Source: Candidatus Moraniibacteriota bacterium | GTDB lineage: Bacteria; Patescibacteriota; Minisyncoccia; Moranbacterales; UBA1568 | NCBI GenBank assembly: GCA_903859375.1 | Contig: CAIOMK010000022.1 | Span: 1 to 44,740, forward strand | Direction of reading: 5' to 3' | DNA length: 44,740 nucleotides | Notes under the pieces: generated by a model | Database searches by the model: none | What the model was told of the DNA's origin: nothing | The model's input: the letters and a program-made list of their open reading frames with translations, nothing else | Shown here: piece by piece, positions 1 to 44,740 of the stretch | Position numbering within the stretch: position 1 is the first letter of the stretch | How the letters are laid out: each line of letters starts with the position of its first letter | Position numbers and translations under genes: made by a program

Positions 1-147
1 CAGCATCGGAAAATCCCCTCTCAAAGCCACGAAATATTCGATTTTCCGTTTTCAGCGATCGCGTCAATTCGATGACGGCACGACCTCGCGATAGTTCAGG
101 TTGCAGTCGGTACGGGTGCCGGGCCCGGTACAGTCGACCGCCTTGCC
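1..147. repeat. 144-bp direct repeat, copy A (3' end of the TSP1 gene)
   Basis: Bases 1-147 match 3102-3245 almost base for base: by eye 4 substitutions and one 3-base indel. The copy covers the last ~28 codons of the neighbouring minus-strand gene and its downstream flank, which includes a 9-bp inverted repeat (CGGAAAATC at 7-15, GATTTTCCG at 40-48) that could act as a weak terminator. The repeat is cut by the window edge, so its real left end is unknown. Confidence 0.9.
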
Positions 148-2904
148 ACACATGTTTCTGAGTCTCCATGACATCTCGCTCTGGCAGTGAAGTGCTTTGG
201 ATGCTTCGCAGGTATTGGTGCAAGAAGCACTGCAGTTCGCCTGACTCCCTCCATACGGTCCGACACAGGTCCAGGTCCAGTCGGGTTCGCCATAAGTGGA
301 ACCAGTAGCTACCTGATTGGTGACCGTATTCCCTGGAGCACAAAGCGCCATTGTCCATGGTGATGCGTTCTGATCCGTACTTTTGTCCGGAGTGGCACAC
401 GTGCCGGGGATAGCCACGAGAACCGTGACCGTCTGGGCAGGAGCCGTGCCACCAGCACCGGAACAAGAGAGGGTGTAGTTCATATCGGTTGTCGGTGAAA
501 TATCCAAAAAGCCGGAGGATCCCCGAGTGCCGGACCATCCACCGGAGGCGGTACAAGTGACGCCGTATCCGGTCGTGGACCAGTAGAGCGTGGTGGAAGG
601 AGACTCAGGATTTACGGTAGTCAAAGGAGAAACGAGGAACGACAGCGTAGTTGGGTCGTACGAAGCAATCGTGCTGATAGTAATGAACCGTGCGAGCGAA
701 CCGCCGTCACCGGAGCAGGTGAGGGTATAGGTCGTAGTGGCAGAAGGAGAAACGGCGAGCGATCCGGTCAGCGCCTTGGCTCCCGACCAACCGTTCGAAG
801 CGGTGCAGGAAACGTTGGTACCGGATGCGGACCATGTGAGGGTTGCCGGAGACACAATGACACCGTTGTTCCATGCGACTGCATTCTTGTCGGTCGTGAA
901 TGAGACGGATGGTGCCACGACACATATTCCTGTATTGCATGACTGGGATGTGGAACCGGAACAGGTTGCTCCACCACCGGACGGAGTCGGATTGGTACAG
1001 GTGCGGGTCTGGGTTCCTCCTCCACAGGTGACGGAGCAGGAGCTCCAACCGGACCACCCGCCATTGATAACAGGGACGGGATTGACGGTGACATTGATGT
1101 ACGCGGTACTGGTCGACAGCTCTCTATGACCATTCGGGAGTGTTCCAGTTAATAGGATTCGAACAACCGTCGGGGACGAAACGGTCGGCGCGATAAGTGT
1201 ACCGGAGCCATGTCCAGAACCGCGATTTGTTGAAAACACGGAAACGCTTCCCGAATATGGGCTCGTAAACGAAGCTGTTAACGTACTGTTGATAGAACTT
1301 GGTCCACCTACTACCGTAAAACCACTACCTATTATTATTCCGCGGAACTCTGAGCTTCCGGTTATTGTAATCGGATTTCCCGATGTATATGAAGTCGCAT
1401 TCGAATTCGCGGCGAAATGAAAAGTTACTGTTGCATTGTTTCTGCGAACTATACACGTACCCCACGGCATACACTGGGACGTATTATACGTAAACGAATA
1501 TGGCATGTTCCAACTCACCGCCTCCGCCTTCTGCACCGACAAAAATGACCCAAGCATGATGAGCGGGAAGAGGAACAGACCGATGCGGTTCTTGCCAGCA
1601 CCACGTTTCAAGACGAATTTCCACACAATGAGTCCGAGGCTGATGACAAAGAGAACCGAGACGATGACGAAGAGGAGTGCCTTGGATGTCAGGCCCGTTG
1701 ATTGGTCCGCGGTCTCGGTGACGGGAACCGTGGAAGCAACTTCCTTCGGAGTCGTCACATCCCCTTCAATCGTGCGGGTATCGAGAATATTCCCGTCTTT
1801 GTCGGTGAGGGTGATGGTGGCTGAAGCGTCAGGACAGGCCGTCGTGGTCTGGGCCGAGAGTATCGTCTTGATATCGGTCGCCGAGGTCGACTGAGTCAGA
1901 GGAGCGATGCAGGCAATACCCGTGGAATCCGCGACTGAGAGGGTCGCAGTGACGGTGTCGATTTTCGCGCCTTCTCCGGTGCGTGATCCGGGGAACGTAT
2001 CAGCCGACGGGGTCCAGAAGAGGGTGGCGCTCAGGGTCTCGCCTTGGGCATAGGTTCCCTTGTCGAGGGAGACGGTTTGGATAGTGGCGCTCGCCCCTTG
2101 AATGACATAGTGAGCAGTGATGGTCGCGGAGACCGGGGCCGTGTCTTGTTTCAAGACGACGGTGAAGTCATAGGCCTGGGGAGTGGAGGCCTTGGGGATG
2201 GTGATACTGATATCCTTCTTCTCTTTCGGGGCGAAAGTGATGGGGGTCTTGGCCGGGTAGTCGAGTTTCACTGAGGGGCCATAGACGGTACGACGGAAGG
2301 TGTCGAAAAAGGGAGTGACCGTGAGTGGAGTGGTCGAGGTATTCTCGGCCGGACAAATCAAAGTCAGCTCCTCGTCTTTGGAAACGTCGACACCCTGGTC
2401 GAGGGTGTAGTCCCTGCCGGCAACGGAGAGGTGGCAGGTGCTTGGATTGATGGCGATATGATTTCCTGATCCCGTGAAGGTGACCTTGCCCGGATTGGCG
2501 AGGCCAAGCATGAGTCCGCCAGTGGTCTTGGCGATGACCCAGAGGTCATAGGAGCCGGAAAGAAAAGCTGGAGCTGTATAGATGACGTCACGATGGAGGG
2601 AGCCATTCGCGGAAACAGTCGCTGTTTCGGTCGCGATGAAAGAATCGACGGTTTCCTGTGTCTGGGTGGTGGTTTTGATGATCTCGATGCCGTATCGGAT
2701 ATCGGGCTGTGGGATGGCGCTCCGGTTCTCGATATCAAGGCCGATGGTGACGGTATTCCCCTCCTGGGAGATCGTCGCATTGGACAAATTGATATCGGCG
2801 AGGATGGTTCCCTCGGTCGGCTGTGGATCCGGCACGGTCTGGGCGGAAGAGATCGTCGGAGAGAAGAAGAGTACAAAGAATGAAAGAAGGAGGGCGCGGC
2901 GCAT
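64..2904 (-). CDS. Secreted/membrane modular protein with thrombospondin type-1 repeat
   Basis: A 946-residue cell-surface protein. From the ATG at 2904 it has a signal peptide (residues 1-22), two beta-rich extracellular stretches (about 23-270 and 271-400), a membrane segment (~408-432) followed by basic residues, and a second hydrophobic segment (~441-456) ending in AEA, which resembles an internal signal peptide. Then come an Ig-like stretch, a typical TSP1 repeat (614-661, WSGWSSC then [10 protein letters not shown]), two related repeats each with GWSG and a TCSG/SCSG end (~665-830), and a Cys-rich tail. TSP1 repeats usually mediate adhesion, so attachment to a host or neighbouring cell is plausible but inferred. 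An in-frame TTG lies 24 bases upstream; ATG was preferred because the signal peptide starts there. The N-terminal half resembles the next gene (3360-4082). The whole may be a fusion of two secreted proteins. Confidence 0.85.
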
Positions 2905-3101
2905 AGGATTCGATTTTATGTTTGTCAACGATTGACTTCGGAAACCGTCCCGTCTCCTCGCATCAGGTACGAATCGGCTTGGAGCACGGAGTCACAGCAA
3001 GAGGAGCGTGAGGAATTGCCTGACAGGGTGGGGAAACACGCCAGCCGGAATCGTACAATTTTGGTCGGGTCCGCATACCGGTATGATTCAAAATTGAAGT
3101 T
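2905..3101. other. Spacer upstream of the TSP1 gene
   Basis: This 197-base spacer lies between the TSP1 gene start and direct-repeat copy B. I see no open reading frame with a plausible ribosome site and no clear hairpin terminator. A TTGACA lies 20-25 bases before the ATG, but without a -10 box at a usable distance. The spacer plus repeat copy B and the following 114 bases make a 455-base stretch without an intact gene. Confidence 0.5.
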
Positions 3102-3245
3102 CAGCATCGGAAAATCCCCTCTCAAAGCCACGAAATATTCGATTTTCCGTTTTCAGCAATCACATCAATTCGACGGCGCGACCTCGCGATAGTTCAGGTT
3201 GCAGTCGGTACGGGTGCCGGGCCCGGTACAGTCGACCGCCTTGCC
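3102..3245. repeat. 144-bp direct repeat, copy B
   Basis: This is the second copy of bases 1-147, in the same orientation. It carries the same inverted repeat (3108-3116 and 3141-3149) and the same terminal coding segment. Similarity stops abruptly after the codons for GKA (3245), where the sequence becomes unrelated. It is a truncated duplicate of a gene end, not a mobile-element terminus, as far as I can see. Confidence 0.9.
3165..3245 (-). pseudogene. 3'-end remnant of a TSP1-protein paralog
   Basis: On the minus strand this segment encodes the C-terminal 26 residues of the TSP1 protein ([20 protein letters not shown], then EVAPSN and a stop), in frame and with only one residue missing and one changed. 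No upstream coding part is attached. The intact short paralog at 3360-4082 lies just upstream in the direction of transcription. The two pieces are most simply read as the start and the end of one duplicated gene whose middle was deleted; this is inference from order, orientation and similarity. Confidence 0.7.
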
Positions 3246-3359
3246 GGATAGAAAAGGTCGGGTTCCTTATACACGTATTTTCTCCAAAGATGACACGCTC
3301 CTTTTGAAAACAAACATGTGACGCATACTCGTTTGTATTATGGTTCGTAGCGAAAAATA

Positions 3360-4082
3360 CTATTGCTTCTCACCTTTTCGAAAAGACCAAAGCAAGATGA
3401 TACTGACGCTCAGAATAAACAATATCGAGATGATGACAACGGCGGTGGTCTTGAGGTCTGTCTGGGCAGTTGGATGATTCATATCGAAAGCCCGAACGGG
3501 CGCGGCCGTCTCGACGATCGGTGCCGAACCGTCCCCGATGACGATTATTTTCGGCTCGTTGACGGTCCACGACCCAAGAGAAATACCGTTCCAGTCGGAA
3601 AAGGTGGCCGATACGGAAGGCTGAATGCAGTCGGCGGTCGTGGTGAGATGGAATATCGGATTAAGATCCGAGATGGGGAACGTCGTCGCAAGCGGTTCGG
3701 CACAGGCGACTCCTTTGGAATCGGTAAGTCCGAGATTCAAGGAAAACTTCGGGGTATCGGCGGCTTCACGATGGGAATCCGCATATCCCTTGGCCAGAGG
3801 TGAGTTCAGGGAAAGAGAGACCGCTATGACATCGCCCGCCACAGGGCCGGCCTTGTTAATCGAGACAGCGAGAGAATCGATGCCGATGACGGTACCGGGG
3901 GTCTCGATCGCCGCCGCCGAAAGGTATGCGCGGTACTCGACGCGCTGGGCATCGGTCAGCTTGGCGACGTCGGCTCCGGACGTGATACTGTCGAAGAAAG
4001 CCGGCTTCGGGGTCACTGCGAAAGAGACTCCTGGGAAAAGGAGCAGGCTCGCAAAAAGCGAGGCGATGACGACACGATGCAT
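3360..4082 (-). CDS. Short secreted/membrane paralog of the TSP1 protein N-terminal module
   Basis: A 240-residue protein with a signal peptide (about 1-22, ending VSFA), an extracellular beta-rich domain, and a single C-terminal membrane helix (~212-233) followed by RKGEKQ. It would be anchored with most of its mass outside. The stretch DSKGVACAEP...TTADCIQPSVSATFSDWNG matches [10 protein letters not shown]...[19 protein letters not shown] of the 946-residue neighbour, and both are followed by a membrane helix, so they are paralogs. ATG at 4082 was chosen because it starts the signal peptide; the TTG 24 bases upstream is less likely. Function is unknown. The two conserved cysteines may form a disulphide. 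No promoter was recognised. Confidence 0.75.
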   Translation of the reverse strand: MHRVVIASLFASLLLFPGVSFAVTPKPAFFDSITSGADVAKLTDAQRVEYRAYLSAAAIETPGTVIGIDSLAVSINKAGPVAGDVIAVSLSLNSPLAKGYADSHREAADTPKFSLNLGLTDSKGVACAEPLATTFPISDLNPIFHLTTTADCIQPSVSATFSDWNGISLGSWTVNEPKIIVIGDGSAPIVETAAPVRAFDMNHPTAQTDLKTTAVVIISILFILSVSIILLWSFRKGEKQ

Positions 4083-4262
4083 ATTGTTTTGTTTTACACT
4101 GAACAACCAAACGTTTCGTATGTGATAAATATATCAAAAATATGGAAACTTGAGAAGAGATTATCCCAAAATAAAGTCATCCCGCATGGCCGTATACGAC
4201 TTTTTCGATTTGTAAAAGATAAAAAAACACATCCGATACGGTAATGGTTCCGTTTAACGCAA

Positions 4263-4299
4263 TAAAAAAGAACGGGCGACATTCAGAGTCAGCCCGTTC
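4263..4299 (-). terminator. Intrinsic terminator after the 4335-4778 gene
   Basis: An 8-bp perfect stem GAACGGGC/GCCCGTTC (4270-4277, 4292-4299) with a 14-base loop is followed on the minus strand by six T. It sits 36 bases after the stop of the minus-strand gene. Confidence 0.8.
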
Positions 4300-4334
4300 A
4301 GTATTCTTGTTTCATATATCGAAACGCACCCATC

Positions 4335-4778
4335 TCACCTCCCGATTGATCTGTGAAACCATCGCGCCAACGGGGAACGGTTTACATCAGCGGTCATACC
4401 GAGACAGCGTCTAAAGTCCGAAAGTGGCAGGTTCACCATGAGGGTATATTCGACCCGCGTATCAGGAATGATACTCACAGAAAGATTGAACTCTCCGATG
4501 GTGTTGTCCCATTTGCATGACTCGATACCGAACAGTACGTCATGTGACGAGAGGTAGAGGATACGCTTCATATCCCCGCGTATGCTACGGATCAAGATAT
4601 CTTTCGTATACCAATCCAAAAACGCATCCAGATTTCCCATCTGGCTCACCTTTTTCCATTTCCCAAGATGCAGGATATGGAGATCTGGGTCTCCCAGGGA
4701 GCCAAGAAAACTGGTAAGCGGACCATCATCATATAAGGATGAGGAACCGATGGTCGACATTTTCAATGATTTCATCAT
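4335..4778 (-). CDS. Hypothetical protein, 147 residues
   Basis: I do not recognise a family. The start at 4778 is set by a strong ribosome site (GAGGAGG about 8 bases upstream of ATG ATG); the longer frame to 4853 lacks one. The protein has no signal peptide or membrane helix. It alternates short hydrophobic strands with polar stretches (for example DLHILHLGKWKKV, FNLSVSIIPDTRVEYTLMVN), which suggests a soluble alpha/beta fold. It stands alone between lepA and the surface-protein genes, with its own terminator. The good ribosome site and terminator support a real gene. Confidence 0.6.
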   Translation of the reverse strand: MMKSLKMSTIGSSSLYDDGPLTSFLGSLGDPDLHILHLGKWKKVSQMGNLDAFLDWYTKDILIRSIRGDMKRILYLSSHDVLFGIESCKWDNTIGEFNLSVSIIPDTRVEYTLMVNLPLSDFRRCLGMTADVNRSPLARWFHRSIGR

Positions 4779-4906
4779 ACTTCCATCCCTCCTCGAGATG
4801 TGTGATATGTGTGGTTTGAAATTATTAAGGAAAAGACACCTGATTGATATCACGATTCCACGATTCCGTCGAGTAGACAGAGGGAAAATGCCTCTATGGT
4901 ACGGAA

Positions 4907-6796
4907 TTATTTCTTTAAGATGGACAAAAATGCCTCGGATGGGATAGACACGCGCCCGATGGATTCCATGCGCTTTTTCCCCTTCTTCTGCTTCTCGAGG
5001 AGTTTTTTCTTGCGTGAAAAGTCGCCACCGTACAGCTTGGCAGTCACGTCTTTTCGGAACGCCGAGATGGTCGCCCGGGCGATCACCTTGCCACCGATAG
5101 TCGCCTGGATGGACACGGCGAAGTTCTGACGAGGAATGGAATCTTTGAGCTTCTCAGTCGTCCGCTTCCCTTCGTCGAAGGCGCGCTCCCGTGGGATCAT
5201 CCGCGAAAATGCGTCGATACGGTCCCCCGCGACCAATATGTCGAGCTTGACCACATCGCTTGCGCGATAGCCGATCGGTTCATAGTTCATCGAAGCATAT
5301 CCGGCCGTCGCACTTTTGAGTTCATCATGGAAATTGACGATCACGTCCATAAGGGGCGCGTGGAAGACAAGCAGTACGCGCTCGGCATCGATGTATTCGG
5401 TATTCTTGTACTCCGCCCGGATAGACTGTGACAGGTTCATGACATTGCCGAGGTATTCGCTCGGAACGACAACCGAAAGTTCGACATAGGGTTCGAAAAT
5501 CTTCTCGATGACGGCGGGGTCCGGCATATCGACCGGTGAGTACATCGGGACACGTGCACCGCTACGGAGCTGAAGTTCATACACGACCGACGGTGTCGTG
5601 ATGGTCGGTTCCATACCGAATTCACGACGAAGACGCTCCTGGATTATTTCCATGTGAAGCAGACCGAGGAATCCGCATCGGAATCCGCGACCAAGTGCCT
5701 GATTGGACTCCGGTTCAAATACGAAGGCGGCGTCATTGAGACGGAGCTTGTCGAGCCCGTCACGCATCAGGCCGTATTCATCCCCTTCCACGGGATAGAA
5801 ACTCGCATAAACGACCGGCTTCATCTCGTGATACCCCGGAAGAGCTTCCACTTTGACGGTCTCACGTTCACGGGGACGGAGCGTGACCGTATCACCGACA
5901 CGACAGTAGGCCACTTCTTTGAGCCCGGTCGCGATATATCCGATATCACCGGCTGAGAGCTCCTTGCCGGCGACGAAGTGCGGATGGAACGTGCCGACTT
6001 CGATCGCGAGACTTTCCTGTCCCGTTCCGATCATGTGCAGTGCGGTATCGCGCGATACCGTACCATCGACAAGCCGGACATAGGCTACCACCCCTTTGTA
6101 CGTATCGTAAACGGAATCGAAAATCAACGCGCGAAGAGGCTTCTCGGCGTCGCCACTCGGCGCCGGAACCTTCTCGACAACCCGATCGAGGATCTCACGC
6201 ACGCCAAGACCAGTCTTGCCCGACGCGAGCAGGATATCGTCTTCTTTGCATCCGAGAATATGGACTATTTCTTTTTTGGTCTTGTCCACCTGCGCGTTCG
6301 GCAAGTCTATCTTGTTCACGACCGGGATGATCTCGAGTCCCTGTTCGATAGCGAGGTACAGGTTCGCCAATGTCTGTGCCTGCACACCCTTGGTCGCATC
6401 GACAAGCAAAACCGCGCCCTCGACCGCCGCCAATGATCGTGACACCTCGTAATGAAAATCCACGTGTCCGGGCGTGTCGATCAGATTCAGGATATAATCG
6501 GTATCGGACTGACTCTCTTGTATGCCAGGCTGGCCGCTCTCCGAGGTTTTCGCTCCCGCCACAATTCCCGCTTCCGTTGTCTGCTGACTGTTCTGCTTGC
6601 GGTACCGCATCCGGACCGGCTGAAGTTTGATTGTGATGCCTCGCTCCCGTTCGAGATCCATCTGATCAAGGAGTTGTTCCTTCATTTTGCGATCCTCGAC
6701 GGTGTGCGTGTATTCTATAAGACGATCGGCCAGGGTGCTTTTCCCGTGGTCGATATGAGCGATGATACAAAAATTGCGGATAAGTCTCAGATCCAT
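4907..6796 (-). CDS. lepA: Elongation factor 4 (LepA), with an insertion in the G domain
   Basis: Ribosome-associated translational GTPase LepA/EF4, which acts on elongating or assembling ribosomes in the cytoplasm. The GTPase motifs are all present: HIDHGKST (14-21), RGITIK (52-57), DTPGHVDF (107-114), NKIDLPNA and ASGKTGLG. The LepA-specific C-terminal domain is complete (GGDFSRKKKLLEKQKKGKKR near the end). At 629 residues it is about 30 longer than usual. The excess lies between RMRYRK and DYILNLIDTPG (about 67-100), a Gln/Ser/Thr-rich insert in the strand before G3. The gene stands alone. No clear promoter or ribosome site was seen. Confidence 0.97.
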   Translation of the reverse strand: MDLRLIRNFCIIAHIDHGKSTLADRLIEYTHTVEDRKMKEQLLDQMDLERERGITIKLQPVRMRYRKQNSQQTTEAGIVAGAKTSESGQPGIQESQSDTDYILNLIDTPGHVDFHYEVSRSLAAVEGAVLLVDATKGVQAQTLANLYLAIEQGLEIIPVVNKIDLPNAQVDKTKKEIVHILGCKEDDILLASGKTGLGVREILDRVVEKVPAPSGDAEKPLRALIFDSVYDTYKGVVAYVRLVDGTVSRDTALHMIGTGQESLAIEVGTFHPHFVAGKELSAGDIGYIATGLKEVAYCRVGDTVTLRPRERETVKVEALPGYHEMKPVVYASFYPVEGDEYGLMRDGLDKLRLNDAAFVFEPESNQALGRGFRCGFLGLLHMEIIQERLRREFGMEPTITTPSVVYELQLRSGARVPMYSPVDMPDPAVIEKIFEPYVELSVVVPSEYLGNVMNLSQSIRAEYKNTEYIDAERVLLVFHAPLMDVIVNFHDELKSATAGYASMNYEPIGYRASDVVKLDILVAGDRIDAFSRMIPRERAFDEGKRTTEKLKDSIPRQNFAVSIQATIGGKVIARATISAFRKDVTAKLYGGDFSRKKKLLEKQKKGKKRMESIGRVSIPSEAFLSILKK

Positions 6797-7022
6797 AGGC
6801 TGACTGTACTGACAAAACGATATGAAAACCGCTACGAAAAGCTAGAATACCCGAAAATAAACAATAAATCAAGGCTTTCGAACCCTCCTGAACCATTCTA
6901 CAGGATTTCCATCGTTCCTTCCATCACCGACTTTGAAAGTTTTTGGCCAGACTACACCGCCACATCTCCGTGAACCGAAATGACACCGGTACGGTTTCGT
7001 TCACCGGGAGGCTACGACCGAC

Positions 7023-7056
7023 AAAAAAACACCTGGGAAATCCCGAGTGCTTTTTT
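7023..7056 (-). terminator. Terminator of the envelope operon after murJ
   Basis: An imperfect stem (CACTCGGGA / TCCCAGGTG on the minus strand, two mismatches) is flanked by seven A on one side and six T on the other, so it could work in both directions. It is the first terminator after the long minus-strand operon ending with murJ. Confidence 0.65.
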
Positions 7057-7166
7057 CTTTTTGTTTCAAAAATCGAAATTCCACATCCTACCGGTTCCAG
7101 TTCACAATTACCGATTGTCGGTTCCTGAGTCCCGTTTCCCCTTCCCCTGACTTTCGACACTATGAA

Positions 7167-7240
7167 CCCCGTACAGTCGCAGGGCGATCACGGGGCATGC
7201 CTCATGGGCTCCGTAAAGCCGTGCAACACGGCCTCGGGGT
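7167..7240. repeat. Hairpin repeat module, copy 1
   Basis: CCCCGTA at 7167-7173 pairs with CACGGGG at 7189-7195, followed by the palindrome GCATGC. A degraded second unit follows (CTCCGTAAAGCCGTG...CTCGGGG, 7209-7238) containing its own CCGTG/CACGG hairpin. The same arrangement occurs after rsmH (26643-26680). Function is unknown. Confidence 0.6.
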
Positions 7241-7256
7241 ACACTGTATAAACCAT

Positions 7257-7327
7257 CCACTCTCAGTATCCCGTTCTCATTCACAATTCGTATTTCGTCT
7301 TTCGCATTCCGCACTTCGACATTCGCA
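7257..7327. repeat. Degenerate heptad tract, family B
   Basis: Directly after the murJ stop codon the minus strand reads as successive seven-base words such as TGCGAAT, GTCGAAG, TGCGGAA, TGCGAAA, GACGAAA, TACGAAT and TGTGAAT. The core CTTTCGCATTCCGC on the plus strand recurs at 23775 and, with one change, at 35910. Confidence 0.6.
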
Positions 7328-7336
7328 ATACTCCGC

Positions 7337-9016
7337 CTACCATTCCCCCTTCTCCGGATGTCCCTCGACACTCGAGATGGCTTCCGGTGTACGGAGTACC
7401 TTGGCAAAAATGAATCGTCGCATCGAATGGTATTCCTCTATGCGGAACCAGTGACAAAGAAGAAGGAAGGTCCCGAGACCGAGTGCGCTTCCGAAGGAAA
7501 GTTGGAGAAACACCTTGACGAACGTATCGAGCGGTGACATCGCGAAAAAAGCAAAGACGGATTTCGACAACTGGGCGACGACGCCGGCAAGAATGGCCGC
7601 GAGAAAGATAAGGGCGTTCTCACGAAAAAATATGCCGTCATTCCAACCGACGACCTTCTTCCGAAGCGCGAGGAGCAGGAAAATAAAGTTCGCGATACTC
7701 CCAAGGGAAAAAGCGATTGCGAGTGCGTTCGTGCCGTGCCGGGGCAGAAGCGCTATGACCGCCACGACATAGATGACCTCGGCGATAAGTGCGAACAGAA
7801 GGGGTGTTTTGGTGTCCTGAAGCGCATAGAAGGCACGCGCGAAAAGAGGGATGAGTCCTTGTGCGAACAGACTCACCGAAAGCCAGGCGAGGACACCGAA
7901 CGTCGAGATCGTGTCGTTCCAATCGAACTGCCCGCTTCCCAGGATCACACGGACGACCTGCGCCCTATAGACGATGAAGAGCATCGAGATCGGTACGACG
8001 AAAAAGAGAATCCGCTTCGTCGTCCGGTACAGCGTGTCGAAAAAATCACCGTTCCGTTTCTCTGAGGCGGAAAATGAGAGCGTCGGAAACGCCGCGAGCG
8101 AGAACGACACCGCAAACAGTCCGATTGGAATCGCCTGGATATTGGAAGCGAGTGTGAATATCGCGAGACTCCCCGATACGAGAAAAGAAGCGAATACGGT
8201 CGTCAGGAACAGACTCATCTGATTTGCCGCGATGCCGAGCGTCCGAGGAATCATCAGGGTCACGACCCGACGGACCGCCCCGTCAAACGTGAGCGGGTGA
8301 CGGAACAGCGATGGGAAGAATCCCCTGCTCCTCACCGATGGAATCTGCACAATCATATGGAGAAGCGCCCCGAGAGCGACGCCCCATGCCAATCCGGACA
8401 TTCCGAACATCGGTACCATGAAGAGGATGCCTATGATGATGCCGATATTGTAGAGAATCGGTGCAAGCGAGTAGGCGGTGAAACACCGGAACGAAAGCAG
8501 CATCCCCCCGAAGACGGCGCTTGCTCCGAGTAGGAGCGGGGAAAGAAGCATGATCCGTGTCAGTTCGACGGTCATCATCCGTTTCTCTTCCGAAAACCCC
8601 GGCGTCAGGACAGAGACGATGAACGGTGCGAATATGATGGCGAGGATCGAACATCCGCCCAGAAGAAGCAGCATCCATTCCAGTACGCCGGCCGCGAGAT
8701 CGAGTGCCTCCTTTTTCTTTTTCTTTGATATGAATTCCGTAAAAACCGGAACGAACGCGGCGGAAAGCGCTCCCATCACGAGGAGATTGTACAGCGTGTC
8801 GGGAATACGGAATGCCGCATAATAGGCGTCGAGCGTATCGCCCGCACCGAAATGACCCGCAAGCAACCGGTCACGGAGAAACCCGAGTATCCGACTGGCT
8901 ATACCCGCAGAGGCGATGATGAACGCCGCGCCACCAATCGTTTTCGATTGGGAATCCGCGAAGCGTCCGAGTAAGGCCGTTTTTTGTTTCAACATCGTCA
9001 TCATACGCTTCATCAT
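7337..9016 (-). CDS. murJ: Lipid II flippase MurJ
   Basis: A 559-residue polytopic membrane protein of the MurJ/MviN family (MOP superfamily), which moves lipid II across the cytoplasmic membrane for peptidoglycan synthesis. The N-terminal signature is clear: ASRILGFLRDRLLAGHFG, then DAYYAAFRIPDTLYNLLVMGALSAAFVPVF. About 14 hydrophobic helices follow, and the length is typical. The start codon overlaps the stop of the upstream DUF4012 gene by ATGA (9013-9016), implying translational coupling. It is the last gene of the envelope operon. The linkage to rhamnose and glycosyltransferase genes could mean that it, or the operon, serves surface-polymer assembly too; the sequence alone does not distinguish this. 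Confidence 0.95.
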   Translation of the reverse strand: MMKRMMTMLKQKTALLGRFADSQSKTIGGAAFIIASAGIASRILGFLRDRLLAGHFGAGDTLDAYYAAFRIPDTLYNLLVMGALSAAFVPVFTEFISKKKKKEALDLAAGVLEWMLLLLGGCSILAIIFAPFIVSVLTPGFSEEKRMMTVELTRIMLLSPLLLGASAVFGGMLLSFRCFTAYSLAPILYNIGIIIGILFMVPMFGMSGLAWGVALGALLHMIVQIPSVRSRGFFPSLFRHPLTFDGAVRRVVTLMIPRTLGIAANQMSLFLTTVFASFLVSGSLAIFTLASNIQAIPIGLFAVSFSLAAFPTLSFSASEKRNGDFFDTLYRTTKRILFFVVPISMLFIVYRAQVVRVILGSGQFDWNDTISTFGVLAWLSVSLFAQGLIPLFARAFYALQDTKTPLLFALIAEVIYVVAVIALLPRHGTNALAIAFSLGSIANFIFLLLALRKKVVGWNDGIFFRENALIFLAAILAGVVAQLSKSVFAFFAMSPLDTFVKVFLQLSFGSALGLGTFLLLCHWFRIEEYHSMRRFIFAKVLRTPEAISSVEGHPEKGEW

Positions 9017-12000
9017 TGGGAAGAAAGTACCGTACCATAGTATGCGTCTGTCGCAAGGGTTGCATCGAACGAGAACCCGTTCCTGTCACGATTCAACCCT
9101 TCGGATTGCCAGTCTGTCCGAAACGACTCGGGAAACGTGAGCCGTGAATGCAGAGTGCTCCCGGCCGATCCCGACTGCTTCTGGAAAAGAACCGAATACG
9201 ATGCCGGGTTGGCGACCTGCGGAGATACCCGAAACGGCAACCGATACGTATATTCGACCGTCACGCTCTCCCCCGGACTCACGTAGACCCAGTTCCCGAA
9301 AACAGTCTTTCCGCTTTCCTCCGAGATACGGGTTCCTCCTTTGTCGACGATTGTCGACTTTTCTTCCTTCTGAACGTTCGCGTCGCGCTTGAAACCGAGT
9401 GCGTCATAATTTATCGGCGACTTCGGGAACTCATAAGTCTGACCAGAAGCCGACACGAGCTCGGCCCCTTGCGGAACATACACCCGGAGATAATCGGTAT
9501 TCACCTTGTTGAACCAATCGTATTGGGAGTTGCCTCCGGAGTGCTTCCTCGTCACCCGGACCGTATCGAGGACCGACCCGTCGGCCTGCACGGCGGCAGT
9601 ATGCTCGATGGTCTCCTTGACGACGGCATCAGTCTTGTAGCCGTTCAGGTTCGTATGGATGACACTCAGATAATCCCTCGGCGTATCGAGAACCTTTCCA
9701 GACCACCCGGCTTCATCGACAAGTTTCTCCACGTCGGCATTTCTCGAATACAGAAGAATGTGCTTCTCATCAAGCGCCTGGGAGAACGTTTCCGCAAGCG
9801 AGGACAGCAATGTCGCACTTTTCATGGAGAAGAGGCGCTCAAGCAACAGTGGCGCCAGATCGGAAAGTATTTTTTTTGGCTGATTCAGTTTCCGATCGTA
9901 CTTTAGTTCCACTTCTTCCTGAGCGACCTGTGTAAAATTGTTCTCATCGATCGTCACGCCGTAATCAGGCATGTCGATCGGGCCGGTAAGGTGAAGAAGT
10001 TTCTGAATGACGGTCGGGGTCAATGTGATCACACCGTCAACCGTAGGACCACCGGTCTTCTCATAGAAGTATATGGCCTTTTCCGCAGACGTCGGAAAAT
10101 CCGGCCACCAATTGCTATCATGAAGACTCCATGCGGTACTCACCTTTTGGATCGGGGCCGGAGGAACGATGTTTTCCTTGAGTTGCCCGTCCGGATTAAA
10201 GATACCGTCGACAAAGAACTTCCGTATATGTCCTTCACTCACGTCAAGCACTCCATAGCTTCCGATAAATCCACCGGTAGGTCGCAGTTCCGCATTGTTC
10301 TGAAACAGGAACAGGTACATACGGGGACCGTTCTCACCGAGCATTTCCCGTATGAGATGGGAGTTTCGGTTGAACCCGCCGAGGGCGGCCGCGACCACGG
10401 GCAATTTCGCCCGGATAGACAGGAACGCTTCACGCTTATCGTCCGGAACATCTTCCGGATGAACGCGATCGAAGGCGTTTTGTGCGGCTGCGATTTCGTC
10501 CGCCGCCACCGATGAGCGTTTTTCCGCCTCATCTATCATATCCAAAAACGAGATGTCATCCCCTTTGTCGTTTCCTATCCCGGACGAAGGAAGGACTTCG
10601 AGCATGCTACTCATGGAAACGCCCGCGGCGGAAAGATATTTCGCGCCCTCAAGCAGACCCTGGGCGGAAGAAACCTTGGAAAGCCATGGAACGAATCTCG
10701 TCGCCTTGGCAAGTTCGTTGCCGACCGTACCAAGGGAATCCGACGCGTCTGAAAAAGTCTGATATGCATCGATGAAGTTTCTCGATGAGCTTGAAAAGTC
10801 GGCCGTCTGGAGATTGTCCACCGCCTTGGTCGCGAAAGAGGCGCCTTCGACACTCGCTCCGAGCACTTCTCCCTTGATGGAAACGATGCGGTTTACCGCA
10901 AGCACACCACCACCGAGAACGATGATAAAAACAGCCATGACAGAGACGTAGCGCATCTGCGGAACAGCCATTATGGTGTCGAATGACGCGGAAACCGTGG
11001 ATGAAACATGCGCGAGAAACGATCCGACACGTTCTCTTCGTTCCGAAATAAACGTATTCTTTTCCCGGGAAACAGTCTCTTCGATCTCGGGTTCAGACCC
11101 GATCACGGGCGTATATTCCATCGGAACGTCCGTGTCCGTGATTTTTTCATGTTGGAAAAACGAACTCCCGAGAAAGGTCGACGAGAGGGCGTCAGCCTCA
11201 GGAAGAAAGGGTTTCCATTCCTCTTGCTCCGAGACCAAAGCCTGATCAGGCTCATCTTCCCGGCTCACGTCACATTCCCGATCCTGCATGGGAGCCCCTT
11301 TCAGACTTTGAAAAAATGAATGGAACGGCATGGAAATTCGTGATTCCACCGGCATTTCCAAAACGGGAGCGTCTTGTAACGGAACTTCTTCCTCACTGAT
11401 CGATGATAAACGACTCAGGACGATTGGATCCGAAAAAGCCGTTTCTTCGACGATGTTTTCCTGTTGGAACAAATCGCTTTCAAAAGCGGTACGGCTTTCC
11501 GCGATCGGTTCACGTATGAAAAAATTTACGGATTCGGGTTCGGGTTCTGACTCGACAACGGCAATGGCAATGGTCTCCGTCTCCTGCACATATTCAGGTT
11601 CGACTGCGGACACATATGAGACCTCATCTAAAACCGTCGGCTGATTTTCCGTTGCAGGCGCAGGCTGAAGCGATGCGAGAAATTCGAGATACTCCTCGTG
11701 TTCCGCCTCCTTCTCCGCTCGGATAAGAGCCCGTTTTTCCTTTCCGGAAGATATCTTATCCGCACATATCGAAAAGAATGATCGGCGAGTTTCCGATATG
11801 TCGGCTGTCGGAAGCTGAACAGATCCGTTTTCCTGTTCTTCCGAAACACCCGATACCTCGACCTCGTCTGCGGACAGAATCGGCTCGACGTGCATATCGA
11901 CGACCTCCACGACCGTCGATTCATATTCATATGTCGGCTCGGACACGACGTCCGCGATGATCGCCTCCGCATAAACGACCGGCTCCTGTACGACGTGGGA

Positions 12001-12489
12001 ATATCCGGAGGGTCGGCTCAGAACGACGTCAGAAAGAGTAGGCCTCACCTGTCGCCCGATCGATTGCACAGCTTCGACGTTCGGCCGGATGTCTCTGACA
12101 TCCGCAACGAAAAAAGTCTCTTTTCCATCCTGATTCGGTTCGAGTTCAGGTTCTGCGATGACGATGAAAGACTCGACTTGTTCTTCCACGACGATCGCCT
12201 TTACGATGAAAGAGCCGGCTTCTTTGTGTGCGCTATAAAACGGCCAATAGGTCCTCTCATGCGTCAACAGATGTTGGAAAGATTCGTGCCCCGACAACAG
12301 ATTTTCGGAATAGCCACCGGTTTCGCTCTTTTCAAAAACCGAAATCTCTTCCGGGAGAAGACTTCCCCAGTGCCCGGCATATGACGAATCGACGGAGCTG
12401 ATATTCTCCCAATTCAAAACATCGGTCCGACCGGCCGGCCGTACATCATTCATCCGCGAGGCGACTTTTTCTCTCTGTTCCGATCGCAT
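9013..12489 (-). CDS. DUF4012 membrane protein with a long acidic N-terminal region
   Basis: A 1158-residue single-pass protein. Residues 1-510 are acidic, low in order, and rich in Glu, Val, Ser and Pro (EPEL, EPEPES, EEEVPL), apparently cytoplasmic. A membrane helix follows (513-533). The remaining ~620 residues form the extracytoplasmic DUF4012 region (NAELRPTGGFIGSYGVLDV, DSNWWPDFPTSAEKAIYFYE, GVITLTPTVIQKLL), with a beta-rich C-terminus. DUF4012 proteins are common in Actinobacteria and CPR next to glycosyltransferases. Their biochemical function is unknown to me, and a role in surface-glycan assembly is suggested only by context. Members known to me are mostly about half this length, so the N-terminal extension is unusual. 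It lies 39 bases after the GT4 gene and overlaps murJ by four bases. Confidence 0.88.
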   Translation of the reverse strand: MRSEQREKVASRMNDVRPAGRTDVLNWENISSVDSSYAGHWGSLLPEEISVFEKSETGGYSENLLSGHESFQHLLTHERTYWPFYSAHKEAGSFIVKAIVVEEQVESFIVIAEPELEPNQDGKETFFVADVRDIRPNVEAVQSIGRQVRPTLSDVVLSRPSGYSHVVQEPVVYAEAIIADVVSEPTYEYESTVVEVVDMHVEPILSADEVEVSGVSEEQENGSVQLPTADISETRRSFFSICADKISSGKEKRALIRAEKEAEHEEYLEFLASLQPAPATENQPTVLDEVSYVSAVEPEYVQETETIAIAVVESEPEPESVNFFIREPIAESRTAFESDLFQQENIVEETAFSDPIVLSRLSSISEEEVPLQDAPVLEMPVESRISMPFHSFFQSLKGAPMQDRECDVSREDEPDQALVSEQEEWKPFLPEADALSSTFLGSSFFQHEKITDTDVPMEYTPVIGSEPEIEETVSREKNTFISERRERVGSFLAHVSSTVSASFDTIMAVPQMRYVSVMAVFIIVLGGGVLAVNRIVSIKGEVLGASVEGASFATKAVDNLQTADFSSSSRNFIDAYQTFSDASDSLGTVGNELAKATRFVPWLSKVSSAQGLLEGAKYLSAAGVSMSSMLEVLPSSGIGNDKGDDISFLDMIDEAEKRSSVAADEIAAAQNAFDRVHPEDVPDDKREAFLSIRAKLPVVAAALGGFNRNSHLIREMLGENGPRMYLFLFQNNAELRPTGGFIGSYGVLDVSEGHIRKFFVDGIFNPDGQLKENIVPPAPIQKVSTAWSLHDSNWWPDFPTSAEKAIYFYEKTGGPTVDGVITLTPTVIQKLLHLTGPIDMPDYGVTIDENNFTQVAQEEVELKYDRKLNQPKKILSDLAPLLLERLFSMKSATLLSSLAETFSQALDEKHILLYSRNADVEKLVDEAGWSGKVLDTPRDYLSVIHTNLNGYKTDAVVKETIEHTAAVQADGSVLDTVRVTRKHSGGNSQYDWFNKVNTDYLRVYVPQGAELVSASGQTYEFPKSPINYDALGFKRDANVQKEEKSTIVDKGGTRISEESGKTVFGNWVYVSPGESVTVEYTYRLPFRVSPQVANPASYSVLFQKQSGSAGSTLHSRLTFPESFRTDWQSEGLNRDRNGFSFDATLATDAYYGTVLSSQ

Positions 12490-12528
12490 GGATTATTTAT
12501 TTTCATATTCCAGCCCCTGCCGGAAAGA

Positions 12529-13647
12529 TTATGTCGAAACGGTATCGTGATAGGTTCTCAGTGTCGTTTCCGCCATATCCTCCCAACGGAACGAGTCCAC
12601 GTGAGCCCGTCCTTTCCTCGACAATTCCGAGGCGAGCAGAGGATCATGCAGGACACTTTCGACACACAGAGCAAGACTGTCTTTGTCATCTGGATCGAAG
12701 AATAACGCGGCATCCCCGAGTATCTCCGGAAGAGAACCCCTGTCGGCGGCGATGACCGGCGTACCGGAACGCATCGCTTCAAGAGGAGGAAGTCCGAACC
12801 CTTCATACAGGGACGGGAAGATATATCCCGTCGCCGCACGATAGAGACCCGCCAATTCATGGTCGGGCACATACCCTGCGAAATCGATATTCCGTATCCC
12901 TGCCAACGCCACTTCTTCGCGCAATCGCTTATAGAAGTGATCATCTTTCCCGACCAATACGAACCTGACTTCCGGAAACCGCATCGCAAGCGGAACAAAA
13001 GCCCCGAGATTCTTGTGCGGGTACGCGTTCCCGACATACAGGAAGTACGGCAATAGTATACCATGATTCGGGCCCAATTCCGAACCGGTCGAGACGTCGT
13101 TATCCGCCTCAAAATCACACCCCTCATAGGCGATGACAATCCTGCCTTTCGCAAATGGGAATTCCGTGAGAATATCGCGCTCCGTGAACATCGATACGGT
13201 GAGTATGGTCTTCGCCCGTCGTATCGCGGAAACGATCGCGACCTGATAGGCAAAATACTTCAGCATATACGTCAGCCGATTCCTCGTCGTATTCCGGATG
13301 GTCGGGAAATGGAACAGTATCAGATCATGAATGGTCACGACGAACGGTTTCCGATACAGGATCGGAACATTGAAATGAGGAAAGTGAACGAGGTCGAGCG
13401 TATACCGATACAGCAGGAATGGAAGAAACAGCTGTTCCCGAAAGGTATACCACGGGTAATCGGCCAAGACCTTTGTGAATTGCGCGTTTTTCGGGACGTA
13501 TCGGTCGAAATTTTCCTTCCTGAGAAATATGAAAAACTCGTCGTCTGATCCGGCGACGCGTTCGAGGTATTCGACCAGTTTTTCTGTATAGCGCCCGAGG
13601 CCCTTTCCGACAGGACCGTAGAAACGCGCATCGATACCGATTCTCAT
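12529..13647 (-). CDS. GT4-family glycosyltransferase
   Basis: A 372-residue GT-B fold glycosyltransferase, cytoplasmic or membrane-peripheral, that transfers a sugar from an activated nucleotide donor. The N-terminal domain opens with MRIGIDARFYGPVGKGLGRYT. The C-terminal donor domain has YFLYVGNAYPHKNL (201-214), the EX7E motif in YEGFGLPPLE (E282, E290), and the closing SFRWEDMAETTLRTY. This pattern is typical of mannosyl/rhamnosyl-type GT4 enzymes. With the dTDP-rhamnose genes in the same operon, a rhamnosyltransferase is likely but inferred. The start overlaps the upstream gene by ATGA (13644-13647). The ribosome site is AAAGG about 4 bases upstream. Confidence 0.93.
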   Translation of the reverse strand: MRIGIDARFYGPVGKGLGRYTEKLVEYLERVAGSDDEFFIFLRKENFDRYVPKNAQFTKVLADYPWYTFREQLFLPFLLYRYTLDLVHFPHFNVPILYRKPFVVTIHDLILFHFPTIRNTTRNRLTYMLKYFAYQVAIVSAIRRAKTILTVSMFTERDILTEFPFAKGRIVIAYEGCDFEADNDVSTGSELGPNHGILLPYFLYVGNAYPHKNLGAFVPLAMRFPEVRFVLVGKDDHFYKRLREEVALAGIRNIDFAGYVPDHELAGLYRAATGYIFPSLYEGFGLPPLEAMRSGTPVIAADRGSLPEILGDAALFFDPDDKDSLALCVESVLHDPLLASELSRKGRAHVDSFRWEDMAETTLRTYHDTVST

Positions 13648-14366
13648 GTGCCTTTTTCTGGTTTTGAACCGTCGACATCACGAAGGAACAGTGTTCCGTC
13701 ACGTTCCAAAAAGAACAAAACGAGTCCCTGTGTCGCGAGTGCGCCGAGTATTCCCGGATCCTCTATCCGGTTCGTGGTTTTCGGGAACATCAGGAATGCA
13801 GCATACTTTCCGATCATTCCCGGAGACCGGACGATGATACAACCGTTCTTTTCCGACAATTTTTTTCCCGAAGCCACCAACTCCCCTATCGGTATGGCGA
13901 CACATGCGGAGACCCTTCCGTTGCGTATTTCCTTCTCCACCGTCAATTTTTCCGTATCGATGATGCGTATTAGAAACGAGGCCGATTTGGAAGACATCAG
14001 CACCGACCGTTCGAATGTCAGGTACCCCTTGCGTGTTTCACCGAGCCTGAACCGTTCCGCCGCCTCTGGCAGTGAGATGATCAGTCCTTTCAGCAGATCG
14101 AGTTTCCGATTCGTCTCACCGATATACGAATACGATTCGGAAAGGTCTTTTGTGATATCCGATTTCTCCCGCTGAATGAGTATTTTCTCGCGGATCTGCC
14201 GAAGCATGGACTTCTCCTTGAGAAAGAATATCAAAAATCCGACCGCTCCGAGCAGAAATACGATGAGTGTTTCCGCCTCTTCCTCATGAAGACCCAGAAG
14301 ATTTCCCTGGATGGTCTCCGGCGTAATCGAGGCAAGAACGAACAGTATGAAGAATATCCAGTACAT
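13644..14366 (-). CDS. Membrane-anchored protein with coiled coil and possible GAF-like domain
   Basis: A 240-residue protein of unknown function. ATG at 14366 is chosen because AGAGGT lies about 9 bases upstream; the open frame extends to 14435 without a better site. Two N-terminal hydrophobic segments (about 1-14 and 34-49) form a membrane hairpin, followed by a charged helix (KEKSMLRQIREKILIQREKSD) likely to be a coiled coil. The C-terminal ~110 residues have the strand pattern of a GAF-like fold (SACVAIPIGELVASGKKL, GCIIVRSPGMIGKYAAFLMF, GILGALATQGLVLFF). It could sense a ligand or scaffold the neighbouring enzymes; neither is shown. It lies between galU and the glycosyltransferase in the operon. 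Confidence 0.7.
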   Translation of the reverse strand: MYWIFFILFVLASITPETIQGNLLGLHEEEAETLIVFLLGAVGFLIFFLKEKSMLRQIREKILIQREKSDITKDLSESYSYIGETNRKLDLLKGLIISLPEAAERFRLGETRKGYLTFERSVLMSSKSASFLIRIIDTEKLTVEKEIRNGRVSACVAIPIGELVASGKKLSEKNGCIIVRSPGMIGKYAAFLMFPKTTNRIEDPGILGALATQGLVLFFLERDGTLFLRDVDGSKPEKGT

Positions 14367-14431
14367 TTCGGTAAGACCTCTTTCCCTCAAAATAGGAAAG
14401 GGAGGCGTTATAAGATATTCTGAACGGATCG

Positions 14432-15304
14432 TCAATCAAGCGGAAGATTTTTCAGAAATGTCTTCAGCCTTTCGCCGACTTCCGGGTGTTTCAATCCGTA
14501 ATGGATGGTCGCCTTGAGAAAATTGAACTTGTCCCCCGTATCGAGCCACTCCCCCTCGAGCATGCGGGCATGGATCGGCACGCCCTTCGCGAGCATGAGG
14601 TCGAATGCGTCGGCGAGGCGGATCTCTCCGGACTTCCCCGTCTCCATACCGGACAACGTGTCGAACACCTCACGGGTGATGATATATTTCCCGACCGCGA
14701 CCGCGCGGCTCGGTGCGTCTTCCGGCTTCGGCTTCTCCACCATCTTGGTCACGAGCACGTCATGCTCCCCGACCGGGTCTCCCGCGACCACACCGAATTT
14801 CGAAACGTCTTCCAGATCGACTTCGGCTGCCCCGATGATCGGCGTCCGATACAGTTCGTACGCATCGATGATCTGTTTCGCGGCCGGTACTTTGCTGTCA
14901 TACAGACAATCACCGAAGAACACGAGAACCGGCTCATCGTCGTCCACGAGATGTGCCGCCTGCAACAGGGCATGCCCGTCGCCCAAAGGAGACGACTGTC
15001 GGACATACGAGAACTTCGCAAGCCCCGATATGGATCGGACCTTCTCCAGGAGATCGTGCTTGTTCTTCTCCACGAGCGTATCTTCGAGCTCGTAGGACAC
15101 ATCGAAGTGATCCTCGATGGCACGCTTGCCACGACCAGTGACAAAGATGATTTCCTTGATACCGGAGGCGACCGCTTCTTCCGCCAAGTATTGCACCACC
15201 GGCTTGTCCACGACCGGTAGCATTTCCTTCGGCTGCGCTTTTGTTGCCGGGAGAAACCGGGTCCCGAAACCGGCGACGAGGAAAATAGCCTTCTTGATCT
15301 TCAT
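14432..15304 (-). CDS. galU: UTP-glucose-1-phosphate uridylyltransferase
   Basis: A cytoplasmic enzyme forming UDP-glucose from UTP and glucose-1-phosphate. The nucleotidyltransferase signature is AIFLVAGFGTRFLPATKAQPKEMLP (split here as residues 6-18 and 19-30), followed by VDKPVVQYLAEEA, SPLGDGHALLQA and GEWLDTGDKFNFLKA. Starting at MKIKK (15304) gives 290 residues, the usual GalU length. An ATG 15 bases further upstream (15319) is an alternative, and the open frame reaches 15457. Neither start has a strong ribosome site. It lies 88 bases after rmlA. Together the two supply UDP- and dTDP-sugar precursors for the surface polymer. Confidence 0.95.
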   Translation of the reverse strand: MKIKKAIFLVAGFGTRFLPATKAQPKEMLPVVDKPVVQYLAEEAVASGIKEIIFVTGRGKRAIEDHFDVSYELEDTLVEKNKHDLLEKVRSISGLAKFSYVRQSSPLGDGHALLQAAHLVDDDEPVLVFFGDCLYDSKVPAAKQIIDAYELYRTPIIGAAEVDLEDVSKFGVVAGDPVGEHDVLVTKMVEKPKPEDAPSRAVAVGKYIITREVFDTLSGMETGKSGEIRLADAFDLMLAKGVPIHARMLEGEWLDTGDKFNFLKATIHYGLKHPEVGERLKTFLKNLPLD

Positions 15305-15392
15305 TGGTTTCTTATTCATGCCTGATACGTGACAGATTATCGGTTCCTTGCATATGCCTACAGTATACCACTGTGGAAACACTCGCAAAAGG

Positions 15393-16190
15393 TCATTTTT
15401 TGAGGGAAACAAGGCGCTTGAATTCGGCGTTGAACTCAGTGATCGCTTCGTTGACAATCGGGTGAAACCGGCTTCGGAAATCCTTTTCCTTCACATAAAC
15501 CGACGCTTCAAGAAGAGAATCGTGCGTTCCGGCATCGAAATATGCCCCGGTTATCGTCCGCACATCGAGTTCTCCCAGCGCCAGATAGGCGCGGTGCATG
15601 TCGACGATCTCGAGTTCCCCGCGTTCCGACGGCTTGATCCGCTTCGCGATTTCCGATGCCTTGCCATCGTACAGATAGATTCCCGGAATGGCGAAATTAC
15701 TTTTCGGCGCAGACGGCTTCTCCTCGATCGAAATGACCTTCCCTGTCGCCTCGTCGAATTCGACGACACCGAACCGTTCCGGATCAGTCACCTCTTTGGC
15801 GAACACACGCCCGCCGGATACGAAACTCCCTATCGCCTCGGAAAAATCATCCTCGAAAATATTGTCGCCCAAGATAAGCGTGGACGGTCCGCCGTCGAGG
15901 AAATCCTCACCGAGAATAAACGCTTCCGGAAGTCCTCCCGGTCGCTTCTGTACGACGAATGTGATATTCACCCCGTGCCCGCGGAACATGGATCCGAGCA
16001 GGTTAAGGAAGCTCCCCGAATACTCCGGGGACACGATGATGAGAATATCGCGGATTCCCGCCTGAATGAGCGTGTTGAGCGGATAGAAAATCATCGGCCG
16101 GTCATAGGCCGGGAGCAGCTGCTTGGTGAGGACCGATGTCAGTGGCAGAAGCCGTGTGCCGGTGCCTCCGGCGAGAATGATACCTTTCAT
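15393..16190 (-). CDS. rmlA: Glucose-1-phosphate thymidylyltransferase
   Basis: First enzyme of the dTDP-L-rhamnose pathway: dTTP + glucose-1-phosphate to dTDP-glucose. The signature MKGIILAGGTGTRLLPLT, KQLLPAYDRPMIFYPL, GDNIFEDDF and FAIPGIYLYDG are all present. At 265 residues it is slightly shorter than the ~290 of proteobacterial RmlA. It is separated from rmlB, rmlC and rmlD in the same operon by a DUF475 gene and glyA, but all four rml genes are transcribed together. Short family-B repeat words lie in the 60-base gap before it. Confidence 0.95.
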   Translation of the reverse strand: MKGIILAGGTGTRLLPLTSVLTKQLLPAYDRPMIFYPLNTLIQAGIRDILIIVSPEYSGSFLNLLGSMFRGHGVNITFVVQKRPGGLPEAFILGEDFLDGGPSTLILGDNIFEDDFSEAIGSFVSGGRVFAKEVTDPERFGVVEFDEATGKVISIEEKPSAPKSNFAIPGIYLYDGKASEIAKRIKPSERGELEIVDMHRAYLALGELDVRTITGAYFDAGTHDSLLEASVYVKEKDFRSRFHPIVNEAITEFNAEFKRLVSLKK

Positions 16191-16195
16191 ACCAA

Positions 16196-16236
16196 TATAT
16201 ATTGCGAATTACGAAATGCCGAATGCGAATGAAAAC
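16196..16236. repeat. Family-B repeat words between glyA and rmlA
   Basis: The plus strand reads TTGCGAATTACGAAATGCCG then AATGCGAAT, the reverse orientation of the tracts at 7257 and 23775. It is a short degenerate copy in the only sizeable gap of the central operon, and could equally be a chance AT/CG word cluster. Confidence 0.35.
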
Positions 16237-16250
16237 GGTCAGCTACCCTA

Positions 16251-17495
16251 TCAATGATAAATCGGGAACGACTTGCAGAGCGTCTTCACTTCCTTGCGGA
16301 TGCCCGAAAGGATTTTTTTCTTCCCCTCCGAGCGGAGTACGGAATCGATCCATCCCGCGATCATCCTCATCTCATCCTCTTTCATGCCACGGGTCGTCAC
16401 GGCCGGCACACCGATACGGATGCCTGACGGATCGAGCGGCCCACGCGGATCATCCGGCAGCACGTTCTTGTTGACCGTGATCGAGGCCAGATCGAGCCAG
16501 GCTTCGGCATCCTTGCCGGTCACGTTCCGACTCTTCACGGTATCGATGAGGAGCATGTGATTCTCGGTCGTGCCGAAAACGATCTCATAACCGAGCCCGA
16601 TGAACGATTCTTCAAGCGCTTTGGCGTTCGTAAGGATCTGTCTCGCATATACCTCGAACTCCGGTCGGAGTGCCTCCCCGAATGCGACCGCTTTCGCGAG
16701 CACCATATGCATATGTGGTCCTCCCTGTACGCCAGGGAACACGGCCTTGTCGATCGCTTTCGCGAACGGTTCCTTGCACAGTATTAGTCCTCCGCGCGGG
16801 CCGCGGAGCGTCTTGTGCGTCGTGGCTGTCACGATATCGAAGTGCGGTACAGGACTCGGCAACGCCTTCCCGGCTATCATACCGGCGATATGTGCCATAT
16901 CCATCATCGTGATCGCGCCGACCTTGGCGGCGATGGCAGTGAACCGTTCATAATCTATCTGTCGCGTGTATGAGGAAAATCCGGCGAGCATAAGCTTCGG
17001 ATGTTCCAAGACGGCGAGCGCCTCGAGTTTGTCATAGTCAATCGTCCCGTCGGCCTCCGTCTTGTAACGGATGAAGCGATATACTTTGGCCGGCAACGTG
17101 ACGGGATGTCCGTGAGTGAGATGGCCTCCGTGTGACAGGTCCATACCGAGCACGGTATCACCAGGGGCGAGCACTGCCGCATATGCCGCGAGGTTCGCCG
17201 ATGCGCCCGAGAGCGGTTGGACATTGGCATGTTCCGAACCGAACAACTCTTTCACCCGGTCGATCGCGAGCGTCTCGATGATATCGGTATATTCCTGCCC
17301 GCCGTAATAGCGCCTGCCGGGATATCCTTCGGAATATTTGTTCGTGAAAACGGAGCCGAGTGCGTCGAGCACGGCGGGTGACACGGTGTTTTCCGACGCA
17401 ATGAGTTCGAGTCCCTGCTCCTCGCGTTTCATCTCCCCTTTGAGCGCGTCATACGCTGCCTTGTCGGATTCCTTCAACGAATGATATGTATTCAT
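16251..17495 (-). CDS. glyA: Serine hydroxymethyltransferase
   Basis: A PLP enzyme interconverting serine + tetrahydrofolate and glycine + 5,10-methylene-tetrahydrofolate in the cytoplasm. Motifs: LIASENTVSPAVLDALGS (31-48), KYSEGYPGRRYYGG (53-66), QPLSGASANLAAY, MDMAHIAGMI (198-207), and the PLP lysine in TATTHKTLRGPRGG (K228). The C-terminus has NKNVLPDDPRGPLDPSGIRIGVPAVTTRGM. ATG at 17495 gives 414 residues, typical; the open frame to 17621 adds a non-homologous leader. Why it sits in an envelope operon is unclear; such unrelated metabolic genes are common in compact CPR operons. Confidence 0.96.
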   Translation of the reverse strand: MNTYHSLKESDKAAYDALKGEMKREEQGLELIASENTVSPAVLDALGSVFTNKYSEGYPGRRYYGGQEYTDIIETLAIDRVKELFGSEHANVQPLSGASANLAAYAAVLAPGDTVLGMDLSHGGHLTHGHPVTLPAKVYRFIRYKTEADGTIDYDKLEALAVLEHPKLMLAGFSSYTRQIDYERFTAIAAKVGAITMMDMAHIAGMIAGKALPSPVPHFDIVTATTHKTLRGPRGGLILCKEPFAKAIDKAVFPGVQGGPHMHMVLAKAVAFGEALRPEFEVYARQILTNAKALEESFIGLGYEIVFGTTENHMLLIDTVKSRNVTGKDAEAWLDLASITVNKNVLPDDPRGPLDPSGIRIGVPAVTTRGMKEDEMRMIAGWIDSVLRSEGKKKILSGIRKEVKTLCKSFPIYH

Positions 17496-17515
17496 ATTTC
17501 TTTCAATTAAACGGT

Positions 17516-18466
17516 TCAGATTGCCGGACAAGAATGTCCCTCTTCCGTTTCCGGGACCGCGTGAAGCGAACGCCGGAAAAAATACCCGACCACCGCGACC
17601 GTGGACAACGGAGCGAACCACTCCGGAATCGGCAGATGAAACGCGTGTCCGATCATCACCGCCCCGAGAATCGCGACGGAATACATCGCACCGTTCTTGA
17701 GGTAGAGATACTTCTTCACATGGTCGATATTCGCCACGGTCAATTGCCGGACGATGACAGCCCCAACACCGTTCCCGAGCAGGATGAGCGGCACGGAAAG
17801 AGTGAACGCGAACGCACCGAGCACCCCGTCGATGGAGAAGGACAGATCGATCACTTCAAGGAACAGGACTTTGCTCAGATCAGACAGTCCGGATTTCCCT
17901 TTTGCAAGATCATGTTCCACCGCCTCCGCGTGCTGACGGAATCCGTGCGTGATGAAAAAAGCGGTCGATCCTATGACCGCACCGAAACCGAGCATAGGAC
18001 TTTCCTTGAGCCCGAACCACACGGTAACCGCAAGGATGATCGAGATCGTCGCATAGAACCATGCACCCTGCCGTATGAAAAATGATTCGACCCCGTGCCA
18101 GCCGAAATGCTTGCCTTCGAGAAACAACCAGTGGAAAAACAGGAAAAGAAGGAAGACGCCTCCGCCGATAAGGAGGACCGGTGCGGACGACGCGATAGCG
18201 GTCGCGACCGACGGATCGTTCGAGAATGTCGCCAGAAACGATCCTACGAATCCGAGGTCCGGTACCGTCGCCCACACGATAAGCCACGGCAACAACCCGC
18301 GTACCACGAATACCGCAAGGAACAGTCCCCATGTGAGAAAAAATCTCCGGGCCTTCTTGCCCATGGTCGAAAGGACTTCCGCGTTGATGACGGCATTGTC
18401 GATGCTCGACACTGTCTCGAACAGTGCGAGTCCGACGACCGTAATGATGATGGAAAACATCGTCAT
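17516..18466 (-). CDS. DUF475 (TerC-like) integral membrane protein
   Basis: A 316-residue polytopic membrane protein with about 8-9 hydrophobic helices. Two inverted signature motifs, ETVSSIDNAVINAEVL (near 17-32) and FLEVIDLSFSIDGVLGAFA (near 203-221), place acidic residues in opposed helices, as in TerC/DUF475 proteins. TerC relatives are linked to manganese/metal export and tellurite resistance; for DUF475 the substrate is unknown. It lies 3 bases after rmlD and 20 bases before glyA, so it is co-transcribed with envelope genes. A role in supplying metal to secreted or metal-dependent glycan enzymes is conceivable but speculative. Confidence 0.88.
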   Translation of the reverse strand: MTMFSIIITVVGLALFETVSSIDNAVINAEVLSTMGKKARRFFLTWGLFLAVFVVRGLLPWLIVWATVPDLGFVGSFLATFSNDPSVATAIASSAPVLLIGGGVFLLFLFFHWLFLEGKHFGWHGVESFFIRQGAWFYATISIILAVTVWFGLKESPMLGFGAVIGSTAFFITHGFRQHAEAVEHDLAKGKSGLSDLSKVLFLEVIDLSFSIDGVLGAFAFTLSVPLILLGNGVGAVIVRQLTVANIDHVKKYLYLKNGAMYSVAILGAVMIGHAFHLPIPEWFAPLSTVAVVGYFFRRSLHAVPETEEGHSCPAI

Positions 18467-18469
18467 AAA

Positions 18470-19366
18470 TTATGAGACTATATGGCCGGACCCTGACTCC
18501 TTCCGATTCGCGAAAGATTCCAATGCCTCACGGTAATCGCGAAGTGCGGGCCGTTTCGTATTGCATAGGGTCGAATCCTTCGGCCGACGTGCCGGTCGGG
18601 TGAACGATGCGCCCGACACCGGCATGATCTCGGCATCGATGCGTATGATACGGAAATACTCGCGAAGGGCCTCATACCATGAGACACTCCCTTCGTTTAC
18701 CAGATGGTACACCCCGACCGGGGCGGAATCAAGTACCAAAGAATAGGTTGCGGAAGCCAGGTCCGGTGCATACGTGAAGCAACCGGTCTCGTCGTCCACG
18801 GCCGATACGGCCCCTTTTTCCCTCGCAACCTCTTCCATCTTCGCGAAGAAACTTTTTTTTGCCGAAACCGAAGAGGCCGGCATGCCGAAGAGTTTCGAAA
18901 GTCGGATGATGAAATATCGTCCGCCGATCGCCGCGACAGACTTCTCCCCGATAAATTTACTCTCCCCATAACGCGAGACCGGGTTCGGTATGGCATCTTC
19001 AGAATAACCACCGGATCGCTGTTCCCCGTCGAATACGTAATCCGTCGAATAATGAGCGAAGACGGCCCCGATTTCCAAAGCGACCGAAGCAAGTTCTCCG
19101 GGTACCTCGGCATTGAGTCGCCAGGCCTTCTCAAACTCGTTCTCATCTTCTTCACAAAGGTCGACCGCATTGTATGCGACGGCGTTGATGATGACATCCG
19201 GATGAAGCATGATGATCTTCTCGCGCGTATCCGAGGCGTCGTTCACATCGATATCACCGAAATCCCAGCCCGTCACCTTGTGTCCGGCTTCGCTGAAAAC
19301 ACAGACCAATTCCTGACCGAGCATTCCTTTCGACCCGAGTATGAGCACTTTCTTTATCATAATCAT
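18470..19366 (-). CDS. rmlD: dTDP-4-dehydrorhamnose reductase
   Basis: Last step of dTDP-L-rhamnose synthesis: NAD(P)H reduction of dTDP-4-dehydrorhamnose. A 298-residue short-chain dehydrogenase. Rossmann motif VLILGSKGMLGQEL (7-20), NAVAYNAVDLCEED, HYSTDYVFDG (105-114), and the YxxxK pair in SRYGESKFIGE (Y133, K137). GVYHLVNEGSVSWYE near the C-terminus is typical. The ATG overlaps the stop of the upstream TIM-barrel gene by four bases. Confidence 0.94.
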   Translation of the reverse strand: MIMIKKVLILGSKGMLGQELVCVFSEAGHKVTGWDFGDIDVNDASDTREKIIMLHPDVIINAVAYNAVDLCEEDENEFEKAWRLNAEVPGELASVALEIGAVFAHYSTDYVFDGEQRSGGYSEDAIPNPVSRYGESKFIGEKSVAAIGGRYFIIRLSKLFGMPASSVSAKKSFFAKMEEVAREKGAVSAVDDETGCFTYAPDLASATYSLVLDSAPVGVYHLVNEGSVSWYEALREYFRIIRIDAEIMPVSGASFTRPARRPKDSTLCNTKRPALRDYREALESFANRKESGSGHIVS

Positions 19367-20055
19367 CCGTTACAAATTTTCTCGAGACGCTCACGTATCC
19401 GAAGCTGTTCCACAAAGGGATTCTCGGCCTCTATGCTGACATATTCCGGGAGATATGAGGCGTAATCCGACACATAATCATACTCTCGTATATCGATCAT
19501 GTAATGTTCATCCATGCCCGACCGTTTCCGTTTCATCATATTGCGGATCGCCGGAAGAGGCGAGATGTGGCAACACCCGATCGCGACGTCGGTTCCGAGC
19601 AGCTCGGTCAGCATACGATACGATTTCGGGAAACGGAAGCGTGTCAGCCGGTAGTGTTGGATATCGAGACAGATGCCCGCGTATTCGTCGACTATCCCGT
19701 CCGGAAAAGGATGAAAGTGATTCTCCACGAAAATCTTGTGCCGAAACCGGTCGAACGCCGGGACATGACGGGGATGATCGTGAATATTGTACGCCACCGG
19801 ATGGAACCGATCCTCGAGATACGCGACTTCGTCCTCTTCCATGTCGTCGCGGAGATGTATGTGCGGTACCGTAAGAGAATCGATACCCTCAAGAAGCGTG
19901 TACAGCTCGTCGCGCTCCTGCTTCTTCAGGAATGTCGGGAACAACGCGATATCGGTGATACCGAATCGTTTCATTTCTTCCACCTTTTCCCTCCAATCGG
20001 ACCCGGGCGTCGTCGTCAGTCCCAAGAGTATTTTTTTTGGTTTCTTCTCTATCAC
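19363..20055 (-). CDS. TIM-barrel-like protein (possible sugar isomerase/epimerase type)
   Basis: A 230-residue soluble protein. The order of strands and the charged or aromatic ends (ILLGLTTTPGSDW, GITDIALFPTF, SLTVPHIHLRDDM, VAYNIHDHP, KIFVENHF, GICLDIQHY, VAIGCCHISP) look like an AP-endonuclease/xylose-isomerase-type TIM barrel with His, Glu and Asp residues that could bind metal (H77, E121, D140, H167 by approximate count). This suggests a metal-dependent isomerase, epimerase or hydrolase acting on a sugar. It sits between rmlB and rmlD, 27 bases after rmlB, and overlaps rmlD by ATGA, so a role in modifying a dTDP-sugar or related glycan is possible. It is not one of the four canonical rhamnose enzymes. 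Function is unproven. Confidence 0.65.
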   Translation of the reverse strand: MIEKKPKKILLGLTTTPGSDWREKVEEMKRFGITDIALFPTFLKKQERDELYTLLEGIDSLTVPHIHLRDDMEEDEVAYLEDRFHPVAYNIHDHPRHVPAFDRFRHKIFVENHFHPFPDGIVDEYAGICLDIQHYRLTRFRFPKSYRMLTELLGTDVAIGCCHISPLPAIRNMMKRKRSGMDEHYMIDIREYDYVSDYASYLPEYVSIEAENPFVEQLRIRERLEKICNG

Positions 20056-20082
20056 AATCAGACATCAGGAATTAGTGATCGG

Positions 20083-21066
20083 TCAGACTTTTGATGTGAG
20101 CTTCAACTTCTTCCACCAGTCCTCATGCGTCCGATACCACTCGACTGTCTGTCGAAGCCCCGTTTCAAGCGTGACCGACGGCTCCCATCCGAGTTCACTT
20201 TTGATTTTCGAATAATCGATCGCATACCGCCGATCGTGCCCGAGCCGGTCCGTCACGTATCCGATCCGATCTTCACTGAGACCCATGATATCGAGGAGTG
20301 TCTTCGTGATCCAGATATTCTCACGCTCGCCGTTCCCGCCCACGCAGTACGTTTCACCGACTCGCCCTTTGCGGAGCACGAGGTCGATGGCCCGGCAGTG
20401 ATCCTCCACATGGAGCCAATCACGCACCTGTTTCCCGTCGCCGTAGACCGGTATGTTCTTCCCTTCCAGAAGGTTCGTGATCGCCAGAGGAATCAGTTTT
20501 TCCGGAAAATGATACGGTCCGTAGTTGTTCGAGCAGTTGGAAATCGTGACCGGCAGATCATACGTGTGAAAATACGCCCGGACAAGATGATCCGACCCGG
20601 CTTTGGACGCGCTGTACGGACTTCGCGGATCATACGGTGTCGTCTCGCAAAACGGCGCGTCATCCGGTGCGAGTGACCCGAACACTTCGTCGGTCGAGAC
20701 GTGATGGAATCGTTTCCCACCGTGTTTTCGTGCGGCATCGAGCAACACCTGCGTCCCGAGGACGTTCGTACGGACAAATGATGCGGGATCACTGATAGAC
20801 CGGTCCACATGAGACTCTGCCGCGAAATGGACCACCGCATCGCATTCTTTGACCAATCGATCGACAATTTCCGCATCCGCGATGTCCCCCTTCTCGAAAC
20901 GGAAACGGGGGTCCCCCTCACACCCAGCAAGATTCTCAAGGTTCCCCGCATAGGTCAACAAGTCGAATACGACCACCGAGTCCTCCGGATGCTCCCGCAA
21001 AACATGGTGCACATAGTTCGAACCGATGAATCCCGCTCCGCCGGTGACAAGCAAATTCATAGTCAT
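20083..21066 (-). CDS. rmlB: dTDP-glucose 4,6-dehydratase
   Basis: Second step of the rhamnose pathway: dTDP-glucose to dTDP-4-keto-6-deoxyglucose with bound NAD. 327 residues, extended SDR family. NAD motif LVTGGAGFIGSNYVHHV (6-22), HFAAESHVDRSI (80-91), STDEVFG (124-130), catalytic PYSASKAGSDH (Y151, K155), and GPYHFPEKLIPLAI. The C-terminal DRLGHDRRYAID is diagnostic for RmlB. It starts 5 bases after rmlC (or at the second ATG, 21060). Confidence 0.97.
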   Translation of the reverse strand: MTMNLLVTGGAGFIGSNYVHHVLREHPEDSVVVFDLLTYAGNLENLAGCEGDPRFRFEKGDIADAEIVDRLVKECDAVVHFAAESHVDRSISDPASFVRTNVLGTQVLLDAARKHGGKRFHHVSTDEVFGSLAPDDAPFCETTPYDPRSPYSASKAGSDHLVRAYFHTYDLPVTISNCSNNYGPYHFPEKLIPLAITNLLEGKNIPVYGDGKQVRDWLHVEDHCRAIDLVLRKGRVGETYCVGGNGERENIWITKTLLDIMGLSEDRIGYVTDRLGHDRRYAIDYSKIKSELGWEPSVTLETGLRQTVEWYRTHEDWWKKLKLTSKV

Positions 21067-21071
21067 GTGGA

Positions 21072-21647
21072 TTATTCCGTAAACAATAATTCATCCCATC
21101 GTACGGGATCGGATTCAAGGGAAGCGAGTGTCGGCTGAACCCGGTCTTTGTCCGATATCGTCAGTCTGTCCCTGTTCAACCAGTCGATATCGAATGACTC
21201 GTCGTTCCAGAGCATACCGCGATCATGTTCTTTGGAATAGACGTTCGTGCATTTGTACGAGAAAATCGTATCGGGAGCAAGCGTCAGGAATCCATGGGCG
21301 AACCCGGCCGGGATATAGAATTGCCGATGGTTTTCCGCCGACAAAACAACCGAAACATATTTCCCGAATGTCGGTGAATTTCTCCGTATATCGACTGCCA
21401 CATCGAACACTTCTCCTTGGATTACCTGTATGAGTTTGCCTTGTGAGAAAGGTGCGGTCTGATAGTGAAGTCCACGAAGCGTTCCGGTCGGTTTCGAATA
21501 GGATAGATTGTCCTGAACGAATTCCGGTATACCAGCTTCACGATATCGGTCCCGATTGTAGGTTTCCTTGAAATACCCGCGCTCATCTTCGAACACGTCC
21601 GGCTCGATCACGAGTACACCGGGAATGTCCATTTTAGTGATTTTCAT
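21072..21647 (-). CDS. rmlC: dTDP-4-dehydrorhamnose 3,5-epimerase
   Basis: Third step of dTDP-L-rhamnose synthesis: double epimerisation at C3 and C5. 191 residues, cupin fold. Motifs: DERGYFKETYN (21-31), NLSYSKPTGTLRGLHYQ (47-63) with the catalytic His 61, GEVFDVAVDIRRNSPTFG (78-95), FYIPAGFAHGFLTL (110-123) and YKCTNVYSKEHDRG (131-144) with Tyr 131. It is the first gene of the long envelope operon, preceded by an extended -10 promoter and the khpA terminator. Confidence 0.97.
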   Translation of the reverse strand: MKITKMDIPGVLVIEPDVFEDERGYFKETYNRDRYREAGIPEFVQDNLSYSKPTGTLRGLHYQTAPFSQGKLIQVIQGEVFDVAVDIRRNSPTFGKYVSVVLSAENHRQFYIPAGFAHGFLTLAPDTIFSYKCTNVYSKEHDRGMLWNDESFDIDWLNRDRLTISDKDRVQPTLASLESDPVRWDELLFTE

Positions 21648-21677
21648 AAGGCTTTTCGCAACGGTTCAAGCCTCTTC

Positions 21678-21686
21678 ATAATACCA
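21678..21686 (-). promoter_or_regulatory. Extended -10 promoter of the envelope operon
   Basis: TGG TATTAT on the minus strand (TATTAT at 21678-21683, TG at 21685-21686) lies about 30 bases before the rmlC start and just downstream of the khpA terminator. No convincing -35 box is present, which fits an extended -10 promoter. Confidence 0.45.
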
Positions 21687-21705
21687 AATAAGCCGATTGG
21701 AGGCC

Positions 21706-21742
21706 AGAAAAGCGAAAACCGACCCGATTTCTCGGGCCGGTC
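21706..21742 (-). terminator. Intrinsic terminator after khpA
   Basis: A stem ACCGGCCCGA/TCGGGTCGGT with a 4-base loop (mismatch in the middle) is followed on the minus strand by TTTTCGCTTTT. It separates khpA from rmlC. Confidence 0.75.
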
Positions 21743-21779
21743 CGCTCTTTTCCACTCTCTGTGGTCACTATTGACCGTC

Positions 21780-22199
21780 CTACAGTCTGATGTCGTTCAT
21801 CACGTCATCAAGCGTTCGTTTTACCTCGGGCTTCGGTGCTTCGTATACCGGTCTCACCGTTTCCGCGACCACATCCGCGACCGGCGCCTGCGTCTCCGCG
21901 GCGGCTACCGGTGCGACCTCGTCACGATGATGTCCGCGGGTCGAACCTTCCGGCTCGTTGATTTTGAGATTGACGCGCGCGTTGTTCTTGGCACCGATGA
22001 CACGCAAAAGCGTCCGGAGAGACTTCGCCGTCATGCCCTCGCGACCGATTACCATGCCCATATCTTCGGGATGAACGTCGAGTGTGATAAGTACGCCCAT
22101 CTCATCCACTTTTCGGGTGACCTTCACATCCTCAGGATGATCGACAAGCGCCTTCACGACATATTCAATAAACTCCTGATCCTTGTAGATTTCTGTCAT
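21780..22199 (-). CDS. khpA: KH-domain RNA-binding protein KhpA with a C-terminal tail
   Basis: A 139-residue cytoplasmic RNA-binding protein. Residues 1-80 form a single type-II KH domain, with the RNA-binding GxxG loop in MVIGREGMTAKSLRTLL (G52-R-E-G55) and ARVNLKI at its end. This matches KhpA (YlqC), which in Gram-positive bacteria partners KhpB and affects cell division and elongation. The remaining ~55 residues are an Ala/Pro/Val-rich, probably disordered tail ending in a predicted helix (RTLDDVMNDIRL); ordinary KhpA is about 75-85 residues, so the tail is an addition. It lies downstream of murF with a ~95-base gap. Confidence 0.9.
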   Translation of the reverse strand: MTEIYKDQEFIEYVVKALVDHPEDVKVTRKVDEMGVLITLDVHPEDMGMVIGREGMTAKSLRTLLRVIGAKNNARVNLKINEPEGSTRGHHRDEVAPVAAAETQAPVADVVAETVRPVYEAPKPEVKRTLDDVMNDIRL

Positions 22200-22223
22200 A
22201 CTCGTATCATCGTATTACACAGG

Positions 22224-22229
22224 ATTATA
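22224..22229 (-). promoter_or_regulatory. Possible -10 box of khpA
   Basis: A perfect TATAAT on the minus strand lies 25 bases before the khpA start. The -35 region at 17 bases (ATGAAG) is poor, so this is tentative. Confidence 0.35.
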
Positions 22230-22294
22230 TGACCGAACGATCTTACCTTCATCAGTATACCTATCCGCCCCGATGGCTGTCAACGACAAGGGAG

Positions 22295-23626
22295 TCAGGC
22301 ATCCCCGTTCCATTCGGCGGGCCTGAAAAAAGGCTTTTCCCGCCATATCTGAGACTGACGACACAGCAATGCATGCGCGTCTTCCGGATTCCGAAGCAAC
22401 GCTTCCGAGACCTTCTCCATCCGAAGTCCCTGCGATCCCTTGACCAGAACAAGGTCTCCTTCATGAACCAAGTCCGATATCACGGCAGCCGCCGAATCTG
22501 GATCGGGAAATTGGAGTACATTCCCACGGGACATTCCCTGGGCAAGAAGCTCTTCTCCGAGAGCACGCGTCCGACGTCCGACAAGGATCACCAATCCCGT
22601 CCCGACAGCCAATACGCTCTCGGCCAGACGCAAGTGATCCTCTTCCGAACCGATGCCGAGCTCGAGCATGTCGCCGAGTGCCAAGACTTTCCTCCGCGCG
22701 GGAATCTCACCGAGTGTCGAGAGTGCCGCGGATACCGATGACGGCGAAGCGTTATAGGTGTCATCGAGCAGACCGACGCCGTTTTTCCCGCTGAGAAACC
22801 TGAGTCTGCCCGGAAGCGGTGCGAATTCCTCGAGTCGTTTCGCGATATCGACGAGATTCATGCCCACGGCGATACCGACTGCGGCACCGGCGAGCGCGTC
22901 CAGGATATGATGACGCGCGATCACGGACGGCAACCGCACTGGGATAGACTTGCCCTTATAATTCAGTTTGAAACTGGATCCTATGACACCGTCAGTTTCC
23001 TGAAGGAGGATATTGTCCGCCCGAACCGAGGCATCGGGAGAAAATCCGTATGACAGGATGACGGCCTTCGTCTTCTTCCCCATACCGAGCACCCGTTCGT
23101 CATCGGCGTTCAGGATTGCAAACCCATCAGCCGGCAACGAGGAAATCAATCGTCGTTTCTCCTTGGCGATATTGGCGACGCTTCCGAAGTATTCGAGATG
23201 GCTCTCTCCTACGAGGGTCACGACACCGATCTTGACCGGTGCGATGCGAAGAAGCGCCGTCATATCCCCCGGTCGGTCGATGCCCATCTCGAGCACCAAT
23301 GCTTTCGGGTAACGGCTCGGCAGAATCATGAGCCGAAAAAATCCTCCTATCGCGAGAAGAAAGCGAGCAATCGTTCCGTGTTGTGCCCCTATTCCAAGCA
23401 CCGCGAGAGGCAATCCGATTTCGTTATTATAATTGCCGTCGCTCTTCCCTGTCGGCATAAATCCACCCAAAACAAGCGCAGCCGCTTCTTTCGTCGAACT
23501 CTTCCCTACCGACCCCGTCACCCCGATGACAAGCGGACGATATTTACGTAACACCGAACCTGCCATGAATCCGAGCACTTTCTCAGCTACCCGTACCGTT
23601 CCTTTTTTTCCGTTGTTTTGAATCAT
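22295..23626 (-). CDS. murF: UDP-N-acetylmuramoyl-tripeptide-D-alanyl-D-alanine ligase
   Basis: Adds D-Ala-D-Ala to UDP-MurNAc-tripeptide in the cytoplasm, the last soluble step of peptidoglycan precursor synthesis. 443 residues from ATG 23626; a GTG at 23638 is also in frame. Motifs of Mur ligases: P-loop GVTGSVGKSSTKE (~35-47), DGNYNNEIGLPLAVLG (MurF type), VLEMGIDRPGDM, VGESHLEYFGS, NADDERV, LDDTYNASPSSVSAAL and LGDMLELG. It follows ftsI after a repeat-filled 697-base gap; murE, which usually precedes it, is absent from this cluster. Confidence 0.95.
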   Translation of the reverse strand: MIQNNGKKGTVRVAEKVLGFMAGSVLRKYRPLVIGVTGSVGKSSTKEAAALVLGGFMPTGKSDGNYNNEIGLPLAVLGIGAQHGTIARFLLAIGGFFRLMILPSRYPKALVLEMGIDRPGDMTALLRIAPVKIGVVTLVGESHLEYFGSVANIAKEKRRLISSLPADGFAILNADDERVLGMGKKTKAVILSYGFSPDASVRADNILLQETDGVIGSSFKLNYKGKSIPVRLPSVIARHHILDALAGAAVGIAVGMNLVDIAKRLEEFAPLPGRLRFLSGKNGVGLLDDTYNASPSSVSAALSTLGEIPARRKVLALGDMLELGIGSEEDHLRLAESVLAVGTGLVILVGRRTRALGEELLAQGMSRGNVLQFPDPDSAAAVISDLVHEGDLVLVKGSQGLRMEKVSEALLRNPEDAHALLCRQSQIWREKPFFRPAEWNGDA

Positions 23627-23638
23627 AAGCGTTCGCAC

Positions 23639-23644
23639 AGTATA
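23639..23644 (-). promoter_or_regulatory. Possible -10 box of murF
   Basis: TATACT on the minus strand sits 13 bases before the ATG at 23626, so transcription would begin only a few bases before the start codon. It lies between the repeat tract and murF. No good -35 box was seen. Confidence 0.3.
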
Positions 23645-23744
23645 CCCTCATTTTGAAACGAAATCGACTATCTTGTACTTTCAAGGCTTATATAAGGAAC
23701 AAATTTTTCGTGAAATCCGATTTTCTCGTTCCTTGTCCCACAGA

Positions 23745-23812
23745 CCAGTTACTGATTGCCAATTCCCCGTTCCAAAATTCGCCTTTCGCATTCCGCCCCC
23801 GTAAAGTCACAC
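23745..23812. repeat. Family-B repeat and hairpin-module fragment upstream of murF
   Basis: The plus strand has TTCGCCTTTCGCATTCCGCC at 23777-23796, closely matching 7275-7295 and 35908-35927, followed by CCCCGTAAAG, the left arm of the hairpin modules at 7167 and 26643. No right arm (CACGGGGCATGC) follows. It directly abuts the family-A heptad tract. Confidence 0.6.
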
Positions 23813-23836
23813 CGACTCTTTCCTTGTATTCGTTCC

Positions 23837-24320
23837 CGACTTTCGACTTTCGACTTGTGACTTTTCACTTTCGACTATTCTTCCCGTTCCCCACTTTCGA
23901 CTTTCAACTTTTCACTTGTTCCCGCTTTCGACTTATGACTATTCTCCGACTTTCGACTTTTCACTTGTGACTTTCGACTATTCTCCCCCGTCCCCACTTT
24001 CAACTTTCGACTATTCTCCCCCGTTCCCGCTTGTGACTTTCAACTTTCGACTTGTGACTATTCTTCGACTTGTGACTATTCTCCGACTTTCAACTTTCGA
24101 CTTTTCACTTGTGACTTTCGACTATTCTCCCCCGTCCCCACTTTCGACTTTCAACTTTCGACTTGTGACTATTCTTCGACTTTCAACTTTCGACTTGTGA
24201 CTATTCTTCGACTTGTGACTATTCTCCGACTTTCGACTTGTGACTATTCTCCCTCCCCGCTCCCGTTCCCGCTTTCAACTTTCAACTTTCGACTTGAGAC
24301 TATTCTCCGACTTTCGACTC
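23837..24320. repeat. Long degenerate heptad repeat tract, family A
   Basis: About 480 bases, between the ftsI stop and murF, consist of seven-base units on the plus strand such as ACTTTCG, ACTTTTC, ACTTGTG, ACTTTCA and ACTATTC, interrupted by TCTC or TCTT and by C-rich words (CCCGTTCCC). The 18-mer TGACTATTCTCCGACTTT recurs within the tract and also at the two other family-A loci (27765, 28546). Open frames through it are repetitive artefacts. Confidence 0.95.
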
Positions 24321-24323
24321 CTT

Positions 24324-26111
24324 TCATTTGGCCCCTGGAATAGGCTCTGTCGGTTCGATCTTCCCATAGGAAAGCAGGAACTTCATCATGGACCCGAACA
24401 TCGGAGCAGCACTCGATTCGGCCCACTCGACGTTCTTCGGATTGTCCACCTTGGTCAGGATGACATACTTCGGATCACCGATCGGCGCATACCCGACAAA
24501 GGATCCTATGGACAAGCCCTGCTCATACCCGCCTCCGCCTTCCTTCGCGACCTGAGCCGTCCCCGTCTTGCCACCGACCCGGTATCCCGGCACGGCGGCA
24601 CGTTTCCCGTGACCGCGAAGGACGACGCTCTCGAGCATCTTCCCCATCTTCGCCGCCGTATCTTCACTCACGACCCGACGCACCTCTTCGGGCTCCACGA
24701 TACGTTCATGTCCGTCTTCGTAGACGTATTTCTGCACGATCTGCGGTTTCATAAGGACGCCCTTGTTCGCGAGTGCGCCGTATGCCGAGATCAGTTGGAT
24801 CGGCGTCGTCGTGATGCCCTGACCGAACGAAGCGGTATAGAATTGGATATCGCGCTTGGTGTCGGCGAGGTTCCTCAGGTTTCCGGAGAGTTCCGCCGGC
24901 AAATCTATATCCGTCTTTTTCCCGAAACCGAACTGAGACATCCGTTCCGCGAAACGCGCATTCCCGACCTGACGCTCCACCGAAATGACGCCCATGTTGA
25001 TGGAATTATCGAGCACCCCGTACATATCGGTCTTTCCGTAGGTCTTTTCCTCGGCATTATGAAGGGTGTATCCGGAAAGGGTAACCGATCCAGGATCGAA
25101 AAACGGGGTCTCTGGCTCTACTTTTCCATCATCGATACCGATAGCCATGGTAATCGGTTTCATCGTCGATCCGGGCTCATAGGTCATGCTCACGGTCGGA
25201 TTTATGAAGCGGAAATAATCTTCCGTCTTCCCGTATTCGTTCGGATCGAAACTCGGATCGGACGCCATCGCGAGGATACGACCCGAAGCCGCATCCATGA
25301 CGATGACGCTTCCCCCGACCCCCGCGTATTTTTCCACTGAGTCACGCACTATCTTCTCCGCTTCATGTTGGATCACCTGGTCGATCGTCAACACGACATC
25401 GGGACCTTTCTCTGCAGGTACCACGACACGGTCATCCGTCGATATCCACCGCCCGGCGGCGTCACGCATCTGATCCACCTGACCGGATTTTCCGCGCAGT
25501 TCCGCATCGAACCACGATTCGAAACCGTATCGACCCACTTCGCCTTTTCCGGGATCTCCCGGGCTCACGAAACCGACGACCTGTGCGGCAAGATCTCCGC
25601 CGGGATAGAACCGGTTCTTCTCCTTGCGCAGATACACGCCGGGAAGTCCGAGCTCCGTCACTTTCGCCGCCTCGTCATCGGAAAGTTTCTTTTTTATCGG
25701 TGCATACTGACTGTCGAGATTCTGACACTTCGCACGGATTTCATCGGCCGGAACACCGAGTATCGAGGAAAGCGCCTCTGCAGTCGTCTTCACGTTCTCC
25801 ACTTCACCCGGCACGAGATACAGGAGCGGCGCCTCGCGGTTCACGGCAGCCGGATAGATGGTGTCCCGTTCCTGAAAATAAATCTCGCCCCGATCGGGAG
25901 TCAGCTCCGCCGATACGGACTGCTGGTTCTCCGCGACCGCCTTCCATTTATCCGCCTCGAACACCTGTACTACCGTCAATCTGAGAATGACGGCTATGCC
26001 GACCAGAAAAACAAAAAAAAGAAGAGTTCTCACCCTCCCTGTCGGAAGCGATCCATTCATCGGTTTTACAATGGCTGATGCCGATTTGTGTTTTCTCATC
26101 GCCATACTCAT
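24324..26111 (-). CDS. ftsI: Penicillin-binding protein 2/3-type transpeptidase (FtsI)
   Basis: A 595-residue class B PBP that cross-links septal peptidoglycan outside the membrane. It has an N-terminal membrane helix (~28-48), a pedestal/dimerisation domain (about 60-230) and a transpeptidase domain with all three active-site motifs: SxxK in YEPGSTMKPIT (S315, K318), SxN in LDNSINMG (S370-N372) and KTG in VGGKTGTAQ (515-517). It follows ftsL by 100 bases in the dcw order. No PASTA domains are present. Start choice among three close ATGs (26111, 26105, 26099) is uncertain. Confidence 0.96.
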   Translation of the reverse strand: MSMAMRKHKSASAIVKPMNGSLPTGRVRTLLFFVFLVGIAVILRLTVVQVFEADKWKAVAENQQSVSAELTPDRGEIYFQERDTIYPAAVNREAPLLYLVPGEVENVKTTAEALSSILGVPADEIRAKCQNLDSQYAPIKKKLSDDEAAKVTELGLPGVYLRKEKNRFYPGGDLAAQVVGFVSPGDPGKGEVGRYGFESWFDAELRGKSGQVDQMRDAAGRWISTDDRVVVPAEKGPDVVLTIDQVIQHEAEKIVRDSVEKYAGVGGSVIVMDAASGRILAMASDPSFDPNEYGKTEDYFRFINPTVSMTYEPGSTMKPITMAIGIDDGKVEPETPFFDPGSVTLSGYTLHNAEEKTYGKTDMYGVLDNSINMGVISVERQVGNARFAERMSQFGFGKKTDIDLPAELSGNLRNLADTKRDIQFYTASFGQGITTTPIQLISAYGALANKGVLMKPQIVQKYVYEDGHERIVEPEEVRRVVSEDTAAKMGKMLESVVLRGHGKRAAVPGYRVGGKTGTAQVAKEGGGGYEQGLSIGSFVGYAPIGDPKYVILTKVDNPKNVEWAESSAAPMFGSMMKFLLSYGKIEPTEPIPGAK

Positions 26112-26211
26112 ACGGACAAGCTACCAATTTCGGGCGCCGAGAAAGTCCGTGTTCCAAAATACGTCTCGAATCCGAAGCGAACGGGTCACTCCGCGCCTTC
26201 GGGACAGATCT

Positions 26212-26553
26212 CTACCGAAAAGCGACCGTACCCCGTCCCCCGACGGTCTTCAGGTCGGTCGGGCGATCCATCTCCTTGCTCTTTGCCGAATCCTCAATAT
26301 GCGAAAGGGACAAAGCCTGAGCCTCGGAAATCTTCAACTTCCGGTTCTCCTCCTTGAGTTGAGAAATATCGGACTCCACTTTCCGCTCCTCATATCCCTG
26401 GGTCGCACCGCGATTGAGCGCGTACACGTAAGCTATGCTCGACAGGAAAAATACAAACAGTCCGACGATCGCCACCGGATGAACAGCACCTGAAAAAGAT
26501 GACTTCTTTCCTGGAATGTTTCGTTGCTCCGAGACATGGTAATCCTTTTTCAT
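26212..26553 (-). CDS. ftsL: FtsL-like divisome protein
   Basis: A 113-residue bitopic protein, recognised by position (between rsmH and ftsI) and architecture rather than by strong sequence motifs. It has a short basic cytoplasmic N-terminus, a membrane helix (~24-44, VHPVAIVGLFVFFLSSIAYVY), and a periplasmic coiled coil (GYEERKVESDISQLKEENRK) like FtsL/DivIC. These proteins recruit and activate FtsW-FtsI at the septum. ATG at 26553 is the natural start; the open frame extending to 26757 crosses a repeat and the rsmH end and is not credible. Confidence 0.8.
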   Translation of the reverse strand: MKKDYHVSEQRNIPGKKSSFSGAVHPVAIVGLFVFFLSSIAYVYALNRGATQGYEERKVESDISQLKEENRKLKISEAQALSLSHIEDSAKSKEMDRPTDLKTVGGRGTVAFR

Positions 26554-26608
26554 ATGTTTGTGCCCCTGTTTTTTGTTTATTTTTTTTCGGCCTTCGACCC
26601 GAGACCGA

Positions 26609-26680
26609 CTCCCATCTTTTTGTTCCCGTCTCCGACTTGTGTCCCCGTAAAACCTTGATGACTCGGCCACGGGGCATGCT
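26609..26680. repeat. Hairpin repeat module, copy 2, with heptad words
   Basis: CCCCGTA at 26643-26649 pairs with CACGGGG at 26668-26674, then GCATGC, as in 7167-7200. On the ftsL side it continues into words of family A (minus strand ACAAGTCGGAGACGGGAAC). It lies between the rsmH stop and ftsL, so it is probably transcribed within the dcw mRNA. Confidence 0.6.
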
Positions 26681-26689
26681 TTCGATTGT

Positions 26690-27655
26690 TCATGCCCTCT
26701 CTGCCACCCGGAGTTTCGCACTCCGTGCCCGCGGATTTTCTGCGATTTCGGCTTCACTTGGCAAGATGAATTTCGGTGAGAGTGTCTTTATCAGTGGTAG
26801 CTGTCCACAGACACACTTCGGAAATCCCGTCGGACAGACACATCCTTTCGACAATTCCGAGAACACCCGTTTGACCAACGCATCCTCTCCGGAATGGAAC
26901 GTGATGACCGCGATACGGCCACCCTTCCGGAGCAATGGGATCCCATCATGCAGGAACGTCTTGATGACCGACAATTCCCCGTTCACTTCGATCCGGATCG
27001 CCTGGAACACTTTCGTCGCCGGATGAATGTTCATCTTCCTCCGCTCGACATCCGAGTAGCATCCGGAAACCGTTTCCGCAAGCTCGGACGTCCGTTCAAA
27101 GGACTTCACCTCCCGCCGTGCCACGATCGCCTTCGCTATCTTCCATGCCTTCGGTTCATCGCCGTACTCACGGAACAATTTCGCGAGGGCCTCATCATCC
27201 CATCCGTTCACGATGGTCGCCGCGGTCGTTTCCGTACGTTCGTCGAGCCGCATATCGAGCGGCCCGTCCGAACGGAAAGAAAATCCACGCTCTGCTTCGT
27301 CCATCTGGTCCGTCGAGAACCCGAAGTCCGCGAGCATCGCATCCACTTCACCTATTCCGAGAGATCGGAGCATTTCCGCGACCCGGGAAAAATTTTCCCG
27401 AACCACGACAAGCGAACCGTCCTCCATCGCCTGCCGCACACCGGTATCCGATTCCGCGGACCGCTGAAAACGCCCGATCGCCCTCTCATCGGCGTCGAAT
27501 GCGACCACCCTCCCACCGGGAAGCACACAGGAAAGTATCTTTCTCGTATGCCCACCGCCTCCGAGGGTCGCATCCACCGCCACGTCACCCTTTTGAAGGT
27601 TCATCGCCACTATCGCCTCGTTGAGTAATACTGGAATGTGTCTCGTCTCTTTCAT
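26690..27655 (-). CDS. rsmH: 16S rRNA (cytosine-1402-N4)-methyltransferase
   Basis: RsmH (MraW) methylates N4 of C1402 in 16S rRNA using SAM. 321 residues. The start MKETRHIPVLLNEAI is the family signature; the SAM site is DATLGGGGHTRKIL (28-41), followed by DADERAIGRF, LADFGFSTDQMDEAERGFSF and the C-terminal VITFHSGEDALVKR (normally FHSLED; here SGED, a mild change). It is the second gene of the dcw cluster, 190 bases after mraZ because of a repeat tract. Confidence 0.96.
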   Translation of the reverse strand: MKETRHIPVLLNEAIVAMNLQKGDVAVDATLGGGGHTRKILSCVLPGGRVVAFDADERAIGRFQRSAESDTGVRQAMEDGSLVVVRENFSRVAEMLRSLGIGEVDAMLADFGFSTDQMDEAERGFSFRSDGPLDMRLDERTETTAATIVNGWDDEALAKLFREYGDEPKAWKIAKAIVARREVKSFERTSELAETVSGCYSDVERRKMNIHPATKVFQAIRIEVNGELSVIKTFLHDGIPLLRKGGRIAVITFHSGEDALVKRVFSELSKGCVCPTGFPKCVCGQLPLIKTLSPKFILPSEAEIAENPRARSAKLRVAERA

Positions 27656-27764
27656 AACAATCCGAACATCAGGAATGAATACCGCTCACGTTTGTTTTCA
27701 TTACCGATGTCCGCCCTGTTTCGTTTTCTCTTCTTTGTTTTTTCTTTTTCCTCTTCTCTTTCCG

Positions 27765-27845
27765 TTCCCGACTTTCGACTTATGACTATTCTCCGACTTG
27801 TGACTATTCTCCGACTTTTCACTTTTCACTTTTCACTTTTCACTT
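27765..27845. repeat. Family-A heptad tract between mraZ and rsmH
   Basis: About 80 bases immediately after the mraZ stop codon contain TATGACTATTCTCCGACTTG, TGACTATTCTCCGACTTT and four successive seven-base units TCACTTT. It shares the 18-mer TGACTATTCTCCGACTTT with the other two family-A loci. Confidence 0.9.
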
Positions 27846-27846
27846 C

Positions 27847-28281
27847 CTAATAGATTCCTAGCTTCCCAAGTTCCTCCGCGATACCATCCGTGTTCTTCTC
27901 CGCCTCGGACTTGTATGCCTTCCATCCGTCCTCGTCCCAGATCTCGAGTCTATTGAAGAGACCGACGACGACGACGTTCTTTCCGAGTCCCGCGAATTCC
28001 TTGAGGTAGTCCGGGATAAGCACGCGACCTTGGCTGTCGAGTTCCGCGTCTGTCGCGCCCGCGAGCTGCAACCGTATGAAACTTCGCGTCGCCGCTTCAC
28101 CGACCGGCATCGTACCGAGTTTCTCCGCGAGCTCTTCCCACACTTTCATCGGATACACGAAAAGCGAACGGTCCAAACCCCTCGTGACGACCACCCGGCT
28201 ACCAAGCTCCCCGCGGAACTTTGATGGCAGCGCGATGCGCCGCTTCGGGTCGATACTGTGCGAATATTCTCCGATGAACAT
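27847..28281 (-). CDS. mraZ: Transcriptional regulator MraZ
   Basis: A 144-residue DNA-binding protein with two SpoVT/AbrB-like halves. MFIGEYSHSIDPKRRIALPSKFR opens the first half (split here as residues 1-14 and 15-23), and DSQGRVLIPDYLKEFAGL marks the second. MraZ binds short direct repeats upstream of its own gene and usually represses the dcw operon. ATG at 28281 is the conserved start; a GTG at 28302 is in frame but adds seven non-conserved residues. It is first in the dcw cluster behind a strong promoter. Confidence 0.96.
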   Translation of the reverse strand: MFIGEYSHSIDPKRRIALPSKFRGELGSRVVVTRGLDRSLFVYPMKVWEELAEKLGTMPVGEAATRSFIRLQLAGATDAELDSQGRVLIPDYLKEFAGLGKNVVVVGLFNRLEIWDEDGWKAYKSEAEKNTDGIAEELGKLGIY

Positions 28282-28286
28282 AGATT

Positions 28287-28302
28287 CACCACTCTTCCCC
28301 AC
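28287..28302 (-). promoter_or_regulatory. Possible MraZ-binding repeats in the mraZ leader
   Basis: On the minus strand GTGGGG (28297-28302) and GTGGTG (28287-28292) start 10 bases apart, between the promoter and the mraZ ATG. MraZ boxes in other bacteria are TGGG-type direct repeats with 10-base spacing, normally three. Only two are seen here and one is imperfect. Confidence 0.3.
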
Positions 28303-28321
28303 TTATTAGTACTTCAACGAC

Positions 28322-28351
28322 ATTTTACTCCACTCCTCTTTCCATTGTCAA
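28322..28351 (-). promoter_or_regulatory. Sigma-70-type promoter of the dcw cluster
   Basis: TTGACA (28346-28351) and TAAAAT (28322-28327) on the minus strand are separated by 18 bases, about 40 bases before the mraZ ATG. This is a near-consensus promoter at the expected place. Confidence 0.75.
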
Positions 28352-28377
28352 CACTTTCAGAAAATCCCTTATATAAA

Positions 28378-28402
28378 ACAAAAAAACAGCCCCACTGGCT
28401 GT
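28378..28402 (-). terminator. Hairpin with T-run upstream of the mraZ promoter
   Basis: A perfect 6-bp stem ACAGCC/GGCTGT (28386-28391, 28397-28402) with a 5-base loop is followed on the minus strand by seven T. It lies 27 bases before the -35 box, and the only gene upstream already has its own terminator at 28739, so it may end a short untranslated transcript. Confidence 0.65.
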
Positions 28403-28461
28403 CAAAACACCCCATTTCCGGTCTTTTTGACTGTATCGCCCCATCGCTCATTTTCCACACT

Positions 28462-28478
28462 CCCCTCCCTTCCCTCCC
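28462..28478 (-). other. G-quadruplex motif upstream of mraZ
   Basis: On the minus strand four G-runs are spaced by one or two bases: GGGAGGGAAGGGAGGGG. This fits the strict intramolecular G-quadruplex rule (four runs of at least three G, loops 1-7). It lies about 110 bases upstream of the mraZ -35 box. A function is not established. Confidence 0.6.
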
Positions 28479-28545
28479 GATTTCGTTCCAAATTCTGATC
28501 TTTTGTAAATTATTTCTTGTCACCGTTCCCGCTCCCGTTCCCTCT

Positions 28546-28675
28546 TTTCACTTTCGACTTTTCACTTGTGACTATTCTCCGACTTTCGACTTTCGACTTT
28601 CGACTTCTGACTATTCTCCGACTTGTGACTATTCTCCGACTTTTCACTTTTCACTTTTCACTTTCGACTACTCTC
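28546..28675. repeat. Family-A heptad tract upstream of mraZ
   Basis: About 130 bases of plus-strand units ACTTTCG, ACTTTTC, ACTTGTG and ACTATTC, with two copies of TGACTATTCTCCGACTT. It lies between the 28739 terminator and the G-rich block, within a 500-base stretch without a gene (28282-28781). Confidence 0.92.
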
Positions 28676-28738
28676 CCCTTCACCCTTTCCTTCCACATGA
28701 ACTTCATACCTCTGTTCCTCAATATTTTTTGTTCCTGG

Positions 28739-28776
28739 AAAAAACGAAAGGACCGGATGCATTTGCTATCCGGCCC
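28739..28776 (-). terminator. Intrinsic terminator after the 28782-29294 gene
   Basis: A 9-bp stem (GGGCCGGAT/ATCCGGTCC on the minus strand, one G-T type pair) with a 9-base loop is followed by TTTCGTTTTTT. It begins 6 bases after the stop codon of the minus-strand gene. Confidence 0.8.
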
Positions 28777-28781
28777 ATCTG

Positions 28782-29294
28782 TCAAAGAAGTTTTGCCATC
28801 GAATATTTCCCTCTGTCTCCGACACGCCCGCTACCGATCTCATCAAGGGAAATCTGCTTTCCGGTTTCGGCATCGATTCCGAAGAATCTGATATCCCTAC
28901 CGCCTACGAGCATCCGTATCGCTCCGACATTCTCTTCGCGACACACTTCGGCACAGCTCTCTCCTTCATAAAGGAATCCGACATGCCATTCACTCACATC
29001 CGAGGACGGCTTGAGAACCACATAGTTCCTCCAGCCTCCGAAGATCGGCATATGACATTTCAAGCCCGAACAGGATTCCCCAGGAATCCCTGATCGGAAA
29101 ACCATCAGCTCGTTATCGAGATCAAAGGTCTTGGATTGGGAAAGTTTCATGTAATTCAACGGTCCGATACCGCTTTTGGGCTCTTCCCAAACCGTTCCCG
29201 AAACGATGTGCATGGGCAACCTCATAACGAGACAGGCAAGTCTGGCGACCGGACCCAAGGGGTCTACGTGTATAACTGCGTTTTTCTGTTCCAT
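28782..29294 (-). CDS. Hypothetical protein, 170 residues
   Basis: No family recognised. The start has an excellent ribosome site (GGGAGG, 7 bases upstream), and a consensus promoter and terminator bracket the gene, so it is a real single-gene unit. The protein is soluble with no signal peptide or membrane helix, and carries four cysteines, two of them in GESCSGLKCHMP and two in GESCAEVCREE; paired as CxxxxC and CxxxC these could bind metal or form disulphides. Hydrophobic strands (HVGFLYEG, AIRMLVGGRDIRFFGID) suggest a beta-rich fold. The IS insertion lies 4 bases upstream of its -35 box. Confidence 0.75.
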   Translation of the reverse strand: MEQKNAVIHVDPLGPVARLACLVMRLPMHIVSGTVWEEPKSGIGPLNYMKLSQSKTFDLDNELMVFRSGIPGESCSGLKCHMPIFGGWRNYVVLKPSSDVSEWHVGFLYEGESCAEVCREENVGAIRMLVGGRDIRFFGIDAETGKQISLDEIGSGRVGDRGKYSMAKLL

Positions 29295-29347
29295 CTGAAA
29301 CCTCCCGGACTGATTGGTTGATTGATTCCTCTTTTTTAATGATGCTC

Positions 29348-29376
29348 ATTATATATCAAAAAAAGAAAAAAGTCAA
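29348..29376 (-). promoter_or_regulatory. Sigma-70-type promoter of the 28782-29294 gene
   Basis: TTGACT (29371-29376) and a perfect TATAAT (29348-29353) on the minus strand are separated by 17 bases, with a T-rich spacer. The IS left end begins 9 bases upstream of the -35 box, so the element replaced whatever lay further upstream. Confidence 0.8.
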
Positions 29377-29392
29377 TATCATGAGGTAATGT

Positions 29393-29409
29393 GTACACAC
29401 ATATGGCGG
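29393..29409 (+). repeat. IS left inverted repeat
   Basis: GTACACACATATGGCGG, identical to the reverse complement of 30388-30404. It lies 40 bases before the transposase start. Confidence 0.9.
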
Positions 29410-29448
29410 TTTTGCTAGGCTCTGGGGTTATTCCCTCATCCTGGCCCT

Positions 29449-30408
29449 ATGTCCATCCATATGTCAGAAACCATACAGGAAGAGAGATCGAGGTGGGTTC
29501 TCCCGATCGTCGAGGGTGAGCTGAAACTTTGTGACGTGGCAACGGTCTGTCCATATGGGAAACGGACCCTGGAGCGATGGGTTGCGGCATACCGTGGAGG
29601 AGGCAAAGAAGCACTCATACCGAAATCAACCAGACCGAAGACGTCACCGAACGAGACCCCGATCCATATCAAGGAGCGGGTCATATCACTCAGGAAGAAA
29701 ACCGGTCTCTGTGCGAAGAAATTGTCCTGGAAATTGGAAAAGGAAGGAATCGTGATACAGGAACGAGTGGTCGGGAAGATCATCAAAGAAGAAGGGCTCG
29801 TCCGGACATACCGGGTTAGAAAAGTGAAGACGAAGTATGTGAAGATCTCGCTTCAGCCCGGAGAGCTGGTCGAGATCGACGTGAAGTATGTGCCTGGAAC
29901 CATCATGGAACGGTCGTATTTCCAGTATACGGCCATCGACTGCTCATCAAGGTGGCGATACCTTCTCGCGTATGAGGAAATGAACATCGGCAACTCAATA
30001 CGGTTCCTGGAATCGGTCCTCTCCGTCTTCCCGCATCGTATACGGTCCGTGAAGACGGACAACGGGTCGATATTCACCAACTACTATCTCGGGACGAACA
30101 AACGGAGCGACATGACTGTGAAGACGATTCACGCGTTCGATATCTTCTGCCAGAATCAGGGTATCATTCACTACCTGATCGATCCCGGGAAACCGGCCCA
30201 GAACGGAAAGGTCGAGCGCAGTCACCGGGAAGACCAAGAGAAGTTCTATGAGAAGAATACCTTCTCTTCGTTTGTGGACTTGCAAAAGAAGATGAGACGG
30301 TGGAATATGTACTACAACGATCTTGAGCACTGCGGATTGAACGGAAAGAGTCCGAACGAATTTCTGAAAGAATTCGAATTAATCAATCCGCCATATGTGT
30401 GTACCTAA
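29449..30408 (+). CDS. IS481-like DDE transposase
   Basis: A 319-residue transposase, the only accepted plus-strand gene in the window. The N-terminal ~60 residues form a helix-turn-helix (LCDVATVCPYGKRTLERW). A second helical region follows (~71-118), then an RNase H-like integrase core (rve) with the catalytic triad D144 (VEIDVKY), D204 (KTDNGSIF) and E256 (NGKVERSHRED). The size, single frame and short terminal repeats fit the IS481 family; IS3 OrfB is a more distant alternative. ATG 29461 is an alternative start. Its stop (TAA 30406-30408) overlaps the alkD stop on the other strand. It appears intact. Confidence 0.92.
   Translation: MSIHMSETIQEERSRWVLPIVEGELKLCDVATVCPYGKRTLERWVAAYRGGGKEALIPKSTRPKTSPNETPIHIKERVISLRKKTGLCAKKLSWKLEKEGIVIQERVVGKIIKEEGLVRTYRVRKVKTKYVKISLQPGELVEIDVKYVPGTIMERSYFQYTAIDCSSRWRYLLAYEEMNIGNSIRFLESVLSVFPHRIRSVKTDNGSIFTNYYLGTNKRSDMTVKTIHAFDIFCQNQGIIHYLIDPGKPAQNGKVERSHREDQEKFYEKNTFSSFVDLQKKMRRWNMYYNDLEHCGLNGKSPNEFLKEFELINPPYVCT
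30388..30404 (-). repeat. IS right inverted repeat
   Basis: CCGCCATATGTGTGTAC, the perfect reverse complement of 29393-29409. It overlaps the last codons of the transposase. Confidence 0.9.
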
Positions 30409-31232
30409 AACAATGAAACCGATCGGCGTCGGCCGAGATATTCATCGCGTTCCCCTTCCGACAACCGCTCGATCGCATAGCGGAGCATGGTGCGGGGCAT
30501 GCGTGCGGAATGAGTATCGAGAAAATTACAAAGTACTTTCTCGTCGCGCTTGCCGACCTCGCGAAGCATCCAGCCGGTCGCCTTGTGGATCAGGTCATGT
30601 GTGTCGTCGAGAAGCATCTCACAGATCGCGAGCGTCTCATCGAACTGTCCGACACGGATGAACGCGAAAGTCGAGACGATCGCGATGCGACGCTCCCACA
30701 AATTACCCGACTCCGCTAATCGATACAGAATTTCTCGGCTGTTCCGATCCACTTTCGTACCTTTTCCCTTTCCTGCTCCCCTTTCGGAGGGAAGTTCCTG
30801 AGCCTGCTTGTCACGTCGTTCGCGAACGACGTGATGGACTGAGGGGTGTGTATGCAAAAGATAGTCCCCGATGATCTTCGGCGCGATCACGTCGACGAGG
30901 TCCCAATTGTTCATTGCATGAATATGTGCGAGCAGGAAATCATATATCTTTTTTTTCTTTTCCTTGTCCGCACTCTCATATGTATACGTCAAGATGAGCA
31001 ATCCGGTCAGGCGCGCCTCGTGATACGGACTCGCGAGCAATGTTTCTATTTCCGAGAACGGCAGATCGCGGAATTCCTTCGCGATCCTGCGCTCTTCGGG
31101 CACGACCACACCGAGGAAGATGTCCCCTTCGCCATACTGCCCTTTCCCCGTCTTGAAAAACCCCGAGAGCAGTTTCGCTTTCTCCGGCGTCCCGACTTTC
31201 TTCAATCGTTTCAGTATTTCCGATGCGGACAT
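30405..31232 (-). CDS. alkD: DNA alkylation repair protein (AlkD-like)
   Basis: A 275-residue HEAT-like repeat DNA glycosylase that removes bulky or positively charged alkylated bases. Family motifs: FFKTGKGQYGEGDIFLGVVVPEER (split here near residues 25-37 and 38-48), AMNNWDLVDVIAPKIIG (111-127), ERRIAIVSTF, DDTHDLIHKATGWMLREVGKRD. The catalytic Asp of NWDLVD and the WMLREVG helix are kept. A Lys/Gly-rich loop of about 25 residues (SERGAGKGKGTK) interrupts the middle of the fold. The last two codons and the TAG stop come from the right end of the IS; the pre-insertion gene would have ended ...SVS-TGA two residues earlier. It is probably still functional. Confidence 0.93.
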   Translation of the reverse strand: MSASEILKRLKKVGTPEKAKLLSGFFKTGKGQYGEGDIFLGVVVPEERRIAKEFRDLPFSEIETLLASPYHEARLTGLLILTYTYESADKEKKKKIYDFLLAHIHAMNNWDLVDVIAPKIIGDYLLHTHPSVHHVVRERRDKQAQELPSERGAGKGKGTKVDRNSREILYRLAESGNLWERRIAIVSTFAFIRVGQFDETLAICEMLLDDTHDLIHKATGWMLREVGKRDEKVLCNFLDTHSARMPRTMLRYAIERLSEGERDEYLGRRRSVSLF

Positions 31233-31237
31233 ATATA

Positions 31238-32404
31238 TCAGACGGAAGACGGATCGGCCGTCTCGAACCGCTTCCTCTTGACGAACAGTATCGCAAGCAA
31301 CGCCGTGATCGACACGATCGGCAGGAAAAACATCAGTTTCGGATCGGACACGACGAGGAGCAACACCCCGAACATGACCAATCTTCCGAGTACCGTCGGG
31401 ATCTCGCGGATGATGAGAAATTCCTCTTCATCGTCACCTTTGATTTTCCGATAGATCATGCCGAAATAGGAAACGAGGAAGAATGTCATCACAAATGAGG
31501 CAATCAGGGAAATGGAGTATGCCAATACCGGCTCGTGCACGAAGAATCGCGCCACCCAGATCACGATCAGTCCTATCGAGGCGATGGGAACGAGTTTTTC
31601 CGCGTTCCGATTCGCACGCTTTCCGATCAGGACGGCGAAGAGCGCTCCACCGAGCGATTCCAATCCGCCGACGATACCCGGAACAGAGAGTGACCCGATG
31701 ATAAGGAACACGAAGATTCCCCAGAACCACTCCGACTCCTCGATGATGTTGTCGAGCCCTTCCAATGTGAATAATAATTTGCGTTTCCACAACGTTTTCC
31801 ATGCGTTACGCATATCAATTTCAATTTTGAAACCGTCATCGGGAATTCCCACGAGCGGGAGGGATGAGAAAATCAGACCGATGCAGGCGACCGCGAACAT
31901 CGGCCAGAACCCGAACATCGGGATAAGGAGTGCGGATACGAGCGGACCGACGACACCGAACACTTTCGGGAGCGCGAAGAACATTCCGAGGTCACTCCCC
32001 ATCTTCTCCTTGTCGGAATATTTCACGAGCAGGATATTGAGCGGCATCCAATAGACGAAGGTTGCGCTGCCGCCGATCACGGCGATGAGAACCCACGGGA
32101 TGGAAAAGGTCGGCATCAGATTCAGGAGCACGAGACTGATGACCTGAAGCGGATATGAGAATCGAAGTGTCTTGATGAGACCGAACCGTCGCATGGACCA
32201 TGGACAGAAAAGAAGACCGATAGGAAGCCCGACGAGATGGAATACGGTGAAGAACAATATCATCTCCGAAAGTGAGAAGCCGTGTGTCAACAGGAAGGCC
32301 GGGATATAGATACTGACGAACGAAAGGGAGACCGATGTCATCGCATTCGATACCTGAACCCGACGGATATCGCGATCGAACGCGATGCCGAATATTTTTT
32401 TCAT
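31238..32404 (-). CDS. MFS-like transporter
   Basis: A 388-residue polytopic membrane protein with about 11-12 hydrophobic helices, resembling the major facilitator superfamily. Loop residues fit the MFS pattern (GLPIGLLFCPWSMRRFGLIKTLR between helices 2 and 3), and a longer polar loop near residues 185-205 separates two halves. ATG at 32404 (MKKIFGIAFDRDIRRVQ) is the likely start, 1 base after the pepA stop, so the two are co-transcribed; the longer frame to 32458 overlaps pepA. The substrate cannot be guessed. Downstream, alkD starts 5 bases after its stop. Confidence 0.82.
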   Translation of the reverse strand: MKKIFGIAFDRDIRRVQVSNAMTSVSLSFVSIYIPAFLLTHGFSLSEMILFFTVFHLVGLPIGLLFCPWSMRRFGLIKTLRFSYPLQVISLVLLNLMPTFSIPWVLIAVIGGSATFVYWMPLNILLVKYSDKEKMGSDLGMFFALPKVFGVVGPLVSALLIPMFGFWPMFAVACIGLIFSSLPLVGIPDDGFKIEIDMRNAWKTLWKRKLLFTLEGLDNIIEESEWFWGIFVFLIIGSLSVPGIVGGLESLGGALFAVLIGKRANRNAEKLVPIASIGLIVIWVARFFVHEPVLAYSISLIASFVMTFFLVSYFGMIYRKIKGDDEEEFLIIREIPTVLGRLVMFGVLLLVVSDPKLMFFLPIVSITALLAILFVKRKRFETADPSSV

Positions 32405-32405
32405 A

Positions 32406-33800
32406 TCAATACTCAAACAACATCCGTACAAGCAACCGCACCGGCGCGCCGGCCGCACCCTTGGCGAGATATTCCCCCTCGACCGCTGTCATACGCGGAG
32501 CGATATCGAGATGCACCCACGGGTATCCGTCCGCGAACTGTTTGAGAAACGATGCCGCGGTGATCGCCCCGCCCCAGCGCGTCTTACCGAGATTCGCCAC
32601 GTCGCCGAAGGTTCCCTTGATCTCCTCGTCGTATTCGTCCCACAAAGGAAGCGGCCAGACGAAATCACCGCTCTCTTCGCCCCATGACCTGAACCGTCGT
32701 TCCATCTCCTCGTTTTTCGTGAACAGCGCCGAGGCACGTTCACCGAGCGCGACGAGCGCCGCACCGGTCAAGGTCGCCACGTCCACCACGACTTTCGGGG
32801 AAAAGCGTTTCGCATACGTGAGCGCGTCCGCCAGGATGATTCGTCCTTCCGCATCCGTATTGCGCACCTCGATCGTCTTGCCGGACATCGAACGGAGTAT
32901 GTCTCCGGGACGATAGCTCGAACCCGACGGCATATTTTCGACCGCCGGCACGAGTGCGACGATATTCCGTTTGATACCGAGTCGGGCTGCCGCGGCAACC
33001 GCATGCAACACCGCAGCGCCTCCGGACATATCCATATTCATACCATCGGAAATAGCGGCATCCGGCTTGAGGTTCAGTCCGCCCGTATCGAAGGTGACCC
33101 CTTTGCCGACCAGGACGATCGGCTGCTCGCCTTTCTTCCCACCCGCGTATTCGAGCACGATAAAACGAGGCTCTTCGGAAGATCCTTTGCCGACACCGAG
33201 TACGCCACCCATACCGAGCCGGGTCATCTCCGCCACACCGAGCACTTTCACTTTTGACTTCTCTCCGATCCGTTTCGCGATCTTCACCGCCTCGTCGGAG
33301 AGCGTCTTCGGCGTCGCATCGCTTCCGGGCAGGTTCGCGAGCCGTCGGCACGCGTTTGTCTCCTCTCCGATTATTTTTCCGCGAATCAATCCCGCTTTCA
33401 CTTCTTTCGTATCGGCATCCGACAAGACGATTTCTTTCACGTCGACCCAACCGCCTTCCGGCACCGAGCGGAATTCACGATGTTCATATCCGGCCATCTC
33501 CGCATTCACCGAAAATATCTCGGCGAGTTCACCGTCGCCCAGTCCGAGATGGGGAAATCTGAACGTGGAAAAATCGAAGGCGATCCGTTCCGCCTTTCTC
33601 GCTTTGGCAGACATCACCATCCGCCGTGGCAGCAACAGGAGTTTCCGACGAGTCATCTCATCACGATTCCCGAGACCGAGTATGATTTCGATCGATCCGT
33701 CCGACAGACGGACGGTCTCGTCCTCTTTCGCATCCGACACGGTCAAAAGTGCGACTCCCGACGGTATTTTCTTCCCTTTCCCACGTACGGTATATTTCAT
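32406..33800 (-). CDS. pepA: Leucyl aminopeptidase (M17)
   Basis: A 464-residue two-metal aminopeptidase of family M17 that trims N-terminal residues from peptides in the cytoplasm. The C-terminal catalytic domain has the metal and active-site motifs VGKGVTFDTGGLNLKP (K233, D238), MNMDMSGGAAV (D256), and NTDAEGRIILADAL (D316, E318, catalytic R320). The N-terminal domain is shorter and more divergent than in E. coli PepA. ATG at 33800 is preferred over the 33938 frame because a promoter lies just upstream and the protein has the usual length. It heads a probable operon pepA - MFS gene - alkD. Confidence 0.95.
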   Translation of the reverse strand: MKYTVRGKGKKIPSGVALLTVSDAKEDETVRLSDGSIEIILGLGNRDEMTRRKLLLLPRRMVMSAKARKAERIAFDFSTFRFPHLGLGDGELAEIFSVNAEMAGYEHREFRSVPEGGWVDVKEIVLSDADTKEVKAGLIRGKIIGEETNACRRLANLPGSDATPKTLSDEAVKIAKRIGEKSKVKVLGVAEMTRLGMGGVLGVGKGSSEEPRFIVLEYAGGKKGEQPIVLVGKGVTFDTGGLNLKPDAAISDGMNMDMSGGAAVLHAVAAAARLGIKRNIVALVPAVENMPSGSSYRPGDILRSMSGKTIEVRNTDAEGRIILADALTYAKRFSPKVVVDVATLTGAALVALGERASALFTKNEEMERRFRSWGEESGDFVWPLPLWDEYDEEIKGTFGDVANLGKTRWGGAITAASFLKQFADGYPWVHLDIAPRMTAVEGEYLAKGAAGAPVRLLVRMLFEY

Positions 33801-33824
33801 AGGATTCCGATTAATAGCGATTCC

Positions 33825-33854
33825 ATTGTACCCGCGAACGTATGAAACATGCAA
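33825..33854 (-). promoter_or_regulatory. Promoter of the pepA operon
   Basis: TTGCAT (33849-33854) and TACAAT (33825-33830) on the minus strand are separated by 18 bases, 24 bases before the pepA ATG and directly after the upstream terminator. Confidence 0.55.
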
Positions 33855-33881
33855 AAAAAAGCAGCCGTCGGTACCGGCTGC
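33853..33881 (-). terminator. Intrinsic terminator after the 33896-34237 gene
   Basis: A perfect 7-bp stem GCAGCCG/CGGCTGC (33861-33867, 33875-33881) with a 7-base loop is followed on the minus strand by eight T. It begins 14 bases after the stop codon. Confidence 0.88.
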
Positions 33882-33895
33882 CATGATATGCGCTC

Positions 33896-34237
33896 CTATA
33901 TGGATGCTCTTATTTTCCGATCCGCAAGGATCCAACAATAAAACGACCGTATGAATTCCTGTCCCGATCTCACCACTTTGGCCGTGAGACAGACAAAATA
34001 ATCTTCCGAATTGTCTCCTTCCGGCACGACGACTCCCTCGAGAACGAGGGTTCCCTGAGACATGCTCGCATGGGAGGTCTCAAGATCGAATGTGAAGTCC
34101 CCTTCCTTGCCATTCTCCTGATTGGCATGGTATTCGCCGAGAAATTCTTTATTGTGCCTGAAAAATTCCCGCGTCGCGGCCGCGAAAATATCCTTGATTT
34201 CTTTACCGTTCACTACTGACTCCGTCTGTTTATGCAT
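33896..34237 (-). CDS. Hypothetical protein, 113 residues
   Basis: No family recognised. It is a soluble small protein, with an N-terminal helix (EIKDIFAAATREFFRHNKEFLGEY) followed by beta-type segments (DFTFDLET, GTLVLEGVVVPEG, YFVCLTAKVVRSG) and a hydrophobic end (EFIRSFYCWILAD). A strong terminator follows it and no other gene shares its transcript. The 278 bases upstream to rarA contain no recognised gene or clear promoter. Confidence 0.6.
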   Translation of the reverse strand: MHKQTESVVNGKEIKDIFAAATREFFRHNKEFLGEYHANQENGKEGDFTFDLETSHASMSQGTLVLEGVVVPEGDNSEDYFVCLTAKVVRSGQEFIRSFYCWILADRKIRASI

Positions 34238-34515
34238 TTTAAGAAACTATCATGTCACTCAATCGGCATCCTTTTTCCCCATCATCGTCCGAGGAGACCG
34301 CTCCCCGCGAAATCTTGTGATCCACGGAGAAAATTCCACTCAGATAGTACTAGCACCCCGGAAGGAAACAGTCAAAAGGAAACCCGCCCCATACGACTCG
34401 GCTACAAGAAAAACAATCCGGGGTTTTTCCTTCTCCAGCAGACAGTCATCCTCCCCGTATGCAGTCTCTTGGTGTTATCGACCTTCATCCGCGATAGAAC
34501 GGTTCCACTGATATT

Positions 34516-35763
34516 CTAGGATTCCGTAAATCGTAGATATTTCTTGCCCTTGAGCCGTTTCGGCAGATAGTCCTGTTCGGCGGATTCCGAATCCTTAAAA
34601 TCAGGCGTGTATTTGTATCCCTTGCCGTAGCCGACGTCCTTCATGAGTTTCGTCGGGGCGTTGCGCAGATGGATCGGAACCGGATCGTTCGGCAGTTCGC
34701 GGATATCGTCCTTCACGTTTCCATAGCCGACATAGAGCGCGTTGGACTTCTTGGATTTGGCGAGATAGACGACCGCCTGCGCGAGCGCGAGCTCACATTC
34801 GGGCATGCCGATGTACTGACAGGCCTGATATGCCGCGATCGCCTGCGGGAGTGCGAACGAATTGGCCAGTCCCACGTCCTCGGATGCGAATCGTACGAGC
34901 CGTCGCGCCACGAAGAGAGGGTCTTCCCCCGCCTCGAGCATCCGCCCGAGCCAGTAGAGCGCCGCGTCCGCATCGCCACCGCGAAGAGACTTGTGCAGGG
35001 CCGAAATGATATTGTAATGTTCCTCGCCGGTCTTGTCGTACAAGAGGTTCGGTCGCTGAAGGATTTCCTTGACCGTCTCACCGGCGATATGATCCGATTC
35101 GGATGCGGCCGCATCGAGCGTCCCGAGTGCTATGCGCGCATCGCCTCCCGCGAAACGTATGATGAGCGCGACCGCTTCATCCGTCGCCTCGATTCCCCGA
35201 CCACCGAGACCTCGATCCGGATCCGAGAGTGCCTTGCGAACGATTTCCCCGACCGCCTCATCGGTAAGCTTCTCGAGGATGAAGACTCTTGCCCGCGACA
35301 AAAGCGCCGCGTTGACCTCGAAGCTCGGGTTCTCGGTCGTCGCGCCGATAAGCGTCACCGTCCCGTGTTCGACGTGTGGCAAAAGGGCATCCTGTTGTGA
35401 CTTGTTCCACCGGTGGATCTCATCGAGGAACAGGATGGTCCGCTTGCCGTCCGCCCGTGATTTCTCGGCGGTCGCGATTATTTCGCGAAGTTCCTTGATC
35501 CCGCTCGTGACCGCGGACAATGAAAGGAACTCCGCCTGCGTCTCACGGGCTATGATGGTGGCGAGCGTCGTCTTGCCACTCCCCGGAGGACCCCAGAGGA
35601 TGATCGACGGCACGGAGTCCCCCTCGATCGCCTTGCGCAAAAAAGTCCCCTCGCCGACGAGCGAAGACTGCCCGAGAAATTCCTCGAGTGTCCGCGGCCG
35701 CATCCGATCTGGTAGCGGCACATTCCGGTCCTGTTTCTTCCCTGTTCGTATAGACACGGTCAT
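34516..35763 (-). CDS. rarA: Replication-associated recombination protein RarA
   Basis: A 415-residue AAA+ ATPase (MgsA/RarA/WRNIP1 family) related to clamp-loader subunits, which acts at stalled replication forks. It has the N-terminal RPRTLEEFLGQSSLVGEG, Walker A LWGPPGSGKTT (56-66), Walker B LFLDEIHRWNK (111-121), sensor 1 LIGATTENPSFEVN, and the C-terminal tetramerisation region (LHKSLRGGDADAALYWLGRMLEAGEDP, then the last-domain motif KDVGYGKGYKYTPD). All parts are present. A ribosome site AGGA is 4 bases before ATG. Confidence 0.95.
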   Translation of the reverse strand: MTVSIRTGKKQDRNVPLPDRMRPRTLEEFLGQSSLVGEGTFLRKAIEGDSVPSIILWGPPGSGKTTLATIIARETQAEFLSLSAVTSGIKELREIIATAEKSRADGKRTILFLDEIHRWNKSQQDALLPHVEHGTVTLIGATTENPSFEVNAALLSRARVFILEKLTDEAVGEIVRKALSDPDRGLGGRGIEATDEAVALIIRFAGGDARIALGTLDAAASESDHIAGETVKEILQRPNLLYDKTGEEHYNIISALHKSLRGGDADAALYWLGRMLEAGEDPLFVARRLVRFASEDVGLANSFALPQAIAAYQACQYIGMPECELALAQAVVYLAKSKKSNALYVGYGNVKDDIRELPNDPVPIHLRNAPTKLMKDVGYGKGYKYTPDFKDSESAEQDYLPKRLKGKKYLRFTES

Positions 35764-35842
35764 GTTCCTGTCCGATTATCCGAAAACCCTTATTCCATTC
35801 ATTTTTCCCAGTGTCCCTGTTCCCATTGAAAATTGAGAATTG

Positions 35843-35935
35843 TCAGCCAAAGGCTGATCACCATCTGGATGAAGAATTGATCATTGGCTTCTGTCTCCGT
35901 TCCCGTTCGCCTTTCGTATTCCGCCTTTTGCAATT
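35843..35935. repeat. Hairpin and family-B repeat between rarA and a membrane gene
   Basis: In the spacer upstream of rarA the hairpin TCAGCC-AAA-GGCTGA (35843-35857) is followed by TTCGCCTTTCGTATTCCGCC (35908-35927), one base different from the family-B copy at 23777. The intervening CCGTTCCCGTTCG matches the C-rich words of the family-A tracts. Confidence 0.55.
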
Positions 35936-35971
35936 GGTTGCGCCCCTTCGGAACACTGTCGGGACGTTCCG

Positions 35972-36265
35972 TTACTCGGTACCATTCTCAACCGGCACTG
36001 CCGGAGTCGGAGTGACCGAATTCCAATCATAGGGATTCTTGAAAATATAACTTTCCTCCGCCTTCTCCCTACAGAACTCGTACGCGCGATCGGAAAGCTG
36101 CTCGGTCTTGACGCAGTTGATCCAAGTGTTCAGATCAAGTATGTTGCTCTCACGGAAATGGACATATTGACCGAACGCATAACTCACGCTGAAAATGAGC
36201 GCGGCGACGGCCAACATACCTTTGAGTATCCGGTCGATCAGGATTTTCTTTTCTATTTTGTCCAT
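35972..36265 (-). CDS. Small single-pass membrane protein
   Basis: A 97-residue protein of unknown function. A short charged cytoplasmic N-terminus (MDKIEKKILIDRILKG) leads into one membrane helix (~17-33). The extracytoplasmic part (HFRESNILDLNTWINCVKTE...YEFCREKAEESY) has two cysteines that could pair, and a Pro/Thr-rich tail. ATG 36265 was chosen to place the helix near the start; the frame extends to 36322. No family was recognised. Confidence 0.6.
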   Translation of the reverse strand: MDKIEKKILIDRILKGMLAVAALIFSVSYAFGQYVHFRESNILDLNTWINCVKTEQLSDRAYEFCREKAEESYIFKNPYDWNSVTPTPAVPVENGTE

Positions 36266-36430
36266 ATGTTTGCAAAACGATTTTATACCAGGAAACATAC
36301 ACCAGAACCGGTACGTCCGCAAGATTTCTTCTCCGTCGGCAACCCGGAACCGAACCGATTCCGTTCACTGTTTCATGTCATGATTTCAGATTTCTGGAGG
36401 TGCATATGCGCGTTCATCCGTTCCGAATGA

Positions 36431-38275
36431 TCATTCGACTGTCACCGATTTGGCAAGGTTGCGCGGACGGTCCACATCGCGACCGAGCGTCACGGCCGTA
36501 TGATACGCGATCAATTGAAGCGGGATGACGGCGAGCAATGCCACGACGAATTCGTCGGCGACCGGAATGGATATTGATCGGTCGGCAAGCGCGGCAGTCG
36601 CCGTATCCCCTTCGGTGACGACCGCGGTCACGTTGGCACGACGAGCCTTCATCTCCTGTATGCTCCCGACGATCTTGTCGTGCGTCTCGCTTTCCGGTGC
36701 GACCGCGATCACGGGAGTCCCGTCTTCGATGAGCGCTATCGGGCCATGTTTCATCTCACCAGCAGGATACCCTTCGGCATGGATATACGTGATTTCCTTG
36801 AGTTTGAGCGCGCCCTCGAGTGCGACAGGATAGCAGACACCTCGACCGAGATAGAACGCGTCGCCTGATTTCGCGATTTCCTTCGCGATTTCCTTGCACT
36901 CTTCACGTTTCGCGAGTGCCGTCTTCACCTTCTCCGGAATGGCCAAAAGTTCCTTGGCAAGCCGGATCAGTTCCGTGTCCGACAGTGTCTTGCGTCTCTT
37001 TGCGAGCGCGAGCGTGATGAGTGAGAGCACGGTCACCTGTGCGGTGAACGCCTTGGTCGACGCGACGCCGATTTCGGGACCAGCATGCGTGTATATACCT
37101 GCCACCGTCTCACGCGCGATGGACGAACCGACGACATTGCAGATGCCGAGCACGGTCGCACCGGATTCCTTGGCGAGCCGAATCGCAGCAAGCGTGTCCG
37201 CCGTCTCACCGGACTGCGACACCGCGAACACGAAGTCATGTTTGCGGATGAGAGGATGGCGATACCGGAATTCCGAGGCGTATTCCACCTCGACTGGAAT
37301 ACCCGCATAGCGTTCGATGAGGTACTCACCGAGAATCGCTGCATAAAAAGATGTCCCGCACGCGACGAATATGATACGGTCGGCCTCGGCAAGCCGATCG
37401 ATATGATCGCGGAGTCCGCCGAGCCGCACTTCGCCCGTCTCGGGATCAAGTCGGCCTCGCATGCTGTCGAGGATGGTTTTGGGCTGTTCGAAAATTTCTT
37501 TTTCCATGAAGTGTTCGAATCCTTCCTTACCGATGGATTCGAGCTCCGCCTCTATTTCCGTGATGACCGGATTCCGCTCTTCTCTTCCGTCAATCGCCGA
37601 AACGAGGAGATCTTCGCCTCTTTTCAATACAGCCATCTCCCCTTCGTCGAGATAGACGACTTTGCGGGTATATTCCGCGACAGCGGTCGCATCGGAAGCG
37701 ATGAAAAATTCTCCGTCACCGATACCGACCACGAGAGGGCTTCCTTTGCGTGCGACGACGACGATATCGGGGTCATTCGTCGATATCGCAGCGATGGCAT
37801 ACGCGCCCACGACCTCGCGGAGTGCGAGGCGGACCGCTTCCGGAAACGTCACGCCGGTTTTCTTGCCGATATGTTCGATCAGGTGTGCCACGGACTCGGT
37901 ATCAGTGTCACTCCCGAACCGGTAGCCGTTCCGTTCGAGTTCGGCACGGAGCTGACGGTAGTTCTCGATGATGCCGTTGTGCACGATGGCGACGGACCCG
38001 TCCTGCGAAACGTGCGGGTGTGAATTACGATCGCTCGGCTCGCCGTGCGTCGCCCACCGCGTATGGCCGATACCGACCGCTCCCGAAACGTCCTTGCCGG
38101 TCGTGAACAGAGCGAGGTCCGCCACCTTGCCCTGCCGTTTGTACGTCCGTATACCCTTGTCATCGCACAGGGACACACCGGCGCTATCATATCCGCGATA
38201 CTCGAGACGCGACAATCCGCCCATAAGGATCGGGTAGGCTTCCTTCTTTCCGATATAGCCGACTATTCCGCACAT
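36431..38275 (-). CDS. glmS: Glutamine-fructose-6-phosphate aminotransferase, copy 1
   Basis: Makes glucosamine-6-phosphate from fructose-6-phosphate and glutamine, the entry to UDP-GlcNAc and peptidoglycan. 614 residues. The N-terminal glutaminase domain starts MCGIVGYIGKK, exposing the Cys nucleophile, with GHTRWATHGEPSDRNSHPH and HNGIIENY. Two SIS isomerase domains follow (ACGTSFYAA, FAVSQSGETADTLAAI; FYLGRGVCYPVALEGALKLKE), and the protein ends KSVTVE as in the family. It appears intact. It lies 7 bases after tsaC and is the last gene of the acyP-tsaC-glmS unit. No glmS ribozyme was seen. Confidence 0.97.
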   Translation of the reverse strand: MCGIVGYIGKKEAYPILMGGLSRLEYRGYDSAGVSLCDDKGIRTYKRQGKVADLALFTTGKDVSGAVGIGHTRWATHGEPSDRNSHPHVSQDGSVAIVHNGIIENYRQLRAELERNGYRFGSDTDTESVAHLIEHIGKKTGVTFPEAVRLALREVVGAYAIAAISTNDPDIVVVARKGSPLVVGIGDGEFFIASDATAVAEYTRKVVYLDEGEMAVLKRGEDLLVSAIDGREERNPVITEIEAELESIGKEGFEHFMEKEIFEQPKTILDSMRGRLDPETGEVRLGGLRDHIDRLAEADRIIFVACGTSFYAAILGEYLIERYAGIPVEVEYASEFRYRHPLIRKHDFVFAVSQSGETADTLAAIRLAKESGATVLGICNVVGSSIARETVAGIYTHAGPEIGVASTKAFTAQVTVLSLITLALAKRRKTLSDTELIRLAKELLAIPEKVKTALAKREECKEIAKEIAKSGDAFYLGRGVCYPVALEGALKLKEITYIHAEGYPAGEMKHGPIALIEDGTPVIAVAPESETHDKIVGSIQEMKARRANVTAVVTEGDTATAALADRSISIPVADEFVVALLAVIPLQLIAYHTAVTLGRDVDRPRNLAKSVTVE

Positions 38276-38282
38276 ATGATTC

Positions 38283-38855
38283 TTATTCGAGGATTACCGC
38301 CCCTTGGCGAATGACATGCCATCCACCGCTTTCAATCCTGGCGATTGTCGATGGCAAACCGGCCCGTCGACCGCCGTCAACGACAAATTCCGCATCCGAG
38401 TCGAAATAGGCAACGGCCTCTTCCGTCGTTTCAGCCGGACGTTCGCCGGCCGGATTGGCAGAGGGTGCTATGACCGGACCCGCTTCGCAAAGAAACGCAC
38501 GGAGCCGATCGTCTGCCGGCACACGGAACGCGACTGTCCCCGTCCCACGATGCAGGTATTCCCACTTCGCGCCGTCGCACGGCAAGACGACACTCATCGC
38601 CCCAGGCCACACCGTGCCGAGCAATCGTGATGTCGCCTCATCCGGTACGATATCGAACAAGGCGAGATCGCCGACCCCGGCTATCAGCACGATGCACGGC
38701 TTTTCGGTCCCGCGTCCACGTATCGCGTAGACCCGCTCGACTGCTTCTGAAATCATCGCGGACGCAACGAGTCCATACAGGGTATCGGTCGGAATGATAC
38801 CGACCCGACCCATACGTACGTGCCCTACCGCTTCTGTCAGCGTCATTGTTTTCAT
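38283..38855 (-). CDS. tsaC: Threonylcarbamoyl-AMP synthase (Sua5/YrdC family)
   Basis: A 190-residue single-domain YrdC protein that makes threonylcarbamoyl-AMP from threonine, bicarbonate and ATP for the t6A37 modification of ANN-decoding tRNAs. Motifs: GRVGIIPTDTLYGLVASA (16-33), IRGRGTEKPCIVLI (45-58; KP is the family signature), WPGAMSVVLP, VAFRVPADDRLRAFL and PVIAPSANPAGERP. It lacks the C-terminal Sua5 domain, so it is of TsaC type. It starts 10 bases after acyP and ends 7 bases before glmS copy 1. Confidence 0.93.
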   Translation of the reverse strand: MKTMTLTEAVGHVRMGRVGIIPTDTLYGLVASAMISEAVERVYAIRGRGTEKPCIVLIAGVGDLALFDIVPDEATSRLLGTVWPGAMSVVLPCDGAKWEYLHRGTGTVAFRVPADDRLRAFLCEAGPVIAPSANPAGERPAETTEEAVAYFDSDAEFVVDGGRRAGLPSTIARIESGGWHVIRQGAVILE

Positions 38856-38865
38856 AGCGGTTCCA

Positions 38866-39138
38866 TCAAAGAATCACGAAACCGTCATCCGCGACCGTGG
38901 AGAGCGATTCGATCACGATGCGTTCCACAACCGCGCGACTCGGACCCTGCTTCGCCCATTCGACAAATGAATCCACAGCCGTGCGACCGCCTTCGACTTC
39001 GATGACCACGCTACCATCCGGTTCGTTTCGTACGAACCCGGACACGCCGATTTTCCCCGCTTCCTGCTCCGCCGAAGCACGGAAAAATACACCCTGCACC
39101 CGACCATATATGCGTAATCGTAAGCGTATCGTGTCCAT
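38866..39138 (-). CDS. acyP: Acylphosphatase
   Basis: A 90-residue enzyme that hydrolyses the carboxyl-phosphate bond of acyl phosphates. The family motif RIYGRVQGVFFRASAEQEA contains the catalytic Arg 20, and GFVRNEPDGSV contains the catalytic Asn 38. The ATG at 39138 gives the usual length; the frame to 39156 has no ribosome site. The -10 box lies so close that the mRNA would begin at or next to the start codon. It is first of the acyP-tsaC-glmS unit. Confidence 0.94.
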   Translation of the reverse strand: MDTIRLRLRIYGRVQGVFFRASAEQEAGKIGVSGFVRNEPDGSVVIEVEGGRTAVDSFVEWAKQGPSRAVVERIVIESLSTVADDGFVIL

Positions 39139-39144
39139 GTTTCC

Positions 39145-39150
39145 ATTATA
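39145..39150 (-). promoter_or_regulatory. -10 box of acyP-tsaC-glmS, likely leaderless
   Basis: A perfect TATAAT on the minus strand is only 6 bases from the acyP ATG, so the predicted transcription start coincides with the start codon. The -35 region at 17 bases is weak (GTTTTT), inside the T-run of the preceding terminator. Confidence 0.5.
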
Positions 39151-39167
39151 CTCCATTTTTCATTGCC

Positions 39168-39196
39168 AAAAACCCCGCCTATCAAGCGGGGTTTTT
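39168..39196 (-). terminator. Intrinsic terminator after glmS copy 2
   Basis: A perfect 6-bp GC stem CCCCGC/GCGGGG (39173-39178, 39186-39191) extends through A5/T5 on both sides with a 7-base loop. It separates the second glmS from the acyP unit and is symmetrical enough to work in both directions. Confidence 0.9.
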
Positions 39197-39226
39197 CTGG
39201 TTTTTCCGTTTTCAGCCGAAAAGCGA

Positions 39227-41071
39227 TTATTCCACTGTCACGGACTTGGCGAGGTTGCGCGGACGATCCACGTCATGGCCGAGCGTCACGGCCGTATAAT
39301 ACGCGATCAATTGCAACGGTATGACAGCGAGCAATGCCACGACAAATTCGTCGGCGACCGGCACCTCAACAAAGCGATCCGCCAATGCCGCCGTCGCCAT
39401 ATCCCCTTCCGTCACGATGGCGATCACTCTCGCCTTGCGCGCCTTCATCTCCTGTATGCTCCCGACTATCTTGTCACGAATCTCGCCGTCCGGTGCGACC
39501 GCGATGACCGGCGTCCCGTCTTCGATGAGCGCTATCGGGCCATGTTTCATCTCGCCGGCCGGATATGCTTCGGCGTGGACATAGGAGATTTCCTTGAGCT
39601 TGAGCGCACCCTCGAGCGCGACGGGATAGCAGACACCGCGACCGAGATAGAACGCGTCGCTTGACCTCGAGATTTCAACCGCGATTTCACGACACTCGTT
39701 TTGTTTCGTGAGCGCTCTCTTGACCTTCTCCGGTATGGCGAACAACTCCTTACCGAGTCGGATCAGTTCTTCGTCCGACAACATCTTGCGTCTCTTCGCG
39801 AGTGCGAGTGTGATGAGTGAGAGCACGGTCACCTGCGCGGTGAACGCCTTGGTCGACGCGACGCCGATCTCGGGACCCGCATGCGTGTAGATACCCGCCG
39901 CCGTCTCACGCGCGATAGACGAACCGACGACATTGCAGATGCCGAGCACGGTCGCGCCGGCCTCCTTGGCGAGCCGGATCGCGGCAAGCGTGTCGGCGGT
40001 CTCACCGGACTGCGATACCGCAAACACGAAGTCCTTCTTCCGTATGAGCGGACGCCGGTACCGGAACTCGGATGCGTAATCCACCTCGACCGGTATGCCC
40101 GCATACCGCTCTATCAGATACTCTCCGAGGATCGCGGCATAAAACGACGTCCCGCACGCCACGAATATGATACGTTCCGCCTCCGCCAAACGATCGATAT
40201 GATCGGCTATCCCGTTGAGCCGTACCTCGCCCGTCTCGGGATCGAGCCGGCCACGCATGCTGTCGAGGATGGTCTCCGGCTGTTCGAAGATTTCCTTTTC
40301 CATGAAGTGGGCGAACCCGTTCTTGCCGATAGCCTCGAGTTCCGCCTCGATTTCCATGACGATCGGATACCGTTCGTCGTGCCCGTTGATAGAGGACACG
40401 TAGAATTCCTCATTCCGCCTCAGCACCGCCATCTCCCCTTCCTCAAGATAGACGACCCGGCGTGTATGCTCCGCGACGGCGGTCGCATCGGAAGCGATGA
40501 AAAATTCTCCGTCACCGATGCCGACCACGAGAGGACTTCCTTTGCGCGCGACCACGACGGTATCCGGATCACCGGTCGATATCGCCACGATGGCATATGC
40601 GCCCACGACCTCGCGGAGCGCGAGTCTGACCGCCTCCGGAAATGTGGTGCCGGTCCTCTCACAGATATGTTCGATAAGGTGTGCGACCGCCTCGGTGTCG
40701 GTATCGCTTACAAACCGATATCCGTGCCGTCCGAGATCCTCGCGCAGTTCGCGATAATTCTCGATGATGCCGTTGTGCACGACCGCGACCGTACCGCATT
40801 GGGAAAGATGCGGATGCGAGTTTCGATCACTCGGCTCACCGTGCGTCGCCCACCGCGTATGGCCGATACCGATCGTCCCCGAGATGTCTTTCCCTTCGGC
40901 GAACGAGGCGAGGTCCGCCACTTTGCCCTGCCGTTTATACAGCCGGATATCCTTCCTCCCTCCGAGCGCCACTCCGGCGCTGTCGTACCCGCGATACTCG
41001 AGTCGTGACAATCCTCCCATAAGGATCGGGTATGCCTCCTTTTTTCCGATATAGCCGACTATGCCACACAT
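39227..41071 (-). CDS. glmS: Glutamine-fructose-6-phosphate aminotransferase, copy 2
   Basis: A second full-length 614-residue GlmS, the same length as copy 1 and clearly its duplicate: the first ~37 residues and last ~15 are identical or nearly so, with scattered substitutions between (FAEGKDISGTIG versus FTTGKDVSGAVG; VSSINGHDERYPIVMEI versus VSAIDGREERNPVITEI). It keeps Cys 2, GHTRWATHGEPSDRNSHPH, both SIS domains and the KSVTVE end, so nothing indicates decay. It forms a separate unit with its own terminator. Why two copies are kept is unknown; altered regulation, substrate or dosage are all possible. Confidence 0.97.
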   Translation of the reverse strand: MCGIVGYIGKKEAYPILMGGLSRLEYRGYDSAGVALGGRKDIRLYKRQGKVADLASFAEGKDISGTIGIGHTRWATHGEPSDRNSHPHLSQCGTVAVVHNGIIENYRELREDLGRHGYRFVSDTDTEAVAHLIEHICERTGTTFPEAVRLALREVVGAYAIVAISTGDPDTVVVARKGSPLVVGIGDGEFFIASDATAVAEHTRRVVYLEEGEMAVLRRNEEFYVSSINGHDERYPIVMEIEAELEAIGKNGFAHFMEKEIFEQPETILDSMRGRLDPETGEVRLNGIADHIDRLAEAERIIFVACGTSFYAAILGEYLIERYAGIPVEVDYASEFRYRRPLIRKKDFVFAVSQSGETADTLAAIRLAKEAGATVLGICNVVGSSIARETAAGIYTHAGPEIGVASTKAFTAQVTVLSLITLALAKRRKMLSDEELIRLGKELFAIPEKVKRALTKQNECREIAVEISRSSDAFYLGRGVCYPVALEGALKLKEISYVHAEAYPAGEMKHGPIALIEDGTPVIAVAPDGEIRDKIVGSIQEMKARKARVIAIVTEGDMATAALADRFVEVPVADEFVVALLAVIPLQLIAYYTAVTLGHDVDRPRNLAKSVTVE

Positions 41072-41518
41072 ATGTTTATCATTATCGATTTATTTTCCGG
41101 CGTCGTTACAGTGGTCCGTCGTGCGCAAGCGGGACATTCGATTCCGACCGACTCGCGATTCCGTTTCTTTCTCCGGGAATCACGTTTCCGTCCGGATCGT
41201 TTTGTGCCTCGTACGGACTGTTTTCAATGACCACCATTAGCCATCAGGCTCGAACAACCGAAAGAACGGCCGTTCGGAACCATAAAAAAAACCGATGACA
41301 ACAAAGCAGTCGATCTGCCTGTTTATCATCGATTTTCTTACCGTCACGATCTCATTGGATACTATCATACCGTTGTATGCCCATACCCGGAGATGATCAC
41401 ACGCGCACGTGCCGAGATCGCCTACCGGAAACGGTCATTTTTTATAAGTCCGAACCACCTTTTCACTGTTTCACCCTCGGAAGTATACACTCTTTTCGAG
41501 AGATGGAAAACGGTTTTG
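41072..41518. other. 447-base spacer upstream of glmS copy 2
   Basis: No gene with a plausible start was seen on either strand. It contains a long hairpin (41284-41336) that may terminate the exonuclease gene, and otherwise unremarkable sequence without the repeat families seen elsewhere. A convincing promoter for glmS copy 2 was not found; GATAAT about 10 bases before its ATG lacks a -35 box. A glmS-regulating leader RNA cannot be excluded. Confidence 0.5.
41284..41336 (-). terminator. Long hairpin, possible terminator after the exonuclease gene
   Basis: Outer arms CGATGA/TCATCG and an inner GCAG/CTGC stem frame about 40 bases, with eight A on the plus-strand left side, so on the minus strand a T-run follows. 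It is about 180 bases beyond the stop codon, farther than usual. Confidence 0.45.
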
Positions 41519-42316
41519 TCAAGAGACGTCATGCAGGACAATCCCGACCGGACAATGGTCGGAACCCCCGACATCGGGAAGAATGAACGCGTCTTTCACC
41601 GAAGCGCGGAGGGAATCACTCACGAAGAAGTAATCAAGCCTCCACCCGACGTTGCGCTCCCGTGCCCGGGTCTTCATATCCCACCACGTGTATGCGACTT
41701 CCTCCGGATGTGCCGACCGGAACGTGTCGACGAAGCCTGCAGGCGCAAGCGTGTCCATCCAGTCGCGCTCAATGCGAAGGAATCCGGTATGCCGCTCATT
41801 CTCCTTCGGTCGGGCGAGGTCAATCTCATCGTGTGCGGTGTTCACGTCCCCACAGAAGACGACCCGCTTGCCCTCCGATACCAAAGAGCGGACATGAGAG
41901 AGAAACTCGTCGTAGAAGCGAAGTTTGAACCGTAATCGGTCCTCGCTTGCCCCGCCGTTCGGGAAATAGATGTTGAGCAGGACAAATCCCGGGAATTCCA
42001 TCTCGATCACGCGCCCCTCCGTCGAGAGGAGTGAATCGTCGCCGAAATGCGTCCGAACGGATCGAGGTTCCTCTTTGGTATAGATCGCCGTCCCGCTGTA
42101 TCCCTTGCGCTCAGTCGCACAATGAAAATATCCCATATACCCGTCCGGCCCCTGGAGTTCGTCCGGAAGCTGATCGACGTTCTGGAGCTTGGTCTCCTGA
42201 AGACAGACGATGTCGTGGTCCCCTGCGCCGATCCACTCCGAAAAACCCTTGCGTCCGGCGGCGCGCAGGCCGTTCACGTTCCATGAGACGATGGTGATGT
42301 CGCGGTGTTTCATCAT
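41519..42316 (-). CDS. xth: Exodeoxyribonuclease III / AP endonuclease
   Basis: A 265-residue Xth/ExoA family nuclease that cuts at abasic sites and removes 3' blocks in base-excision repair. Metal and catalytic motifs: ITIVSWNVNGLRAA (7-20), DIVCLQETKLQ (Glu for Mg binding), GYSGTAIYTKE, NIYFPNGG, VVFCGDVNTAHDEIDLARP, GWRLDYFFVSD and GGSDHCPVGI. All are intact. Start at the first of two ATG codons (42316 or 42313). It may cooperate with the nearby alkD product in alkylation repair, though they are 10 kb apart. Confidence 0.95.
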   Translation of the reverse strand: MMKHRDITIVSWNVNGLRAAGRKGFSEWIGAGDHDIVCLQETKLQNVDQLPDELQGPDGYMGYFHCATERKGYSGTAIYTKEEPRSVRTHFGDDSLLSTEGRVIEMEFPGFVLLNIYFPNGGASEDRLRFKLRFYDEFLSHVRSLVSEGKRVVFCGDVNTAHDEIDLARPKENERHTGFLRIERDWMDTLAPAGFVDTFRSAHPEEVAYTWWDMKTRARERNVGWRLDYFFVSDSLRASVKDAFILPDVGGSDHCPVGIVLHDVS

Positions 42317-42373
42317 AATGATTCCATGGTAGCCGTTTAGGGCCGAAATGAAAAGACCGCCGTTTCACGCATA

Positions 42374-42404
42374 ATAAAAAGCAGGGGATATTCTCCCCTG
42401 CTTT
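42374..42404 (-). terminator. Intrinsic terminator after the 42421-42702 gene
   Basis: A perfect 8-bp stem GCAGGGGA/TCCCCTGC with a 5-base loop is followed on the minus strand by TTTTTATT. It begins 16 bases after the stop codon. Confidence 0.9.
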
Positions 42405-42420
42405 GACTGCGATTTCTTCA

Positions 42421-42702
42421 CTACTGCGGCATATTGATGAGGAGACCGGCCAAGGACGGGCCGTCCTGATGTTTCAGAAAGTAAATCCCCCATACCGATA
42501 CGAGATGCAGTATCCCGAGATAGACGGCAATCAGCCCACGATGACTCACATGCCAATATTCCCTGTGGCTGAAACAGACGGCGATGACCACCGAGAGGGT
42601 GGCGAATGAAGATACGACCAGCGCCGTAACGGGCCAGGAGTATCCGATTGGCACACCGAGGAACACCATCATGGCCAGAAAAAACATTGCGAAATATTCC
42701 AT
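42421..42702 (-). CDS. Small three-helix membrane protein
   Basis: A 93-residue protein with three hydrophobic segments (about 1-18, 24-43 and 57-76), the last two separated by HREYWHVSHRG. The ribosome site AAGGAG lies about 8 bases before ATG. No family recognised. It begins 75 bases after the stop of the 42778-43050 gene with no terminator between, so the two may share an mRNA. It belongs to a run of five very short genes, four of them membrane proteins. Confidence 0.65.
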   Translation of the reverse strand: MEYFAMFFLAMMVFLGVPIGYSWPVTALVVSSFATLSVVIAVCFSHREYWHVSHRGLIAVYLGILHLVSVWGIYFLKHQDGPSLAGLLINMPQ

Positions 42703-42777
42703 TGTAACTCTCCTTGTTTGGGGGTTGAAAAAAAGAGTATGTCGGAAACGCGCGATTGTCCGGCGTCGGTTTTCGAA

Positions 42778-43050
42778 TCAGGATGTCATATATATGAGCA
42801 ACCCTATCGAAAATATCGAGGCGACCAGATACATCACTAACATCTCCACGCTGACCTTGAACAGGATTGCGTTCTCGACAGGTCCGATATCATCGACGTA
42901 CCTGCGTGTCAGCCACCACAGGAACGAAAAACAGATGACGGCGGCGCATGTGGCCGAGGACAGGATTGCGAGCGGGATCAATGGGATCCTTGGATCGATC
43001 GATTTTCCAACCACGACAGCTGGAAATACAATACCGAGTATGTCTGTCAT
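42778..43050 (-). CDS. Small two- to three-helix membrane protein
   Basis: A 90-residue protein with hydrophobic segments at about 3-13, 24-42 and 61-86. The loop WWLTRRYVDDIGPVENAILF is polar. ATG at 43050 has AAAGGAG 6 bases upstream; the longer frame to 43146 covers the promoter and is rejected. No family recognised. A consensus promoter lies about 60 bases upstream. Confidence 0.65.
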   Translation of the reverse strand: MTDILGIVFPAVVVGKSIDPRIPLIPLAILSSATCAAVICFSFLWWLTRRYVDDIGPVENAILFKVSVEMLVMYLVASIFSIGLLIYMTS

Positions 43051-43106
43051 TTCGCTCCTTTGGTTTGTCGTTGACCGATATATGATTGGTAAAAAACCAT
43101 CCCGAC

Positions 43107-43134
43107 ATTCTACACGCATCCGGAGCGTTGTCAA
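43107..43134 (-). promoter_or_regulatory. Sigma-70-type promoter of the 42778-43050 gene
   Basis: TTGACA (43129-43134) and TAGAAT (43107-43112) on the minus strand are separated by 16 bases. The gene starts about 57 bases downstream of the -10 box. Confidence 0.7.
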
Positions 43135-43160
43135 TCGGCCGGACATGGGAACGCTTCCAT

Positions 43161-43184
43161 AAAAAACGGGAGATTTCTCTCCCG
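43161..43184 (-). terminator. Intrinsic terminator after the 43222-43527 gene
   Basis: A perfect 7-bp stem CGGGAGA/TCTCCCG with a 4-base loop is followed by six T on the minus strand. The promoter of the next gene begins 27 bases further. Confidence 0.9.
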
Positions 43185-43221
43185 ATTGTTGCCCGTTCCC
43201 GTTTCGGAAACCATAGGCCGG

Positions 43222-43527
43222 TCAAAACGGCGCATACCGACCGACATATTCCGCCAGTCGCCGCAGAAAATCTGGCGTAAGAGCATGGGAGGCGAAGAAC
43301 ACCGCCCATATCATCACGATATCGAAGATACCGAGCGTGATCGCCGACCTTCCCCCGAACGAATTCACCCCGTCGACCTCGATTCTGTATATGAACATCG
43401 CGGACAAGACGACGAGGACGGTAAGCCCCAAGAGCCATACGGGCGAGAGCAACCCTCCTGCGAACGGACCAGCTGCCGCTGAGACAAGAAGAATGACCAC
43501 TCCGAGTGATTCCATGAAATCCTTCAT
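43222..43527 (-). CDS. Small three-helix membrane protein
   Basis: A 101-residue protein with helices at about 7-26, 29-48 and 61-81 and a charged C-terminus (RRLAEYVGRYAPF). The ribosome site GAGGAGG is 5 bases before ATG. No family recognised. It forms its own transcription unit, with a TTGACA/TACAAT promoter upstream and a hairpin terminator downstream, the same layout as its neighbours. Confidence 0.7.
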   Translation of the reverse strand: MKDFMESLGVVILLVSAAAGPFAGGLLSPVWLLGLTVLVVLSAMFIYRIEVDGVNSFGGRSAITLGIFDIVMIWAVFFASHALTPDFLRRLAEYVGRYAPF

Positions 43528-43569
43528 GATTCCTCCTCTTTGTTTCGGTGATTAATGAACTATACCCGT

Positions 43570-43597
43570 ATTGTAGGTCATGCCGAACCGATGTCAA
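43570..43597 (-). promoter_or_regulatory. Sigma-70-type promoter of the 43222-43527 gene
   Basis: TTGACA (43592-43597) and TACAAT (43570-43575) on the minus strand are separated by 16 bases. The -35 box begins 6 bases after the T-run of the preceding terminator. Confidence 0.75.
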
Positions 43598-43602
43598 ACA
43601 TC

Positions 43603-43629
43603 GAAAAACGGGAGACCGTTCTCCCGTTT
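43603..43629 (-). terminator. Intrinsic terminator after the ferritin-like gene
   Basis: A stem ACGGGAGA/TCTCCCGT with a short loop and five T on the minus strand, 29 bases after the stop. It has the same core sequence as the terminator at 43161, which suggests duplication or convergence. Confidence 0.88.
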
Positions 43630-43657
43630 CCGAATGTTCCGGATATGCCGCGATCCC

Positions 43658-44080
43658 CTATCGTCCGAGCGAACTGGTCAGATCGCGACGATGTTCCTCC
43701 TCCATCATGAGGATGTCCTCGAGCAGTCGGCGCACGCCGTATTCACCGAGTGATTCCGCCTGGGAGATACGTTCCTTGTACCGCGCGATGGCGCCTTCCT
43801 CTCCGGCGAGATCCTGTTCGAGCATCTCCTTGGAATCCGAAGAGACATGACGCTCCGACACATCGGTTCCGGGAACACCGCCCAAATCGCAGATGATATT
43901 CGACAGTGAGACCGCATGCATCATCTCCTCGTTGGAGTGGATGATAAGTTCTTTCCCGATGGCATCGTATTCCGGTCCCGTCACGGCTGCGGCATGCTGG
44001 ACATATTGCACCGCCGCACCGAACTCGTCCGCGAGGTCCCGGTTCAGCTCCGAGATAAACGCTTCCTTGGTGATTGCCAT
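43658..44080 (-). CDS. Ferritin-like diiron protein (bacterioferritin type)
   Basis: A 140-residue four-helix protein. The metal-ligand pattern of ferritin-like proteins is visible: E19 (LADEFGAAVQYVQHA), E51/E52 with H55 (HSNEEMMHAVSLSNII), E94/E95 (AGEEGAIARYKERI), and E127 with H130 (MMEEEHRRDL). It should bind a diiron centre and act in iron storage or in peroxide or oxygen consumption. No haem-binding Met could be assigned. It lacks a signal peptide. It has its own extended -10 promoter and terminator, and sits within the run of small membrane-protein genes, which hints at, but does not show, a shared stress or redox role. Confidence 0.85.
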   Translation of the reverse strand: MAITKEAFISELNRDLADEFGAAVQYVQHAAAVTGPEYDAIGKELIIHSNEEMMHAVSLSNIICDLGGVPGTDVSERHVSSDSKEMLEQDLAGEEGAIARYKERISQAESLGEYGVRRLLEDILMMEEEHRRDLTSSLGR

Positions 44081-44107
44081 ATGTTTTTCCCCAATGATTA
44101 TGGCCCT

Positions 44108-44116
44108 ATTATATCA
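44108..44116 (-). promoter_or_regulatory. Extended -10 promoter of the ferritin-like gene
   Basis: TGA TATAAT on the minus strand: a perfect -10 at 44108-44113 with the upstream TG at 44115-44116, 27 bases before the ATG. The -35 region is not consensus, as is usual for extended -10 promoters. Confidence 0.6.
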
Positions 44117-44140
44117 CACCCGTCCCGCCGATCCGGCCGG

Positions 44141-44177
44141 AAAAGAAAAAAGACGGGAAACATTACGCTTCCCGTCT
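44141..44177 (-). terminator. Intrinsic terminator after the 44215-44469 gene
   Basis: A perfect 9-bp stem AGACGGGAA/TTCCCGTCT with a 9-base loop is followed on the minus strand by TTTTTTCTTTT. Confidence 0.9.
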
Positions 44178-44214
44178 CTTATACCGTCAATCTATGCATC
44201 ATTCACCATTCGAT

Positions 44215-44469
44215 TCATTTCACTGAAAACCTGCCTTCAAGGATTCTTTTCCATCCGTCTCTCGACTGGAAAAATATTCTCGCACACCAGAGCAGACAGA
44301 CACACTGTATCAACCAAGACACGAAAGCGCCGAGATCGAACACCATACCTCCCGCCTGAACGAAGTACAGCGGTACGAACAACACGGAACACCACAGGGC
44401 CGACCAACCAAGCATATGATTTATCACCATCTGTCTTTTCGGACACATTTTGCATTTTTTTTCTTCCAT
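44215..44469 (-). CDS. Small two-helix membrane protein with an N-terminal CxxC
   Basis: An 84-residue protein. MEEKKCKMCPKRQ carries a CxxC pair (C6, C9) that could bind a metal or act in redox; two membrane helices follow (about 20-38 and 44-66), with Trp and Cys residues in the second (CVCLLWC). The ribosome site AAAGGAG is about 10 bases before the chosen ATG; a TTG two codons upstream is a possible alternative start. No family recognised. It has the strongest promoter in the window and a palindrome in its leader. Confidence 0.7.
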   Translation of the reverse strand: MEEKKCKMCPKRQMVINHMLGWSALWCSVLFVPLYFVQAGGMVFDLGAFVSWLIQCVCLLWCARIFFQSRDGWKRILEGRFSVK

Positions 44470-44526
44470 CGGCAATCATCTCCTTTTATAGATTTTTAGG
44501 TTGTTAACAAACATCCCTTCAGGCGC

Positions 44527-44541
44527 GTATGACCATCATAC
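44527..44541 (-). promoter_or_regulatory. Palindrome in the leader of the 44215-44469 gene
   Basis: GTATGA-CCA-TCATAC, a perfect 6-bp inverted repeat 14 bases downstream of the -10 box. It could be a repressor operator or a small leader hairpin; no other copy was noticed in the window. Confidence 0.35.
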
Positions 44542-44554
44542 CCGCTTGCGACGG

Positions 44555-44583
44555 ATTGTACGGAAGAGCCGTCAGACTGTCAA
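44555..44583 (-). promoter_or_regulatory. Consensus sigma-70 promoter of the 44215-44469 gene
   Basis: TTGACA (44578-44583) and TACAAT (44555-44560) on the minus strand with exactly 17 bases between. The leader is about 80 bases long. Confidence 0.8.
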
Positions 44584-44601
44584 ATCCGGCACCGGACGCT
44601 C

Positions 44602-44740
44602 TGTTTTAGGAACACACATTTGGCGGATTGATTAATTCGAATTCTTTCAAATATTCGTTCGGACTTTTCCCGTCCAATCCGCAGTGTTCAAGATCATTGT
44701 AGTACATATTCCACCGTCTCATCTTTCTTTGCAAGTCCCG
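44602..44740 (-). mobile_element. Second IS481-like copy, cut by the window edge
   Basis: Bases 44602-44740 match the right end of the IS at 29385-30412 in opposite orientation, with about 12 differences in 137 bases by eye. The terminal repeat reads AACACACATTTGGCGG, two changes from copy 1. The rest of the element lies beyond the window. Confidence 0.93.
44606..44740 (-). CDS. IS481-like transposase, C-terminal fragment (partial at window edge)
   Basis: The last 44 residues of a transposase homologous to that at 29449-30408 (shared MRRWNMYYNDLEHCGL and KEFELINPP), with about 7 substitutions and no frameshift in the visible part. The 5' portion is outside the window, so whether it is intact is unknown. 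Confidence 0.9.
   Translation of the reverse strand, partial: RDLQRKMRRWNMYYNDLEHCGLDGKSPNEYLKEFELINPPNVCS

Follow-up and report, generated by a model that had tools for sequence, protein, structure and literature searches.

The tracts of degenerate 7-bp repeats that occur in the dcw gene cluster of a Candidatus Moraniibacteriota bacterium are real, and most likely a neutral product of array growth with a 7-nt step. They belong to a large set of comparable arrays, which is dispersed over the genome, shows a consistent polarity with respect to adjoining genes and differs strongly between closely related species.

Heptad tracts in the dcw gene neighborhood

A preliminary description of the window (the whole stretch of 44,740 nt analyzed here, from contig CAIOMK010000022.1) reported three such tracts, and all three were found in place and far above chance expectation (Table 1). 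They are composed of heptads with 4-bp breaks, which together produce an 18-nt higher unit, and additionally contain GGGAAC-like inserts (GGGAAC and GGGGAC within tract 1). The genes flanking them lie on the minus strand, and in their sense the tracts read GAAAGTC, ACAAGTC, GAAAAGTG and GAATAGTC. The 18-mer TGACTATTCTCCGACTTT, earlier noticed as common to the three loci, indeed recurs in each of them (6 exact copies and 12 with up to two mismatches), and ACTTNNNACTTNNNACTT, a triplet of the ACTTNNN heptad core, has 23 copies in the window, all on the plus strand and in these tracts; shuffled sequences yielded none of either. As originally described, tracts 1 and 2 follow the stop codons of ftsI and mraZ, starting 3 nt and 1 nt past the respective ORFs, with tract 2 preceding an rsmH leader that is common to two congeners (G002 and G005). 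Tract 3 had been placed upstream of mraZ, which holds in map order only: the conserved mraZ promoter and a terminator-like hairpin (in a region where the count of terminator-like sites is not above that in shuffles) both lie downstream of it, so that it falls outside an mRNA starting at this promoter. None of the tracts matched an Rfam family above its gathering score, and two tRNAs were the sole matches in the eight sources searched, including the window, and a known Rfam family was therefore rejected. An RNA hairpin in these tracts was likewise rejected, as their predicted folds are no better than chance (z from -1.3 to +1).

Table 1. Positions of the heptad tracts, their neighboring genes and signals, and associated repeats
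Feature	Source	Position	Strand	Remarks
Tract 1	window	23837-24320	+	ACTTNNN heptads; (GAAAGTC)-type on mRNA strand of ftsI
Tract 2	window	27765-27845	+	mraZ-rsmH spacer
Tract 3	window	28546-28676	+	gap from gene 28782-29294 to mraZ promoter
Mur ligase gene	window	22295-23638	-	next gene after tract 1
ftsI	window	24324-26111	-	transpeptidase, PBP dimer domain
rsmH	window	26690-27655	-	MraW methylase family
mraZ	window	27847-28281	-	
mraZ promoter	window	28322-28351	-	TTGACA, 18 nt, TAAAAT; conserved across the six congeners
Terminator-like hairpin (T run)	window	28385-28403	-	between tract 3 and mraZ promoter
Second repeat	window	26643-26683	-	
Second repeat	L053	9927-9967	+	
Second repeat	L057	6293-6343	-	
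Second repeat	L081	2770-2810	+	
Palindromic repeats at tract	L044	4037-4413		
Palindromic repeats at tract	L045	9358-9575		
Palindromic repeats at tract	L052	7-382		
Palindromic repeats at tract	L058	59-521		
Heptad-armed stop-to-start hairpins	L075; L080; L075	11310-11400; 4823-4913; 12358-12465		G003/G004 mraZ-rsmH; G004 rsmH-ftsL

Genome-wide distribution and polarity

The genome comprises 1.03 Mb in 78 contigs, which were read as stretches around matches; its size, its gene set and its kinship to other genomes point to the candidate phyla radiation. At least about 46 tract loci, four of which have other heptads, could be mapped on 26 contigs. The 18-mer was recovered with at most one mismatch in 43 places on 13 contigs (none for the reversed control), and runs of four ACTT heptads, again with at most one mismatch, in 294 places (21 for the reversed control). 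The window, representing 4.3% of the genome, holds three loci and hence no surplus (p = 0.35, calculated with 48 loci). The proposed confinement of the tracts to the cell-division cluster is therefore untenable, and dcw spacers show no enrichment; the tracts occupy many other spacers, the distribution that the preliminary description itself had named as contrary to its view, and a dcw-specific role was rejected on these grounds. On 15 contigs a tract lies within 120 nt of an end; since the tracts are long, repeated and assembly-breaking, their lengths are uncertain.

The suspected strand bias of the tracts relative to transcription proved to be real. Using gene calls from a simple hexamer-score script, in which single gene edges may be off, we found that the purine strand (GAAAGTC...) usually begins 1-35 nt past a stop codon in the sense of the gene. 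Read 5' to 3' on this strand, the upstream end of the tract (its tail) lies at a median distance of 25 nt from the gene edge and the other end (its head) at 159 nt, the tail being nearer to the gene in 23 of 29 tracts (p = 0.001). Among the 25 tracts with a tail no more than 35 nt from a gene, 18 follow a stop codon and are in sense, while 7 precede a start codon and are in antisense, the latter being mostly short. Long tracts between co-directional genes are oriented in sense in 12 cases versus 2 in antisense. On contig C33 the orientation matches that of the adjoining gene at 5 of 6 arrays, and replication direction is therefore unlikely to set the polarity.

Genes preceding the tracts of this genome end in TAG far more often than genes overall (13/18 versus 96/381, p = 2e-5), and the array itself may supply this stop. 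Quadruplex-type motifs in the tracts are restricted to the purine strand (12, with none on the other) and derive from the inserts, the heptads themselves being devoid of G runs. On the pyrimidine strand before start codons, TATACT-like words, which might be read as promoters, were noticed by eye in some arrays and were lacking in others. One further tract (L053, 5342-5581) starts 6 nt before a 3.5-kb ORF with the start MSDFVHLHVHSHFSLL, which is dnaE-like by eye and has no visible Shine-Dalgarno sequence.

Turnover of arrays among congeners

The orthologous dcw genes are present in five congeners (G001 to G005; one genome was sampled per species), which allowed the same spacers to be compared. 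The spacer behind ftsI measures about 697 nt here versus about 90-200 nt in the five congeners. The part adjoining the next gene, which is promoter-like, is conserved; tract 1 lies between it and the stop codon. The comparison revealed a long tract in this one genome and no counterpart of it in any of the five, G002 having just a short two-unit AAAGT stretch. Behind mraZ, G002 and G005 have an rsmH leader of the type seen here without tract 2. In G001, G003 and G004 the entire stop-to-start spacer between mraZ and rsmH consists of inverted heptad arms (TAACTGACAACATACAACTGACAAC ... GTTGTGAGTGGTGAGTTGTCGG), and the G004 version includes a TAACTGA heptamer. The predicted folds of the mraZ-rsmH hairpins of G003 and G004, and of a similar rsmH-ftsL hairpin in G004, reach z values of -6.5 to -8. 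When the mraZ-rsmH hairpins of G003 and G004 are compared, the arms seem to have changed less than the loop, which hints at a function in these two species. Where G001 and G004 have arrays at orthologous places, these differ mostly by point changes inside units. The genus thus offers a series of species, from the array-rich genome studied here through the hairpin forms of G001, G003 and G004 to the nearly array-free G005, in which birth, growth and loss of arrays are directly testable.

Arrays in frame within enzyme genes

Comparable arrays also occur inside genes. In TsaD of six congeners differing repeat insertions are found at one loop, every one of them in open frame, with units of GAAAGTC in the genome under study, CTCACGA in G003, GGAAATT in G001, G002 and G004, and an ACAACTC type in G005. 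MiaA and Tgt of the genome under study also carry arrays, and in the array-rich relative G075 there are three in TsaD and others in UvrC, RlmN, GatB, PrmC, a glycosyltransferase and a P-type ATPase. AAGT arrays within genes of this and related genomes are in sense in 39 of 42 cases, a count drawn from sets that were partly picked by the ACTT pattern and cover such units only. This bias is in part trivial, because the antisense TTTTGAC units contain a TGA stop, and arrays of GAAAGTC and GCAAGTC units are the informative ones. Besides breaking assemblies, the heptad tracts inflate the predicted proteins of these bacteria.

Prevalence of the 7-nt period in the wider group

In a scan for tandem periods that is independent of the unit sequence (the stretches from the genome under study having been partly chosen for their tracts), 7 emerged as the dominant period of the group. 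G075 has 103 period-7 arrays in 398 kb versus 0-4 at periods that are not multiples of 7; 34 of the 103 are coding, and no array with a period of 4-6 or 8-11 was found in coding sequence. Coding DNA should favor multiples of three, yet period 7 prevails there as well; the 7-nt step must therefore stem from the array maker and not from selection on proteins. A second relative, G059, shows 37 such arrays in 160 kb, the genome under study 14 in 214 kb (9 at period 18, that of the higher unit), G005 one in 140 kb and E. coli K-12 none in 100 kb. The units vary from genome to genome and within one genome. Intergenic arrays of G075 are often placed directly after stop or before start codons, several forming inverted arms in one spacer, and those adjacent to gene edges show a preferred orientation (29 versus 11, p = 0.006, by crude word counts); in G059 they are too few to judge. 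Two heptad words searched phylum-wide have a patchy distribution, being found in 22/380 and 36/380 genomes. Three consecutive AAAGTCN heptads were also seen in 77 stretches of IMG/VR contigs classed as viral (L181-L257).

Relationship to known repeats

The tracts have a 7-nt tandem unit repeated beyond chance and accordingly qualify as heptanucleotide simple sequence repeats. Heptamers are over-represented among bacterial repeats in general, and we know of no agreed cause for this. The STRR of cyanobacteria are tandem 7-nt units outside genes; the present tracts are likewise tandem and of 7 nt, and are set apart, as far as descriptions allow, by other units, another host and their degeneracy. 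The Rickettsia palindromic elements are conserved palindromes of about 100-150 nt that are located both between genes and, in frame, inside genes for conserved proteins. The in-frame copies in TsaD, MiaA and Tgt, and in UvrC, RlmN, GatB and PrmC of G075, are reminiscent of these; unlike them, however, the present elements consist of tandem 7-nt units that differ among arrays, and the tracts of this genome do not fold beyond chance.

The GGGAATC repeats of Xanthomonas and the GGGGA(T/C)T repeats of Nostoc are G-rich intergenic heptamers, located nearer to the 5' neighboring ORF than to the downstream one whatever the orientation of the ORFs, and vary strongly in length and sequence among close relatives (PMC4692102, where Calothrix heptanucleotides are also mentioned). 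The present tracts share with them the 7-nt unit, the intergenic location closer to the 5' ORF (as in the tail position above) and the strong variation in length and sequence among close relatives; they differ in their degenerate AAAGTNN-type unit with 4-bp breaks, in having quadruplex motifs in inserts only with no G-run heptad, and in occurring also in frame in enzyme genes. The TAACTGA direct repeats of Beggiatoaceae, Cyanobacteria and Bacteroidetes are exact heptamer copies mostly found just before start codons, with some sets in ORFs (PMC4679880). Common to both are the 7-nt unit, placement at ORF edges, genome-wide scatter and some sets in ORFs, whereas the tracts described here have a degenerate AAAGTNN-type unit and, where adjacent to an edge, stand mostly behind stop codons (18/25). 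The tracts are therefore a further form of the known heptanucleotide repeats, distinguished by unit, degeneracy, behind-stop placement and in-frame arrays. Literature searches of partial coverage, one of them limited to the best 20 of many matches, yielded no earlier account of arrays of this kind in these bacteria.

Origin and persistence of the arrays

Based on these observations we consider it on balance probable that the arrays are local blooms of degenerate heptads, formed by slipped or re-copied synthesis in a 7-nt register in the absence of MutS and kept where they are tolerated, with no division-specific role. Slipped or re-copied DNA synthesis would extend the arrays, and the missing MutS mismatch repair would leave slipped synthesis unrepaired; the arrays would then persist only at tolerant sites, namely directly after stop codons, ahead of certain start codons, past promoters and, in frame, in enzyme loops, with selection presumably barring them from promoters, leaders and protein cores. 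The assignment of the generator to slippage or re-copying is an inference, as is the neutrality of most copies. In the first interpretation, too, the best-supported part is that the tracts spread in this way and resemble heptameric STRR. No MutS (PF00488, the MutS_V domain) was found in 94 of the 95 relatives searched, the genome under study included, as against 11 of 14 controls that have it; its loss is not the whole cause, because the array-poor G005 lacks it too. An earlier proposal, known to us as cited in PMC4692102, links heptamers to the DNA segment gripped by DNA polymerase.

Slippage alone does not predict that the arrays point away from gene edges with a fixed polarity, that they form inverted arms in one spacer or that 7 is preferred over shorter units, and the first two of these leave room for a dedicated process that adds heptads outward, by 3'-end extension at breaks with rejoining, hairpin template switching or a small mobile element. 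We regard such a process as unlikely, even though it would yield fixed polarity and inverted arms, as observed in the placement of tails at gene edges (23/29, p = 0.001), the orientation bias of G075 (29 versus 11, p = 0.006) and the like units that flank a single spacer as inverted arms, and would accord with the recurrence of identical words across the phylum. Against it, no associated gene was found, neither a common terminal sequence nor a target duplication was seen, and the loops between arms are unrelated, which implies that the arms did not arise by copying of a single element. A reverse transcriptase (PF00078) is disfavored as the array maker, there being none in the array-rich G075 and one in the array-poor G005. 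In its strongest form, which we can put forward only tentatively, the idea implies a DNA-level generator active in genomes of the phylum, with a fixed 7-nt step, proceeding outward from conserved DNA, often producing inverted arms and drawing on a shared heptad vocabulary. If true, this generator would remodel spacers and insert peptides with a 7-residue period into loops of essential enzymes. The generator of the arrays is the question of interest here.

Rather improbable, in our estimate, is a role of the arrays as functional 3'-UTR or DNA elements, be it as arrays for RNA- or DNA-binding proteins, quadruplex formers or transcription-unit insulators. It would fit the sense polarity behind stop codons, the restriction of all 12 quadruplex-type motifs to the purine strand, the folding of the heptad hairpins of relatives (z of -6.5 to -8) and the translational or quadruplex elements proposed for related repeats elsewhere (PMC4679880, PMC4692102). 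However, orthologous spacers lack the tracts, the tracts of this genome do not fold above chance, the same arrays are found within coding sequence, which excludes a UTR role there, and the adjoining genes, which include dcw, tRNA-modification and repair genes, do not form one class. The initial suggestions of RNA spacers in the dcw mRNA and of protein-binding arrays run against the genome-wide spread without local excess, the tract-free orthologous spacers of relatives, the location of tract 3 outside the mRNA that starts at the mraZ promoter and the absence of a fold beyond chance. An assembly artefact, to which the 15 contigs with terminal tracts of uncertain length might point, is very improbable in view of the unique sequence on both flanks at many loci and the like arrays, some at shared sites, in the separate genomes G001 to G004.

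Other repeats beside the tracts

A second repeat of about 41-51 nt, GAAAGNNTGCCCCGTG(hairpin)ACGGGG, is present in four copies in the 750 kb that were read and adjoins heptads; the copy in L081 is inside tsaD. Palindromic repeats such as ATGCCGGGTCGTAGCCCGGCATGACAG are embedded in or located beside heptad tracts, as if the latter were collecting other repeats.
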